DNA from: Ignavibacteriales bacterium | Lineage (GTDB): Bacteria; Bacteroidota; Ignavibacteria; UBA10030; UBA8401 | Length of the DNA stretch: 64,000 nucleotides | Direction: 5' to 3' | Assembly: GCA_026390635.1 (NCBI GenBank) | Contig: JAPLFO010000158.1 | Coordinates: 1-64,000, forward strand | In this document: piece by piece, positions 1 to 64,000 of the stretch | Numbering within the stretch: the stretch's first letter is position 1 | Layout: every line of letters begins with the position of its first letter | The notes under the pieces: model-generated | What the model was told of the DNA's origin: nothing | Database searches by the model: none | Seen by the model: only the letters and a program-made list of their open reading frames with translations | Made by a program: the position numbers and the translations under genes

Positions 1-1161
1 ACTCGAAAGCCTTCGAAACATCATCCGGCCGAGGTACATATTGACAGATCGCTCAAGTTCTGACTGTGTCAGCGAATCAACAATCCCCATCTGGAAGAAA
101 CGCGGGTATTGCGAAACAAGCGTGTCCACGTTTTTCGGGCGGGTTCCCTGCGAAATAAAGAACAGTGCCTTGTCCTGTATTACTTCGATTCCCGCACTCA
201 TATTGTACGCCATCCCCTGTTTCTCTCTGATATCGAAAACGATGAGATTCGACAACAAGAGCGATAATGCTTGGAGAGCCGGCGCATCTTTCGGATCGAT
301 CTGCACCGCAAATCCCCAGAAGATGTAGGAACGTTCACCTCCTCCGTTCTTTTCGACAATTGCCGGTTTTGAATGCAGCTGGAATGTCGCTGTAAATACA
401 CGGGGTTCCTCTTTCACCGGCACGCCTTTGAAAAGATCAAACAAAGCGCTGACTTTTTCCGGACTCGCGGGCGACACAACCGACACAATCATGTTGGCCG
501 GATTCAGATATTCCTTCGCGAAGGCCAGCAGGTTGCCATACGTCAATTCAGGCTTGCTCTTATATGGATCCGTTTCGTAGACCAGCAATTTGTATTCTTC
601 ATCGAATGTCTTTTTCGCTTTATCCCCTCCCATCCCCAGCATCATAGCAATCCCTTTGTACTTCTCGACAGCCTTATTATACTCCTCTTCCGTCGGGACA
701 AAGTTCTTAATCTGGCTGTTCAGATATTGAATCGCTCCCGGCAAGTCGTCCGCAAGTCCTTCCGCGCGGATGTAGCCGAAGTCCGGATGCAAATAGATGT
801 CATCCATGGGGATCATCGGATTATCATTCACCGTATAGGTGAATCCGTAGTGACTGCTGATTTTCTGATTGTCTTCCGAATTCAGCCGTTGTCCGAGACA
901 ATCGTGCAATATCGTTGCAGCATCTTTGCCGTATTTGAATTCATAGACCGCTTTATGCTTGACGAGAAAATGGAGAGCGAGCAGGTTGCTCAATTCATTT
1001 TGCACTACGACAAGGTTCTTCCCGGTTGACGGATCTGCAAAGTGCTTCGTCGTTATCGCTGCGGACTTATTTTTTTGTGAAGTCAATTTCTGCTGCGCGG
1101 AGGAGGCAACCGGCCCGAGCAGCATCAGCAGACAGAGGAGAAATGCGGACGTTTTCTTCAT
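1..1161 (-). CDS. M16 family peptidase-like protein, non-catalytic subunit (C-terminus runs off window)
   Basis: Minus-strand reading from ATG at 1161 (MKKTSAFLLCLLMLLGPVASSAQQ signal peptide) is open to the window edge; M16 fold-like sequence with no HxxEH but with REKQGMAY (R/Y motif). Confidence 0.8.
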   Translation of the reverse strand, partial: MKKTSAFLLCLLMLLGPVASSAQQKLTSQKNKSAAITTKHFADPSTGKNLVVVQNELSNLLALHFLVKHKAVYEFKYGKDAATILHDCLGQRLNSEDNQKISSHYGFTYTVNDNPMIPMDDIYLHPDFGYIRAEGLADDLPGAIQYLNSQIKNFVPTEEEYNKAVEKYKGIAMMLGMGGDKAKKTFDEEYKLLVYETDPYKSKPELTYGNLLAFAKEYLNPANMIVSVVSPASPEKVSALFDLFKGVPVKEEPRVFTATFQLHSKPAIVEKNGGGERSYIFWGFAVQIDPKDAPALQALSLLLSNLIVFDIREKQGMAYNMSAGIEVIQDKALFFISQGTRPKNVDTLVSQYPRFFQMGIVDSLTQSELERSVNMYLGRMMFRRLSS

Positions 1162-1233
1162 AGTGAATTCTATAGTTCTCATGATATCGTTCCTATTATG
1201 CAGCGAATTGTTTTTGTGAGGTCATTCCGCACA

Positions 1234-2622
1234 TCAGCGCGGCATCATCATTCTGGGATTCATCCCCTCGGTTTTTGCTTTCTTTCCTGATGGATTTTGA
1301 AGCAACAGCAGGGGTGATGATGTCAGGCGGAATGATTCGAGTTTCTTCGCCGCTTGATAATAGAGCGCGCTGTTCATCGATTCGAAAATTGATTCCAGGC
1401 CGTTTTTGACAATATCTTCCGAATTATAGATGCCGAACATATGGGGCTTTTCCGTATTCCTGAAGTATTCCGTCCGGATCTTTGCGATTTCACTTTTCAG
1501 CGTCTGTTCCGGCAGCGTGAATTGCAGGGCTCCCAATTTCGACGATACAGCTTTCGCGAGCGCAACAGAGTCTGTCGCACCGCTGAGAATGATCGACACC
1601 TCAAAATAGTTTCCGAGATGTGAAAGCCGGCGTGCAAAACTCATCGACTTCACGGACTTCGGGAATTCTTTCTTGAGTGAGGATTGAATCCCGGCTTTTG
1701 CTTTGTCCGTCACAACGCCGAGAATGTCAAAAAATTCTGCTGACTCCTCCTGAGGCAGAGGGAAGAACAGGTCTATCACTTTTTCAGCGCCATCATAGGT
1801 GCCGCTGCCCATCATGCTTTGAGGTATCGGCCCTTTGGGGACCTGAAATCCGGTTGCCCAATCAGGATTGTTCGGCTGAAGCACCGTTCCGGCCTTCGGT
1901 TTGCCGTAAATCTCCTTGATCGCTGTAAGCATTGCAGCAGACTTGAAGCTGCCGATCACGCTCAGGATCATATTGTTCGGAACATAGAAATTCTTGTAGA
2001 ACACATTCACCGAGTCTCTTTTCATCGACTGGATGGTGGAGTACGTCCCGAGCGTGGAATTCGACAGCGCATGCCCCGGATAGAGAAACGCGAGGATATT
2101 GCGCCCGAGCTGGTCCTCCGGCGCTGCGATACTTTTCGAGATCTCTTCAAGCACAATTCCCTTCTCTTTTTCAAATTTGTCGTTTGGCAGGATGGAATTG
2201 AAGAGCATGTCAGCCTGGATCTCCATCCCTTTCCGGATATGCTCGGTCGGTGTAACCATCATATAGTTCGTATAGAATTCTGCAGTGCTCGCGTTATTGT
2301 AGCCGCCGATACGATCCACATCATCATAGAGCCGTTTCTGTTCTCTCGTGGTTGTCCCGTTGAACAGAAGGTGCTCGAGCATATGGCTCATGCCGCTCGT
2401 CACAGTCGTTTCGTACGCAGAACCGACTTTCACAATCACATTGACGCCGACCATGGGCAGCGCCGGATTCTCGATGAGCAGAACCTTCATGCCATTGCTC
2501 AACGCCGTGATCGTGACGCCTTTCGGGAGCGCCGACGTCTCCTGTTTTTTCTCTGCTGACGCAGCCTGGATGCAGAGACAGCAGATCATAAGAACAATAA
2601 ATAGTGACCGTTGATACCGCAT
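1234..2622 (-). CDS. M16 family zinc metallopeptidase, catalytic subunit
   Basis: HMLEHLLFNGT inverted zinc motif (HxxEH) with downstream EKEKGIVLEEIS glutamate; signal peptide. Confidence 0.92.
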   Translation of the reverse strand: MRYQRSLFIVLMICCLCIQAASAEKKQETSALPKGVTITALSNGMKVLLIENPALPMVGVNVIVKVGSAYETTVTSGMSHMLEHLLFNGTTTREQKRLYDDVDRIGGYNNASTAEFYTNYMMVTPTEHIRKGMEIQADMLFNSILPNDKFEKEKGIVLEEISKSIAAPEDQLGRNILAFLYPGHALSNSTLGTYSTIQSMKRDSVNVFYKNFYVPNNMILSVIGSFKSAAMLTAIKEIYGKPKAGTVLQPNNPDWATGFQVPKGPIPQSMMGSGTYDGAEKVIDLFFPLPQEESAEFFDILGVVTDKAKAGIQSSLKKEFPKSVKSMSFARRLSHLGNYFEVSIILSGATDSVALAKAVSSKLGALQFTLPEQTLKSEIAKIRTEYFRNTEKPHMFGIYNSEDIVKNGLESIFESMNSALYYQAAKKLESFRLTSSPLLLLQNPSGKKAKTEGMNPRMMMPR

Positions 2623-2670
2623 TGTGTTCCTCCATTGAATAGATTACCGTGCTCTCAAACTGCGCCGGGC

Positions 2671-3690
2671 TTAGAATTTGATCTCAAGCGACATGCGCGA
2701 CACCTTCCCCAAATCACCGTAACTGACCATCGCGTAGTCAAATCCCACCTGCTGGTTTCCAATGCCGACACTGACGCCGCCGCCAAAAGTCCACCGTTCC
2801 ACATCGTAATTCAGCTTGTATCCGGCGCGCGCAAAAATGGTTTCATCCCATGCATATTCACCGCCGATATTCATCCGTTCGACATTGTCATTTGGATGAT
2901 TTGCGTCAATAGCCAATGTAAATCGATGAACGTCTGATACGAAAAATTGATCTTTGTTGCCGACGATGTCCATTGCGATACCGACACGGAAATTCAACGG
3001 GAGCGGCCACGCTTCCGTTTTCAATCTTGCATCCGGATTGTATTCTCCGGATACATTTTTATTGATATCCGCCAGCGCTATCAAGTCCGTTCCTTCCAGC
3101 TTCATATTGCCGCCAAAATTGGAGACGCACATCGCGATCACCAGACTGTGAAAACCTGTACGCAAATAGGTGCCCAGATCCATGGCGACGGTACTCGCAT
3201 ATTCATTGTATGCATTCTGCTGGATATACTTGCCCGTAATTCCCACGGAAAATCTGTCCGTCAGCGCACGCGCATAAGAAATTCCGATGGCCAGATCATT
3301 GACGCCATAAAAAATTCCATTCCCATCAGGATTTTCAACAGTGGTCACCTCTTGCTCACCAACGTTTAATGTCAGAACACTGAGTCCGATTGCGCCGGCT
3401 TCACCAACAGGCACAACGAGACCCGCGTAATTATGTGTGATATCGGCAAACCATCTCGTATGGCTCGCATTTAAAGAAAGAGACTGCACGCCGGTGATGC
3501 CGGCCGGATTCCAATACAAAGCGCTCACGTCATTTGCAACGGCAACAAACGACTCACCCATCGCACTCGCCCTTGCGCCCGCGCCGATCTTCAGGAATTG
3601 CGCGGCGGCCGTTCCAACCTTGGAAAAATCATCGGAGTACATCGAGACCGGTACGGCAAGCACCAAAACAACCATCACGATTCTTTTCAT
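2671..3690 (-). CDS. PorV/PorQ family outer-membrane protein
   Basis: MKRIVMVVLVLAVPVSMYSDD signal peptide; FLKIGAGARASAMGESFVAVANDVSALYWNPAGI is the typical PorV/PorQ N-terminus. ORF extends to 3720, but ATG 3690 has the better RBS (GGAGAAGAGAG). Confidence 0.85.
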   Translation of the reverse strand: MKRIVMVVLVLAVPVSMYSDDFSKVGTAAAQFLKIGAGARASAMGESFVAVANDVSALYWNPAGITGVQSLSLNASHTRWFADITHNYAGLVVPVGEAGAIGLSVLTLNVGEQEVTTVENPDGNGIFYGVNDLAIGISYARALTDRFSVGITGKYIQQNAYNEYASTVAMDLGTYLRTGFHSLVIAMCVSNFGGNMKLEGTDLIALADINKNVSGEYNPDARLKTEAWPLPLNFRVGIAMDIVGNKDQFFVSDVHRFTLAIDANHPNDNVERMNIGGEYAWDETIFARAGYKLNYDVERWTFGGGVSVGIGNQQVGFDYAMVSYGDLGKVSRMSLEIKF

Positions 3691-3716
3691 CTCTCTTCTC
3701 CGCTCAGTCGAGATCA

Positions 3717-6700
3717 TCATTTAATAACGAGAAATCTTCCAACTTTTGTTTGTCCAGCGGGCACCGACACAACATACACGTAGAGACCGTACGCAATATA
3801 TTGCCCGTTCAGTGTCCGCATATCCCAAAATTCATACCCTTTGTTGTCAGTATGATCAACATCTGCGATATGATCTCCTGCCACCGTGAAGATCGAGATC
3901 CGGCATTGATTCAGCAGATGAGTGAACATCAGTTTTTTGCCATACTGATTTGTCTCCCACACATTGGAAACGACGTACGGATCAGGAACCACCCTGATTT
4001 TCTCCAGATCAACCACTTGTGATGCATCATACTTTGCTTTGCTTAAGTTGAAGGCGTAGCGAATTTCCTTGCGAAACGGCTTATACGTCTTGATCGTGAA
4101 TTGATCACCATGCGATGGAGGTACAGCTTTCTTTGTCACTGTCACGCCGTCTGCATTCTTGTAGGTATCCGGGAAATTATTTGTCTGCAGCCAAAGACCG
4201 TTGTACGTTGTATCGTGGGAGACGGGATTAATAGTAAATTGGTCGAATTCCAATATGTCTGCATATTTCTCAAAGAAACCGGAACTGCCGGGAGTGAAGC
4301 CCTTCCCACCGGGGATCAAATCCCAACCCAATGGACTATAATAGAATATTCGATAGGTATCCCACGGCGCTCCAGTTGCGAAATCCATCAGTGTTGTATT
4401 ATTGCTGATATCAATCGGATTTGCCGGATCAGTAACTATCGCTACCTTGAGCGGCAAGTGCTGCAATGGCGAAAGAAACGTGTTCCTGAAATAGTCGTAC
4501 CATCGAGACATGAGTCCGCCGGTGAGAGTCGTATCAATCGTAATTTGAAAATCATCGACCGTATAGATATTCTCTTGTGCGACCTGGGCACCCAAGCTTT
4601 TATATTTGGGAACAGGACCTGTTCTCCAATCGAAAGTACATGTGTCTCCTTTGACTTTCGTCCATCCGATCGAAGAGATGCCGGAGGGCGAATTCATCAC
4701 TGTCAACCGGAAACCGTCAACGATCGGCAGATTGTCCTGGGAGTTGTCCGAGAAAAGATGCCGATAGAACACCAGCGTCGTATCATGAGTGGCCCCGGAG
4801 ACGCGGTATAAATTGAATCCGAGGATGTAGCTTGTCGTTGTTCCGACAACCTGCTTTGCCGAATCTGCAAACGTGACAAGGTAGCTGTCGCCCGTAATCA
4901 GATCGGGCCGAACGACATCAATTTTCACCGTCCCCTGACAAATTCCTCCCATCGGTGAGACGGTTCCGTCGGGATTCACCTGTGAATTATATGTCGGCGC
5001 CACATAATTCTGCGCCTGCACACCGGGCACAACGGCAACGACATTGGGCTGCATCGTCGAATGTCCAAGCGGAGATTGGTACGACTGTTCAAGATTCACC
5101 GGGTCTTGATTTCCTTTGTCATACGCCGTAACGCAATACCAATATTCCACACCATTCAGAAGGTTCTCATCAACGTAACTATGTTTCAATCCGCTTTCAT
5201 CTCCAAGCGATTGATTGAAGGCTGGATCCTGTCCCTTAATACCGTCCACAAGATCGAAAATCTTAATCGGCTTATATCCAATGACGGAGCCAAATGCATC
5301 AGTGATAGATGTACCCCAAGTTTTGCCCAGATCGTCGCTGCGATAAAGTTTGTAACCTTCAAAGTCATTCTTTCCCGTCAGTGCGTCGCGGGAATTCTCC
5401 GCCTCTGCGTCCCAAACGATGCGTGCCTTTTTATCACCTGGATATGCTGTTACAGACGGGGTTTGTGGGGCGCCCGATCCTTGAAATTTTCTCTTATACA
5501 TCTGCTGCGCAACGCGCTGATTCTTCATCAAGTCCGACGTATCCGGCTTGTTCGGAACGGCACCCGAGTTGCCCATGATGAGCGCGACGGATGATTTTAC
5601 AGTTTCATTCGGTGCAAGACTAAACGGACCGGTCATCATAAAATAATTAATGTTGGCGCCGTCAGAAAAATAGACTTTCATACTGTCGGGATGGGTCGTA
5701 TCGAAACGTCGATTTTCACCATGGAAATATGCAGTTCGGGAACGCAGATTCGGATCGTTCGGATTGCTGGAGATGATCGGCCAAAGCTCTTCATCAACGG
5801 TCGGAACAACTTCTTTGTTGAAAAAATGAAAGTCCGTAACTCCCATGTTTTTCGGAGTCTCGATGACATTCAGTCCAACAATGCCGAGCGGCGTTGGATC
5901 GCCGACCCAGACGCCGTCTTTTGTGTTATTGGCATCCCAGAGGTAAACGAAGTCGCCGTTCGGATGAGCGTCTTGCGGATTTCCTTTCATGATGTTGATG
6001 AGATCCTTGTTATCGAAATCGGCTCGGAATATTCCATAGTACCCGACATACACACTGTCCAACTGGACACCGCTTTTGTTCCGGATAGTAAAATCCCAAA
6101 AAAGCATATCTTCTGCGTACGGCCGCCCATAGCTGAACGCTGACTCTTCAACTTCAACGCCAAGAGATCCTTTGGGGTTGGTGTTTTCCCGATCATCGAA
6201 AACGCAATAGATATCTCTGTCCGAAACGAATTCTCCCTTCACTTCCTTTCCATAGTTTGGAGAGGCTGAGTCCAATTCAATGCGGAAATGTCCCGGCCAT
6301 TGCCTCTTGCCTGGTGTGGCGATCCATGTCCCCTGTGTGTTGAAGTAGCCTTCCGGCCAAGTATCGGGATTGTCGCTGGACGCAAGAAACGGCGTTTCGT
6401 CGGGAGCGGGCGTCTTGACGTCACCGGAAAAAATCTTCCCGCGCGAGCCGGCTTTCGGCGTCCAGTCAACTCTTTGGGAGGGACCGCCGAGCACAGACGT
6501 GACAACATTCCCTCTCGATGCGACGACAAGTCCAAGGCCATAACAGTATTGGGTCGTTGTCAATGCCGCTGTCGGCCAGTGGATTGCATCATTGAAGTAT
6601 TCCAGATAGTTGGAGAGAACGCCATAGTTCCCGAGATAGTTGGAGACCTGACCTTTGTCCATGACGGCAAGAGCACGTTCTCCGACGGATGCAGTCTTTA

Positions 6701-6818
6701 GAAACTTGTCTGCCTTCACCGGTTTTGCGCCTGCATGACACATACTGCATGTCTGCGTCTGAGCCTGGACGGTCATGGACACAGCAACAATCATGATTGC
6801 AACAACAAAGACTCGCAT
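3717..6818 (-). CDS. Large secreted protein with N-terminal CxxCH motif and fibronectin-type-III-like region; T9SS-like C-terminus
   Basis: Signal peptide then QTCSMCHAGAKP; mid-region FN3-like (PSVTAYPGDKKARIVWDAEAENS...YKLYRS); C-terminal RVVPDPYVVSN...GLYVYVVSVPAGQTKVGRFLVIK. ATG 6818 has AGGAGA RBS. Confidence 0.75.
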   Translation of the reverse strand: MRVFVVAIMIVAVSMTVQAQTQTCSMCHAGAKPVKADKFLKTASVGERALAVMDKGQVSNYLGNYGVLSNYLEYFNDAIHWPTAALTTTQYCYGLGLVVASRGNVVTSVLGGPSQRVDWTPKAGSRGKIFSGDVKTPAPDETPFLASSDNPDTWPEGYFNTQGTWIATPGKRQWPGHFRIELDSASPNYGKEVKGEFVSDRDIYCVFDDRENTNPKGSLGVEVEESAFSYGRPYAEDMLFWDFTIRNKSGVQLDSVYVGYYGIFRADFDNKDLINIMKGNPQDAHPNGDFVYLWDANNTKDGVWVGDPTPLGIVGLNVIETPKNMGVTDFHFFNKEVVPTVDEELWPIISSNPNDPNLRSRTAYFHGENRRFDTTHPDSMKVYFSDGANINYFMMTGPFSLAPNETVKSSVALIMGNSGAVPNKPDTSDLMKNQRVAQQMYKRKFQGSGAPQTPSVTAYPGDKKARIVWDAEAENSRDALTGKNDFEGYKLYRSDDLGKTWGTSITDAFGSVIGYKPIKIFDLVDGIKGQDPAFNQSLGDESGLKHSYVDENLLNGVEYWYCVTAYDKGNQDPVNLEQSYQSPLGHSTMQPNVVAVVPGVQAQNYVAPTYNSQVNPDGTVSPMGGICQGTVKIDVVRPDLITGDSYLVTFADSAKQVVGTTTSYILGFNLYRVSGATHDTTLVFYRHLFSDNSQDNLPIVDGFRLTVMNSPSGISSIGWTKVKGDTCTFDWRTGPVPKYKSLGAQVAQENIYTVDDFQITIDTTLTGGLMSRWYDYFRNTFLSPLQHLPLKVAIVTDPANPIDISNNTTLMDFATGAPWDTYRIFYYSPLGWDLIPGGKGFTPGSSGFFEKYADILEFDQFTINPVSHDTTYNGLWLQTNNFPDTYKNADGVTVTKKAVPPSHGDQFTIKTYKPFRKEIRYAFNLSKAKYDASQVVDLEKIRVVPDPYVVSNVWETNQYGKKLMFTHLLNQCRISIFTVAGDHIADVDHTDNKGYEFWDMRTLNGQYIAYGLYVYVVSVPAGQTKVGRFLVIK

Positions 6819-6832
6819 CGATCGTTCTCCTA

Positions 6833-9289
6833 TTACCAAAGAATTTGAACTCCCGCCTTTACAATTCGCGGTGGTCCGAGATTCGCGGGATTGTGGTCCG
6901 CATCCGGAGATGACCCTACATATCCGGAAAGGCCTGTATCGAATGGTTTGCCGCTGCGTGAATAAACGTTGCGGACATTTTCGGTGTTCAGCAGATTTGT
7001 GACTTCAACGAACAGAGATGCTGCAATTTCTGAGAACCAGAATTTCCGGATCATTCTCAGATCCACCGTTGACGTCCATGGTTTTCGTGCAGAATTGAGA
7101 TCGATTCGGACTGAAGGATCAACATACGGAGTGTATGGCAATCCACTTCCCGCCTGCAACAGCACGTTGAGATTGAAATCCGAGAGTGGAAGCACTCCAA
7201 AAATACTCGGCCCCTTGCCTTTGGGAATGTTGAGATTCAGGTTCACAGAGAAATCATGGGATTGATCGAAGTCGAGATAGTATTCCTGATGGGGGATCTC
7301 CTCTTTCGAATATGCACTTTGGTACCCCCCGAGCGGCTGGGAATTGTTTCCTTTGGCAACCATCATGGTGTAGTTGAACGATCCGGAAAAATAGTCGCTG
7401 TACCGTTTGTTCAACGTAAAGTCAATTCCTTTGACACTGGCATAGTCTGAATTGTAGAAGACGACGTAGTCTTGTGACAAATATGTCACCTGCAGCGTGG
7501 AAAGAAGATCCGTAATGTCCTTGTACCATCCCGACATTTCGAGAACCCAATCGTCGCTCAGTTTATATTTCAGCCCCGTCTCGTACGCAACCGTCTTCTG
7601 CGCTTTGATTGCAGGATTTCCAACGAGAGGCATTGAGGACGAGAGGTCCTTGTTATGGTTATAGTAGAGTGCGTTATAGTTCGGATTCTGGAAGAAATGT
7701 CCATAGGAGAAATGAAGAACGGCCCGGTCTGTGACGGGATGTGCCAAACCGATGCGCGGACTGAGCTGGGTCTTTGCAGGAACGCTGAGCTCCGGCGACG
7801 GAATCCAATTGTTGTTCTGGTCAAACGATCCGAATCGCCTGATGTCGGGCCACATGGATGCTCTCGGATCTGCATAGTCAAAACGCAATCCCAAATTCAG
7901 TATCAGGTAGTCATATTCGATTTTGTCCTGGGCATAGGCGGCTATTTCGATCGGTGTTCGTACATATTCATCCTTGTACTGTGCCCCGCTCGGCCACGGT
8001 TCAGATTCCTCATGAGTCTGGATGCGATGGCTCTTGATCTCGAAACCACCTTTCAATTGATGGGCATCGTTCAATTGAAATGTCGCATCGGCCTTCCCGC
8101 TCATTGTCGTTGTCTGGTCGTCAGTATATGGTGAATCATCGCCCCGTACATAGAAGTACGCCGTCTCTCCCAATTGCCCTCGGGCGTAGTCTTGCGGCTG
8201 CTTGTTGCCAACCTGCACTTTGTAGTTATAGGTGAAAAGAGAAAATTGAGCGGTATAGAAAAGGCTCCCGCTGACGGTATGTGTGGCAAGCAGCGCGAGA
8301 CGATTGGAGACGTCCCGCTCCAGACTGTAGCCATGCGGAAGATAACTATCTTCGTTCTTGTATTTTCCCGAGACGAAGAAAGAAAAACCCGGGACGAATG
8401 GAACCGGTCCATTGAGAGATGCATTGAGTGCACCAAGCATCGGGATTTCTAATTTTGACGGATCAAAAGAAAAAGGATCAATAACGCTTTTAGGAACATA
8501 CGGATAGATGTCTTTGACACCTGTGAATGCATTGGCTTTCCGGTATGTCGATTGATTGAGCATGGGCGTCGTATATTCAACCTTCCCATGATAGCTCTCT
8601 CCGCCTTCTTTCGTTACGATATTGACGATACTGGACATCGCTTCGCCGTATTCCGCGTTGAACGTGCCGCTCACAATCATCAGCTCCTGCACGGCATCTT
8701 TGTTCATCTCTGCATTAAATCCACCGTTCAATGGATCTGACACGTACATCCCGTCAATCATATAGGCGATTTCGCCGGTTCTGCCGCCGCGCACATGAAT
8801 GTTCCCGTCGGCATCAGTCGTAAATCCGGCTTTTGTTGCCAGCACATCCTGAACATTTTCCACCGGCATATTGACGAGCTCTTCAGAACTCATCATCGAG
8901 AGCTTCGACGTAATGTCTTTTTGGATAAGCGGACGCTCCGCCACAACGACGGTTTCTCCCATCTCTACGGCGCTCGACTCCAACGAGAAGTTTGCCGTCG
9001 TTGTCAGATCAACCCTCACCTCAACATTGGTGAGCTTGTACGTCCTGTATCCCACCAGCACGGCTCTCAGTATGTACTTTCCCGGCGAGATATTAAGGAT
9101 GTAGAATTTTCCATTGGGATCCGATGTGGCTCCCGCGGTTGTTCCTTCGATGAGGATATTGCAGCCGGGGAGGAGATCGCCGGTTCCGGCATCACGCACC
9201 GTTCCGGCTATTTTACCTGTGCTGCCTGCCAGCATCAGAGCGGGTAGAACAGAAATCAGCACAAGACAGACAAAGAGATTTTTTTTCAT
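6833..9289 (-). CDS. TonB-dependent receptor with N-terminal carboxypeptidase-regulatory-like domain
   Basis: Signal peptide; GKIAGTVRDAGTGDLLPGCNILIEGTTAGATSDPNGKFYILNISPGKY; plug-like PVENVQDVLATKAGFTTDADGNIHVRGGRTGEIAYMIDGMYVSDPLNGG; C-terminal beta-barrel. Confidence 0.92.
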   Translation of the reverse strand: MKKNLFVCLVLISVLPALMLAGSTGKIAGTVRDAGTGDLLPGCNILIEGTTAGATSDPNGKFYILNISPGKYILRAVLVGYRTYKLTNVEVRVDLTTTANFSLESSAVEMGETVVVAERPLIQKDITSKLSMMSSEELVNMPVENVQDVLATKAGFTTDADGNIHVRGGRTGEIAYMIDGMYVSDPLNGGFNAEMNKDAVQELMIVSGTFNAEYGEAMSSIVNIVTKEGGESYHGKVEYTTPMLNQSTYRKANAFTGVKDIYPYVPKSVIDPFSFDPSKLEIPMLGALNASLNGPVPFVPGFSFFVSGKYKNEDSYLPHGYSLERDVSNRLALLATHTVSGSLFYTAQFSLFTYNYKVQVGNKQPQDYARGQLGETAYFYVRGDDSPYTDDQTTTMSGKADATFQLNDAHQLKGGFEIKSHRIQTHEESEPWPSGAQYKDEYVRTPIEIAAYAQDKIEYDYLILNLGLRFDYADPRASMWPDIRRFGSFDQNNNWIPSPELSVPAKTQLSPRIGLAHPVTDRAVLHFSYGHFFQNPNYNALYYNHNKDLSSSMPLVGNPAIKAQKTVAYETGLKYKLSDDWVLEMSGWYKDITDLLSTLQVTYLSQDYVVFYNSDYASVKGIDFTLNKRYSDYFSGSFNYTMMVAKGNNSQPLGGYQSAYSKEEIPHQEYYLDFDQSHDFSVNLNLNIPKGKGPSIFGVLPLSDFNLNVLLQAGSGLPYTPYVDPSVRIDLNSARKPWTSTVDLRMIRKFWFSEIAASLFVEVTNLLNTENVRNVYSRSGKPFDTGLSGYVGSSPDADHNPANLGPPRIVKAGVQILW

Positions 9290-9409
9290 ACGCGCAGGTT
9301 TTTCAGATCAAATGATCGTGAGAAAAATCGCTATCCGATAGTCTGGGACTTCAGGTGGATGGATCCTTTTTCCGCAACAGGCTGCTTTGTCGAGCAACCG
9401 GTTGTTCAA

Positions 9410-9457
9410 AGCCACCGTGACGTGACTCTCTGGCATTTCTTTCGCGCCACGGTGGCT
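9410..9457. repeat. Inverted repeat AGCCACCGTG / CACGGTGGCT (10 bp arms, 28 bp loop)
   Basis: Arms at 9410-9419 and 9448-9457; 3' of the 9494-11206 gene. Confidence 0.6.
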
Positions 9458-9493
9458 ATCGATGCTGAACATTTTTGCCGGCGAAACGATTAA

Positions 9494-11206
9494 TCAGCGC
9501 ATCAGAATCATTTTCTTGCTTTCGTTCACATTGCCGGAAGAGAGTGAATAGATATAGACGCCGGACGGGGCTGATTTTCCAAACGCATCCTGGCCATCCC
9601 ATGTGATTTCATGGTAACCGGCAGACTGCGATCCGGAGATGAGAGTCTTAACATGACGTCCCAGAATATCATAGACCGCCAGCGTTGTGTGCCCGGCGGA
9701 GAGAAGAGCGAAGGAGATTCTCGTTTCCGGATTGAATGGATTGGGATAGTTTTGCGAGAGTTGCGCCTTGTCAGGAACAATCGCACTCATATTCTTCTGG
9801 ACAGGGGATGCCGTGCCCAGCGTTCTTACAACGATATTATCAAAATATGCCGGCAGGCCTGTGGCGCTCTGCTGGAATGAATAAAGTCCAAAGCCGCCGG
9901 AAGTGTTGCGCGTTGATGTTGTATCAACAATAGGACATCCGGTCAACAGGACACCGTCAAAGAAGCACCAGAAACTTGTTTGTGCTGCGCTCGTGTTGCG
10001 GACCTCAATCCTCATCTTATGCCATCCATCGGTTGTCGGATAGCGACCAGGATTGTCGACACCCTTGAAATCTTTGCTGAAGAGCGGCAAGAAAGTATTG
10101 GGATCTGATTTCAGACCGGAGAGATTAATCCGATCGCTGACATCGAAATCGACACGCAGCTTATAGAAATCCCTCTTTGAGCTGTCGGCGTACACAACCA
10201 ATCCGGAATATGCTGAGAGAGCCTGATTGACATAGCAATAGACATCTGCTTCAATGGAATAATTTTTCAGGTTCAACGCCCCGGCGACTGACACCGCCGA
10301 TCCGGTGTATGAGCCATTGATATCCTGCAGCAATCCGACATAGTTTCCGCCGCCGGTGAGAGGTTTCGGTGCTGCGGACATCGGTTTTGCCTTGACGCTG
10401 TCTTCACCTGCGTAGTAGGTTCCCCATGCTGCCTTTGCTGTGCCAGTCTCAAAGTCTTCAGAAAATATAATATCTGTCGGAAGAGTTTTTACAACGATGT
10501 TGTCAAAATATGCCGGCAAGCCTGTGGCGCTCTGCTGGAATGAATAAAGCCCGAAGCCGCCGGAAGTATTGCGTGTTGATGATGAATCAATGATCGGGCA
10601 TCCTGCCAACAAAACTCCGTCAAAATAGCACCAGAAACTTGTCTCGTAGGCGTTGATGGTGCGAACTTCAATTTTCATCTTGTGCCATCCATCGGTTGTC
10701 GGATAGCGGCCAGGATTGTCGACACCCTTAAAATCTTTGCTGAAGAGCGGCAAGAAAGTATTGGGATCTGATTTCAGACCGGAGAGATTAATCCGATCGC
10801 TGACATCGAAATCGACACGCAGCTTATAGAAATCCTTCTTTGAGCTGTCGGCGTACACAACCAATCCGGACTATGCTGAGAGAGCCTGATTGACATAGCA
10901 ATACACATCTGCTTCAATGGAATAATTTTGCAGGTTCAACGCCCCGGCAGCTGACACCGCCGATCCGGTGTATGAGCCGTTGATATCCTGCAGCAATCCG
11001 ACATAGTTTCCGCCGCCGGTGAGAGGTTTCGGTGCTGCAGACATCGGTTTTGCCTTGACGCTGTCTTCACCTGCGTAGTAGGTTCCCCATGCGGCTTTTG
11101 CGGTGCCTGTCTCGAAATCTTCTGAAAAAACAACCGTCTGCGCTTCAGCAAGCCGAAGAAAGACGGAGAACATCAACACCAACAAAATGGTAAATGTCTT
11201 TTTCAT
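9494..11206 (-). pseudogene. Tandem-repeat secreted protein with T9SS type A sorting domain, interrupted by in-frame TAG
   Basis: ORFs 10871..11206 and 9494..10864 are the same frame, separated by one stop (CTCTCAGCATAG TCC); the equivalent position in the second repeat reads CTCTCAGCATAT TCC (LSAYSGLV). C-terminus LSQNYPNPFNPETRISFALL...GVYIYSLSSGN. Confidence 0.8.
9806..11128 (-). repeat. Two tandem near-identical ~663 bp (221 aa) coding repeats
   Basis: FSEDFETGTAKAAWGTYYAGEDSVKAKPMSAAPKPLTGGGNYVGLLQDINGSYTG... begins at ~11128 and again at ~10465; long stretches identical at nucleotide level. Confidence 0.9.
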
Positions 11207-11660
11207 GTGACCCTCGTAGAAATGTTATGAAAAATGGGGATCGTCGTGATCCCGTAGGTGATTTTCTCAACAATTTGTTGACACTAACGGTTTTCTCAGA
11301 AGGGAATGTTGAAACAATTTCTCTCTATGAACCGGAAAAATCGTCTGAAATACTCTATAGTCGAGGACAACGGAAGTTACAGCCGGAGCACAGCGTGACT
11401 TCTCGATGAATGAACCCGCAGATACAACAGAAATGGATTGGGATGTGCTGAACAGTCATGATTTTAATATATTACAAAATTTTGGCTTGTCAAGTAACGG
11501 CGCAGAGATTTCAGGAAATTTAGTGGAAAAACCGGACGAGTTCACCACAATTCTTCGCAATTGTAAAGCTGAGTGGGCTCTATAATATATGGCGACGCGA
11601 CAAGTCCGACCACGTTGCCACTTGCCGAGGCCGGCCTATCTCTTTTTGCGCTTTGCTTGG

Positions 11661-12635
11661 CTATTTTTTGGGACCTAACCCAAGTGCGGAAATGTCCATT
11701 AAATAGAGTTTGAGTTTTCGTTCACCGGGTTTCGAATCTCGACCGGAGGAAAAAGCCAACAGCTTTCCGTCGGGAGAAATGGCGGGAAATCCGTCAAACG
11801 CATCGCTGAACGTCAAGCGCGTTTGCTCACCTGTTTTCAGGCTCATCAAAAATATTTCATAGTTGTGCGGCGGCAGTACCTTCACGAAAGCAAAATGCTC
11901 GCCGTCAGGAGCCGGGTACGGCGCCCAATTGGTTCCGGTGTCTGTCGTAATCCGCGTGAGTTGCGATCCATCGGACTTCAGCGTGAAAATGCTCATGGGC
12001 ATTCCGCGCTGGGCTTGATTCTTGATCTCCCATGCGCGACAGATGATTGTCTCGTTATCGATGAAGAACGATCCGCCTTCCTGCCACTCCGGAGTGAACG
12101 TGATCTGTTCCTGAGCACTGCCGTCGGGCCTCATCCTCCAGAGATCCAGTTTTCCGTCAATTTGCCGCGTGAAGAGGATCCATTTTCCATTCGGGGATAG
12201 TGATGCTTCCGCATCATAGCAGGTGTTCTTCGTGAGGCGCATCCGGTCACTGCCGTCGGGTTTGCAGGAATAGAGTTCCGCACCCTGCGGATAGTCTTTG
12301 GGATCGGAATAGTTCCCGCGTTTCATCTCCAGATTATCTCTCGTCGACGTGAAGATCAGACGTTTTCCATCAGGAAAATAATAAGAACAGGCATCTTCGC
12401 CGAGGTGATTAATACAGACGAGGTCCTTGCCATCGATGCCAATGGTGTACACCTGATGGACGGTGTCGTTGCCGTATTTTGCGTTGCCTATCAAACGTTT
12501 CCCATCCGGCGAAAAATAGAACTCGGCGCCTTCATCCATGTTCGGCACCATCCAGGTTCTGAATTCTTTTTGCTCTGTGGGTTGGGTCTTCGTCTCTTGT
12601 CCCGGGACGCTCAACGCCGCAAACATCGCGACCAT
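11661..12635 (-). CDS. TolB-like beta-propeller (PD40/WD40-like repeat) protein
   Basis: Repeated FSPDGKRLIG, YFPDGKRLIFTS, LSPNGKWILFTR, ISPDGKLLAFSSGRDS motifs. Start uncertain: ORF reaches 12812 but the predicted promoter at 12688-12716 implies a start downstream (ATG 12635 or TTG 12667). Confidence 0.8.
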   Translation of the reverse strand: MVAMFAALSVPGQETKTQPTEQKEFRTWMVPNMDEGAEFYFSPDGKRLIGNAKYGNDTVHQVYTIGIDGKDLVCINHLGEDACSYYFPDGKRLIFTSTRDNLEMKRGNYSDPKDYPQGAELYSCKPDGSDRMRLTKNTCYDAEASLSPNGKWILFTRQIDGKLDLWRMRPDGSAQEQITFTPEWQEGGSFFIDNETIICRAWEIKNQAQRGMPMSIFTLKSDGSQLTRITTDTGTNWAPYPAPDGEHFAFVKVLPPHNYEIFLMSLKTGEQTRLTFSDAFDGFPAISPDGKLLAFSSGRDSKPGERKLKLYLMDISALGLGPKK

Positions 12636-12687
12636 GGCGCAAACGCGATCAGTTCTTCCTGATGGCAAGTTACTGGTGCGGATGAGA

Positions 12688-12716
12688 AAGATACTCCTTG
12701 TCTCAGAGTATGTCAA
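12688..12716 (-). promoter_or_regulatory. sigma70-like promoter TTGACA-N17-TATCTT
   Basis: Minus strand: -35 TTGACA (12711-12716), 17 bp spacer, -10 TATCTT (12688-12693); upstream of TolB-like gene. Confidence 0.5.
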
Positions 12717-13094
12717 TTGAAAAAGAGGGAAAAGACCCGGAAATGATTTTCTATCATTTTGTTTTTGACCATTGGTCAATCGTTCGTAATCAAGAAGGCC
12801 AACCCGCAGCAACAGACTGCAAACGTGAGAAGAGTGTTAACCAATGGTCAATCCGATTCTGCCCAATTGAGAAATTCAGGCGGGCAAACATATCCCGATG
12901 CCGGTGCCGACTTCTATCGAAAAGAGACGGTCCATTGCGGCGTCGTGGAACGTATTGCGCATGGTCGGCTCCCGGGAAGAAGAAACATTCGGCTCATGAA
13001 AATACAGATGCACTGCTTGAGATGGAGTATTGCACTGCCGAAGGGGAGCACACTAAAGATGGTTCGCGACGGAGACCGCCTCCCAGCATTCAGA

Positions 13095-13691
13095 CTACAG
13101 CAGCATTCCTTTCAACATATCAGCCGCTTGGACAAAAGCGCGCGCCCGGTGACTGATAATATTTTTTTCTTCCGCAGTAAGTTCTGCGTAGGTTCTATCG
13201 TACCCCGCGGGAACAAACAATGGATCATAACCAAATCCCCCGCTTCCCCGTGCTGATTCGCGTATGAAGCCGTCGATCTGGCCCTCGGCGGTTTTTTCGA
13301 TACCCTTGCCGACAATTGCCACGGCACAGCGGAATCGCGCATTGCGCCGACGGGGCGGAACTCCGTTCATGGCCTGCAATAGTTTGGTATTGTTGTCTGC
13401 ATACGTCGCCTCCGGACCGGCATAGCGGGCCGAGAACACCCCAGGCTGCAGCGCAAGATAGAAGACTTCCAAACCCGTATCATCTGCCACCGTCAGAAGT
13501 CCCGTCTCCTTATACCCCGCATGAGCCTTGAGCAGTGCGTTTCCCTGCAGCGTCGGGGCGTCTTCCTCAACCTTCGGGAAATTTGTATAATCGTTGATGG
13601 TTGTGATTTCCAATCCGGGAATCGCCGGTTGTAAAATGGCAGAAATCTCTTCGATCTTGTGACGATTATTTGTTGCCAGAAATATTTTCAC
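13095..13691 (-). CDS. rdgB: XTP/dITP diphosphatase (HAM1/RdgB family)
   Basis: MKIFLATNNRHKIEEISAIL, VADDTGLEV, GSGGFGYDPLFVP, SHRARA motifs. Confidence 0.95.
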   Translation of the reverse strand: MKIFLATNNRHKIEEISAILQPAIPGLEITTINDYTNFPKVEEDAPTLQGNALLKAHAGYKETGLLTVADDTGLEVFYLALQPGVFSARYAGPEATYADNNTKLLQAMNGVPPRRRNARFRCAVAIVGKGIEKTAEGQIDGFIRESARGSGGFGYDPLFVPAGYDRTYAELTAEEKNIISHRARAFVQAADMLKGMLL

Positions 13692-13732
13692 TCATGCTCC
13701 TTGCTTCTGATCGGGACGTTTGTTCTTGTTCC

Positions 13733-14308
13733 TCATCGCGCAGCGGGCGGAGCGACGCTATCTTTCCTTTCTTCGATAAGATAGAGTCGGTTATCTTCGA
13801 CGCGATACATCATCGGAGCCACGGAAATTTTCTGGTATCGGAGACGGAGTCTCTCAACTTCGTTCAAAATGAAATCAACCTCGTTGCCAATTTCGAACAT
13901 GGGAGCGTAGTGATGGAAGTGCTCTTCTGCCTGTTCCGGCTGCCATCCCGCATTCTCGACCAATCCCCGTACGAACTCTTCTTTTCGCGCTATCAGATTA
14001 ACCATGGCACATTGCGTGTGTCCGATGAGAGCAATGGAATGGACGCCACCGACTCCAATCGCGTACGAGACCTTAAACTCGCTGTATCGCAGGTTCGCGC
14101 CTCCGGACCGTATGATGAACGCAAAGTTGTCGGGTATATGAAGATGCTTCCGATTATCCATACACATTCCGATGAGCAACCGGGCAGCTGCGTACGATTC
14201 ATAGGCTCTTCCAAGATTATGATATTCGAGCAGGAGCCCGATTGGCGTCTCCCGATACTTGGGGGGAACGTCCCCGATAGATTCTATTGGAAGCAGTCTC
14301 TTCTCCAA
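13733..14308 (-). CDS. Beta-carbonic anhydrase-like protein
   Basis: CMDNR (CxDxR), IRSGGAN and GHTQCAM (HxxC) match the beta-carbonic anhydrase ligand layout; overall divergent. Confidence 0.7.
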   Translation of the reverse strand: MEKRLLPIESIGDVPPKYRETPIGLLLEYHNLGRAYESYAAARLLIGMCMDNRKHLHIPDNFAFIIRSGGANLRYSEFKVSYAIGVGGVHSIALIGHTQCAMVNLIARKEEFVRGLVENAGWQPEQAEEHFHHYAPMFEIGNEVDFILNEVERLRLRYQKISVAPMMYRVEDNRLYLIEERKDSVAPPAAR

Positions 14309-14475
14309 TTCGTCACCTTTCTTGAAGCAGTACCCAAACCTTGTTTCAGTTATTGCTGAAAAACGAAGCTGATCTGAGACTGAATCGAATTTTATCGAAG
14401 TGTCACCTCGGACGTCATGGTGAGCCCAGCCGAACCACGCCCGGTGACCGTCGAACCAGGAGGCCGACAGGTCCC

Positions 14476-14943
14476 TCAGTAGCGGATTTTGTCCTTCATT
14501 GCGATCCAGTCTCGGAAAGCGGCAGCGGCAGCTTCGTCTTCAACGCGGATCATCGGGATCTTTCTGTCCGCATTGTTCTTCCGGATCTCTTCATAGATGA
14601 AGAGATCATCAAATCCGATGTGCGCCGCATCATCCCTCGTATTCGCAAAGTACACATGATCCGGACGAGCCCAGTAGATGGCACCCAGGCACATCGGACA
14701 CGGTTCGCAGGATGTGTACAGATCGCATCCGGTCAACTGATAGCTGTCTAGGACCGTGCACGCTTCGCGAATGGCAATCACTTCGGCATGAGCAGTCGGA
14801 TCGTTTGACGAAGTGACCTTATTCGTTCCGCGCGCAATAATCTTCCCGTCTTTGACGATGACGGCGGCAAAAGGGCCGCCGTTTTTTTCTTTGATATTTG
14901 CTCTGGAAAGTTCTCCGGCTTCCCTCATAAACTCCTTCTTCAT
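14476..14943 (-). CDS. Nucleoside deaminase, guanine deaminase-like
   Basis: HAEV and PCPMC zinc motifs; NGGPFAAVIVKDGKIIARGTNKV resembles GuaD. Confidence 0.88.
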   Translation of the reverse strand: MKKEFMREAGELSRANIKEKNGGPFAAVIVKDGKIIARGTNKVTSSNDPTAHAEVIAIREACTVLDSYQLTGCDLYTSCEPCPMCLGAIYWARPDHVYFANTRDDAAHIGFDDLFIYEEIRKNNADRKIPMIRVEDEAAAAAFRDWIAMKDKIRY

Positions 14944-16298
14944 CCAATCAGTTCCTTTATTGCTTGTTGAACCGTTTCCACACCAATGACGGAAATTCCG
15001 TCGCTGCGTTTCACATGCTTCAGATTGTTTTTCGGAACGAGAACCCTTTTGAATCCGAGCTTCGCCGCTTCCTGCACCCGCTTTTCGCTGTGCGTGATCG
15101 TCCGGATTTCACCTCCCAGACCGATCTCTCCCAGCACCACGGTCTGTGAGTCCACCGGCACATCGCGCAACGACGATGCAATTGCGGCGGCAACTCCGAT
15201 ATCGACTGCCGGTTCGTCGATCCGAATCCCGCCGGCGATATTGACAAAAACATCCTGTGTGCCGAGTTGCAGCCCAACGCGCTTCTCCAGAACTGCCAGC
15301 AGCATTTGCAGCCGGCGCAGATCAAATCCCGTTGCAGTGCGCTGCGGCAAACCATAGTTCGTCGTACTCACAAGCGCCTGCACTTCGATAAGAATGGGAC
15401 GCGTACCTTCCATGCTCGAGACAATCGCCGACCCGGAAGAACCGTACGACCGTTCTGAGAGAAACACTTCCGACGGATTGGCAACCTCGTGCATGCCATC
15501 GTCATGCATTTCGAAAATACCGATCTCATTCGTCGAACCAAAACGATTTTTAATCGCCCGGAGGATACGATACGAATAATGCCGTTCGCCTTCGAATTGA
15601 AGGACTGTATCGACCATGTGTTCGATCACGCGCGGTCCGGCGATGGATCCATCTTTCGTGACGTGGCCGATCAGAATCAATGGAATGTTTTTCGACTTTG
15701 CCAAACGCGTGAGCAGCGAGGTTGCTTCGCGTACCTGACCGACACTGCCGGGTGCACTTTCCAGGTCCGGGCGGTACATCGTCTGAATCGAATCCACAAT
15801 CACCAGATCCGGATTGCCGTTTTCAATCACGTCCCCGATTAATTCAAGATTTGTCTCCGGAAGAAGAAAGAGCGAATCCGATACCCGTCCCAATCGCTCT
15901 GCACGAAGCTTGACCTGCTGCAACGACTCCTCACCGGTGATGTACAGGACATTCTTCGATTTCAGATGCAGGCCGACCTGCATCATCAGCGTGGACTTGC
16001 CAATGCCGGGATCTCCGCCCAGCAACACAACCGATCCCGCAACGATACCGCCGCCCAACACGCGGTCAAACTCGGCGATGCCGGTGGGACATCGCACGTC
16101 GGCGATGCTGTTCACGTCCTTCAATGCGACCGGCGCCACCTTCGACGGAATGCCGCCGGACTTGCGCGCTATCTTTGCCGGAACCGGCGCCTCCTCGACA
16201 AAAGAATTCCACTCATTGCAGTTCGGGCATTTGCCGGTCCACCGTGGCGAAATGTATCCGCAGGATTGACAGACATATTTGGGCATCGCTTTGGCCAC
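14940..16298 (-). CDS. radA: DNA repair protein RadA
   Basis: N-terminal C4 zinc finger CQSCGYISPRWTGKCPNCNEWNS, Walker A GGDPGIGKS, KNRFG motif, Lon-like C-terminus. Confidence 0.97.
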   Translation of the reverse strand: MAKAMPKYVCQSCGYISPRWTGKCPNCNEWNSFVEEAPVPAKIARKSGGIPSKVAPVALKDVNSIADVRCPTGIAEFDRVLGGGIVAGSVVLLGGDPGIGKSTLMMQVGLHLKSKNVLYITGEESLQQVKLRAERLGRVSDSLFLLPETNLELIGDVIENGNPDLVIVDSIQTMYRPDLESAPGSVGQVREATSLLTRLAKSKNIPLILIGHVTKDGSIAGPRVIEHMVDTVLQFEGERHYSYRILRAIKNRFGSTNEIGIFEMHDDGMHEVANPSEVFLSERSYGSSGSAIVSSMEGTRPILIEVQALVSTTNYGLPQRTATGFDLRRLQMLLAVLEKRVGLQLGTQDVFVNIAGGIRIDEPAVDIGVAAAIASSLRDVPVDSQTVVLGEIGLGGEIRTITHSEKRVQEAAKLGFKRVLVPKNNLKHVKRSDGISVIGVETVQQAIKELIG

Positions 16299-16301
16299 TT
16301 C

Positions 16302-17582
16302 TTACTGAACTCCCAGTAAATGGATTAATCCGAGACTCAATTCCGGCACATAGGTGATCACCATCAGCGCGACCAGAAGGATTGCAATGAATGGAAGCGT
16401 TGCGAGCGTCACCTTTCCGACTGATTTTTCAAAGCGAAAGCTGGAGATGAAGAGATTCAATCCCACCGGCGGGGTCAGATATCCGATCTCCAGGTTTGCG
16501 AGGAAAATAATTCCAAGATGAACCGGATCGACGCCGTACTGTTTCGCAATCGGAATGATCAACGGCACCACCACAATAATGGCCGAGAAAATATCCATCA
16601 TCATTCCGACGATGATCAGGAAGAGATTCAAAATCATCAGAAAAAGGAATTTGCTTGTGATGACATCCTTCACCATCTCAAACAGATGTTGCGGCACCTG
16701 CTGATCGATAAGGTACGATGTCAATCCCATCGCCGTTGCAAGGATCATCAGGATGGCACCCACCAGCACCATGCTCTCCTTCATCACGCGCGGCACATCG
16801 GTGAATAGTGCGAGATCCCGATAGACAAACACTTCGACTACCAGGACGTAGAATGCCGTCACCGCCGCCGCCTCTGTTGCAGTGATGATGCCGCCATATA
16901 TTCCACCGATAATGAGAAATGGAAGCGGAATTTCCCACGCTGCATCCCTGACCGCTTTGCGTACTCTCGGCCATTCAAATGCATGCCGCTGCACATGCGC
17001 TGAGAATCCCTGACGGACGGCGTACAACGAAAGAATGATCACCAACAATATTCCCGGAATAATTCCCGCAAGGAACAACTGGCTGATCGATACTTCGGAG
17101 ACGATGCCGTACAGAATGATAGGCAGGCTCGGGGGAAACAGCAGGCCGAGACTTCCCGACGTCGTCACCAATCCAAGCGAAAAATTCTCGGAATATTTTT
17201 CGGAGATCAAAATCGGATACACCAGACCGCCGAGCGCGACAATGGTGATGCCGGAGCCTCCTGTGAAAGCGGTGAACATCGCGCATGCTGCCAGCACGAC
17301 AATCGCGAGTCCGCCCGGCAGCCAGCCGATCAACGCCTGTGTCAATTCGACAAGCCGGCGCGGTGTTTTGCTTTCGGCAAGCATGTAACCGGCAAATGTG
17401 AACAGAGGGATTGCCAATAACACCGGTTGACTTGCCAGACGGTAGAGTTCTGCGATGGCGTTGGCCGACGGAATATCCTGCGAGGAAAAACCATAGAGAG
17501 CAATAGAGGCGATGATAGTAAAGAGCGGAGCGCCGAACAACATCAACAGGAGAAAAGCTGCAACGATCACAAGAAAGGGCAT
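16302..17582 (-). CDS. dctM: TRAP transporter large permease (DctM-like)
   Basis: Multi-TM protein; GSLGLLFPPSLPIILYG and LTPPVGLNLFI TRAP motifs; adjacent to DctQ/DctP. Confidence 0.93.
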   Translation of the reverse strand: MPFLVIVAAFLLLMLFGAPLFTIIASIALYGFSSQDIPSANAIAELYRLASQPVLLAIPLFTFAGYMLAESKTPRRLVELTQALIGWLPGGLAIVVLAACAMFTAFTGGSGITIVALGGLVYPILISEKYSENFSLGLVTTSGSLGLLFPPSLPIILYGIVSEVSISQLFLAGIIPGILLVIILSLYAVRQGFSAHVQRHAFEWPRVRKAVRDAAWEIPLPFLIIGGIYGGIITATEAAAVTAFYVLVVEVFVYRDLALFTDVPRVMKESMVLVGAILMILATAMGLTSYLIDQQVPQHLFEMVKDVITSKFLFLMILNLFLIIVGMMMDIFSAIIVVVPLIIPIAKQYGVDPVHLGIIFLANLEIGYLTPPVGLNLFISSFRFEKSVGKVTLATLPFIAILLVALMVITYVPELSLGLIHLLGVQ

Positions 17583-17583
17583 C

Positions 17584-18093
17584 TTATGCGCTCGCTTTCA
17601 GCGACCAATTGCCGCGGACAATTTCTGCCACGCGTTCCAGGGCCAGCACAATAAAACGAAATGCCATCAATCCATAGCCGACTGGAATAATCGTCATGAA
17701 ATACCAGGTGGGAATTCTGTTCACGAGCATCGTCGGATATTCCATTTCCGACTTTAAAAAGCTCCAGCCGGCACTCAGGAGGAGATAGCACACGAAGGCC
17801 GCGAACAGCGACGTGAACACCGACAGAATCTTCTGCGCCTTCTCAGGAATGAATTTTGTAAAGAAATCCACTTTGATGTGCCGGTCCTCGCCGGTGGCCA
17901 GCATCGCCCCGAGAAAACCAAGCCAGAGAACGAGATGGCGCAGAAACACGTCGCCCCATTCGATACTCGTCCCGAAAATATTGCGCAGGACGAGTTGTCC
18001 GAATGACATGATGACCATCGCACTCAGCGCCGTCACGAGAAACCACCCTGCTATTGCAGCCAGCCCGCGATCGATTGCACGAAGAAATCTCAT
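17584..18093 (-). CDS. dctQ: TRAP transporter small permease (DctQ-like)
   Basis: Four-TM protein with WGDVFLRHLVLWLGFLGAMLATGEDRHIKVD. Confidence 0.9.
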   Translation of the reverse strand: MRFLRAIDRGLAAIAGWFLVTALSAMVIMSFGQLVLRNIFGTSIEWGDVFLRHLVLWLGFLGAMLATGEDRHIKVDFFTKFIPEKAQKILSVFTSLFAAFVCYLLLSAGWSFLKSEMEYPTMLVNRIPTWYFMTIIPVGYGLMAFRFIVLALERVAEIVRGNWSLKASA

Positions 18094-19094
18094 TTCTTTC
18101 CTCCATGCGTTGCACGGTACTCTGCCAGGGCCCTGTCCACACGCGACAAGAGATCTTCCGAATAAAGCTTGCCGGCCATCGACTTTCGGGCTCTGCGCCC
18201 GATTTCATCATACTCTTCGGCCGCCTTCGACGACGACGGTTTCGTGAAGACGATTTTGCTCTTCTGCAAACTGCCGAGCGATTTTTCGTTATCCTGTCTG
18301 CTCAACAACGTCAGTTTGCGCATGGTTGATTTTCCATACTTCAGCAGAACGTCCTTGATGTCCTGCGGATAGCGGTCAAATTCTTTCTTCGCGATAACCA
18401 CCGCACCCGCAGAATTTGTGAGCGGTATGTTGAACATATACTTGACGGCAGTGAACCATTGCAGGGACACGGCCGCCAGCGGCGAAGTATAGACACCGTC
18501 AATCAATCCTGTTTGCAGCGATGTCAACACATCACTGATCGACAGGGGAATTGTTTTCAAATTCAACGTCTTGAATGCCGCTTCCGCCACCGGATCCCCT
18601 TCCCATTGCCACATTTTCACGCCGTCCATATCCTGCACTTTTGTAATCGGCTTGTTGGTGAAAACAAAAACATTGCCGACTTCGGCCCACCCAAGGAGCA
18701 CAAATCCATTATCCTCGAATGCCTTGCGGAATTCTCCGTCGAATTTTTCCAACACCATGTCGACTTCATCATGGTTCTTGAAAAAGAACGGAGCGTCAAG
18801 AATACGCACCATGGGGGCGATCTTTCCCATGCCGACGCCGGTAAACCCGGCGCTGTGATATTGTCCCAGCCTGATTTTGCGAAGCACATCCGTTTCGTCG
18901 CCGGCAACGCCGCCGGCATACAGCTTGAATCCGACCCTTCCACCGCTTTCTTTGCGAATCGACTGGTCATATTCCTTCATCACATTCATCCACGTACTGC
19001 CCTCCGGTGCGAGGGTGGCAAACTTTATAATATATGGTTGGGCCATCACCGCAGTGGCTGAGAACATGACCAACAGGGCTAGTATTCTTTTCAC
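18090..19094 (-). CDS. dctP: TRAP transporter substrate-binding protein (DctP-like)
   Basis: Signal peptide; KFATLAPEGSTWMNVMKEYDQSIRKESGGRVGFKLYAGG...LQTGLIDGVYTSPLA. Confidence 0.93.
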   Translation of the reverse strand: MKRILALLVMFSATAVMAQPYIIKFATLAPEGSTWMNVMKEYDQSIRKESGGRVGFKLYAGGVAGDETDVLRKIRLGQYHSAGFTGVGMGKIAPMVRILDAPFFFKNHDEVDMVLEKFDGEFRKAFEDNGFVLLGWAEVGNVFVFTNKPITKVQDMDGVKMWQWEGDPVAEAAFKTLNLKTIPLSISDVLTSLQTGLIDGVYTSPLAAVSLQWFTAVKYMFNIPLTNSAGAVVIAKKEFDRYPQDIKDVLLKYGKSTMRKLTLLSRQDNEKSLGSLQKSKIVFTKPSSSKAAEEYDEIGRRARKSMAGKLYSEDLLSRVDRALAEYRATHGGKK

Positions 19095-19224
19095 GTGAGT
19101 TCCTCTATAATAGACAGTAAGTGAGCGTCGCTTCTTTCCTCATGGCAGAACAACCGGCGTCATCTTCGGCACAACAATCTTCCACCGGGGAACAATTTAG
19201 GGAATTGGTTGAAAGCCATCCATT

Positions 19225-19289
19225 CGCCACAAAGACTCCAGGACACGAAGGAAAGGCCTGGGGGAAATATCATCGGTGACTTTGTGGCG
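19225..19289. repeat. Intergenic palindromic element, CGCCACAAAG ... CTTTGTGGCG termini
   Basis: Perfect 10 bp inverted ends at 19225-19234 and 19280-19289, nested CCAGG/CCTGG inner arms. Confidence 0.7.
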
Positions 19290-19308
19290 GGGCTTTTCGT
19301 CCAGATTT

Positions 19309-20190
19309 CTAGAACAGTTCTGATTTTCGCTCGAGCAGCAGCTTTGCCTTCTTCTTGGCAATGGCATTGACCAGACGTTGTTCCGGAAGAATGTCAATGG
19401 GCGCATCGTCCACTTCTTTCAGAAGGGCTTCGAAGAGCTCCTGATCCTGAATCTGCACGGCATAACTTTTTGCGTAGTAGACGAGCGGCAGCAGGAATTT
19501 GCGCTGCCCCAATGCAAGCGCGGCCTCAAAATGTTCTTTCGCCTTGGCCGGATTGCCCCCGAGAACACGCGGCGTTGTTGCAAGGATCGTTCCGAAGTAC
19601 AGATGAGTACTCCCGAAGTAAAATGCTGAATCACGCCGCATAACAAATTCCATCAAGGCATTCACTTTGTACAAGTCGACAACGATAGTAGGATCGCCGA
19701 TATTGAGATTGATGATGTTGCCCCAGGCATTTGCGGTCCAAAACGCCAATGCTACGTCATCGTCTGACAATGCATTGACGCCTTCTTTGAATTTTGCCGG
19801 CGACTCGTCGAAATTTTGGCTAAAATCTTTATTTCGCCGGAGCACTTCCAACCCATAGCCGCGCGCACGCTCATAGAGCGCCTTTGCGCGATCGGGATCC
19901 TGATCTTCGACAAAGCCGAGTGCATATCCGGTGTAGCCCTGAGTAAGTAGGAGCGAGAGCTTCGCATTCTCCGGATCGGCTTTGTGCAATGCTTCCACCA
20001 GCACCATGTTGCCGGGGATCGCTGCTTCGGCAAGTTTCAGATCGGACTCTTCAAAAATCGCCGACATGCCGAAGTCTACAATGCCCGCCGTCGACTTGAT
20101 GGCGACAATTTGCACGACACCGCAGGAAGTGAAGAAAATGCTGAGCAATAGAATCACAGGAAGGGAAAAGCGATTTTTCATAGACGGCAT
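19309..20190 (-). CDS. TRAP-associated TatT-like TPR lipoprotein
   Basis: Lipobox FFTSC; helical repeats LSLLLTQGYTGYALGFVEDQDPDRAKALYERARGYGLEVL; directly upstream of dctPQM. Confidence 0.8.
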   Translation of the reverse strand: MPSMKNRFSLPVILLLSIFFTSCGVVQIVAIKSTAGIVDFGMSAIFEESDLKLAEAAIPGNMVLVEALHKADPENAKLSLLLTQGYTGYALGFVEDQDPDRAKALYERARGYGLEVLRRNKDFSQNFDESPAKFKEGVNALSDDDVALAFWTANAWGNIINLNIGDPTIVVDLYKVNALMEFVMRRDSAFYFGSTHLYFGTILATTPRVLGGNPAKAKEHFEAALALGQRKFLLPLVYYAKSYAVQIQDQELFEALLKEVDDAPIDILPEQRLVNAIAKKKAKLLLERKSELF

Positions 20191-20220
20191 TCAATGTGTT
20201 GGATGTAATTGTCTGGCACC

Positions 20221-20796
20221 CTACTGTGCGCTTCCCATCTCATCAAGAAAACGACGAAGAGACTCAATCAGCAAAGACTGATCATCCGCGAGACGAGAAA
20301 GCAGTACTTCTTGTGCCGCCTGTCTCATTTCCGCCTCATAGTACTTTTCCCGAACCCGGAAGACCTCTACCCGCCGGAGGAAAGGGCCATCAGCGTACAC
20401 ATAATAACATCTGTCGTTGCGGCTGTCTGCCGCTTCCGGCAGATGGATAATTCTTCTGCTGCTTTCCTGCCGGGCAATTTTACTCTGAAGCGATAATTGG
20501 GCAAGCACGCACATCCTTTCGGCATCAAGCACCTGCTTCGCTTCGCCAAGAGGAATCAATTCCTTCACTGACATCTGTATGGCATTGTCGGAGCTCAGGA
20601 ATTCGAGCGGCACGCCGGTAGTGTCAACAGGCACACTGGCCGACCATCCTGACGGCAACTGCAGCATCGGCTTTGCGGGTACAGGAATCGGAAGAGCCGG
20701 CGGCGGCGGCACCATCACAGACGGCCCGCATCCGGCTGCCAGCAAAAGACAGGAAACCGCAGTAAAGATCCAACGCATGGGGAGAGTCCGATTCAA
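20221..20796 (-). CDS. Hypothetical lipoprotein
   Basis: Signal peptide with lipobox LLLAAGCGPS; tightly packed in TRAP gene cluster. Confidence 0.65.
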   Translation of the reverse strand: MNRTLPMRWIFTAVSCLLLAAGCGPSVMVPPPPALPIPVPAKPMLQLPSGWSASVPVDTTGVPLEFLSSDNAIQMSVKELIPLGEAKQVLDAERMCVLAQLSLQSKIARQESSRRIIHLPEAADSRNDRCYYVYADGPFLRRVEVFRVREKYYEAEMRQAAQEVLLSRLADDQSLLIESLRRFLDEMGSAQ

Positions 20797-21867
20797 TCAG
20801 TTCCCGCGCTTGAACCGGTCCTCCTCCAATCGAAATCGGATGGAGATGCGGTGGGAATTGCCAAGTTGATCGTCGCCGTTGAATTTCGCAAATGAATAGT
20901 CGACATCCAGTTTTCGTAAATGAATTCCCGCCCCAAGCGTCAGGTTGCGCACTTCATTATAGCCAACGCGCACAGCGATTACGTTTTTGAAATCATATTC
21001 TACACCCCCGTGAAGGTCAACACTCACCGGTCCCACATGCGCCATGGCGGCAAACTTGCGTCCCTCGAAGCGAATGTCCGCGTCTGCTGTCGGAACAATT
21101 TTCCCGCCGAAAAAATTTGCTGCGAACGCCGCGCCGAGCTTCAGCGTCGGTGATATAAGTTCGTTGGTCCCCGTATTCCACGCAACCAGTGTCGTTGTGA
21201 TGTCCTGAACGCTCGCACCGAGGTACAAATTCTCAAACGGCGTGTAGAGTGCCCCAACATCAAATCCGAAACCGGTCCCATGCGCGTCGCCAAGATTGCG
21301 CCTGATCAGCTTGATGCTCGCCCCATAGTAGAAATTACCAGACGATTGCTTTGCATACGAGAGGTAGAGCGCCCAATCTGTTGCATTAAAGTACGAAATC
21401 CGGCTCAGGTCGGGACGTGTATTTTGCTCGTCGTAGATCCCGTTGCCGTTGCTATCCGGCCAGGCATTACGCGTATCGGGAATGCCGTCCACTCCCAATC
21501 GAAAAACACTCAGTGCGAGTGTTGATGCTCCATACGCGAGCGAATCGTTCATACCGTACGGAATTGCGACCGCACCATAATCGTAGTTGACCAGATTCCC
21601 AAACCGCTCGTCGTGCATCAGGGCAAATTCTGGATACATGATCCGCGCAAGACCTGCCGGATTCCAATAGCCGGCGGTAACATCGCCGGCCAATGCTGTT
21701 CCGGCACCTCCAAGCCCGAGCGCCCGGCCGCCGACACCAACGGCCATGAACTCACCTGCGTATTTTCCGACACGAATTGTTCCTGCCTCCGCCTGGACTG
21801 CGAGGAGGAAAACCGAGAGCAGTAAGACCAACTTGCGCATTACCATTAGTGACCGCGTTGTTATCAC
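20797..21867 (-). CDS. PorV/PorQ family outer-membrane protein
   Basis: Signal peptide; YAGEFMAVGVGGRALGLGGAGTALAGDVTAGYWNPAGLA. Confidence 0.85.
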   Translation of the reverse strand: MITTRSLMVMRKLVLLLSVFLLAVQAEAGTIRVGKYAGEFMAVGVGGRALGLGGAGTALAGDVTAGYWNPAGLARIMYPEFALMHDERFGNLVNYDYGAVAIPYGMNDSLAYGASTLALSVFRLGVDGIPDTRNAWPDSNGNGIYDEQNTRPDLSRISYFNATDWALYLSYAKQSSGNFYYGASIKLIRRNLGDAHGTGFGFDVGALYTPFENLYLGASVQDITTTLVAWNTGTNELISPTLKLGAAFAANFFGGKIVPTADADIRFEGRKFAAMAHVGPVSVDLHGGVEYDFKNVIAVRVGYNEVRNLTLGAGIHLRKLDVDYSFAKFNGDDQLGNSHRISIRFRLEEDRFKRGN

Positions 21868-21910
21868 GACATAACGCCGTTTGGCACGGCTCAGATATTT
21901 CTACTTAAAA

Positions 21911-22636
21911 CTACTGAAAATCCATGATTCTTTCAACGAGCTGGGGCATCTTTTCACTGGCAGGCCCTTTCAGCACATCAAATCCCGTCAATGCCTCCCT
22001 GGCAGGACGCGGGTCCACGAAGAATTTCTGCGACGTTTCCCTGAAAAAGCTCAGCAACCCTGCCGCCGGATAGACTTGGGCGCTGGTGCCTACAACGACA
22101 AAGATGTCCGCCTTTTTCACCAATTCCGTCATTTCGTCGCTTCGCATGTCCACAGCTTCACCAAACCAAACTACATCGGGACGCAGCTGCCCGCCGCATT
22201 TCGGGCACCGGTCTCCCCAGCGAATGGGCTGTGTGATGACAGACCGGAATGAGCATTCATAGTCAGGTGTGTCCTCTCCGAAAATTGAATAATGCCACTC
22301 GCATTTCTGATAGTCAATTCTCCCGTGCAAATGCCAGACGGTACGACTTCCCGCCCGCTCGAGAAGCGTGTCGATGTTCTGTGTAATGTTAACGACGTTG
22401 AATGATTCCTCCAGTCTTGCAAGCGCGTCATGGGCGGGGTTAGGAACTACCTCTGCTGCCTTCCGGAATCGTTCCGCGTAGAAGTGAAGAACGAGCTGCG
22501 GATCCCGAAGCCACCCGTCAGGAGATGCAACATCCTCCACCCGGTGTTGTTCCCATAGGCCGTTCGCATCGCGGAATGTCGGTATACCGCTTTCCGCGGA
22601 AAGACCGGCTCCGCTAAAGATCACAATTGTTTTCAT
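21911..22636 (-). CDS. cobB: NAD-dependent protein deacylase (sirtuin)
   Basis: IFSGAGLSAESGIPTFRD, TQNIDTLLERAG, HLHG, CxxC zinc pair, VVGTSAQVYPAAG. Start refined to MKTIVIFSGAG. Confidence 0.93.
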   Translation of the reverse strand: MKTIVIFSGAGLSAESGIPTFRDANGLWEQHRVEDVASPDGWLRDPQLVLHFYAERFRKAAEVVPNPAHDALARLEESFNVVNITQNIDTLLERAGSRTVWHLHGRIDYQKCEWHYSIFGEDTPDYECSFRSVITQPIRWGDRCPKCGGQLRPDVVWFGEAVDMRSDEMTELVKKADIFVVVGTSAQVYPAAGLLSFFRETSQKFFVDPRPAREALTGFDVLKGPASEKMPQLVERIMDFQ

Positions 22637-22738
22637 GTCTTTCTCGTGAGGAAGAATCTTGTTCTCTGGGAAATATTCCGCAGACACGACGGTTCCCTCT
22701 GCACTGGAATCTACACTTTTTTGGCAAGAACGTAAAGC

Positions 22739-22767
22739 TTGACATTCGCCGCCTCTTTTTCTACTTT
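22739..22767 (+). promoter_or_regulatory. sigma70-like promoter TTGACA-N17-TACTTT
   Basis: -35 22739-22744, 17 bp spacer, -10 22762-22767; upstream of the 22801 gene. Confidence 0.45.
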
Positions 22768-22800
22768 GACGATTGATTTTCCATCAACGAAAGGCTGGAT

Positions 22801-24711
22801 ATGAAAACGCTCTTTGCTCCTGTGATTTCTCTCATGCTCCACGCAGCGTCCGCGTCTTCGCAGAATGGCACCATCGTGACAATTGCTCCGGAGCAGCCGC
22901 GGCTGGGTGATACGATCCACGTCTGCTACGATCCCTCGTCGCCTGTCGCCGCCATCAAAGATGCCGGGGAGGTGACGCTGCAGGCCATGCTGGTAAAGCA
23001 AAATGATGTTCCTGAATTGCTGGAAAGCGAGATGGTCAAGACCGGCGATGTGTGGAAGACATCGTTTGTCGTAAAGGATCAGAACGCGCGGCTGATTCTT
23101 TTTCAATTCGTCTCGGGTGAAGTCAAAGATGACAGCGGACAGCATCAATGGGAAGTGATGGTGTATGGACCGGATGCGAAGCCGCTCCCGACAGCACATG
23201 CGCTTCGCTCGAGCATTCTGCGCGGATACAAATTTCCGAATTTCTTCCGCGCCAAGAATCCGGATCAGGCTGAAGCTGCCGCACAACGGGAGATCGAGCT
23301 CTTTCCCAATCGCTGGGAAGGATATAACGCACTCTGGAATGTGTGGCTGCTGCCGGAGAAAGTTGCGGAAAAAGGGATTCAGGTTGCAAAAGGGCTTCCC
23401 GATCTTTTCGAGAAGTACAAAACAAACGACACCGCGGCAACGGTACTTCTGCAGCTCTTCGAGCGCCTGGGACAGCGCCCACGGGCAGACAGTTTAAAAG
23501 CTCTTCTGCAAAACGCCCACCCTGGCGGCATGGTCGCACGCAGCGCCAGACTGAATGAGATCTATGCAGCACGCGATCCCAAAGAGCGCGTTGAGCTTAT
23601 CACAAAATTCTACCAGGAATTCAGCCCTGAGCATACTACCCATCAGCAACTCGACCAGCTTCTCATCAGTTCCCTGGCTTTGGCGCTGGAGTTCGGACGC
23701 GCAGCCGACTTGCTTGATTCTCTGCACATTACTGATCCCGCACTATGCAATCGGGTGGCATGGGGAATGATGCAAAAGGATGTGATGCTTCCACGCGCTG
23801 CAGCCGTTGCAAAGCGGGGCGTTGATGCCGCACGGCATCCGGATCTTTCCAACAAACCATCCTACCTGGCGAAACGGGATTGGTTGAAAAATAACTCGTC
23901 GTCTCTCGGGATGATTCTCGATACGTACGGCTACGGTCTTATGAAACTGGGCCAATCCGCTGAAGCGGAAGCGGTGTTGGAGGAAGCATGCCGCCGCAGC
24001 GATAGCGCAGACGTAGAAATGAACGGGCGGCTGATTGCTGCTTACACAGCAAACAAGAATTTCGACAAAGCACTGGCATTCGGCCGCCTCTGTGTTCAGA
24101 CCGGAAAGAGCGACAGCACGTTAGTCGCACAGTATAGGGCAGCCTACAGAACAGCCAAAGGATCTGTTGCCGGTTTCTCCAAAGAATTACAGACAGCCAA
24201 AAACCTCGCCCACGCTGCCTTGCGCGCAAAACTGCAGGCTGCCCGGCTGAACAAACCGGCACCGGCGGCGGTCTATACAACGCTGGACGGGAAAAAGGTC
24301 TCACTCGCTGCGATGAAGGGGAAAATTGTCGTGCTGGATTTCTGGGCAACATGGTGCGGCCCCTGCAGAAGCTCCTTCCCGTCGCTGCAGAAGATGTATG
24401 ACAAGTTCAAGAAGAACAACAACATTGCCTTCCTCGCCGTGAACATCTGGGAACGTGTGCGCCCGGAAGACCGAACGGCACAGGTGAAGAAGTTTGTCGC
24501 AGAAAACAACTATACGTTTCCGGTCGTGCTGGATTCCAATTATGTTCCGAGCTTTGACGTGGAGGGCATCCCGACAAAATATATTCTGGATGCAAACGGA
24601 ATGGTTCAGTTCAAGAGTGTGGGATTTGATGGAGGCGAGGCAATGATCGAGGAACTCGGGCTTCAGATTGAATTGCTTCTTGCCGACGCGAAACATCCGG
24701 GAAAGAAATGA
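22801..24711 (+). CDS. TlpA-like thioredoxin-family protein with helical-repeat N-terminal region
   Basis: Signal peptide; C-terminal LDFWATWCGPCRSSFPSLQKMYDKFK thioredoxin active site; YTFPVVLDSNYVPSFDVEGIPTKYILD. Confidence 0.9.
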   Translation: MKTLFAPVISLMLHAASASSQNGTIVTIAPEQPRLGDTIHVCYDPSSPVAAIKDAGEVTLQAMLVKQNDVPELLESEMVKTGDVWKTSFVVKDQNARLILFQFVSGEVKDDSGQHQWEVMVYGPDAKPLPTAHALRSSILRGYKFPNFFRAKNPDQAEAAAQREIELFPNRWEGYNALWNVWLLPEKVAEKGIQVAKGLPDLFEKYKTNDTAATVLLQLFERLGQRPRADSLKALLQNAHPGGMVARSARLNEIYAARDPKERVELITKFYQEFSPEHTTHQQLDQLLISSLALALEFGRAADLLDSLHITDPALCNRVAWGMMQKDVMLPRAAAVAKRGVDAARHPDLSNKPSYLAKRDWLKNNSSSLGMILDTYGYGLMKLGQSAEAEAVLEEACRRSDSADVEMNGRLIAAYTANKNFDKALAFGRLCVQTGKSDSTLVAQYRAAYRTAKGSVAGFSKELQTAKNLAHAALRAKLQAARLNKPAPAAVYTTLDGKKVSLAAMKGKIVVLDFWATWCGPCRSSFPSLQKMYDKFKKNNNIAFLAVNIWERVRPEDRTAQVKKFVAENNYTFPVVLDSNYVPSFDVEGIPTKYILDANGMVQFKSVGFDGGEAMIEELGLQIELLLADAKHPGKK

Positions 24712-24720
24712 ACGACGCGG

Positions 24721-24750
24721 GACCGGCCGGAGAATGCACCCCGGCCGGCT
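24721..24750. terminator. GC-rich hairpin between convergent genes
   Basis: CCGGCCGG (24723-24730) / CCGGCCGG (24741-24748) stem; no clear U tract. Confidence 0.4.
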
Positions 24751-24764
24751 TCGTCGGAAAACAT

Positions 24765-25070
24765 CTATTCAACTTCAGCCATTTCTGATTCTATCACAGC
24801 CGGCGGCACTTTTTCGATTTCTTCCCGTTCGAGCGCCGCCTGCACAAAGTCGACCGTCTCATCCAAGGCATCGATAAATTTTCCGAAGTCCTCCTTATAG
24901 AGAAAAATTTTGTGCTTTTCAAATTCCTGGTCGGTAATGCGCCTGCTTTCTGTGATCGTGATGTAGAAGTCCTTCTCTGATCGTGTCGGCCTCACATCAA
25001 AGAAATAAGTACGTTTGCCCGCTCGAACGCGCTTCGTGTAAACCTCTTCCTTATAAGCAGAATGTTCCAC
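24765..25070 (-). CDS. DUF3276 PUR-family nucleic-acid-binding protein
   Basis: YKEEVYTKRVRAGKRTYFFDVRPTRSEKDFYITITESRR; GTG start at 25070 with GAGGA upstream (ORF track start 25229 lies in the preceding gene). Confidence 0.85.
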   Translation of the reverse strand: MEHSAYKEEVYTKRVRAGKRTYFFDVRPTRSEKDFYITITESRRITDQEFEKHKIFLYKEDFGKFIDALDETVDFVQAALEREEIEKVPPAVIESEMAEVE

Positions 25071-25098
25071 GCTATTCCTCCTCGTGCTTGCTATGATG

Positions 25099-27348
25099 TT
25101 ACCGTCGAAGTACCGCCATTTTTGCCATTGCCACATCATTCCCTGAGGACGAATGAGCAACGACAATGTATACGCCACTGCCCACGACGCGCCCGTTATC
25201 ATCCTTCCCATCCCAGAATGCGCGTCCACCTCCCTGGGCAGCGAACGCCCGGACGACAGTCCCTTGCAGTGTCATGATCTTGATCATACTGTCTTCCACC
25301 AAGCCGCTGATGATCGCAGTGGAATAATCTGGAATGATAAACGGATTCGGCGCAATGCGCAGCCCGCTGAATTTCTCAATGGGCAGCGTTGCTGGTATCT
25401 CAAGACTCGAAAGCCCATTCTCCGAACCGAAATAGACGATACCCCGTTTTCCGTCAAACTGGATCGCGATGATATTGTCGTCGACCAACTTCCCGCCTGT
25501 TGACCGGACATTGTACTGATTCAGGAGCAACGTACCGTCGGGCGAAAGGACAAAGACGCCCTGCCGTGTCGCCACCCATTTATTGTTGAGCGGATCGACT
25601 GCGATAACATTGATCTGTTCCTGTACGACTGCTCCCACATAGACGCGGCGGATTCCCTGCGCCGGACTATTCGGGTTTGCGACTATCGAAATTCCCGATC
25701 CGGTACCTACCCACAGATCTCCTTCACGATCAACGGCAATAGAAGCAACGGTGCCGCTTGGCAGACCGTCTGCCGTACCGAGTTGACCCCATCCATCTGC
25801 GGCCTGACCGATATTGCGTTCGGCGTTATAGAAGTGCAGTGCGTTGGTTGCAGACGGCGAGCCCGCCGGGAAACAATTGGAGATCCACTTCGTTCCATTG
25901 TTGTCGATCGTCATATCAACGAGATCGTAGACATTGTCCGCCAGCGCGGTCCGAATGGGAGTCCATGTACTATCCGCGGACATTTTCCACAAGCCATACT
26001 GTCCGGCCGAATGCCAAAGAGCGACCCACATATTGTCATTGTGGTCGCGCGCGACGCCGCCCGGTATCACGTAGCTTAGATTGTCTGGTTGGTCCGGCAG
26101 TTTGACCCCGAGGAAACCAGGATCAGAATGATCGAAGCGTCGTGCCACATTCATGTGCGCATCCATAACCACAATGCCGCTGCCGAACGATGAGAACCAC
26201 TTTGAATTGTTCGGACCAAGCGTGACGCGGAAGAAATCGTTGGTTATCAGCGCGGGATGCGACGACGCCGAAAAATTTGTCCACGTCTTTCCGTCGAAGG
26301 CATAGAAACCGCTGCCGCTGTAGCGCGAGGACGCACACCAGAGCATGCCGCTCTCATCCACAACCATGGATGAAAATAGATTCGATGCCGGTCCGTTCGG
26401 TTTCGTTGTTTTCCACTCGCCCGGATTTCCTTTGAGCATGGCAATGCCGCTTCCCGCGAGAGAAAGCACGGGACCGCGGATGCCGGCAGCGGCCACGTCT
26501 GTGAGATTGTCGGCGAGGATATTTCCCACCACAGAGACAATTCCTGCGGTATTCATCGCCAGAAGATTCCGGAGTTGTGCGACATACAGCATCGAATCCG
26601 TCGATACCAAGCGTGTGGAGGCAGCCGTCAATCCGGGCACCGGTGTCCATGCGTTGCCGGTGAATTGAAAAACTCCGCCGGCCGAGGAAAGATAGACGGA
26701 TCCCCGAAAGACCGCCAGACCACCGGGTGTGGAAAAGAGCGCAAAGGTATCCCACGCGTCGGGTGATGACAGATTTGTAGCGGACGGCTTGGAGATTGCA
26801 ACGCCGCCTGTCGTCGACACAAAGACGCGCCCGTTGATTTCGACAGCGCCGATCACCGTCGATTGATTCAGCGATCCCAGGTTCTCGTACGTTTCTTTGA
26901 ATTCAAATCTGGAGATGGAAAAGAGACTCACACCGAACGCAGACGCAATATAGAGAGAGTCTCCGGCGAAGAAAAACTTTCTGATCGACTTGTTGACCTT
27001 GGGTGAGGACACGATATCCGTGACATGCCGCCACGTGTTCAATGAGGATGAAAAGACATCGATGGCGCCGGATGCGTGTCCGATCCAGACATTCGCGGCA
27101 CCGTCAATGGCAATGGCGGTCACATTGTTGCTCGACAATCCATCGCCATTGGTCAGGCTGAGGAAGCTGGAATCGCGCAGAGAGAATCGGAATATCCCGC
27201 CACCCGTCGCAGCCCACACGGTTTCCCCAATCCCCGCCAACGCCCGGACCTGCCGCATGTCCGTATAGTTCTTCCAATCGCCTACGCGCGCATAAACGCT
27301 GACGACGGCCACGCACCACAGAAGCGCGATCCGTTGCAGTGTACTCAT
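25099..27348 (-). CDS. Two-component-regulator-type beta-propeller protein with T9SS type A sorting domain (PorZ-like)
   Basis: Repeated LTNGDGLSSNNVTAIAID, DGLPSGTVASIAVDREGDLWVGT motifs; C-terminal APNPFIIPDYSTAIISG...GVYIVVAHSS. ATG overlaps ribH stop (TGATG). Confidence 0.88.
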   Translation of the reverse strand: MSTLQRIALLWCVAVVSVYARVGDWKNYTDMRQVRALAGIGETVWAATGGGIFRFSLRDSSFLSLTNGDGLSSNNVTAIAIDGAANVWIGHASGAIDVFSSSLNTWRHVTDIVSSPKVNKSIRKFFFAGDSLYIASAFGVSLFSISRFEFKETYENLGSLNQSTVIGAVEINGRVFVSTTGGVAISKPSATNLSSPDAWDTFALFSTPGGLAVFRGSVYLSSAGGVFQFTGNAWTPVPGLTAASTRLVSTDSMLYVAQLRNLLAMNTAGIVSVVGNILADNLTDVAAAGIRGPVLSLAGSGIAMLKGNPGEWKTTKPNGPASNLFSSMVVDESGMLWCASSRYSGSGFYAFDGKTWTNFSASSHPALITNDFFRVTLGPNNSKWFSSFGSGIVVMDAHMNVARRFDHSDPGFLGVKLPDQPDNLSYVIPGGVARDHNDNMWVALWHSAGQYGLWKMSADSTWTPIRTALADNVYDLVDMTIDNNGTKWISNCFPAGSPSATNALHFYNAERNIGQAADGWGQLGTADGLPSGTVASIAVDREGDLWVGTGSGISIVANPNSPAQGIRRVYVGAVVQEQINVIAVDPLNNKWVATRQGVFVLSPDGTLLLNQYNVRSTGGKLVDDNIIAIQFDGKRGIVYFGSENGLSSLEIPATLPIEKFSGLRIAPNPFIIPDYSTAIISGLVEDSMIKIMTLQGTVVRAFAAQGGGRAFWDGKDDNGRVVGSGVYIVVAHSSSGNDVAMAKMAVLRR

Positions 27349-27842
27349 CAATAGTTTCTCTCTTTCATCAGCGCATACAGATCGGCCATCTCAATCGCGG
27401 CCAGAGCGGCATCTGTTCCCTTGTTGCCGACTTTTCCGCCGGCGCGCTCCATCGCTTGCTCGAAAGTGTCGGTAGTCAGAACACCGAAAAGCACAGGCAC
27501 TCCGAAATGGCAGGCGGCATCCATCACACCGCGGGAACACTGAGTACAGATGTATTCAAAATGCGGCGTTTCACCCCGAATGACTGCACCAAGTGTCACG
27601 ACGGCGTCGTACGAAACCGTCCCTGAGAGCAGCTGCGAAACCACCTGCGGAATTTCAAATGCCCCGGGACAGGAAAAAATATCCACATCTTTCGCCAGAT
27701 CCGCGCCGCGACTTTCGAAACATTGCAGCGCTCCATCGAGCAGCTTTTTGGTAACCATTTCATTGAAGCGGCTCACGACGATGGCAAACCGTCTGCCATT
27801 CGTTTGAGTCCCGCCCTGCATCGGGTGTGATGAGACAGGCAT
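27348..27842 (-). CDS. ribH: 6,7-dimethyl-8-ribityllumazine synthase
   Basis: VVSRFNEMVTKKLLDGAL, CPGAFEIPQV, LGAVIRGETPHFEYI. Confidence 0.95.
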   Translation of the reverse strand: MPVSSHPMQGGTQTNGRRFAIVVSRFNEMVTKKLLDGALQCFESRGADLAKDVDIFSCPGAFEIPQVVSQLLSGTVSYDAVVTLGAVIRGETPHFEYICTQCSRGVMDAACHFGVPVLFGVLTTDTFEQAMERAGGKVGNKGTDAALAAIEMADLYALMKERNY

Positions 27843-27851
27843 TGCTGTTCC

Positions 27852-28645
27852 CTACTGACTTGATCGCGAAGTAAAAAGACGCCGCTTCATGGCATGCACT
27901 CGTTCGTCGTCAACATAGAATGCTCCAAATGCAGCATCGTCATTTCTCTTACCGCCGTGAAAATCCGAACCGCCGCTTTCCAGAAGATAGTACTCATTGA
28001 CGACCGCCTTATAATGCACAGTCAACTCAGGCGAGTGAGACGGATGCACCACTTCGATGCCGTCCAGTCCGGCACGAATCAATTCAGTCACGACACTCTC
28101 CGAAGTCGACCGCCCGGGATGTGCCAGGAACGAAAGACCGCCGGACGTTGAGATGAGCTTGATCGCATCGAGCGGCGCCAACTGGAATTTGCGTTCATAC
28201 GCCGGACGACCGACACCGATGTAGCGGTCAAAAGCTTCATGATAGTCACCGATCAATCCCTCATCGACAAGCGCAGAGGCGATATGCGGCCTGCCGATGG
28301 AACCCTTCCCCGCACGCTCTAGAACCGACTCGATGGTGAGGGGAACTTTGATGCTGTTAAGTTTTTCGACAATCCGTTCAGCCCGTTTCCGCCGTTCCAT
28401 GCGGAAAAACTGGAGATACTCCAACAGGTGTGTGTTGGTGCGGTCGATGTAATAGCCGAGAATATGCACTTCCCGGTCGCCGACCATTGTGCTCAACTCA
28501 ACACCGGGAACAACTTCGATTCCCCGTGATCGACGATGCTGACAATGGAGAGCCCAGCTGCTTTTGCTTTCGCAAGCACTTCGGCCGCCGGATGAAAACC
28601 ATCGGAGTGAGTCGTATGTAGGTGTAAGTCGGCTCTAATGCCCAT
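27852..28645 (-). pseudogene. PHP-domain metal-dependent phosphoesterase (TrpH/RNase AM-like), disrupted by internal deletion and frameshift
   Basis: ATG 28645 reads MGIRADLHLHTTHSDGFHPAAEVLAKAKAAGLSIVSIVDH, then frame is lost; other frame resumes at GIEVVPGVELSTMVGDREVHILGYYID...SFLAHPG...GSDFHG. The expected DTVxGLxEAxxxA segment is absent. Confidence 0.85.
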
Positions 28646-28733
28646 ACTCTTTCTTGCTTTGCTTCATCGCCACTGTCACGCCGCCCAGGCAAAGGGAAGA
28701 GCCGCATCACAACGGTAGGAGGGATCAGCCCCG

Positions 28734-29417
28734 TTACAAATGGAGGTTCTTGAAACCTTCGTAGTCGTTGATAATTAACTTGTTTCCCTGAAGCTGCAAA
28801 TATCCTTTCTTGATAAAACGATGAATCATTCGGGAGATTGTCTCCCGCGATGTTCCCGCCATGTTGGCCAGATCCTGCTGAAGCGGAAGCTCATCAATCT
28901 CCACCCGGCCCTTACGAAACATGCCGATGTCGTCTGCGAGCTGCAGGATAACATTAGCCACCCTGCCGGCTGCATCCTTCAATGATAAACTTTTTATTTG
29001 CGAATCTGCTTTGCGGAGCCGGCCGGTGAGTTCCCGCAACAATGCAATCGCGACGCGGGGATAATCATTCAATGTGGAGACGAAATCTTTGCGGTGTATC
29101 ATGAACAATTCCGCCTTCGTCGTTGCAACGACACTCGCCGAACGCGTGAGTCCGTCGAGAATTGCCATCTCTCCGAAAAAGTCAGAATCTCCGAGAATCG
29201 ACAGGATCACCTCCCGCCCATCGTCATCCATACGGACGATTTTTACCTTGCCATAAACGATGACAAAGAGCGCGGCGCCGGTTTCCTCCTCCAGAAGGAT
29301 GATGCTTCCCTTCCGGTATTTTTTCCGAACGCCGAGGCTCACGATTTTTTCCAGGTCCTGGTCGCTGAGCTCGCTAAAAATCGGGACGTTTCGCAGGAAA
29401 TTCATATCTTCCATCAT
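28734..29417 (-). CDS. Crp/Fnr family transcriptional regulator
   Basis: cNMP-binding domain (GDSDFFGEMAILDGLTRSASVVA) and C-terminal HTH (LPLQQDLANMAGTSRETISRMIHRFIKKGYL). Confidence 0.95.
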   Translation of the reverse strand: MMEDMNFLRNVPIFSELSDQDLEKIVSLGVRKKYRKGSIILLEEETGAALFVIVYGKVKIVRMDDDGREVILSILGDSDFFGEMAILDGLTRSASVVATTKAELFMIHRKDFVSTLNDYPRVAIALLRELTGRLRKADSQIKSLSLKDAAGRVANVILQLADDIGMFRKGRVEIDELPLQQDLANMAGTSRETISRMIHRFIKKGYLQLQGNKLIINDYEGFKNLHL

Positions 29418-29452
29418 GCTGATACCCCTCGGGAAAGCACTTTTATATTGAA

Positions 29453-29481
29453 AATATACTCGCTCCTGTGATGAAAGTCAA
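29453..29481 (-). promoter_or_regulatory. sigma70-like promoter TTGACT-N17-TATATT
   Basis: Minus strand -35 29476-29481, -10 29453-29458, 17 bp spacer; upstream of crp/fnr gene. Confidence 0.6.
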
Positions 29482-29782
29482 GGAGCCAAAAACAACGAAA
29501 AACCAGCAATGCTGCTTCAAGAAATGGAACACGCATTGCGCACCCATCGGCCGTACATTCTCCCGCATTTGATGATTGAATCTCCATTCAGCTTGCGCCA
29601 GAAATCTTTTCTGAATTCTTGCATTTCTAAGTTCAGTTTCATATTATGCGCACCATCAGTGACACACAAGCTTACATACAACTTCTCACCCGGCGCTCTT
29701 CATCCAATCGCTGCATCGCGATCTCGACTCCGAACTCATCTACTCTAAATAACTTTTATCACCATCATCAACGGAGGTATCC

Positions 29783-31015
29783 TTGAAACAACACCTGAAG
29801 TATGGAATTTGCTGGTTTGCCGTGTCTCTCCTGGCAACCGCAATCGCACTCGGTGGAGGGTTCCAGCTCAACGAACATGGTGCACGCGCCATGGCACAGG
29901 GCGGTGCATTTGCAGCGCGCGCAAATGACGCGTCCGCGATCTTTTTCAATCCGGCTGGACTTGCCGGGGTGGGAAACAGTGTCTACTTCGGTGCAACATT
30001 CATTATGCCGAAAGCCACCTTCTTCGGCCCGATCAGGAATGCAAACGATCCGAACATCCAGAACGAAACTAAAATGGTCGACCAGACATTTACCCCCATC
30101 AATGTCTACGGCACCTATGCGGTGACTTCTGATTTGCACGTCGGACTCGGCGTGATGAATCCTTACGGACTGGGCACGGAATGGGATCCTCAATGGGTTG
30201 GCAAGTATATCACCACAAAGATCGATCTTCAGACTTTCTATTTTACACCGACCGTTGCCTACAAGATCACTGATCAGCTCGCTGTCGGTGTTGGCGCGAA
30301 CATTGTCACAGGAGGAGTGAAACTTTCCAGAGCAAAAAATGTCATCAACACGGACACAAAAGTTACGCTCGATATGACCGCGAAGACTGCATACGGCTTC
30401 AATGTCGGCGTACAATACAAGGCGACGCAGGATGTCACTCTTGGTGTATCCTACCGTTCGACTGTTAAAATGGATGCATCAGGCCCCGCCACATTCGACC
30501 CCAACTTCACAATCGTCAATGTTGTGAATGATAATGTTTCTGCTTCGTTGGAACTGCCTGCCACGGGGTTTGTTGGAGTTGCGTACAAAGTCATGCCCAA
30601 TCTGGAAGTAGAAGCCGACTATCAATATATCGGATGGTCTTCGTACAAGGAATTGAATATCAATTTCCAGAATGATCCTACAAAAAATGTCATTTCTCCA
30701 AAAAATTATAAAGACACCTACATGATCCGGGTGGGTGGCGAATATACCTTGGAGGCATTAAAACTGCGCGCCGGCTATCTCTATGATCATTCCCCCGTGG
30801 ACGCCGCGTATGTTGAACCGTTGCTGCCGGATGCGAACCGAAATGGATTCAATATTGGAGCGGGCTACCAGATTACCAGCGCGCTTTCGGTCGATGTTTC
30901 CTACTTATTCCTGAAGTTCGATCAACGAAAAGCAGAAAACACAGCCATCCAGTTTGACGGAACATACAACATGACCGCAAATCTGTTCGGCATCGATTTT
31001 GGATATTCGTTCTAA
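29783..31015 (+). CDS. OmpP1/FadL/TodX family outer-membrane transporter
   Basis: GGGFQLNEHGARAMAQGGAFAARANDASAIFFNPAGLAG; beta-barrel; TTG start with GGAGG RBS. Confidence 0.93.
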   Translation: MKQHLKYGICWFAVSLLATAIALGGGFQLNEHGARAMAQGGAFAARANDASAIFFNPAGLAGVGNSVYFGATFIMPKATFFGPIRNANDPNIQNETKMVDQTFTPINVYGTYAVTSDLHVGLGVMNPYGLGTEWDPQWVGKYITTKIDLQTFYFTPTVAYKITDQLAVGVGANIVTGGVKLSRAKNVINTDTKVTLDMTAKTAYGFNVGVQYKATQDVTLGVSYRSTVKMDASGPATFDPNFTIVNVVNDNVSASLELPATGFVGVAYKVMPNLEVEADYQYIGWSSYKELNINFQNDPTKNVISPKNYKDTYMIRVGGEYTLEALKLRAGYLYDHSPVDAAYVEPLLPDANRNGFNIGAGYQITSALSVDVSYLFLKFDQRKAENTAIQFDGTYNMTANLFGIDFGYSF

Positions 31016-31074
31016 GCGCTCCGGCGCTCAATGAACAAGGGAACCAGGACATTTACCAACTATTGGAGCAAAGA

Positions 31075-32568
31075 ATGAAAAGATATTATGCAATTACAGG
31101 TTCGCTTCTTGCAATCCTCATGCTGCTTCTAAGCGGCTGCACGGATAGCGCACCGGACGGTCCGAAGGCCTCACTCGGCTCGGTAACGGTAAACAAGTAT
31201 GTCGCCATCGGCAACAGCTTGTCTGCGGGATATCAGTCGAACGGCCTCTATGAGTCGGCACAGAAATATTCGTTTCCGAATTTGATCGCAGGCCAATTGA
31301 CGGCAGCCGGCGCCGGCATCGGAAAATTCGAACAACCGATCTACAGTGACCCCGGCACCCCGGATCCCCTGACCGGAAAAGCCGCCCGTTACGAAATCAT
31401 CTCTCTTACCGGACCAGTCATAGGTCCCAAGGGTTTGACGGCGGGTGCTCCGACCAACTCGGCACTTGCTCGCCCGTACGACAACATGGGAATTCCCGGC
31501 GCCGTTATTTATGACTTCCTTGACACCACAAACGTTGCCACGAAGGCGCTCCCACCGCCGCAGCGCAGCAATCCGCTTTTCCAACTCGTGCTTCGCAGTC
31601 AGGCAGCTTTCGGCAGGAGCGTCTATACTCAGGCAAAAGCTCAACACCCCGATCTGGTTACGTTCTGGCTCGGCAACAATGACGTTCTCGGATTTGCAAC
31701 CTCCGGCGGAACCAGTCCGGCAGCACCGACGGACGCGGCAACCTTCGCCTTTTTGTATGGACAGGCGCTCGACTCGCTCCGTGCCGGACTGCCCAATGCA
31801 AAAATTGTCGTTGCCAACATTCCCGATGTGAAAGCAATTCCGTTTTTCAATACTGTCGGTCCGAAAATGGCTGCGGCTATTCCAGCAGCTTACTATCTCC
31901 GGTATCAGAAACATGGAGTTACCGGAGCCTCCTACGACTCTACGAAGTTGACTGAAGCTGGTGCACCCCTTGTGTGCTTGACTGCGAGCCCGTACGCATC
32001 GCTGCTTGGCCAACCGACTGGTGCGTGGTACCGTTATGTCGCCCAGATCAAAAGTGTTCCTCTTTCTGCGCTGATGGGCTCCTTGGCAGCGGTTGGTATT
32101 GATACCACGAAACCGTTCGGTTTCGATCCGCGTAATCCATTCCCGGACGCATTGGTCTTGGATGCTGGTGAACAGCAGACTGCAGCTGCAGCAACTTCCG
32201 CATTCAATGGAACGATTGCCGCCAAAGTTGCGGCAAAAGGCTGCGCATTGGCGGATATGAATGGGTTCTTTACTATGATCAAGACTCAGGGCGGCATTGT
32301 TGCGAATGGCGAGACATTCACCGCTGACTACATAAGCGGCGGACTCTTCTCGCTTGACGGCGTTCACCCTTCATCAAAAGGCGCCGGCATCGTTGCAAAT
32401 AAATTCATCGAAACCATGAACGCCAGCTTTGGTATGTCCATACCATTCGTGAACATCACGTCACTGCCGGGCATTCCCGCCCCTCTGGCAAAAGTCATGG
32501 CAGAGAAAAGCATTCCGATGATACCATCATCGGCATTTCGGTCTCTCGAAATGCTCTGGGGCAACTAG
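31075..32568 (+). CDS. SGNH/GDSL-type esterase/lipase lipoprotein
   Basis: Lipobox LLLSGCTDS; VAIGNSLSAGY (block I), VTFWLGNNDVLG (block III-like GNND), LDGVHPSSKG (block V D-x-x-H). Confidence 0.88.
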   Translation: MKRYYAITGSLLAILMLLLSGCTDSAPDGPKASLGSVTVNKYVAIGNSLSAGYQSNGLYESAQKYSFPNLIAGQLTAAGAGIGKFEQPIYSDPGTPDPLTGKAARYEIISLTGPVIGPKGLTAGAPTNSALARPYDNMGIPGAVIYDFLDTTNVATKALPPPQRSNPLFQLVLRSQAAFGRSVYTQAKAQHPDLVTFWLGNNDVLGFATSGGTSPAAPTDAATFAFLYGQALDSLRAGLPNAKIVVANIPDVKAIPFFNTVGPKMAAAIPAAYYLRYQKHGVTGASYDSTKLTEAGAPLVCLTASPYASLLGQPTGAWYRYVAQIKSVPLSALMGSLAAVGIDTTKPFGFDPRNPFPDALVLDAGEQQTAAAATSAFNGTIAAKVAAKGCALADMNGFFTMIKTQGGIVANGETFTADYISGGLFSLDGVHPSSKGAGIVANKFIETMNASFGMSIPFVNITSLPGIPAPLAKVMAEKSIPMIPSSAFRSLEMLWGN

Positions 32569-32594
32569 AACCCTTCGTCTGTGAGTCGCAATCC

Positions 32595-32628
32595 AAGGTC
32601 GGTTTCCTCTCGGGAACCGGCCTTTTTT
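32595..32628 (+). terminator. Rho-independent terminator
   Basis: AAGGTCGGTTTCC-TCTC-GGGAACCGGCCTTTTTT hairpin and T tract after the SGNH lipase gene. Confidence 0.85.
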
Positions 32629-32695
32629 ATTCACGGAGAATCTCCAAACCGGCAAAAAAGCCTCTATTTCGCTTAAATTGAGCTGTTTTTGCTCC

Positions 32696-32724
32696 TTGAC
32701 TTCTGCTCCCTTTTTTAGTTTATT
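32696..32724 (+). promoter_or_regulatory. sigma70-like promoter TTGACT-N17-TTTATT, apparently leaderless
   Basis: -35 32696-32701, -10 32719-32724; ATG of next gene at 32730. Confidence 0.45.
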
Positions 32725-32729
32725 GGGAC

Positions 32730-34154
32730 ATGGCACAATTCGATTCAGATAATTTCGACGACGATTTCGCAAACCAGCCCCCCCGTCGGAAAGATCGCGC
32801 TGAGGATATCGAGCGCTACAAGGACCTTCTGAAGAAGGGCGGCAATGGTATCCGCACGATCGAGGCATTGGAAGAGATCGTCGATTTCTACATTGAACAG
32901 GAAAAATTCGAAGAAGCTCTCAATTTTGCTGATCAGCTCGTTGAATTCGCTCCGTATAGCTCCGAATCGTGGCTCCGAAAAGGAATGATTCTGAATAACG
33001 TCTTTCGCTATGAGGATGCATTGGAGTGCTATGACAGGGCCATCAACTTGAATCCCAACGACAGCGAATTGTACATCAATAGGGGAATTACTCTCGACAA
33101 CGCAGGCCGCATAGAAGAAGCGATCAGTGATTTCGATCATGCCCTCACACTGGAGCCCGGCAGCGAGGATGCTCTTCTCAACAAGGCAATCACTTTTGAA
33201 AAGGCAGACCGGCTCCGGGAAGCCGCCGACATTCTGGAATTTATAGTCCACGAGAATTCTGATAACAGAGACGCTTGGTTTGAACTGGGCTTCTGCTATG
33301 ACTTCATGAACCGGCTGGACGACGCTCTACGGTGTTACGATGAACACATCAACCGCGACCCCTATAACTACAATGCCTGGTACAATCGAGGCATTGTTCT
33401 GAGCCGCATGGGACAATTTGAGCGTTCAATCGACAGCTATGACATGAGTTTGGCTATCCAGGATGACTTTGTTGCCGCTTGGTACAATAAGGGCAATTCT
33501 TTCGCGAATATGGCAAAACTGGACGAAGCCATCGATTGCTACAAGACCGCCCTTCGCCTCGATCCCAAGGATGTCGCCGCCTGGCACAATCTCGGCAACG
33601 CATACGAGGAGCTTCAAAACTTTTCGGAAGCAGTCAAGTGCTTCACCCAGGCCATTAAACTGGACAGCAATCATTACGATTCTTTCTTCGGTCGCGGAAG
33701 CTGCTACGACTCGATGGAGGAATTCAAGAAGGCATTGCAGGACTACAACCGCGCCCTCGATCTTTGCCGCGATTATCCCGAACTCTGGTATGCAAAAGCC
33801 GATGCAGAATATAATCTTGGGAAGTTCAAAGATTCGATTCGAAGTTATAAGATGGTGGTACAGCTGGATGCAGAAAACCAGGAGGCATGGTTTGACTACG
33901 GCGAAACACTTTTCGAACTCGGATATATCAAAGAGGCGCTCAAGGCATTGAATCGCTCCATTGACCTCAATCCGAAAATTGCCGCTGCATTTTACAGCCG
34001 AGCGAAAGTGCTTTTCGTCCTCCGCAAAATGCTTGATGCCGTCGATTCTTTGAAGTCGGCATTCGGCTTAGATCCTTCATTGCGCCAGCAATTCGACAAA
34101 GAGTTCCTTGGCGTTAAATCCATAAAAGAATTTGCGTCTCTCTTACAGCGATAA
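32730..34154 (+). CDS. Tetratricopeptide repeat protein
   Basis: Many consecutive TPRs (AWYNRGIVLSRMGQFERSIDSYD, AWHNLGNAYEELQNFSEAVKCF). Confidence 0.92.
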   Translation: MAQFDSDNFDDDFANQPPRRKDRAEDIERYKDLLKKGGNGIRTIEALEEIVDFYIEQEKFEEALNFADQLVEFAPYSSESWLRKGMILNNVFRYEDALECYDRAINLNPNDSELYINRGITLDNAGRIEEAISDFDHALTLEPGSEDALLNKAITFEKADRLREAADILEFIVHENSDNRDAWFELGFCYDFMNRLDDALRCYDEHINRDPYNYNAWYNRGIVLSRMGQFERSIDSYDMSLAIQDDFVAAWYNKGNSFANMAKLDEAIDCYKTALRLDPKDVAAWHNLGNAYEELQNFSEAVKCFTQAIKLDSNHYDSFFGRGSCYDSMEEFKKALQDYNRALDLCRDYPELWYAKADAEYNLGKFKDSIRSYKMVVQLDAENQEAWFDYGETLFELGYIKEALKALNRSIDLNPKIAAAFYSRAKVLFVLRKMLDAVDSLKSAFGLDPSLRQQFDKEFLGVKSIKEFASLLQR

Positions 34155-35029
34155 TGCCGCGTTCTCCAGAATCAATTGAATATCTCGGGATCATCGGCAG
34201 ATCGCTCACCCACACGCTCTCGCCTGTGATGCACACTGCCGTGTTTCGATACCTTGGCCTTGACTATCGCTACGGCGTTCTTGACGTTGCACCGCCGTTT
34301 GTCGAGTCTCTGATTCTATCGCTTCGCCGGCGCGGATTCCGCGGCGCGAATGTCACCATTCCGTACAAACAGACTGTCATGCCGTTCCTCACCGCAATCG
34401 ATCCGGCTGCAAGGCTGGTCGGAGCGGTGAACACTCTGGTCTATTCCGGTGACTCCATCACCGGATTCAATACGGATGTTGTCGGCATACGAAATTCCCT
34501 GCGCATCTGGGGAGACCGAATTCGCGGAGGAACTGCGGTGGTTGTTGGAGCGGGAGGCGGTGCACGTGCAGCAATAGCGTCGTGTGCGCTCGACTATGGA
34601 ATCTCCTGCATAGCGATCTACAATAGAACCTCTGACCACGCCGAAGCACTCGCGGCATCGATGCGTCGCGAATTGCCGTCCTGCACATTGATGGTCGTCA
34701 CGGAGGCGCGTGAACTGCAGGAAGCCGTGCATGCGGCCGCACTTATTGTCAACACGACACCGGTCGGTATGCACGGACCTGAATCCCCCCTCCCTGCAGA
34801 AATCCACTTCACTGCAGGACAGGTTGTTTTCGACATTTTGTATACTCCGCTCGAGACGACGCTGATGCTGGCCGCTCAACGCGACGGTGCCCGAACTATC
34901 GGCGGCTTGGAAATGTTGCTCCATCAGGGGGCGGAGTCATTCCGCCTTGGGACGGATCTGGAATATCCGCTGGATATTGCGCGAACAGCCGTCCTCCAGA
35001 AACTACAGTCCCGAACGTCAGGCAAATAA
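34154..35029 (+). CDS. aroE: Shikimate dehydrogenase
   Basis: GIIGRSLTHTLSPVMHTAVF, NVTIPYKQTVMPFL, GAVNTLV, NTTPVGM. Confidence 0.95.
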   Translation: MPRSPESIEYLGIIGRSLTHTLSPVMHTAVFRYLGLDYRYGVLDVAPPFVESLILSLRRRGFRGANVTIPYKQTVMPFLTAIDPAARLVGAVNTLVYSGDSITGFNTDVVGIRNSLRIWGDRIRGGTAVVVGAGGGARAAIASCALDYGISCIAIYNRTSDHAEALAASMRRELPSCTLMVVTEARELQEAVHAAALIVNTTPVGMHGPESPLPAEIHFTAGQVVFDILYTPLETTLMLAAQRDGARTIGGLEMLLHQGAESFRLGTDLEYPLDIARTAVLQKLQSRTSGK

Positions 35030-35874
35030 TGATGAAAAACGCCACAGAAGAAAAATACCTCCGCCTCCAACAGATTCTCCGGAATCTCGACTCTGTTGTC
35101 ATCGGGTTTTCCGGCGGCGTGGACAGCACACTTCTTCTGAAGGTCGCCCATGATGTTCTCGGACCGCGCGCACTGGCTGTCATCGGAAGATCCGCAACTT
35201 ATCCTTCATCGGAATTTGCGGCAGCCGTCGAACTTGCAACGACAATGGGCGCCCGCTATAGTGAAGTGACAACGGAAGAAACGGACGACTTGAAGTTTAG
35301 GGAAAATCCACCGGATCGCTGTTACTTCTGTAAAACGGAGTTGTTCGGAAAACTGGAGTCCATCGCGCAGCGCGAAGGGATTCCCTGGATCGCAGACGGC
35401 TCGATTGTCGACGACGCCGGCGACTTTCGTCCGGGCATGAAAGCGAAGAAGGAAAGAAATGTCTGTTCGCCCCTACTGGAGGCGGGCTTGACAAAAGAGG
35501 AAGTGCGGGAGATCTCGAAATTTCTTCAACTGCCCACATGGGATAAGCCCTCTTTTGCCTGCCTTGCATCTCGATTCCCGTACGGCTTTGGGATCACGCA
35601 GGAAAATCTCTCAAAGATCGACCGCGCAGAGGCCTTCCTCCGGAGCCTGCACTTCCGGAATTGTCGCGTACGGCATCACGACGACAAAACCGCACGCATC
35701 GAAGTTGATACCATAGAGATCTCAAGAATGCTCGATCCCGATATTCGCGGCCGCATCACAGAATATTTGACGTCGCTCGGATTTATCTACGTCACGCTCG
35801 ATCTGGAGGGGTACAGAACCGGCAGCATGAATGAGGTTTTAACTGCAGAGGAAATTGCCGCAGCCAAGTCGTAG
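35029..35874 (+). CDS. larE: ATP-dependent sacrificial sulfur transferase LarE
   Basis: PP-loop FSGGVDST; PPDRCYFCKTELF; KPSFACLASRFPYG; RVRHHDDKTARIEVD. Confidence 0.92.
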   Translation: MMKNATEEKYLRLQQILRNLDSVVIGFSGGVDSTLLLKVAHDVLGPRALAVIGRSATYPSSEFAAAVELATTMGARYSEVTTEETDDLKFRENPPDRCYFCKTELFGKLESIAQREGIPWIADGSIVDDAGDFRPGMKAKKERNVCSPLLEAGLTKEEVREISKFLQLPTWDKPSFACLASRFPYGFGITQENLSKIDRAEAFLRSLHFRNCRVRHHDDKTARIEVDTIEISRMLDPDIRGRITEYLTSLGFIYVTLDLEGYRTGSMNEVLTAEEIAAAKS

Positions 35875-35922
35875 CCTCTTGCTCCGCTGTGCCTTTATTG
35901 AATATTTTTGTATATTAGAGAT

Positions 35923-37014
35923 ATGCTACCAGTACAGGACAATCAGAAAGCCGTCATCAGCGAATTGCTGAAGTCTGCCGATCGCGCCATTCGCGACAAT
36001 AAATTGGCGCACGCATATGATTTTATCAACAAGGTGTTCGAGATCGATCAGCGTAATATTTACGCACTCGCCTATCGCGAGCGGCTGTTGTACCTGACTG
36101 AAGCGGCTGCAAAGGAACAAAGCACAAGAGAAAAGGCGGCGGCGACAAAAGCCCCTTCCGCACCGGCATCGTCTCAGATGCAGCCCGCGGCGAAGACTGA
36201 ACCGCCTCCAGCGCAGGCACCATCAGATCCCCGATATCCGCCTGCGGCTCCGGCCCAGCAGTATGTCCCGGCTCCCGAACACGCTGAAACAGCAGGACAT
36301 TCCATCCAGAAATCACCGGCAGCGACCGAAGCATATCGCCGGCTCTTGGCGGAAGTCTGGGAAGACGGCAATATCGATCCGACCGAGCAGGCTCGGATCG
36401 AATCGATGCGCGAAACGTTCGAGATATCAAAAGCGGAGCATGCGCCGATTGAACTCGAAGTCCGTACATCGCTCTTTCTCGATGCGGTTCGCCGTTCCTA
36501 TCAAAAAGGGGTAACAACATTCGACGATTTGCAGAAACGGTACCGGTTGACCCAGTTTGAGATGCAGTCGGTACAGCCAAGGCTCTTCCAGCTTCTGCAG
36601 TCGCTGAAGTCACGCGGCTTTGTCATGGTAGTGGATGATGACGAAGCGTTCCTCTCTCTGGTGAAACGTATCCTCGAAGATACTGGATACCGCTGCCTCA
36701 CAGCGATCTCCGGAGAAGATGGAATCCGGGCACTCGATGCCGAAACGCCGGATATTATTCTCTGCGACATCAATTTCACAAAACCCAATATGAGCGGTTT
36801 CGCGTTTTATGAAAGACTTCGCGCGGTCGATCGATTGACAAGCACGCCGTTTATCTTTCTCAGCGGACTCGACCAGACCATCGTTGTCCGCACCGGCAAG
36901 CAAATGGGTGCGGACGACTATCTGACAAAACCGATCGATGCGGAATTACTGCTCGCAACAGTGGAAGGAAAAATCCGGCGGGCACGGGAATTGAAAAGCC
37001 ACTATAATTTGTAG
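35923..37014 (+). CDS. Response regulator with C-terminal receiver domain and N-terminal helical-repeat region
   Basis: C-terminal VMVVDDDEAFLSLV...IILCDINFTKPNMSGF...FLSG...GADDYLTKPID; Pro/Ala-rich linker after a TPR-like N-terminus. Confidence 0.88.
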   Translation: MLPVQDNQKAVISELLKSADRAIRDNKLAHAYDFINKVFEIDQRNIYALAYRERLLYLTEAAAKEQSTREKAAATKAPSAPASSQMQPAAKTEPPPAQAPSDPRYPPAAPAQQYVPAPEHAETAGHSIQKSPAATEAYRRLLAEVWEDGNIDPTEQARIESMRETFEISKAEHAPIELEVRTSLFLDAVRRSYQKGVTTFDDLQKRYRLTQFEMQSVQPRLFQLLQSLKSRGFVMVVDDDEAFLSLVKRILEDTGYRCLTAISGEDGIRALDAETPDIILCDINFTKPNMSGFAFYERLRAVDRLTSTPFIFLSGLDQTIVVRTGKQMGADDYLTKPIDAELLLATVEGKIRRARELKSHYNL

Positions 37015-38111
37015 CGCCTCATCTGCTGCAACACTCTCCCGATCACAGACTCATCCACCGGCGCCGGTGCATTTACTGCCCCAATGCGCGTCGGCAGAAC
37101 GCACATAATTTTTCCCTCTATTGCTTTTTTGTCCAGTCGCATGGTGGCCACCAGCGAACGGAATGCCGGGCGAGGCATCGGCGGCAGTGGAATCCGGGAA
37201 AGAAGCGTCATGATTTCGCGCGCGTCTCGTTCGGGAAGAATTCTCATTGATTGCGCTGCCCGAGTCTCCGCCATCATCCCCCAGAGGACTGCTTCTCCAT
37301 GTTTGAGGACCGAGAAACGGCCCGCCTTTTCCAAAGCATGACCGACGGTATGGCCAAAATTCAAAATTGCCCTCAGCCCGCTCTCGCGCTCATCGCCGGA
37401 GACCACAAACGCCTTCATCGAGCAGCATTCCCTGACCATGGCCTGCAGCACAGAGCGATCCCCGCGCAGAGCACGTGGTAGAAATGTACGGGTGTAGCTG
37501 AAGAATCTTTCGTCCAGAATGATTCCATACTTCAATACTTCTCCCAATCCGCAAATCAGCTCGCGCCGGGGAAGTGTCCGCAGCACAGCGGCATCGGCGA
37601 GCACGAATGAGGGCTGATAGAATGCACCGACCATGTTTTTACCCAGAGGATGGTTGACACCCACTTTCCCGCCGACTGAACTGTCAACTTGCGCCAGAAG
37701 CGTCGTAGGAATCTGGACAAATGAAACGCCCCGCTGATACGTTGCCGCCACAAACCCGGCAAGATCTCCGACAACCCCGCCGCCCAACGCCAGAATCGTC
37801 GACCGCCGTGATATGCGATGCCGGAGCAGCGTCGTATAGATGCTCCCGGCCCGCTGAAGATTTTTCTCTTTTTCCCCCGCTGGAATAATCACACGTAGCA
37901 CGGTGCAGCCGGACCGTTTCAGGCTTTGCTCCACTGGTCCCAGGTATCGGGGCGCCACATTCCTGTCGGAGATAATGACTGTCTGCTTCGGCAAACCGCG
38001 CTCCTCGAGCAACGGCCCGACAATCGGAAGGATTCCGTTGCCGATAAGGATGTCGTAGCTTCTCTCGCCGAGCGGCACCCTGACAATATCAACAGTTCTA
38101 GAATTTGACAT
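37002..38111 (-). CDS. aroB: 3-dehydroquinate synthase
   Basis: ALGGGVVGDLAGFVAATYQRGV, QVDSSVGGKVGVNHPLGKNMVGAF, NFGHTVGHALE. Confidence 0.97.
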   Translation of the reverse strand: MSNSRTVDIVRVPLGERSYDILIGNGILPIVGPLLEERGLPKQTVIISDRNVAPRYLGPVEQSLKRSGCTVLRVIIPAGEKEKNLQRAGSIYTTLLRHRISRRSTILALGGGVVGDLAGFVAATYQRGVSFVQIPTTLLAQVDSSVGGKVGVNHPLGKNMVGAFYQPSFVLADAAVLRTLPRRELICGLGEVLKYGIILDERFFSYTRTFLPRALRGDRSVLQAMVRECCSMKAFVVSGDERESGLRAILNFGHTVGHALEKAGRFSVLKHGEAVLWGMMAETRAAQSMRILPERDAREIMTLLSRIPLPPMPRPAFRSLVATMRLDKKAIEGKIMCVLPTRIGAVNAPAPVDESVIGRVLQQMRRYKL

Positions 38112-38676
38112 AACCGCGAAGCTCCTTCACGATCGCGTCCACCGTTTGTCCCACCAGCCGGTTATCGATCGAAACAGTGATGTGTGCCTGTTCGTAGAAT
38201 GGGGACCGCCTCGAGAGCAGCGTCTCGATATGCCGGACGAGCTGTTCCCCTTCCATCAGGCTGCCGTCGGGCTGCAGCAGCAAGGGACGATTTTTTTTGG
38301 ATTTCACTCGCTGATAGATGGAAGCAGGCGACGACTGCAAATAGATGAGCAATCCCTTCCGGCACACTTCTTCCAGCGTCGACTGATGCACAATCGTTCC
38401 ACCGCCCAATGCTACCACACGCCGCTCACGAGTGCCGAGCTGATGGACTAATTCGCGCTCCATTTCGCGAAACCGCGCTTCACCACGCACTTTGAAAATT
38501 TCTGCAACCTTCATCTTCTCGCGTTGTTCGAGCACCGCATCGAGATCGACAAATTCATATCCCAGCGTGTTGGCAAGAATCGGACCGATCGTACTTTTTC
38601 CGCTTCCCATGAAGCCGGTAAGATAGATAATCGAGTGTTTGAGATGATGATCGTGATGCTGCATGGTTTTCGCCAA
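38098..38676 (-). CDS. aroK: Shikimate kinase
   Basis: LTGFMGSGKSTIGPILA, FVDLDAVLEQRE, RFREMERE, VVALGGGTIVH. Confidence 0.95.
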   Translation of the reverse strand: MAKTMQHHDHHLKHSIIYLTGFMGSGKSTIGPILANTLGYEFVDLDAVLEQREKMKVAEIFKVRGEARFREMERELVHQLGTRERRVVALGGGTIVHQSTLEEVCRKGLLIYLQSSPASIYQRVKSKKNRPLLLQPDGSLMEGEQLVRHIETLLSRRSPFYEQAHITVSIDNRLVGQTVDAIVKELRGYVKF

Positions 38677-38850
38677 GTAGTAAATCCTTCAGACATGGAA
38701 CGATGTGACCATAGGCGGCAGCGAAATCGTGAAGAATCGGCAAGGCAAACGCCATCAGTGACACCGATCAGATTATTGCCATCGTTGCCGACTCCGTTGA
38801 CAATGCAAGGCGGACTCAGGGCATAGATTATATCGTTCATTCCGGATGCA

Positions 38851-38926
38851 ACAAAAAAGAAAGGCCGGCTCTTTCCGCGGTTGCAGCGAATAGGGACGCG
38901 ACAACATCAACGGAGGCCGGCCTCTT
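38851..38926 (-). terminator. Hairpin terminator with perfect GAGGCCGGCCTC palindrome
   Basis: Minus strand AAGAGGCCGGCCTC ... GAGCCGGCCTTTCTTTTTT downstream of the PpiD-like gene; large loop. Confidence 0.6.
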
Positions 38927-38942
38927 CATGGCTCTTGTCTTT

Positions 38943-41039
38943 CTATCGGAAGAACATCTCCCGATTATCGACGATATCGGCTTTCTCTTTCAGCTTTTCC
39001 ATCCACTCCATCATCATCCGCTGCTTTTTCTCCTGGAGCATCTGCTGCGTGAGGAGCGGCCGCTGGACAGTGAATGCGGCGGAATCAAACGGTGTCCGGC
39101 CAATGACCTTGATGAGATAGCAGCCGCGCAGTCCTTCGATCGGCTGCGACACCTTGCCGACCGGCAGCGCAAGCGACGCACCAATGAATGCATTGTCACG
39201 TCCGATCATCGGTATCCCGCCGTTTGCAGCGAATTCTCCCGTCGTATCCGCTTCGATCTTTCCATCCGTACCGCGCACGCCGAGCAGACTTGCGTTATCG
39301 CTCATCGCTGCGCGCTGTTTCGCAACAAGCTCCTTCAGCACCGCCAGTTTGAGTTTGCGGAGCACGCGCGGTTTGAGGTTTTCCTTCACTTCATCATACG
39401 GTCGAACGCCCTCTTTCTTCACTTCCGATACTTTGATGACCGCGTAGCCGCCGGTGACAGGGTAGGCGTCGCTGATCGTATTCAGTTCGTTCTTGAAAGC
39501 AAATTTCGAAACGGATTCGTTGAAGCCGAGTCCCGGAATAAATCCGCCTTTTTGAAATTCCGGCGTCTCGTGAATTTCCAGTTTCAGGCTTTCGGCCTCT
39601 TTTTCAAATTGGCCGCTTTTCGCAATGTAGACAAAGTCCTGCGCATTCTGGGATGCCGCATCTTTCGTCTGACTGCTTGCTTTGATGGAGATATGAATGT
39701 CCGCGACCTTCAATTCGCGGCTATCGCGGCCTTCAACTTTGATCACATGTATTCCAAATTGCGTTTTCACCGGACCGATAATTTCGCCCGGCTTCCCTTT
39801 CATCGCAGCATCTTCGAACGGCTTCACCATGCGTCCTTTGCCGAACCAGCCGATATCGCCACCGCTCACCGCCGCGCCGGGTTCTTGTGAGAACTGCTTC
39901 GCAAGCGACGCAAAGTCCTCACCCTTCTTCGCCCTCGCCATAATCTCTTTGGCTTTCGCGATAACTTCCTCTTCCCTGCCTCCCGCCGGAATGTTTAGAA
40001 GAATATGCCGGGCCCGGATGCTCGTTTGATCACTCTTTTTCTCTTCGAGAATTTTTGACAGATGGTAGCCGTCTTTATCAAGTATCGGTCCGACAAAATC
40101 ACCGATCGTTGCAGCAAACAATGCTTTTTCGCGTTCCGGATTCATCGAACCATGCTTCACCGTGACCGGATCGACCGATGACTCCGAGAATTTTTTCTGC
40201 ACATCGGTGAAATCCAATCCGGCCTTTGCCTGGCTCAACGCCTGCATCATATCCGTCCGCACATCCTGCGTGTCTTTTGCCGTTGCCTGATCATAGAAGA
40301 GAACATACTTCAGCTTGCGGGTGGCTTTCGCCTTAAACTCTTCCTGATTGTCATCGTAATACTTGCGCAGGTCATTGTCGGAAACGGTAATCGTCTTTTC
40401 ATCCACAAATTTGTTGGGATCGAAGAATGCGTATTCCGCTTTGACCTTCACCGACATATCGGCAAAACGCTCCTGCACTTCGCCCGGTGAAATCTGGACG
40501 CTCGCAAGCACCATGCTCTGCAGTTTCTCATTCAGGCGCTGCTGACGCAATGCCGTTTCCACCTGAATCCAAATATCTTTGTTGCGCGGATCATTGACGG
40601 CGGATTCGTACGCCGCACGATTGAATTGTCCGGTGGAATCGCGGAATTGTTGGATCAGAAACTCGGGCGGATTTTCTCCGCGCACCCAGTCAACAATTTC
40701 CTGGTTGGAAACGGCGATTCCAGCCTTCTGGCTCACCTTCTCAAAAAGAATCTGAGACACCAGGCTGTTCCACACTTGCTCACGAATCTGTCGCATGGAC
40801 TCATCACTCGGATCCGCACCGGACTCCTTCTTCTGATTTTCCGCCATCCGCTTCACGAGCTCGGAGAACTCGACATATGTAATTTTCTTTCCTTCGATGA
40901 CACCGACGGCATCATGACTCCCGCCACCGCGTCCCGAGTAATTCATTCCCCATTCAAACACAATCGTAATTAGGAAAACGACAACGAGGCCGATTAAAAT
41001 TGTCGGCATGTTATCGCGCATTCTGGTCATGATAGGCAT
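38943..41039 (-). CDS. Membrane-anchored peptidylprolyl isomerase (PpiD/SurA-like)
   Basis: N-terminal TM anchor, SurA-N-like region, parvulin domain (IRARHILLNIPAGGREEEVIAKAKEIMARAKKGEDFASLAKQFSQEPGAAVSGGDIGWFGKGRMVKPFEDA). Confidence 0.92.
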   Translation of the reverse strand: MPIMTRMRDNMPTILIGLVVVFLITIVFEWGMNYSGRGGGSHDAVGVIEGKKITYVEFSELVKRMAENQKKESGADPSDESMRQIREQVWNSLVSQILFEKVSQKAGIAVSNQEIVDWVRGENPPEFLIQQFRDSTGQFNRAAYESAVNDPRNKDIWIQVETALRQQRLNEKLQSMVLASVQISPGEVQERFADMSVKVKAEYAFFDPNKFVDEKTITVSDNDLRKYYDDNQEEFKAKATRKLKYVLFYDQATAKDTQDVRTDMMQALSQAKAGLDFTDVQKKFSESSVDPVTVKHGSMNPEREKALFAATIGDFVGPILDKDGYHLSKILEEKKSDQTSIRARHILLNIPAGGREEEVIAKAKEIMARAKKGEDFASLAKQFSQEPGAAVSGGDIGWFGKGRMVKPFEDAAMKGKPGEIIGPVKTQFGIHVIKVEGRDSRELKVADIHISIKASSQTKDAASQNAQDFVYIAKSGQFEKEAESLKLEIHETPEFQKGGFIPGLGFNESVSKFAFKNELNTISDAYPVTGGYAVIKVSEVKKEGVRPYDEVKENLKPRVLRKLKLAVLKELVAKQRAAMSDNASLLGVRGTDGKIEADTTGEFAANGGIPMIGRDNAFIGASLALPVGKVSQPIEGLRGCYLIKVIGRTPFDSAAFTVQRPLLTQQMLQEKKQRMMMEWMEKLKEKADIVDNREMFFR

Positions 41040-41093
41040 GTCAGCTGAATCTCCTTAACTGCAAATGATAGTGTAATACTTCGAAAGTAGGGA

Positions 41094-41122
41094 AATATAA
41101 CCGAATTTGGCTTGAAATGCAA
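41094..41122 (-). promoter_or_regulatory. sigma70-like promoter TTGCAT-N17-TATATT
   Basis: Minus strand -35 41117-41122, -10 41094-41099; upstream of the PpiD-like gene. Confidence 0.45.
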
Positions 41123-41213
41123 AGGGTTTTCACGGCGGCGCAATTATTAACATGTTCTTCATGTACCAATGACTTCGTGGCAAAGGTTTTTGGACACTGC
41201 GCAACAGTCGCTC

Positions 41214-42104
41214 TCAAGATCGTTTTGTTGACTCGATTGCCGCTTTCAGCGTATTTTGGAGGAGAAGAGCGATTGTCATCAATCCAACGCCTCCGGGCAC
41301 CGGCGTGATAGCGCTCGTCAAAGGCGCAACAGCGTCAAAATCCACATCGCCGACCATCCGATTGCCTGATGGCGTTGTGGAATCGTGGATCCGGTTCATT
41401 CCCACATCGATCACGACACATCCCGGTTTTACCATGTCCGCTGTAATTGCACGCGGCTTGCCGATCGCCGCAATCAGGATGTCCGCCTGCTTCGTATAAA
41501 GTGAAATATCCGGCGCTCCCGTGTGCACCACCGTCACGACGGCATTGGCCCACGGCTGCTTCTGTATCAAGAGCGCCGCAATCGGCTTGCCGACGATATT
41601 GCTGCGACCGACCACCACGACATGCTTGCCGGATGTCTGAATCGACCATCGCTTTAACAATTCAATGATTCCCGCCGGCGTGCAAGGCACGAGAGCATCC
41701 AGTCCGATCATTAGTTTTCCCACATTCACCGGATGAAAACCGTCAACATCTTTTTCCGGCAGAATCGTTTCGATCACCTTCTGCTCGTCCAGATGACGTG
41801 GCAGCGGCATTTGCACAAGAATTCCATGAATCCGCACGTCACCGTTGTACTTCCTGACGAGCGCAATCAATTCCTGCTGCTGCGTTGAGGCCGGAAGGCG
41901 GTCGGTAACGGAGTAGAAACCGGTTTCCCGACATGCTTTTTCCTTGCTCTTCACATACGAGTGGGACGCCGGGTCGTCGCCGATCAAAATAACGGCAAGT
42001 CCAGGTACGATTCCGGTTTCCTGCTTCAGAAGTGCAGCTCGCGCTGCTACCTCCGCTCTGATTTCAAGTGAGGTTTTTCTGCCATCAATGATGATCGTAG
42101 CCAT
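41214..42104 (-). CDS. folD: Bifunctional methylenetetrahydrofolate dehydrogenase/cyclohydrolase
   Basis: SYVKSKEKAC, GILVQMPLPRHLDEQKVIETILPEKDVDGFHPVNVG, VVVGRSNIVGKPIA, PVPGGVGLMTIALLLQNT. Confidence 0.97.
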   Translation of the reverse strand: MATIIIDGRKTSLEIRAEVAARAALLKQETGIVPGLAVILIGDDPASHSYVKSKEKACRETGFYSVTDRLPASTQQQELIALVRKYNGDVRIHGILVQMPLPRHLDEQKVIETILPEKDVDGFHPVNVGKLMIGLDALVPCTPAGIIELLKRWSIQTSGKHVVVVGRSNIVGKPIAALLIQKQPWANAVVTVVHTGAPDISLYTKQADILIAAIGKPRAITADMVKPGCVVIDVGMNRIHDSTTPSGNRMVGDVDFDAVAPLTSAITPVPGGVGLMTIALLLQNTLKAAIESTKRS

Positions 42105-42112
42105 GGGATCAA

Positions 42113-42937
42113 TTAGAATTTTGGGAATATCAATTGTTCGATGCTTGCTGCAAGGCCGGTTTCCGAATCTGCGGAAATGAGTATGGCGGAAAAGTGAACA
42201 TCGTTGCTGGCTGTTTCATACTTGAACGGGGTTTGTTTCAGAAACCGCTGCAGCGCCTGATCTTTTTTCATTCCGATGACCGAGTCATACGGACCAGTCA
42301 TACCGGTATCGGTGATATAGGCTGTACCCCGCGAAAGGACACGGGCATCGGCTGTCGGAATGTGCGTATGAGTGCCTATCAACGCAGTGGCCCGCCCGTC
42401 GAGATACCATCCCATGGCCGCCTTTTCTGCGGTTGCTTCGGCGTGAAAATCGATGAGCACGAGTTTGGTCTGTTCATTGATTTTCGACAGTGCCCAATCG
42501 ATCGTCCGGAAGGGATCGTCCAGGGGCTGCATATATGTTCGTCCCTGAGCATTGATGACTCCGATCTTCCCCTTTTCCCCAAGATCGTAGATCACAAATC
42601 CATTTCCGCCATTGTCCCGCGGATAGTTGATCGGCCGGAGAATATTCCGGTTGCCCCCGAGAACTTTTCTGGAATCCCAACGGTCCCAGACGTGGTTGCC
42701 GGTTGTGATGACGTGAATGCCCAAGTCAAAAAGCTTCTTCGCGTCTTCTTCTGAAATTCCCTTGCCATCCGTCAGATTTTCGCCATTCGCGATACAGAAA
42801 TCAACATGATGCTTCTCCAGAACTCCCTTCAGAATTGCTGTTGTGAGTTCAAGACCCGGAGCTCCGATGATGTCGCCAATGAAGAGAATATTGAGCTTGC
42901 CAGCCAAGGTGTGCCTTTCCAAGAAATGTGTTTTCAA
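42113..42937 (-). CDS. TIGR00282-type metallophosphoesterase (YmdB-like)
   Basis: ILFIGDIIGAPG, NGENLTDGKGI, TTGNHVWD, DFHAEATAEKAAMGWYLDGRATALIGTHTHIPTAD. Confidence 0.93.
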   Translation of the reverse strand: MKTHFLERHTLAGKLNILFIGDIIGAPGLELTTAILKGVLEKHHVDFCIANGENLTDGKGISEEDAKKLFDLGIHVITTGNHVWDRWDSRKVLGGNRNILRPINYPRDNGGNGFVIYDLGEKGKIGVINAQGRTYMQPLDDPFRTIDWALSKINEQTKLVLIDFHAEATAEKAAMGWYLDGRATALIGTHTHIPTADARVLSRGTAYITDTGMTGPYDSVIGMKKDQALQRFLKQTPFKYETASNDVHFSAILISADSETGLAASIEQLIFPKF

Positions 42938-42974
42938 TATATGCTAAATATCAATGAAATAAAAGGAGTATTGC

Positions 42975-43003
42975 TTGACTTTCAAAAACTCGTTTAATAC
43001 ATT
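42975..43003 (+). promoter_or_regulatory. sigma70-like promoter TTGACT-N17-TACATT
   Basis: -35 42975-42980, -10 42998-43003; upstream of 43079 gene. Confidence 0.55.
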
Positions 43004-43078
43004 AGTTTAACTTATGCTGAATTCGTCTATTACGCGCTCACAAAATCCAATCTCCGCGAACTCATTATTGGAGGTCGT

Positions 43079-43885
43079 ATGATTTTCTCCTCTGTCAAGT
43101 CCGAGGTTTCGTCGTACCGCTTGGTCATTGGTTTCCTCTCTATTGCTTTGATGACTGCTTTGGCAGGTTGTCAGAGCTCCGGTGAATCGTATGACGCGGA
43201 GGAAGCAACGAATGAAAGTACAGACATGGTTGCAGATACCACGCGAGTGGATACGACCGCCGTCGACGCAACCACCATCCAGGCACCGCAAGTGACTGAA
43301 GCGGAAAAAATGCAGGAGCAGATGCGTAAGGAGATGGAAGATCTCAAGACAGAGAATATTGCACTGCGCCAGAAGGCATCTGCAATGGAGAAGAAGAATC
43401 GCGAGCTGATGGCAAAAGTATCCGATCTGGAAGCAGCTCAAACGGCATCGCAGGAACAGATGGCGAAAGCAAAGACCGCGCCTGTTGTGCGAACCACGAA
43501 GGCTGTCGGCGAGAAGGCAACAGCCCGGCAAATTGCGCAGTATGACAAAGCGGTTGCTCTCGCCAAAAAGAACAAATTCCAGGATTGCATTGCGAAAATG
43601 CAGGCAGTTCTGGATGCCGGCATTGGCGCAGACTACGTCGGCAACGCATATTATTGGATGGGACTCTGCCACTTCGGAATGACCGACTACAAGGCTGCCG
43701 CCGATCAATTCAGAGAAGTATTGAACCAGCCGGCCTCTCAGAAAAAAGAAGCCGCACAGTACATGCTTTGGAAGGCGCTGCGCAAAAGCGGAAATACCAG
43801 CGCCGCACTGGCCGAAGCTAGAAAGTTGATGGACGAGTATCCGAAAAGTCAGTATGCTAGGGAAGTAAAAGCATCAATGAAGTGA
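43079..43885 (+). CDS. Lipoprotein with coiled coil and C-terminal TPRs (YbgF/CpoB-like)
   Basis: Lipobox ALAGCQSS; coiled-coil EKMQEQMRKEMEDLKTENIALRQKASAMEKK; TPR NAYYWMGLCHFGMTDYKAAADQFREVL. Confidence 0.8.
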   Translation: MIFSSVKSEVSSYRLVIGFLSIALMTALAGCQSSGESYDAEEATNESTDMVADTTRVDTTAVDATTIQAPQVTEAEKMQEQMRKEMEDLKTENIALRQKASAMEKKNRELMAKVSDLEAAQTASQEQMAKAKTAPVVRTTKAVGEKATARQIAQYDKAVALAKKNKFQDCIAKMQAVLDAGIGADYVGNAYYWMGLCHFGMTDYKAAADQFREVLNQPASQKKEAAQYMLWKALRKSGNTSAALAEARKLMDEYPKSQYAREVKASMK

Positions 43886-43903
43886 GATTTCTCTGAAGTC
43901 AAC

Positions 43904-43939
43904 AAAGCCATCTTCGAATTCAGAAGATGGCTTTTTCTT
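43904..43939 (+). terminator. Rho-independent terminator
   Basis: AAAGCCATCTTC-gaattca-GAAGATGGCTTTTTCTT. Confidence 0.92.
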
Positions 43940-44089
43940 GTACCCGTGTCAATCTCTGGCGAGTCCCTTTCATTCCCGCATCACGAAGAGATTCCTCTGG
44001 GCAGACCAGATCGGGCATTGAGGTCACCATGGCAAACGGCTGTGCCGGTGGAGAGAGAAGTGCAGCCGTCGGGCTCATGCAGCAGAGAT

Positions 44090-44659
44090 CTATTGAAACT
44101 TCATCACACCTGCTACATCGGTGACATCAAATTCACTTTCAAGTTTATCGAGAAACTTAATGAGTACCTGTGCCGTCGTGTACGCATCACCCGCGGCACG
44201 ATGGCGCTGATGATTGCGGATCCCCATCGCCTGGGCGAGCGGCCCAAGAGATTTGCTCGGAAGCCGTGGCATCAGTCGCCGTGCAAGCTTGCATGTGCAC
44301 ACAACGAGATTATTCATCACCTGGAGATTTCCGCGGGAAAGCGTTGCATTGACAAATCCGCGATCGAACGGCGCATTGTGCGCTGTGAAGATATCGTCAC
44401 CGAGAAATTCCGAAATCAGCGGTGCCACCTCGGCGGATGTCGGCGCACCGGCGATCATTTCGTCGTCGATGCCTGTCAGAAGCGTAATGTTGTACGGGAT
44501 CGACATTTCGGGATTGACCAGCGATACGAATTCGTCGAAAATGAGTCCGTTGCGGACCTTGATCATCGCAATCTCGGTAATTCCTCCCTCGCGCGGGGAC
44601 ATCCCGGTGGTTTCAACGTCGACCACGACAAACGTCGCGGCATGGAGCGGCATGTTCAT
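44090..44659 (-). CDS. 3'-5' exonuclease, DnaQ/PolC epsilon-like
   Basis: [47 protein letters not shown]. Confidence 0.92.
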
Positions 44660-45660
44660 TGCTTTCCTGTGAGGAATGCTTCGCAGATCGTCACATCCTC
44701 TTTGCTGCCGATAAAAAACGGCGTGCGCTGATGAAGGGATGCAGGGATCACGTCCAGAATCCGTCTCGTACCGTCGATCGCGCGGCCGCCAGCCTGCTCT
44801 GCGAGCAGCGCCAGCGGGTTCGCTTCGTACATCAACCTCAGCTTGCCATTGCGATTTCGGGAATCACCGGGGTACAAAAAGATTCCTCCGTAGAGCAGTG
44901 TCCGATGAAAATCGGCGACGAGTGAACCGATATATCGTCCGGAGTATGGCCGACTGGTATCATTGTCTTCTTCCTGCAGATACTTGATATATTTCTTGAC
45001 GCCGTCATCCCAATAGCGGTAGTTCCCTTCATTCACGCTGTAGATCTTTCCCCGTTTTGGAATCCTGATATCTTCATGCGATAGGAGGAACTCACCGATG
45101 CTTGGATCCAGCGTGAAGCCGTGCACCCCGTCGCCGGTGGTGTACACGAGCATCGTGCTCGATCCATAGACGACATAGCCCGCTGCAATCTGTTTGTAGC
45201 CGGGCTGCATACAATCGGCGAGAGTCCCCGGTCCATTTAGTGACAGGCGCCGATAGATGGAGAAAATTGTCCCTATGCTGACATTTGCGTCTATATTGGA
45301 GGAACCATCGAGCGGATCGTAGAGCAGAACATATTTTCCCCGCGGATAGATCTCGGGAATCTGGAGCACATCGACATTTTCTTCAGACGCCATGACGCTC
45401 AGGTGGCCGACGTGATCCATTGCCTTGAAGATCGTTTTGTCGGCAAAAATGTCCAGCTTTTTTACCGCTTCGCCGTGTACATTCTCATTCCCGGTGAGTC
45501 CGAGAATATTGACAAGGCCGGCTTTGCTGACCTCGCGCCAGATGATCTTGATGGCCAGCGTGAGATCCCGCAGCACAGCCGAAAAATTTCCCGTCGCACC
45601 GGGGTGCTTGCGCTCGTTTTCAATAATATGACGCTCGAGGGTAATGACATTGCTGGACAT
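44656..45660 (-). CDS. fbp: Class I fructose-1,6-bisphosphatase
   Basis: [63 protein letters not shown]; start refined to [11 protein letters not shown]. Confidence 0.96.
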
Positions 45661-45772
45661 GGGGTGCTCCAGAAGTTGGTGGAGAACGGCCTTTCCGGAG
45701 AAAGATCCGGCGTGCTCAGAACAACAGACGGGCACCGCCTGCCGACTGCGCCCGGTGAAGATCATTTGAAGA

Positions 45773-47554
45773 CTATACGATTCTTGTCAGCATTTCCTGC
45801 TCTTTGTACTGGAGCTGATAGAGCGTGAAGTAAATGCCTTTTGACGCGAGCAGTTCCTGATGATTTCCGCTTTCCCGGATCTCACCCTTATGCATCACAA
45901 TAATCTTGTCTGCGCTTTGGATGGTGGAAAGCCGGTGCGCTATCACGATGGATGTTCTGCCCTTCAGCAGCTTCTTAATTGCGTGCTGGATTAATTGTTC
46001 CGTTTCTGTATCGACACTCGATGTTGCTTCATCCAGAATCAGAATGCGCGGATGAAATGCAAGCGCACGGGCGAACGACAGCAGTTGCTTCTGCCCGACG
46101 GAGAGCGTCGCGCCACGTTCCTTCACTTCCTCGTCATAGCCATGGGGCAGGGATTCGATAAAACGGTCAACACCGACGGACTTTGCAGCATTTTTGATTT
46201 CCTCCATCGGGATGTCGTCTCGGCCGAGATTGATATTCGTCTTGATATCGCCGGAGAACAGGAATACATCCTGCAGCACGACAGCAATGTGTGCACGGAG
46301 GTCACGGCTTTCTATCTGCCGGATATCGATATCATCCAGCAGAATTGTTCCGCGCTGAATTTCATAGAATCGCGACAGAAGGCTGATGATGGTCGTCTTC
46401 CCCGCACCGGTATGTCCGACAAACGCCACGGTCTGTCCCGGTTCAATCACAAAGGAAATATCCTTCAACACCCAATGGACATCGTCATACGCAAACCAGA
46501 CATTGCGGAATTCAATTTTTCCGCGAATGACGGCTGGACGCTGCGGTGCCTCGGGTTCGGCAATCATCGTCTTGTCGTCCAGCAATGTGAAGATCCGCTC
46601 GGAGGATGCCATCGCCGTCTGCATAATGTTGTATTTTTCAGAAAGATCACGAATGGGACGCCAGAACATTTCATTGAACTGCAGGAACGCCATGACCGTA
46701 CCGATGGTGACGCGTCCGTCGAGCGCATTGCCGCCGGCATACCAGATGATCAGTCCGACCGCGACGGCCCCGATGACATCCACCCCGGGGTAGAACACCG
46801 CATAATAAAACACCGACCGTATGTTCGCGTCCCGGTGGGCACCGTTCAGCTCTTCGAATTTCTTGTACGATTTCTCTTCCCGTCCGAAGATCTGGTCGAC
46901 GATCATGCCGGTGACATGTTCCTGCATGAACGAATTGATGCGTGCGACTTGCGTCCGTACATCACGGTACGCCTCGCGCGCTTTCTTGCGAAACAAAAAC
47001 GTGCCGTAGAAGAGAATCGGCAGCACACTGAGAGAGAGAATCGCAAGCTGCCAGTTCATCGAGAACATAAACCACACGATGCCGATGATCATGAACACAT
47101 CACTGAACACCATCACGATGCCGGACGAAAACATTTCGTTCAGCACCTCCACGTCGTTCGTCACGCGTGTGATCATCCGCCCGATTGGATTGCGGTCATA
47201 GAACTTGAGCGACAGACGCTGGAGGTGACGAAATATCTCCATCCGTAAATCGAAGATGGCCCGCTGCCCTATCCATTGTGTCAGATAGGCATTGAAATAC
47301 TGAACGACCCCGCGCAGAATCAGGACACCGAGAAACATCGAGACGGTGATGAGCAGCCCGCGGGCATCCCCATTCTTGATGTTGACATCAACTGCGATCT
47401 TTGTGAAATACGGACGGACCGCTTCCAGTCCGGAGATGACCACGCTCGACCCAACCGCCAGAGCCACATACCATCGATACGGCGCCAGGGAACGGATCAA
47501 CCGCTTCATCAAGGTGCCGTCGTACGCTTTTCCGAGTTTTTCTTCTTCGTGCAT
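45773..47554 (-). CDS. ABC transporter permease/ATP-binding protein (exporter half, catalytic Walker B Glu)
   Basis: TM domain plus [19 protein letters not shown] signature, [13 protein letters not shown]. Confidence 0.95.
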
Positions 47555-49317
47555 CAGGCCAGGCTCTCCAATTGCTGTTCCAAGAGCTGCTTTTCATGCA
47601 GCGCCGCATAAATCCCCCCGAGAGCGACCAACTCGTCGTGTGTGCCGCGCTCAACAATTGTGCCCCGATCCATCACAACAATAAGATCTGCATTCTTCAC
47701 CGTTGAGATACGGTGGCTGATAATGATGCTTGTCCGGTCTTCCATCACACGATGCAGACGGCGAAGGATTTCTTCTTCGGTGTACGTATCAACTGCCGAA
47801 AGAGCATCGTCCAGGATCAGAATCTTCGGCTGCCGCAGCACAGCGCGCGCAATACTCGTCCGCTGTTTCTGACCGCCGGACAATGTAATGCCACGCTCAC
47901 CGAGCATCGTGTCGAATTGTTGGGGAAAATCAGAGACGTCTTTGCCAAGCTGCGAGATTTCCGCGGCCTCGTGAATCCGGTCGCTCGACGTCCCGTCGGT
48001 CCCATAGCTGATATTCTCAAAGATGGATTCGGAAAAGAGAAAGGTTTCCTGCAGCACATAGCCGATATTCTTCCGAAGAACGCGGATGGGGATCTCTCTG
48101 ATGTCCACTCCGTCGATCAATAGTTCACCGCCGGTGATATCGTACAATCGCGGAAGGAGATTGACCAGCGTTGTTTTGCCGGAACCGGTATATCCCACCA
48201 CCGCAAGAGTTGTTCCAGGAGCAATCGAAAGATTGATATTCGTCAATGCCGGAGCGGCTGCGCCCTTATGCGTGAACGAGACATTCCGGAATTCAATCGC
48301 ACCCTTGATGCTCTCCATCGATTGTCTGGTTTTTTCGTTGTCCTCAACATCGGGAATTGTATCAAAAATCTTTCCGAGACGTTCCATCGAGGCTGCGCCC
48401 TGCTGGATAATATTGGTGACCCATCCGAAGGCGATCATCGGCCAGATTAACATCGATAAGTACGCCAGGAACGCGGTTAACGTTCCGATGGTAATCTTTC
48501 CCTCTATCACCTGAACGCCGCCGACGTAGACGGTGATCACAAGAGACAATCCGACCAGAAGGAACATCAGCGGCCACATCACCGACTGGGCTTTTGCGAG
48601 CACCAGATTTTTCTTCAAATAGTCCCAGCTCATCGTGTGAAACAATCCGGTCTCGTACTCCTCGCGCACGTAGGATTTGACAACGCGAATGCCGGAAAGA
48701 TTTTCCTGCGCACGCGTGGTCAGCAGCGAATACTGCTGCTGACGTTTTTCAAATTTCTCGTGAATGATTTTTCCGAGGCGATACACGGCAATGGAGACGA
48801 GCGGCAGCGGCAGCAGCGCCACCAGCGCCAGCGACCAATCCTTCACCAGCATGAGTGTCAATACCATCATGAGCGTCATCAACGTATCCACCGGGTACAT
48901 GATACCGGGCCCAAGCACGTTCCGCACCGCGCTGATGTCGTTGGTCGCATGCGCCATCAGATCGCCCGTCGACGTGTTCTGGAAGTAGGAAAGAGATAGC
49001 TTCTGGATGTGCGCGAGAAAATCGTTGCGGAGGTCAAACTCGATTTTGCGGGATGTGACAATGATCGTCTGCCGTGTCAGAAACGTCATCACCCCGGCGA
49101 CAGCGGTAAACCCGACTATCAGCAGAGCATCCATCGCCAGGTCGGACGCCTGCAGCGTGTGTTTCGTGAGTCCATTCTTGATGGAATCGATTGCATTCCC
49201 GACGAGAAGAGGCGTCACAACAGTAAATAGATTGCTGATAACAACAGTGACGACGCCCCAGAGGAGCGTCGTCTTATACCGGACCAGATATGGACGCAAA
49301 CGCAGAAGTGATTTCAT
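47554..49317 (-). CDS. ABC transporter permease/ATP-binding protein (exporter half, degenerate Walker B)
   Basis: GYTGSGKTT, LSGGQKQ, ILILDDALSAVDT; stop/start overlap with next gene. Confidence 0.95.
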   Translation of the reverse strand: MKSLLRLRPYLVRYKTTLLWGVVTVVISNLFTVVTPLLVGNAIDSIKNGLTKHTLQASDLAMDALLIVGFTAVAGVMTFLTRQTIIVTSRKIEFDLRNDFLAHIQKLSLSYFQNTSTGDLMAHATNDISAVRNVLGPGIMYPVDTLMTLMMVLTLMLVKDWSLALVALLPLPLVSIAVYRLGKIIHEKFEKRQQQYSLLTTRAQENLSGIRVVKSYVREEYETGLFHTMSWDYLKKNLVLAKAQSVMWPLMFLLVGLSLVITVYVGGVQVIEGKITIGTLTAFLAYLSMLIWPMIAFGWVTNIIQQGAASMERLGKIFDTIPDVEDNEKTRQSMESIKGAIEFRNVSFTHKGAAAPALTNINLSIAPGTTLAVVGYTGSGKTTLVNLLPRLYDITGGELLIDGVDIREIPIRVLRKNIGYVLQETFLFSESIFENISYGTDGTSSDRIHEAAEISQLGKDVSDFPQQFDTMLGERGITLSGGQKQRTSIARAVLRQPKILILDDALSAVDTYTEEEILRRLHRVMEDRTSIIISHRISTVKNADLIVVMDRGTIVERGTHDELVALGGIYAALHEKQLLEQQLESLA

Positions 49318-49321
49318 TCCA

Positions 49322-50587
49322 TCAGCCGATGTGTGTGAACCGGGTGTAGGGATGAAGCACCTTGGGCACGATGATTTTCCCTTCGGGAGTTTGGTACAGT
49401 TCGATGAGTGCGGCCACTACCCGGGGAAGGGCGAGTCCGGAGCCATTCAACGTGTGTACAAATTCCGGTTTTCCGGTGTCCGATGAACGGTATTTGATGT
49501 TCATGCGACGCGCTTGAAACGCTTCAAAGTTGCTGCAAGACGACACTTCCAGCCATTTCTGCTGGCCTGCCGCCCACACTTCGAGGTCATATTTCTTTGA
49601 TTGCGTGAATCCCATATCTCCCGTGCACATAAGAAGTGTCCGATATGGTAAACCCAACAACTGGAGCAAATGTTCCGCATCTTGGCGGAGTGCCTCCAGC
49701 TCGTCGTACGATGTTGCCGGACTCACAAATTTGACCAATTCCACCTTGTCGAATTGGTGCAGACGGTTGAGGCCACGCACATCCTTTCCGTACGATCCGG
49801 CTTCGCGCCGGAAGCAGGGCGTATACGCCGCATATTTAATCGGAAGTTCCTTTTCTTCGAGAATTTCTTTGCGATGGAAATTTGTTACCGGAACCTCTGC
49901 AGTTGGGATCATGTAGAGCTGATCACGGTCGCAGATATACATCAGATCTTCCTTATCCGGAATTTGTCCCGTCCCGCGCGCACTGTCTTCATTCACAACG
50001 ATGGGTGCGCCGATTTCCTTGTAGCCGCGAGTCCCCGCCTGATCGAGAAAGAAGTTGATGAGTGCCCGCTCGAGGACTGCTCCCTGGCCGACATAAAACG
50101 GAAATCCAGCGCCCGCCACTTTCGCTCCGCGTGTGAAATCAATGATACCGAGAGCATCCGTCAACTCCCAATGCGGCTTCAAGGGAAAATCCTCGGCGGG
50201 TTTTTCGCCCCAGTGAAAGACCGGTTGATTGTCTTCAGGGGTCGACCCGACCGGAACAGACGGATGGGGAATATTCGGAACCGTGAGCAGCAACGCATCC
50301 AGTTTCGTCTGCGCTTCTCCCAGTTCGTCGTCGATGGTCTGGATGCGCGTTTTGACTTCATTCATTTCCGCAATAATGGCAGAGGCATCTTCTCCCGCTT
50401 TCTTCATTATGCCGACTTTGGCGGAGACATCATTTTTTTTCGCCTTCAGTCCCTCACCGTCCTGAATAAGTGCCCGGCGTCGTTCGTCCAATACAAGAAT
50501 TTCGTCGATCCGGTCAACATCGTTTTTGGCGGCAATTCCCTTCCGTACAAGATCCACGTGTTCGCGAATGAATTTGAGATCAAGCAT
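49322..50587 (-). CDS. serS: Serine--tRNA ligase
   Basis: MLDLKFIREHVDLVRKGIAAK; TAEVPVTNFH; FRREAGSYGKDVRGLNRLHQFDKVE; NGSGLALPRVVAALIE. Confidence 0.97.
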   Translation of the reverse strand: MLDLKFIREHVDLVRKGIAAKNDVDRIDEILVLDERRRALIQDGEGLKAKKNDVSAKVGIMKKAGEDASAIIAEMNEVKTRIQTIDDELGEAQTKLDALLLTVPNIPHPSVPVGSTPEDNQPVFHWGEKPAEDFPLKPHWELTDALGIIDFTRGAKVAGAGFPFYVGQGAVLERALINFFLDQAGTRGYKEIGAPIVVNEDSARGTGQIPDKEDLMYICDRDQLYMIPTAEVPVTNFHRKEILEEKELPIKYAAYTPCFRREAGSYGKDVRGLNRLHQFDKVELVKFVSPATSYDELEALRQDAEHLLQLLGLPYRTLLMCTGDMGFTQSKKYDLEVWAAGQQKWLEVSSCSNFEAFQARRMNIKYRSSDTGKPEFVHTLNGSGLALPRVVAALIELYQTPEGKIIVPKVLHPYTRFTHIG

Positions 50588-50589
50588 AC

Positions 50590-51402
50590 TTACTCCATTA
50601 TCTGATATGAGACGAGCAAACCATCAAGTTTCTTCTCTTTGAGCTGCACGGACTTGACATCGGTGGCAGTGATTTTCAGATTCTTTGGCGCATAAATGTG
50701 CTGCGTCAATGCGGCAGCGCCGTTCGATGTGGCATTCGCCAATTCAAATTTTAGGCCGAGACCGGATGCCACGGCACCGCCCGCACTTTCATACATGGCG
50801 CCGGTAATAAAATAGTGAAAATCCGAGAATGATGCTGAAGACTTCAATAGTTCCTGCACTTGGACTGCACGTTCTGCAGCAGATTGATCGTCAAGCTCTG
50901 TCGTACCGATGCCGATGCTCAGCAAACCGATGTCGACAACACCGTACGTGAGCGATCTGCGCACTTTCCCTTTGGATACGGGAAGCTGGACGACCGTCGA
51001 TTGCCTGACAGGATAGATGCTGAAGATCGCATTTCCGGAATCGAAGCCCTCCAGATATCGTGCCTTGCCGAAAAACTGATACATCTCCGTCAGCGTTGCC
51101 AGCTCACGAACCGCATTGAACCCCTGCTTCCCCTCTCCGGGCACTTCAATCTGCTGCACCGTCACGACTTCTGCCCCCGTGGATTTGATCCACGCCGCGA
51201 CCCTCTTTGCGTCCGCGCGGTCTTTTACGGAATGAGCGAGATTGACGGACAATATTTTCGCAGCCGTACGAAGTGATTTTTTCTCGCCAAGAGCAGAAAC
51301 CGATGGCTGTGTTGTTTCCTTGGGGCCGCCGCAGGAGAAGAGGCCGAAAAGAAGCATCGGGATCATCGAAATCCGGACCGCATCGATAAAGAATTTTTTC
51401 AT
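50590..51402 (-). CDS. Lipoprotein with degenerate endonuclease/exonuclease/phosphatase-like domain
   Basis: Lipobox LFGLFSCGGP; KILSVNLAHSVKDRADAKRVAAWIKSTGAEVVTVQQIE and GNAIFSIYPVRQS resemble the EEP scaffold. Confidence 0.55.
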   Translation of the reverse strand: MKKFFIDAVRISMIPMLLFGLFSCGGPKETTQPSVSALGEKKSLRTAAKILSVNLAHSVKDRADAKRVAAWIKSTGAEVVTVQQIEVPGEGKQGFNAVRELATLTEMYQFFGKARYLEGFDSGNAIFSIYPVRQSTVVQLPVSKGKVRRSLTYGVVDIGLLSIGIGTTELDDQSAAERAVQVQELLKSSASFSDFHYFITGAMYESAGGAVASGLGLKFELANATSNGAAALTQHIYAPKNLKITATDVKSVQLKEKKLDGLLVSYQIME

Positions 51403-51497
51403 CACACTACGCGACATTGTTGGGAATATGATGCATTGTGTGTATGGACGAAAGAATAATACGGGAAACCCGAAAGAAAGAAATCGATACATGCGTC

Positions 51498-52409
51498 TTA
51501 ATTAAGTGTTACGTGATCCATTTCGCGTCGCATTTGATAGAGACCATCCTCAGTATTCATCGGGACAAACGACAATGCTTCATGTGCATGAGCAAGCACA
51601 AATCCTGTCACCAGCGGCCGCTGTGCTTGCTGCATGAGCGCGGCCGACAGACAGGGATGAATGAGGCTTCGATCCAGATCAAAGATCGTAGCAGTTTTCA
51701 TCGCGAACTCGAACCGGTTCACCAGATCTGAGCCGCTGACGTGAAAAAGTCCCTCCGCATCGCGCTCAATAATTCTCACAACGGCTCCCGCGACATCGCC
51801 GACGAATGTCGGGCTGCACCGCTGGTCGGTGGCACATTGTATGGTCCGTCCCGCGCGCAGGTTGTTGATTACCCAGAGAGCAAAATTGTTTTTCACGTTG
51901 ATGCCGGAACCATAGATCAGGATCGTTCTGATGATCGCATGCCGGACATCTCCCACGGTGATCACATTTTCACCGGCGAGTTTCGATTTTCCGTAGTACC
52001 CCAGCGGATTGACGCGATCGCCTTCACGATACGGGCCGCTCTTTCCATCAAAGACGTAGTCGGTAGAAATATGGATGAGTTTGGCGCCGATCCGGCGGGC
52101 AACTTCCACCAGGTGCCCGACACCGGTGACATTCACGTGCCAGGCCGCTTCGCGTTCGCGTTCACATTGATCGACATTCGCCATCGCTGCAGCATTGATG
52201 ATAACATCCGGGCGGAAGCTTCCCACAAGACTCTTAACGTCGGACCTGTTTGTTATATCCAATTGCGTGTAGTCGAAGAGGTGATGATCCAGCACGAAGT
52301 TGCGATGATGCGATGTATTCAACACCTCGCAATTGCTCTGATAGCCAAAGACCAATGCAAGCCGTTGACCGACGAGGCCGTTGCTTCCGCAGATCAGGAC
52401 GCGATTCAT
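51498..52409 (-). CDS. SDR family sugar nucleotide reductase (dTDP-4-dehydrorhamnose reductase-like)
   Basis: VLICGSNGLVGQRLA; DVIINAAAMANVDQCE; HISTDYVFDGKSGPYREGDRVNPLGYYGKSKLAGE. Confidence 0.9.
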   Translation of the reverse strand: MNRVLICGSNGLVGQRLALVFGYQSNCEVLNTSHHRNFVLDHHLFDYTQLDITNRSDVKSLVGSFRPDVIINAAAMANVDQCEREREAAWHVNVTGVGHLVEVARRIGAKLIHISTDYVFDGKSGPYREGDRVNPLGYYGKSKLAGENVITVGDVRHAIIRTILIYGSGINVKNNFALWVINNLRAGRTIQCATDQRCSPTFVGDVAGAVVRIIERDAEGLFHVSGSDLVNRFEFAMKTATIFDLDRSLIHPCLSAALMQQAQRPLVTGFVLAHAHEALSFVPMNTEDGLYQMRREMDHVTLN

Positions 52410-53326
52410 TGTCCGGCGCCTTCTCTGAATTGAGAGAGCTGATCGATCTTCGTAATGCCGCTCAATCGCGCATTTGCAGCCGCAACGGTATTCGCAAATC
52501 GCAGCGCTTCCTCATAGGAATTTGTGCGGCAGAATTGTTTGAGGAAGGCGGCTCCAAACACATCACCGCAGCCCGTCGCATCCACCGATTTCCCGTTTTT
52601 GGATCCCGGAACGTCCGTCCGGAGCAGTTTTTTGTGTTCCTGCCGAAACATACTCACGCCCCGTTCACCGCGAGTAATGCACAACGCATTGACCATCAAC
52701 GGCAGCATCTGCTTCGCAAGTTGCTCTTCGCCATATTGTTCAATTGTTAAGCCGGCTGCTTCTTCTTCATTCATCTGAACGGAATTCATCATAAAACACC
52801 AACGGCGCCAATCGGATACCGCGCGGCGGAAGCGCTCATCCTTTTGCCGGACGCCGAGCGTCAGGCTGTGAAGATCCAGATGCAGCGGCGTATTCTTGGG
52901 ACGCACAGCCAGCCGTATCATATCAACCGTCTCCAGCGCAAGATCCAATCCGGAAATCATATTGATCAGAATTCCGTTGACATTCAGGTATGGCTCTATG
53001 CGTTTGAATGGAATGGCGGGAGCGATGGACGCAGAGCATTCTGCGCGCGTCCCCCCCTCTTTGTAAAAGAGGTGAACCCTGTTGGTCTCCCCGTCAACAG
53101 TGTAGATCCCTCCGGTATCCACGTTGGGATAGGCCGAGAGACGCTCCACAACCACACCATACTCGGTTTTCCCCACGCCGAATATCGGATAGATCGTGTC
53201 GTCCTCTTGCGCAATATTGGCAAGGGCAGCAACGGAATAGCAGATGCCTCCAAAACCCTCTACATCTTTCTTACCCGGATTGTGGATGACATCAAGACAG
53301 AAGTGTCCGATAACGGTGAATTTCAT
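52406..53326 (-). CDS. PfkB family carbohydrate kinase
   Basis: C-terminal DATGCGDVFGAAFLKQF; CITRGERGVSMF. Confidence 0.88.
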   Translation of the reverse strand: MKFTVIGHFCLDVIHNPGKKDVEGFGGICYSVAALANIAQEDDTIYPIFGVGKTEYGVVVERLSAYPNVDTGGIYTVDGETNRVHLFYKEGGTRAECSASIAPAIPFKRIEPYLNVNGILINMISGLDLALETVDMIRLAVRPKNTPLHLDLHSLTLGVRQKDERFRRAVSDWRRWCFMMNSVQMNEEEAAGLTIEQYGEEQLAKQMLPLMVNALCITRGERGVSMFRQEHKKLLRTDVPGSKNGKSVDATGCGDVFGAAFLKQFCRTNSYEEALRFANTVAAANARLSGITKIDQLSQFREGAGQ

Positions 53327-53395
53327 GAGTCTCCGAACTATTGGTCAATGCTTCTGTGCCTCGTGTAAAAACTCATTGTACCGGCACGTCAAGAC

Positions 53396-53785
53396 CTACT
53401 TCTTGTACACCTGTTTGGGATCGAACAGCGGACTTGAATTTTCAATCAGCGCGTCTCCGTTCTCCGTTACATCCCGGTAGAAACAACTGCGGTGCCCTGT
53501 ATGACAGGCGGCGGCGCCGACCTGACGGATCTTCAACAGGATGACGTCTGCATCACAGTCGGTTGAGATGTTGGACACTTCCTGAATGTTTCCCGACTCC
53601 TCGCCTTTGATCCAGAGTTTGTTGCGAGAGCGACTCCAGTAGGTGGCGCGCTTCGATTCGACGGTCATATGCAGTGACTCGCGGTTCATCCATGCCATCA
53701 TCAGGATTTCTCCGGTCGCGGCATCCTGTGCGATCGCAGGGATCAGTCCATCTTCAGTGAATTTCACCATGTCCAGAATTTTCAT
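53396..53785 (-). CDS. hisI: Phosphoribosyl-AMP cyclohydrolase
   Basis: [44 protein letters not shown]...[29 protein letters not shown]. Confidence 0.96.
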
Positions 53786-54485
53786 TAGTTCCTCACGAGA
53801 ATGCCGCGGGACAGAAGATACGACTTCGCCTCGCGAATGGAATATTGTCGGAAATGAAAAATCGATGCGGCAAGAACTGCATCCGCATATCCCTTATCGA
53901 ACGCGTCATAGAGGTGCTCGAGCGTCCCGGCACCGCCGCTAGCGATCACCGGAATCCGGACACTGTGAGAGACGGCGGCAAGCAAATCAATGTTTCCGCC
54001 TGTTGTGCCCACGCAATCGCATCCAGCTGCGTTTCCATTCTGCCACCGTGCGTAAACACTTTCCAGCGCAACTCATCCCCGATTCGTTTTGCATCGATGG
54101 CCACTACGATACATTGCGTTCCGAAACGATCGGCCCCTTCCGAAATCAATTCCGGACGATGAGTCGCCGCGGTATTCACACTCACCTTGTCTGCGCCGCC
54201 GCGCAATATTTCCTTCATATCCTGGATGGTACGAATGCCGCCGCCGATGGTGAACGGGATGAAAACTTCTTCCGCCGTCCGCCGCACGACGTCGAGCATG
54301 GTTGATCGGTTGTCCGACGACGCCGTGATATCCAGAAACACGAGTTCGTCTGCCCCCTCAGAATCGTAAAATTTCGCCTGCTCCACCGGATCGCCGGCGT
54401 CCACCAAATCGAGAAAGCTGACGCCTTTGACGACACGTCCCTTGTCGACATCCAGACACGGAATTATTCTTTTTGCCAGAGCCAC
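53785..54485 (-). pseudogene. hisF: Imidazole glycerol phosphate synthase cyclase subunit, disrupted by internal deletion and frameshift
   Basis: [21 protein letters not shown]...VVAIDAKR...[20 protein letters not shown] in one frame, [34 protein letters not shown]...[19 protein letters not shown] in the next; the RGAGEILLTSxDRDGT segment is missing. Confidence 0.9.
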
Positions 54486-54539
54486 TTCTTCGCAGCCTTT
54501 CCACTTGGATATTATTTCTCAATGCTGAAAATACGTTTG

Positions 54540-54630
54540 GCCACAGAGAACACACAGATCACAGAGAATGCAGAAAGAGAAGCAAGGAAATCTGATACAA
54601 GAGCTCTGTGTTCTCTGTGCGCTCTGTGGC
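54540..54630. repeat. Intergenic palindromic element with imperfect 27 bp inverted arms, GCCACAGAG ... CTCTGTGGC termini
   Basis: 54540-54566 versus reverse complement of 54604-54630: 23/27 identical by eye, perfect 9 bp ends. Confidence 0.7.
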
Positions 54631-54668
54631 AAATCTATGTTGTCCAAAGATTATCGACCCGCGATTGG

Positions 54669-55433
54669 TCAAATACGTCGCGTCGGACCGAGATCGTCGA
54701 GTTTCTTTTCATTCAGACGCCAGAGTGCTTCACACGGAAAACGATTTTCATAGAGCGCCTTGCCGACAATCACGGAATCGACACCGAAACGCTCCAATTC
54801 CTGGATTTTTCTCAGATCCTCGAACGATGAAACGCCGCCCGAGGCCGTCACGCGCAAACCGGATTTCACCGCAATTTCCTTCGTTGCCTCAAAGTTTGGG
54901 CCGCCCAGCATTCCATCCCGCGAGATGTCTGTGTAGACAATACGGCAGACACCGCGCTCTTTCATATGCATCGCCAGATCGACTGCGCTCACACCGGTAT
55001 CGTTCTTCCAGCCCTTCGTCATCACCACACCGTTCTTTGCGTCGATGCCGATGGCGATCTTGCTCTTTCCAAAAGCAGCAATGGATCGGGAGACAAGTTC
55101 CGGATCGTCAATGGCCGCTGTACCGAGAACCACGCGATACACACCGATTTCGATCAACTGCTTGACCTGCTCAAATGTCCGGATGCCGCCGCCGATCTGG
55201 ATCGGTATATCCACCGTCGTCACTATACGGTGGATGAGTTCGAGGTTTTTCATCGTGCCGCCAAAGGCGCCATCAAGATCTACCACATGCAGGCATTTTG
55301 CGTTTTCACCCCGCCAGAGAATCGCCATCTGAACGGGATCGTTGGAATATATTTTCTCCGTCCCGGGCTCCCCCTGCACGAGTCGCACACATTTGCCGTC
55401 ACGAATATCGATTGCCGGTACCAGAAGAACCAT
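54669..55433 (-). CDS. hisA: 1-(5-phosphoribosyl)-5-[(5-phosphoribosylamino)methylideneamino]imidazole-4-carboxamide isomerase
   Basis: LLVPAIDIRDGKCVRLVQGEPG, LHVVDLDGAFGG, QIGGGIRTFEQVKQLI, TDISRDGMLGGPN, ASGGVSSFEDL. Confidence 0.97.
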   Translation of the reverse strand: MVLLVPAIDIRDGKCVRLVQGEPGTEKIYSNDPVQMAILWRGENAKCLHVVDLDGAFGGTMKNLELIHRIVTTVDIPIQIGGGIRTFEQVKQLIEIGVYRVVLGTAAIDDPELVSRSIAAFGKSKIAIGIDAKNGVVMTKGWKNDTGVSAVDLAMHMKERGVCRIVYTDISRDGMLGGPNFEATKEIAVKSGLRVTASGGVSSFEDLRKIQELERFGVDSVIVGKALYENRFPCEALWRLNEKKLDDLGPTRRI

Positions 55434-55437
55434 GATG

Positions 55438-56040
55438 TCAGATCCTCTCTGCAAAGTTCTGCAGCAATTTCAGTCCGGTTGTCTGACTTTTCTCAGGATG
55501 AAATTGCATGCCATAGACATTCTGGTGTTGCACAATGGAGGCAAATTCCAAACCGTACTCCGTGGCCGCCAGGATACAGTCGCCAGCCGGTTTGACGTAA
55601 TAAGAATGCACAAAATACACAAAGCTCCCATCCACGACATCGGCAAGAAGAGGGGATTCCGTGCGCCAGGTAATCTGGTTCCATCCGATGTGGGGCACTT
55701 TCAGGGTCGCCGGAAATTGCAGAACGGATCCGTCGAGAAAACCAAGTCCTTCGTGTTCTCCCAGTTCAAAGCTTTTTGTAAAAAGAAGCTGCATCCCGAG
55801 ACAAATTCCGAGCAACGGCTTTCCTTCTTCAACGTGCGTACGTACGGCCGCTTCCAAGCGCAAGCGGCGGAGGTTTTCCATTGCCGCACCAAACGCTCCG
55901 ACACCCGGCAGCACCAGCTTATCCGCCGTTCGCAGTTCCGACGGATTGTCGGAAATAAACGATGCTGCACCAATCAACTCGAATGCCTTCTGGACGGAAC
56001 GGAGATTGTTCAAATGATAATCGACAATGCCGATCGTCAT
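55438..56040 (-). CDS. hisH: Imidazole glycerol phosphate synthase glutaminase subunit
   Basis: IVDYHLNNLRSVQKAFE, LPGVGAFGAAMENL, PLLGICLGMQLLF, HSYYV, GMQFHPEKSQTTG. Confidence 0.97.
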   Translation of the reverse strand: MTIGIVDYHLNNLRSVQKAFELIGAASFISDNPSELRTADKLVLPGVGAFGAAMENLRRLRLEAAVRTHVEEGKPLLGICLGMQLLFTKSFELGEHEGLGFLDGSVLQFPATLKVPHIGWNQITWRTESPLLADVVDGSFVYFVHSYYVKPAGDCILAATEYGLEFASIVQHQNVYGMQFHPEKSQTTGLKLLQNFAERI

Positions 56041-56621
56041 AGAACTCCCTTTGTGGATGGGATGCCCTTTGCGCGTGGGTCACGTTCCGCCGCTTGGCGG
56101 AGCGATCTGCCCAACGCTTTGAACATGGCTTCGATTTTGTGATGCGTATTTGTGCCATGCAGCACTTCGACGTGGATATTCGCCTTGAGGTTGTCTGCAA
56201 AGGATTGGAAGAAGTGCCCGATCATCTCTGTGGAGAGATCGCCGACTTTCTTGCGCGCAAATTCCGCGTCGAAGTACAGTGCCGCGCGCCCGCTGAGATC
56301 GACAACGCAGCGTGCGAGCGATTCGTCCATCGGCACGTAGGCGTGCCCATACCGTGCAATCCCGTCCTTTGTTCCGAGCGCTTTGTCGAACGCCTTCGCC
56401 AGCACGATCGCCACATCTTCCGTCGTATGATGATCATCCACGAGCAAATCGCCTTTGCACTGTACACGAATATCGAACAACCCATGCTTGGCAAGAAGCT
56501 CAATCATGTGGTCGAGAAATCCGATTCCGGTCGAAACGGTTGCGATACCGGACCCATCGATGTGGACGGTGACTGTGATATCGGTTTCTTTGGTTTTGCG
56601 GGAGAGGGTCGCTTTGCGCAT
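56037..56621 (-). CDS. hisB: Imidazoleglycerol-phosphate dehydratase
   Basis: GFLDHMIELLAKHGLFDI, DDHHTTEDVAI, MDESLARCVVDLSGR; start refined to MRKATLSRKTKETDI (RBS GGAAGGA). Confidence 0.97.
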   Translation of the reverse strand: MRKATLSRKTKETDITVTVHIDGSGIATVSTGIGFLDHMIELLAKHGLFDIRVQCKGDLLVDDHHTTEDVAIVLAKAFDKALGTKDGIARYGHAYVPMDESLARCVVDLSGRAALYFDAEFARKKVGDLSTEMIGHFFQSFADNLKANIHVEVLHGTNTHHKIEAMFKALGRSLRQAAERDPRAKGIPSTKGVL

Positions 56622-56635
56622 GTCGTATCCTTCCA

Positions 56636-56670
56636 AGAAAAAATCAGGGACGTCCTGCGGACCGTCCCTG
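56636..56670 (-). terminator. Terminator-like hairpin with U tract immediately upstream of hisB
   Basis: Minus strand CAGGGACG-gtccgcagga-CGTCCCTG-ATTTTTTCTT, about 15 nt before the hisB ATG. Confidence 0.7.
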
Positions 56671-56726
56671 TATTTGCTCTTTCTAATAAGCACAAAAACG
56701 AGCTGAATTTCAAGATGAAGCAGAAA

Positions 56727-56754
56727 CGCCGATGGCAGTCTATCGCCATCGGCG
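56727..56754 (-). terminator. Hairpin downstream of nrdJ
   Basis: Perfect 10 bp stem CGCCGATGGC/GCCATCGGCG, 8 nt loop. Confidence 0.6.
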
Positions 56755-56777
56755 CTATGAATTTGTCGGCAGTGGCG

Positions 56778-59516
56778 TCAGGAACAGCCGCTGGTGGATC
56801 CGCACTGCAGGCATTTGTAGCAACTGCCCGACCGGATCATAATGCTGCCGCATTCATGACACGGAGGAGCGTCGGCCTGAGTCTGGAAAATCACCTTTTC
56901 ATTCGACTCGATGGAGGATGCACGCTTCATACTCGCCGCATCCGACGCACGTTCCAACGGTGCGGTTTCCGCGACGACCACCGAACCTGGTTGCTCATCT
57001 TTCTCGAGAAACTTCATACCGAGCCAGCGGAAGATGTAGTCGCAGATGGATTTGGCAATGGGAATTTTTTCGTTGTTCGTAAATCCCGATGGTTCAAATC
57101 GCATGTGTGAGAATTTGTCCGTGAGAACCTTCAGCGGCACACCGTATTGCAGCGCCAATGAGACTGCGGTAGCGAAGGCATCCATCATGCCGGAGATTGT
57201 CGAACCTTCCTTGGACATCACAATAAATACTTCGCCGGGCATACCGTCTTCATACATGCCGACTGTTATATATCCCTCATGACCCGCGATACTGAATTTG
57301 TGGGTCACAGAACGGCGTTCATTCGGCAAGCGACGCCGCGCAGGACGCGCCGCAGGCGCTTTCTCTTTTGCCGCATCCAGAGAAGTACTGAGCGGCTGTG
57401 TTCTCTTGCAGCCGTCGCGATAGACCGCCACGGCTTTCAGTCCGAGCTTCCATGCTTCGATATACGCCTGCATGATTTCGTCCGGCGTGACGTCATTCGG
57501 CATATTGACCGTTTTTGAGATGGCGCCGGAGAGGAACGGCTGTGCCGCAGCCATCATCCTGATGTGCCCCATATATTGAATCGAACGAGTGCCTTTGGCG
57601 GGTTTGAATGCACAATCGAAAACGTCCAGATGATCCTCGCTGAGATATGGAGCTCCTTCGATAGTATCGTTTTTTTCGATGTACTTCACGACGTGCTCCA
57701 CCTGTTCGCTGTCGTATCCCAATTTGCTGAGCGCTTCCGGAACGGTCTGGTTGACGATCTTCATCATGCCGCCGCCCACCAATTTCTTGTATTTGACCAA
57801 TGCAATATCCGGTTCGATGCCCGTTGTATCGCAGTCCATCATAAATCCGATGGTTCCTGTCGGCGCCAACACAGTCGTCTGACCGTTGCGATAGCCAAAC
57901 TCTTTGCCGAGCGCGATCGCCTCTTTCCATACTGCACGCGATACGGTGATCATATCATACGGCACAAACGCATCAGCAATTTTTTCCGCATGCAAACCAT
58001 GCTTCTGCATTACCGAGAGCATGGGCTCTCTGTTCACAGCGTATCCATGGAAGGGTCCTTTCTCCCTTGCGATTAGTGCAGATTGGATATAGGATTGGCC
58101 GCACATCAACGACGTCAGCGCTGCTGCGTATTCGCGCCCGGCATCGCTATCGTACGCCAGGCCGCGTGCCATCAGCAATGCACCGAGATTCGCATATCCC
58201 AAACCCAAGGGGCGGAACTCATGGCTATTCTTCTCTATGGAGGGCGTAGGATAGCTGGCGTTGTCGACAAATATGTCCTGTGCGGTGATGGTGATCGAAA
58301 CCGCATGACAGAATGCTGCGATGTCGAATTCGCCGTTTTCTTTTCTGTACTTCATCAAATTCAGCGATGCAAGGTTGCAGGCCGAATCGTCCAGATACAT
58401 GTACTCACTGCAGGGATTCGATGCGTTGATGCGCGATGTTCCCGACGACGTGTGCCAGTTGTTGATGGTCGTATCGTACTGCATGCCGGGATCGCCGCAC
58501 AGCCACGCAGCTTCCGAAATCTGCCGCATCAGATCGCGCGCGCGGAATGTGTCCATCGAACGGCCGCCCTTGACTGCATGCGTGTTCCACTCTTTGTCCT
58601 CGAGCACCGCACGCATAAACTCATCCGTCACACGCACAGAATGATTTGCATTCTGATAGGAAATCGAATCGTACGCACCGCCCGGAACGTTGAAACCGCC
58701 GTCATAACCGGAATCGATCAGTGCCCATGCTTTCTTTTCTTCTTCCGCTTTGCAGTTGATAAACTCTTTAACATCCGGATGATCGACATTCAGAATGACC
58801 ATCTTTGCTGCACGCCGCGTTTTGCCGCCCGACTTGATTACGCCGGCAAATGCATCGAATCCGCGCATGAATGACACCGGACCGGAAGCGGTCCCACCGC
58901 CGGAAAGATTTTCGCGCGAGGAACGAAGCGTGGAAAGGTTCGAACCCGTACCCGATCCGAACTTAAAGAGGCGACCTTCGGTCTTTGCCAGATCAAGAAT
59001 CGATTCCATCGTATCCTGCACCGAATTGATGAAGCAGGCGGAGCATTGCGGGCGCTCTTCAATACCGACGTTGAACCAGACCGGACTATTGAACGACATA
59101 TATTGATTGACGAGAAGGAAACAGAGTTCGTGATAGAAAATGACGGCATCTTCCTCCGTCGCAAAATACTCCTGAGCACGACCCCACGCTGTGGTGGTTT
59201 TTGCAACACGGTCAACCAGCTGCCGCACACTGTGTTCCCGATCGGAACCGCCGAGGGTACCATGGAAATACTTTGATACAACCACGTTCGTGGCAGTCAT
59301 CGACCATGATTTCGGGATCTCGACATTCTTCTGTTCGAAGATCTTTTCTCCCTTTTCGTTGGAAATTACGGCAGTTCGCTGCTCCCATTCAATCTCGTCG
59401 AACGGATGCACTCCATGCTTCGTAAAATAACGCCGGATTGTCAATCCACGAACGGCCGCATTTGCCAAACGTACCCCTCCACGCTTGCCAGCAACAGCCG
59501 TATCATTTTCTTTCAT
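56778..59516 (-). CDS. nrdJ: Vitamin B12-dependent ribonucleoside-diphosphate reductase
   Basis: MSFNSPVWFNVGIEERPQCSACFINSVQDTMESIL; NASNPCSEYMYLDDSACNLASLNL; ATM-free architecture; C-terminal CHECGSIMIRSGSCYKCLQCGSTSGCS. Confidence 0.95.
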   Translation of the reverse strand: MKENDTAVAGKRGGVRLANAAVRGLTIRRYFTKHGVHPFDEIEWEQRTAVISNEKGEKIFEQKNVEIPKSWSMTATNVVVSKYFHGTLGGSDREHSVRQLVDRVAKTTTAWGRAQEYFATEEDAVIFYHELCFLLVNQYMSFNSPVWFNVGIEERPQCSACFINSVQDTMESILDLAKTEGRLFKFGSGTGSNLSTLRSSRENLSGGGTASGPVSFMRGFDAFAGVIKSGGKTRRAAKMVILNVDHPDVKEFINCKAEEEKKAWALIDSGYDGGFNVPGGAYDSISYQNANHSVRVTDEFMRAVLEDKEWNTHAVKGGRSMDTFRARDLMRQISEAAWLCGDPGMQYDTTINNWHTSSGTSRINASNPCSEYMYLDDSACNLASLNLMKYRKENGEFDIAAFCHAVSITITAQDIFVDNASYPTPSIEKNSHEFRPLGLGYANLGALLMARGLAYDSDAGREYAAALTSLMCGQSYIQSALIAREKGPFHGYAVNREPMLSVMQKHGLHAEKIADAFVPYDMITVSRAVWKEAIALGKEFGYRNGQTTVLAPTGTIGFMMDCDTTGIEPDIALVKYKKLVGGGMMKIVNQTVPEALSKLGYDSEQVEHVVKYIEKNDTIEGAPYLSEDHLDVFDCAFKPAKGTRSIQYMGHIRMMAAAQPFLSGAISKTVNMPNDVTPDEIMQAYIEAWKLGLKAVAVYRDGCKRTQPLSTSLDAAKEKAPAARPARRRLPNERRSVTHKFSIAGHEGYITVGMYEDGMPGEVFIVMSKEGSTISGMMDAFATAVSLALQYGVPLKVLTDKFSHMRFEPSGFTNNEKIPIAKSICDYIFRWLGMKFLEKDEQPGSVVVAETAPLERASDAASMKRASSIESNEKVIFQTQADAPPCHECGSIMIRSGSCYKCLQCGSTSGCS

Positions 59517-59584
59517 TTATTGCTCCCTCTGATAAATTCAGGCTCTATTTTTTGACCGGGTGTGAATCAAGGTAACTGGTTGTG

Positions 59585-59613
59585 AATATAGCCGCTTAGC
59601 AAAAGCAAGTCAA
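59585..59613 (-). promoter_or_regulatory. sigma70-like promoter TTGACT-N17-TATATT
   Basis: Minus strand -35 59608-59613, -10 59585-59590; upstream of nrdJ. Confidence 0.6.
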
Positions 59614-59838
59614 GTAATTAGTGAGGAAAATATTTTTGTCTATTATGAAATTTAGCTTGACACTCCCTTGTCCGTCCCGGCCATGAGTTGACGTGTGCCA
59701 CATAGTGCCGTTATGAGAAATGGAATAACGGCGACTATTCGTGAATTCGTCAGTCACCTTCTTAACGCAAAAAATGTCATACAGCTCTATTCGCAATTTT
59801 TTAGTCAAATGGTGTTGGGGTCGGCAAAAATGCCCGCG

Positions 59839-59867
59839 TTGACTTTCCCTCGTTTTTTTGATATTTT
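59839..59867 (+). promoter_or_regulatory. sigma70-like promoter TTGACT-N17-TATTTT
   Basis: -35 59839-59844, -10 59862-59867; upstream of the nuo operon. Confidence 0.5.
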
Positions 59868-59984
59868 TGTGTTCAAGCAATTGAAAATGGAAATTCGCGC
59901 GATGTCAGAAGAACTCTGTATCGAAGTGATTTCTTTTTCGTCGCACACTCGCAAACGAAGACAGAGCCCATCGCCGTGGAATAC

Positions 59985-60338
59985 ATGGCTTCTTACATCC
60001 CGATCTTTCTCATGCTTGCGGCCGCAGCTGGCCTCGGCATTATTCTTCTCACCCTCCATCAGGTTCTTGGTCCGAAACATCCAACAGAGGAAAAGCTATC
60101 CACGTATGAAAGCGGCATGTCTCCCATTCGCACGGCCCGCGAACGGTTCTCCGTCAAGTATTACATGGTCGCCGTGCTCTTCATCCTGTTCGACATCGAA
60201 GTAGTCTTTCTCTATCCCTGGGCAGTGAACTTTCGGGCTCTCGGCGTGTTTGGATATGTGGAGATGATGATATTCATCGTCATCCTGCTCGTCGGCTATT
60301 ACTACATCCTCAGAAAGGGAGCTTTGAAATGGGACTAG
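59985..60338 (+). CDS. nuoA: NADH-quinone oxidoreductase subunit A
   Basis: [44 protein letters not shown]. Confidence 0.95.
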
Positions 60339-60850
60339 AGCATGCACTGGGAGACAGTATCATCACCACGCAGCTCGACGCGGCAATCAATTGGTGCCGC
60401 AAACATTCGCTGTGGCCGATGCCGATGGGTATCTCCTGCTGTGCGATTGAAATGATGGCGATGGCGGGTCCGCGATTTGATGTCGCCCGGTTCGGCTCCG
60501 AGGTGATGCGTTTCTCGCCGCGGCAATGCGATCTGATGATTGTCGCCGGCACGACCACCTACAAGATGGCGCATGTGGTCAGAAAAATCTATGACCAGAT
60601 GCCGGACCCGAAATGGGTCATTGCCATGGGTGTGTGTACTTCCACCGGCGGCATGTACCGTACCTACAACGTGGTTCAGGGCATCGATCAGTTTCTGCCG
60701 GTGGATGTGTATGTTTCCGGATGTCCACCCCGCCCCGATAACCTGATCCATGCGTTGATGATGGTTCAGGACAAAGTCCAGCGCGGCGAAAGCAAGGGAT
60801 CGCCCATGACCGTAGCCGATGAACGGCTTCTGCTCCAAACCAATGGTTGA
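60329..60850 (+). CDS. nuoB: NADH-quinone oxidoreductase subunit B
   Basis: [69 protein letters not shown]. Confidence 0.97.
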
Positions 60851-61334
60851 CATGATCACTATTACAATAGAGAGGCTGAAAGCCGCCTTCCCCGATGCGA
60901 TAGAGTCCGTGCAAGAATTCAGGGGAGAAACCACTATCCGGATCAAGCCCGGCGCCATCGTCGATGTCTGCACATTCCTTAAAAATGAACCGGACTGCCC
61001 CTTCGACTATCTGGTCGATGTCTGTGGAGCAGATAATTATACGCCGGAGAACCGCTTCGACGTTATCTATAATATATATTCTCTCAAGACCAAGATCCGG
61101 CTCCGCCTCAAAACATCGGCCGGGGAACACGATCCTCACGTCCCCAGTGTCACGGCCATTTGGCCCGGCGCCGATTGGCCTGAGCGCGAGACCTTTGACA
61201 TGTTCGGAATCGTCTTCGATGGACATCCGGATCTTCGCAGAATCTACATGCCTGAAGAATACTCACACTATCCTCTGCGGAAAGACTTCCCGTTGATGGG
61301 TGTCCCTGATTCTATTCCGTTGCCACGCAAATGA
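60843..61334 (+). CDS. nuoC: NADH-quinone oxidoreductase subunit C
   Basis: [45 protein letters not shown]. Confidence 0.95.
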
Positions 61335-61359
61335 CCGTCTCTATCCGATTGTGCTGCAC

Positions 61360-62607
61360 ATGACCACTACCGATACCAAGCGATCAAAAATACTCGCCGC
61401 TCTCGAGAACAAAGACACCAGCGTGCAGTTTACCGATCCACTTGAGAACGAGATGATTCTCAATATGGGTCCGCAACATCCGGCAACACACGGCGTACTT
61501 CGCCTGCTGATCCGGTTGGACGGAGAAACCGTGGTCGCAGCGCTGCCCGATGTCGGCTATCTCCACCGCGGGTATGAAAAGCTGGCAGAGAATTGTTCCT
61601 ATCACGAGTTCATACCGCACACGGATCGCCTGGACTACATCTCGCCGCTCCTGAATAATACCGCTTATGTGTTGGCGGTGGAAAAACTGCTCGGTATCGA
61701 AGCGCCCCGGCGCACGCAATTCATCCGGGTCATCATTTCAGAACTTGCGCGCATTTCGTCGCATCTGCTTGCCGTCGGCTCGCTCGGCATTGATATCGGC
61801 GCCCTGACTGTCTTCATGTATACCTTCCGCGATCGTGAAAAACTCTACGATATTTTCGAACATCTGACGGGAGCGCGATTTACCACGAGCTACACACGCA
61901 TCGGCGGGCTCGCACAGGACCTGACCGACGAGGTCATCGGTGAAATCCGTGCCTTCCTTGCGCAGTTCCCGCATTCGTTGATGCAGAGCGAGAAACTGCT
62001 CAATCGTAACCGTATATTCGTTGAGCGAAATGACGGTATCGGCGTGATTACCCGCGAGCAGGCCATTGCCATGGGCATGTCCGGACCAAACCTTCGCGGC
62101 ACCGGCGTTGAACACGATCTTCGCCGCGCCAATCCATACCTCGTCTACAACGAATTGGATTTCGACATCCCCGTGTTCGACGGCGGCGATTGCCTTGCGC
62201 GCTATTACGTACGCTTGAACGAAATGAAGCAGAGCGTGCGTATCATTGAACAGGCGCTGGACAAACTGCCGGCCGGTCCGATTCATGCATTTGAGCCCAA
62301 GAAAGTTCTTCCCCGCAAGCAACGCGTCTATACGAGAATGGAAGAATTGATACACGATTTCATGCTCGTCAATTTTGGGACGGAGCCGCCGGTGGGCGAG
62401 GTCTATCATGCCGTCGAAGGATCCAAAGGTGAACTGGGATTTTACATCCAAAGCCGCGGACAGGGATCACCCTGGAGACTGAAAATTCATTCGCCGTCAT
62501 TTATGAATTTGCAGTCGCTGCCCATCCTGTTGAAGGGCGGAATGATTTCGGACATCGTTGCCATCATCGGCAGCGTCGATCCTGTGATGGGTGAAGCAGA
62601 CAAATAA
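61360..62607 (+). CDS. nuoD: NADH-quinone oxidoreductase subunit D
   Basis: MILNMGPQHPATHGVLRLLIRLDGE; DRLDYISPLLNNTAYVLAVEKLLGI; IIGSVDPVMGEADK. Confidence 0.97.
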   Translation: MTTTDTKRSKILAALENKDTSVQFTDPLENEMILNMGPQHPATHGVLRLLIRLDGETVVAALPDVGYLHRGYEKLAENCSYHEFIPHTDRLDYISPLLNNTAYVLAVEKLLGIEAPRRTQFIRVIISELARISSHLLAVGSLGIDIGALTVFMYTFRDREKLYDIFEHLTGARFTTSYTRIGGLAQDLTDEVIGEIRAFLAQFPHSLMQSEKLLNRNRIFVERNDGIGVITREQAIAMGMSGPNLRGTGVEHDLRRANPYLVYNELDFDIPVFDGGDCLARYYVRLNEMKQSVRIIEQALDKLPAGPIHAFEPKKVLPRKQRVYTRMEELIHDFMLVNFGTEPPVGEVYHAVEGSKGELGFYIQSRGQGSPWRLKIHSPSFMNLQSLPILLKGGMISDIVAIIGSVDPVMGEADK

Positions 62608-62652
62608 ATTTCTGCCGGTTCCGGCCGGCAGCCTCAATGGGAAAGCATTTGC

Positions 62653-63117
62653 ATGCTGAATGAAGAAAATCTGAAAAAAATTGAAGAGATAGGGAAGAGA
62701 TATCCGGAAGCGAAGGCGGCGCTCCTGCCGGCACTCTGGATTGCACAGGAACAGGACGGCTGGATCTCCGAGGAGACGATGAAACAGATCGGCGATCTTC
62801 TCGGGCTTCCCTACGGCCATGTGCTGGGTGTCGTTACCTTCTATACAATGTTCAACTCGAAGCCGCTCGGCACGTACCACATCGAAGTGTGCACCAACGC
62901 GTCTTGCCAGCTCCGCGGATCCGACAAAATTCTTCGAAAGGTGGAACACGTCTGCAGCGCCGGCGCGGGACACACATCTCCCGACGGCAAGTGGACAGTC
63001 AATGAAGTTGAGTGTATGGGCGCATGCGGCGGCGCGCCGATGATCGCCATCGGTGAAGAGTACTATGAAAACCTCACTCCCGACAAAGTTGAAGAAATTC
63101 TCCGGAAGCTCCCATGA
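62653..63117 (+). CDS. nuoE: NADH-quinone oxidoreductase subunit E
   Basis: Thioredoxin-like 2Fe-2S: VCTNASCQLRGSDKIL ... VNEVECMGACGGAPMIAIGEEYYENLTPDKV. Confidence 0.95.
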   Translation: MLNEENLKKIEEIGKRYPEAKAALLPALWIAQEQDGWISEETMKQIGDLLGLPYGHVLGVVTFYTMFNSKPLGTYHIEVCTNASCQLRGSDKILRKVEHVCSAGAGHTSPDGKWTVNEVECMGACGGAPMIAIGEEYYENLTPDKVEEILRKLP

Positions 63118-64000
63118 CACAGACGGAACACTACATCCTTCCGGACATCCCGGAGTATCACCGCATCGACGTGTATGAATCGAACGGCGGCTATGCAGCG
63201 TTTCGAAAAGCGCTCGGCATGAAACCGGACGAAGTCACGGATGAAGTCAAGAAATCCAATTTGCGCGGCAGGGGCGGTGCCTGTTTCCCCACCGGGCTGA
63301 AATGGACGTTCATGCCGAAGACGTCCGACAAACCGAAATATCTTGCGGTCAACGGTGATGAATCAGAACCCGGCACATTTAAAGACCGGCAGATTTTTGA
63401 ACAGAATCCCCACCAATTGATCGAAGGCATACTGATCGGCTGCTACGCAATGGGTATCACCGTGGCGTACGTGTACATCCGCGGTGAATACGGGAAGTGG
63501 ATCAAAATGCTCCAGGCAGCGGTCGATGCCGCGTATGAAAAAGGATACATTGGTAAGAACATACTCGGATCGGGCTTTTCCACAGAGATCTATCTCCACA
63601 AAGGGGCCGGAGCATACATCTGTGGCGAGGAATCATCGTTGATGAATTCAATCGAGGGCGAGCGCGGTTATCCGCGCATCAAGCCGCCCTTCCCGGCACA
63701 GCGCGGCTTGTGGGGATGCCCGACGACGATCAACAACGTCGAAACAATGACCAATGTGCCGTTGATCATCACCAAAGGATGGGAGTGGTATTCCAAGATC
63801 GGCAATGTGAAGCATCCTGGCCCCATCCTTGTCGGTATTTCCGGGCACGTGAATAAGCCGGGAGTGTACGAAGTCCCGACCGGTGTGCCGCTTCTGGAAT
63901 TGATCCATACCTACGCAGGCGGTATCCCCGGAGACAAAAAATTGAAGGCCGTCATACCGGGCGGATCGTCCACGATGATACTACGCGCCGATCAGCTGGA
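63114..64000 (+). CDS. nuoF: NADH-quinone oxidoreductase subunit F (truncated by window end)
   Basis: Open frame from ATG 63114: LRGRGGACFPTGLKWTFMPK, VNGDESEPGTFKDRQI, GAGAYICGEESSLMNSIEGERGYPRIKPPFPAQRGLWGCPTTINNVETM. Confidence 0.95.
   Translation, partial: MTQTEHYILPDIPEYHRIDVYESNGGYAAFRKALGMKPDEVTDEVKKSNLRGRGGACFPTGLKWTFMPKTSDKPKYLAVNGDESEPGTFKDRQIFEQNPHQLIEGILIGCYAMGITVAYVYIRGEYGKWIKMLQAAVDAAYEKGYIGKNILGSGFSTEIYLHKGAGAYICGEESSLMNSIEGERGYPRIKPPFPAQRGLWGCPTTINNVETMTNVPLIITKGWEWYSKIGNVKHPGPILVGISGHVNKPGVYEVPTGVPLLELIHTYAGGIPGDKKLKAVIPGGSSTMILRADQL

Follow-up and report, generated by a model that had tools for sequence, protein, structure and literature searches.

Organization of the locus

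The window, a 64,000-nucleotide stretch of Ignavibacteriales bacterium DNA, opens on the first base of contig C103 with a run of minus-strand genes (Table 1). The original prediction had described five closely spaced genes; all five ORFs were recovered at, or a few codons from, their earlier coordinates, and the gaps between them, from the TonB-dependent receptor (TBDR) to M16b, are 14, 26, 48, and 51 bp. M16b is truncated at its 3′ end. Scans of the locus for sigma-70 promoters and terminators gave signals near chance level.

Table 1. Coordinates of the genes and features of the locus in the window.
Feature	Position	Strand	Description
M16b	1-1182	minus	Split M16 peptidase, second half (inactive type); has a signal-like N-terminus of its own; PF05193 (M16_C) 2.1e-18
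M16a	1234-2622	minus	Catalytic M16 half; PF00675 1.2e-26 and part of M16_C; signal peptide; HMLEH zinc motif at 2371-2385
PorV-family outer-membrane barrel	2671-3690	minus	NF033709 PorV_fam 6.2e-64, above cut-off
BIG	3717-6818	minus	1033-aa secreted beta-rich surface protein outside any Pfam/NCBIfam family
BIG C-terminal domain	3720-4007	minus	T9SS-CTD-like; weak matches to CHU_C (0.0075) and the PorZ C-terminus (0.0016)
CxxCH (CSMCH)	6735-6749	minus	Residues 24-28 of BIG, on a flexible N-terminal arm; predicted to bind a single c-type heme
TonB-dependent receptor (TBDR)	6833-9289	minus	PF13715 CarboxypepD_reg, PF07715 Plug, PF00593 TonB barrel
LECT	9494-11206	minus	Beta-sandwiches in tandem plus a T9SS sorting domain; PF18962 1.9e-6, PF13860
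PD40	11661-12812	minus	WD40-like propeller protein; PF07676 2.1e-32; 558 bits to the PD40 protein of L082

The LECT and PD40 genes, like the genome-wide repetition described below, had been overlooked at first reading. Both are part of the conserved locus, and LECT carries a clear T9SS C-terminal signal. The gene order in the ortholog group is LECT-TBDR-BIG-PorV-M16-M1/M28 peptidase-PD40, with LECT orthologs directly upstream of the TBDR; relatives have the PD40 gene downstream of the peptidase, the window has it upstream. Conserved synteny, which the original prediction had named as a check, was found for the layout across the Ignavibacteria families f1, f6, f14, and f24. The M1/M28 gene of the same genome lies at the start of contig C3, which fits the contig break that cuts M16b; judged against relatives, ∼260 bp are absent there. 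Translation of LECT revealed one in-frame stop in the first repeat, giving ORFs 10871-11206 and 9494-10864; this stop and a 45-aa gap in the receptor are anomalies of the window copy.

The two M16 subunits of the original prediction are real ORFs, but relatives carry a single 872-aa gene in their place and M16b is cut by the contig end. Compared with the intact M16 of the related locus L082, M16a is 60% identical to the N-terminal half and M16b is 68% identical to residues 447-818, stopping at residue 818. A plain frameshift is an unlikely origin of the split, as the ORFs are separate, with 51 bp between them, the linker residues differ, and the second half has acquired a signal-like N-terminus, which fits an exported enzyme. 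HxxEH is present in the M16 of all relatives checked; this motif and HExxH-18-E are intact at the locus, and inspection showed signal peptides or a lipobox.

A conserved TBDR-BIG-PorV cassette

The TBDR, BIG, and PorV genes form a conserved three-gene cassette. Among 80 loci sampled from about ten phyla of the FCB group, the gene directly after BIG is PorV in 68/69 cases, and the one directly before it is a TBDR in 65/68. The distance matrices of the three proteins mirror one another (r 0.94-0.97; permutations at most 0.17). No published description of such a cassette was found in the open-licence literature.

Sequence searches of the genome of this bacterium gave ∼14 cassettes and 26 matches to BIG, and the BIG family was present in all 60 relatives searched. 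Neighbours of the other copies differ from those of the window locus. Several copies adjoin degradative genes, among them GH94 with two PF10091 glucanase-type genes, a sulfatase, several GHL10 hydrolases, and an M20 peptidase, and some adjoin housekeeping genes. A profile search of the same genome with the SusD models PF07980 and PF14322 gave 0 matches, and SusD_RagB was found in only 7 of the 60 relatives.

Properties of the encoded proteins

BIG orthologs are 62-71% identical. The AlphaFold2 model (mean pLDDT 80.5) is mainly beta-sandwich/FN3-like, with low confidence for residues 16-77, which include the CxxCH motif. PorZ (5m11) was the top fold match; global homology to PorZ was rejected, given a TM of 0.09 with no global superposition and a sequence match confined to the C-terminus. 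A SusD fold was likewise rejected, with no SusD among the fold matches. The matches of the BIG C-terminus to the T9SS models CHU_C, PorZ, and TIGR04183 are weak and sub-threshold, and those of its relatives are better, up to 0.00032 (CHU_C) and 1.8e-6 (PorZ). Residues C24, C27, and H28 are invariant in 15 orthologs, and CxxCH is absent from the BIG paralogs. Lipoprotein anchoring through the first cysteine was discarded, as no lipobox precedes C24 in the orthologs. The genome has PF01578 matches (cytochrome c assembly) and the motif sits in an exported protein; we infer that the CxxCH of BIG carries heme.

The original prediction had combined a T9SS-type cargo with a PorV-like shuttle. PorV family membership is borne out (NF033709, 216.6 bits vs a cut-off of 90); for the T9SS domain of BIG there are the sub-threshold C-terminal matches given above. 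The barrel scores below the cut-offs of the canonical PorV equivalog NF033710 (84.8 bits vs 250) and of the PorQ equivalog. Type IX secretion genes are present in the genome, with matches to SprA_N (2.8e-52) and the sortase-type Peptidase_C25 (1.2e-41).

The TBDR is 818-897 aa long. In the alignment, the window copy has a TonB-box-like ETVVVAERP and lacks a 45-aa barrel segment found in all other family members aligned. It also has a secondary match to PF25183 and a partial match to the SusC-specific TIGR04056 (1.3e-15, under the cut-off). A specific relationship to FusA/FusC or YddB/PqqL, as suggested earlier, was not upheld. TBDR profile matches place Cir first, followed by PhuR and RagA; FusA and YddB are absent from the matches at E<=1e-5, and in the fold matches YddB (rank 18) and FusA (rank 26) appear among generic TBDRs. 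Among solved structures, M16 is closest to M16B processing proteases. It matches PqqL (8.9e-21) less well, as it does two putative zinc proteases as large as FusC (6b03, 6brs).

M16, M1/M28/PDZ, and PD40 are conserved at the orthologs of the window locus. M16 presence tracks the BIG ortholog (14/18 genomes vs 19/373; odds ratio 65, P 1.2e-13, uncorrected for descent). In Neomarinimicrobiota, M16 and M1 or M1/M28 genes are also linked to the cassette but lie upstream of it, so the linkage outlasts rearrangement; the M16 of these loci is by far the closer match (∼846 bits), compared with at most 120 bits for any other M16 in the genome of the window. Dedication of M16 to the cassette was ruled out, since 14 of the loci fetched have the M16-M1/M28 pair but no cassette, and another 4 have M16 alone. 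At four ortholog loci, all from family f24, M16 is missing and PD40, NHL, ChaN, and M1/M28 genes are present instead. For the protein-capture-and-digest locus originally proposed, the peptidase linkage holds across phyla; the independent occurrence of the pair leaves it a conjecture that a single dedicated protein is captured and digested.

A possible TonB-dependent uptake complex

On balance, we lean towards reading this as a TonB-dependent outer-membrane uptake locus of the kind known from polysaccharide utilisation, with a SusCD-like complex that is assembled from T9SS components, lacks SusD, and in this copy serves for peptides or proteins. The TBDR would be the energised outer-membrane gate. 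BIG would be exported from the periplasm by the type IX secretion system and act as a large surface subunit that binds the substrate. The PorV-type barrel would collect BIG at the translocon and probably hold it at the outer membrane next to the TBDR; it would thereby be to BIG what SprF is to type B cargo, and substitute for the lipid anchor of SusD. Substrate would then pass through the TBDR into the periplasm, to be cut by M16 and afterwards by the M1/M28 peptidase. Complex formation, import direction, substrate class, and periplasmic digestion are inferred. Support comes from the near-universal gene order and mirrored distance matrices, from the SprA and C25 genes, the lack of detectable SusD, and the degradative neighbours, and from the M16, M1/M28/PDZ, and PD40 genes conserved at this locus; the link to peptidases makes peptides or proteins the probable substrate. 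Against it stand the weak T9SS match of BIG, the cassettes near housekeeping genes, and the receptor gap and LECT stop of the window copy; the cassette-free M16-M1/M28 pairs and M16-less orthologs argue against strict dedication of the peptidases.

The likeness to SusC/SusD and RagA/RagB of Bacteroidota lies in a TBDR with an N-terminal carboxypeptidase-regulatory-like domain, plug, and barrel, an adjoining gene for a large surface partner, many genomic copies, and degradative enzymes beside some of them. BIG, however, is not SusD-like by sequence or fold search, has no lipobox, and is a putative T9SS-type protein that is paired with a separate PorV-type gene. A cargo gene followed by its own shuttle-type barrel gene recalls type B cargo and PorP/SprF (PMC12618676, PMC9143113); here, however, the barrel belongs to the PorV family, type A/PorZ-like domains are the nearest to the BIG C-terminus, and the unit includes a TBDR. 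That C-terminus best matches the one of PorZ in the Porphyromonas gingivalis PorZ-PorQ/PorU-PorV attachment complex, whereas the rest of BIG is beta-sandwich/FN3-like (global TM as above).

An improbable alternative is piracy of whole proteins, in which BIG and the TBDR import an intact heme or iron protein and periplasmic M16 frees the cofactor. As in Fus (FusA/FusC) and YddB/PqqL (PMC6793856), a TBDR gene adjoins that of an exported M16 metallopeptidase, and Fus clusters are widespread in Proteobacteria, to which the published survey applies (PMC6793856). M1-type peptidases are linked in 19/20 loci with CxxCH (M1 found or full flanks) and in 0/5 CxxCH-less loci (full flanks), uncorrected for descent, and the M16-less clade carries the ChaN-type gene, a family that Pfam describes as haem-binding uptake/Tiki. 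The TBDR and M16 are nevertheless of other subfamilies than in those systems and come with an M1/M28 peptidase, a large, putatively T9SS-type surface protein, and a PorV-type barrel; the aminopeptidase-type M1/M28 enzyme suggests that peptides are used as food, M16 also occurs outside this locus, and the neighbourhood of the locus yielded no iron-uptake gene or regulator. Equally unlikely is a structural or sensory surface role, such as an adhesin or an electron-transfer layer with CxxCH as surface heme, next to accidental or housekeeping peptidases. The beta-sandwich/FN3-like build of BIG, the cytochrome c assembly genes, and the M16-M1/M28 pairs found on their own agree with it, but the M16/M1 linkage is kept despite rearrangement between phyla, a lone CxxCH on a disordered arm would be a poor electron wire, and a TonB receptor is nearly always present. 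Least probable is a role of the TBDR in export, like Myxococcus Oar, aiding BIG or a peptidase to the surface with no nutrient import. Secretion of the protease PopC requires Oar (PMC6434023), and the TBDR has an Oar-type carboxypeptidase-regulatory N-terminal domain besides its PF25183 match; yet Oar is 300-400 aa above typical TBDTs (PMC6434023) and this TBDR has 818-897 aa, BIG comes with a T9SS-like C-terminus and a PorV-type partner of its own, and several cassettes adjoin degradative enzymes.

Extending the uptake reading, we tentatively propose, at somewhat less than even confidence, that TBDR-BIG-PorV is a previously unnamed FCB-group uptake machine replacing SusC/SusD, with a T9SS-exported binding subunit held by a dedicated PorV-type barrel, and with a dozen or more copies per genome, each adapted to a different polymer; one copy would handle proteins and have a surface heme. 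Soils, sediments, and the sea commonly harbour Ignavibacteria, Neomarinimicrobiota, Calditrichota, Zixibacteria, and related lineages. The Ignavibacteria searched mostly lack detectable SusD, and one survey scarcely detected susCD in CAZyme clusters of Ignavibacteriales (PMC10576277). The cassette offers a concrete, testable answer to how these lineages import polymer fragments. In Flavobacterium johnsoniae, a single PorV reportedly serves all type A cargo (PMC12618676, PMC9143113). If true, the proposal would tie type IX secretion to TonB-dependent uptake, and each cargo would have a PorV-type barrel to itself.

Gene content and integrity of the locus

The original prediction, which read a TonB receptor, a CxxCH surface protein, a PorV-like protein and two M16 subunits as a possible protein-capture-and-digest locus, was correct in its five minus-strand genes, and all were recovered as open reading frames in the window. 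The 1033-aa secreted, beta-rich surface protein (BIG) matched no named family in Pfam or NCBIfam. The genome is a 3.98-Mb draft, and because base 1 of the window is the first base of contig C103, the last M16 gene is truncated.

Features of the window
Feature	Position	Strand	Source
M16_C gene	1-1182	-	Pfam/NCBIfam
M16 gene	1234-2622	-	Pfam/NCBIfam
PorV family gene	2671-3690	-	Pfam/NCBIfam
BIG	3717-6818	-	
TonB receptor with CarboxypepD_reg domain (TBDR)	6833-9289	-	Pfam/NCBIfam
Tandem beta-sandwich protein (LECT)	9494-11206	-	
WD40-like propeller protein (PD40)	11661-12812	-	

The M16 'pair' corresponds to a single M16 gene of 870-907 aa in relatives. The two halves in the window are separated by 51 bp, and the second has a hydrophobic, signal-like N-terminus of its own in place of the linker. 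From sequence, this looks like fission of the gene, with an export signal newly gained by the second half, and would fit an exported enzyme. TBDR is modelled as an ordinary TonB receptor with about 20 strands (counted by eye). It lacks, in frame, 45 barrel residues (alignment columns 421-465) present in every other sequence shown, owing to deletion or an assembly fault. LECT has an in-frame stop at 10871-10873 (-), within its first repeat, where the second repeat has tyrosine; this is a sequencing error or decay. Given the stop, the gap and the split M16, the window copy may be partly decayed or misassembled, while the same locus is sound in relatives.

Distribution of the TBDR-BIG-PorV cassette

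The BIG family was matched in 60/60 relatives searched and 26 times within the own genome, which holds about 14 cassettes (fetched loci counted in). The order TBDR-BIG-PorV was found in all fetched paralogs, save those truncated at contig ends. A scan of named genomes gave 80 BIG loci from Ignavibacteria, KSB1, Neomarinimicrobiota, Calditrichota, WOR-3, TA06, Cloacimonetes, Zixibacteria and others. Where the flanking sequence suffices, the gene immediately after BIG is PorV at 68 of 69 loci, and the gene immediately before it encodes a TBDR at 65 of 68. For 64 non-redundant loci, the pairwise distances within each of the three protein sets were closely correlated (r = 0.94-0.97; 2000 permutations gave 0.17 at most), so the three genes are co-inherited. 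The correlation was weaker among own-genome paralogs, of which there were only six (BIG-PorV 0.51, BIG-TBDR 0.73). A same-strand TonB plug lies within about 7 kb upstream of 13 of the 16 PF19572 PorV genes in this genome. At C112:2108-6001 (L246), a TBDR is directly followed by a PorV-type gene with no recognised BIG between.

Peptidases at the orthologous locus

Of 391 class genomes, 19 carry a true BIG ortholog (62-71% identity); they belong to families f1, f6, f14 and f24. Their locus reads LECT (with a T9SS sorting domain)-TBDR-BIG-PorV-M16-M1/M28/PDZ peptidase-PD40-420-440 aa protein; in the own genome, PD40 instead lies upstream of LECT. The exported 420-440 aa protein at the operon end (L111:21580-22887 and relatives) is conserved and has no Pfam match. 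The own-genome M1/M28/PDZ gene (73% identical) starts at the very first part of contig C3 (C3:1-3357, L188), the position predicted for it if C103 and C3 are adjoining contigs. In that case, as M16 breaks off at residue 818 of 872, we estimate that about 260 bp would be absent between them.

Of the genomes with a BIG ortholog, 18 were informative, and 14 of them have the M16 subfamily, versus 19 of 373 others (odds ratio 65, P = 1.2e-13, a statistic that ignores shared descent). In 13 of these 14 it lies beside the cassette on one contig, and in G141 the contig ends would abut. In Neomarinimicrobiota (L122, L123, L124, L128, L136) and the closely similar L130, M16 and M1 peptidases lie upstream of LECT-TBDR-BIG-PorV, and the peptidase-cassette link thus outlasts changed gene order. 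The M16s of Neomarinimicrobiota/L130 match that of the Ignavibacteria locus at about 846 bits, versus at most 120 bits for either against other own-genome M16s. HxxEH and HExxH-18-E, the catalytic motifs of the peptidases, are intact.

The conserved synteny sought in relatives was borne out in part: the locus layout is kept across all four families, but M16 is absent from four f24 loci (L104, L107, L108, L110), which contain PD40, x439, x127, NHL, ChaN and M1/M28. Among the other 373 genomes, the M16-M1/M28 pair was found apart from the cassette at 14 fetched loci, and a further 4 loci have M16 by itself. This makes the peptidases a recruited module whose occurrence is not restricted to this receptor. 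The free-standing M16 plus M1/M28/PDZ pair (L221-L237) is common in Ignavibacteria, as a second conserved two-gene unit. The ChaN-type protein of the four f24 loci is a PDZ protein of the haem-binding/Tiki superfamily, and the unknown proteins there measure about 440 and 127 aa.

CxxCH (C24, C27, H28) is invariant in BIG orthologs and was not found in the paralogs compared. It comes just behind the signal peptide, where the model is disordered (residues 16-77, pLDDT below 50). Among named loci, with descent ignored, an M1-type peptidase is linked at all CxxCH loci with enough flank except one from Calditrichota, and none was found linked at CxxCH-less loci with full flanks. The own genome carries cytochrome c assembly genes, and heme on this motif is predicted.

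Predicted role of the cassette

The BIG model is of fair confidence (pLDDT 80.5, pTM 0.65). It matched PorZ (top E-value, without global superposition), fibronectin-III arrays and sandwich domains of GH94-type phosphorylases. Its C-terminal 70-100 residues gave weak but consistent T9SS-domain matches, the best to the PorZ C-terminus, and SprA and a C25 sortase-type gene are present in the own genome. SusD families were not detectable in this genome, and just 7 of the 60 relatives have SusD_RagB, versus BIG in all. In Ignavibacteriales, susCD was scarce in a published survey (PMC10576277). The pairing of one cargo with one barrel resembles type B cargo/SprF (PMC12618676), except that the cassette uses the PorV family instead. 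Functional statements on the cassette derive from sequence, and nearly all genomes compared are drafts. On the most economical reading, it would be a SusCD-like uptake unit that has, in place of SusD, a subunit delivered by T9SS and paired with its own PorV-type barrel, this copy being specialised for peptides or proteins.

Degradative-type neighbours occur at about 6 of the 14 own-genome cassettes, and housekeeping genes lie beside some. Cassettes adjoin a sulfatase on C94, GHL10 hydrolases on C147 and C53, an M20 peptidase on C31, and a GH94 phosphorylase with two PF10091 genes on C42 (L052, L245). GH94 with PF10091/GH144 presumably indicates beta-1,2-glucan use, and the C42 cassette looks like a beta-1,2-glucan locus.
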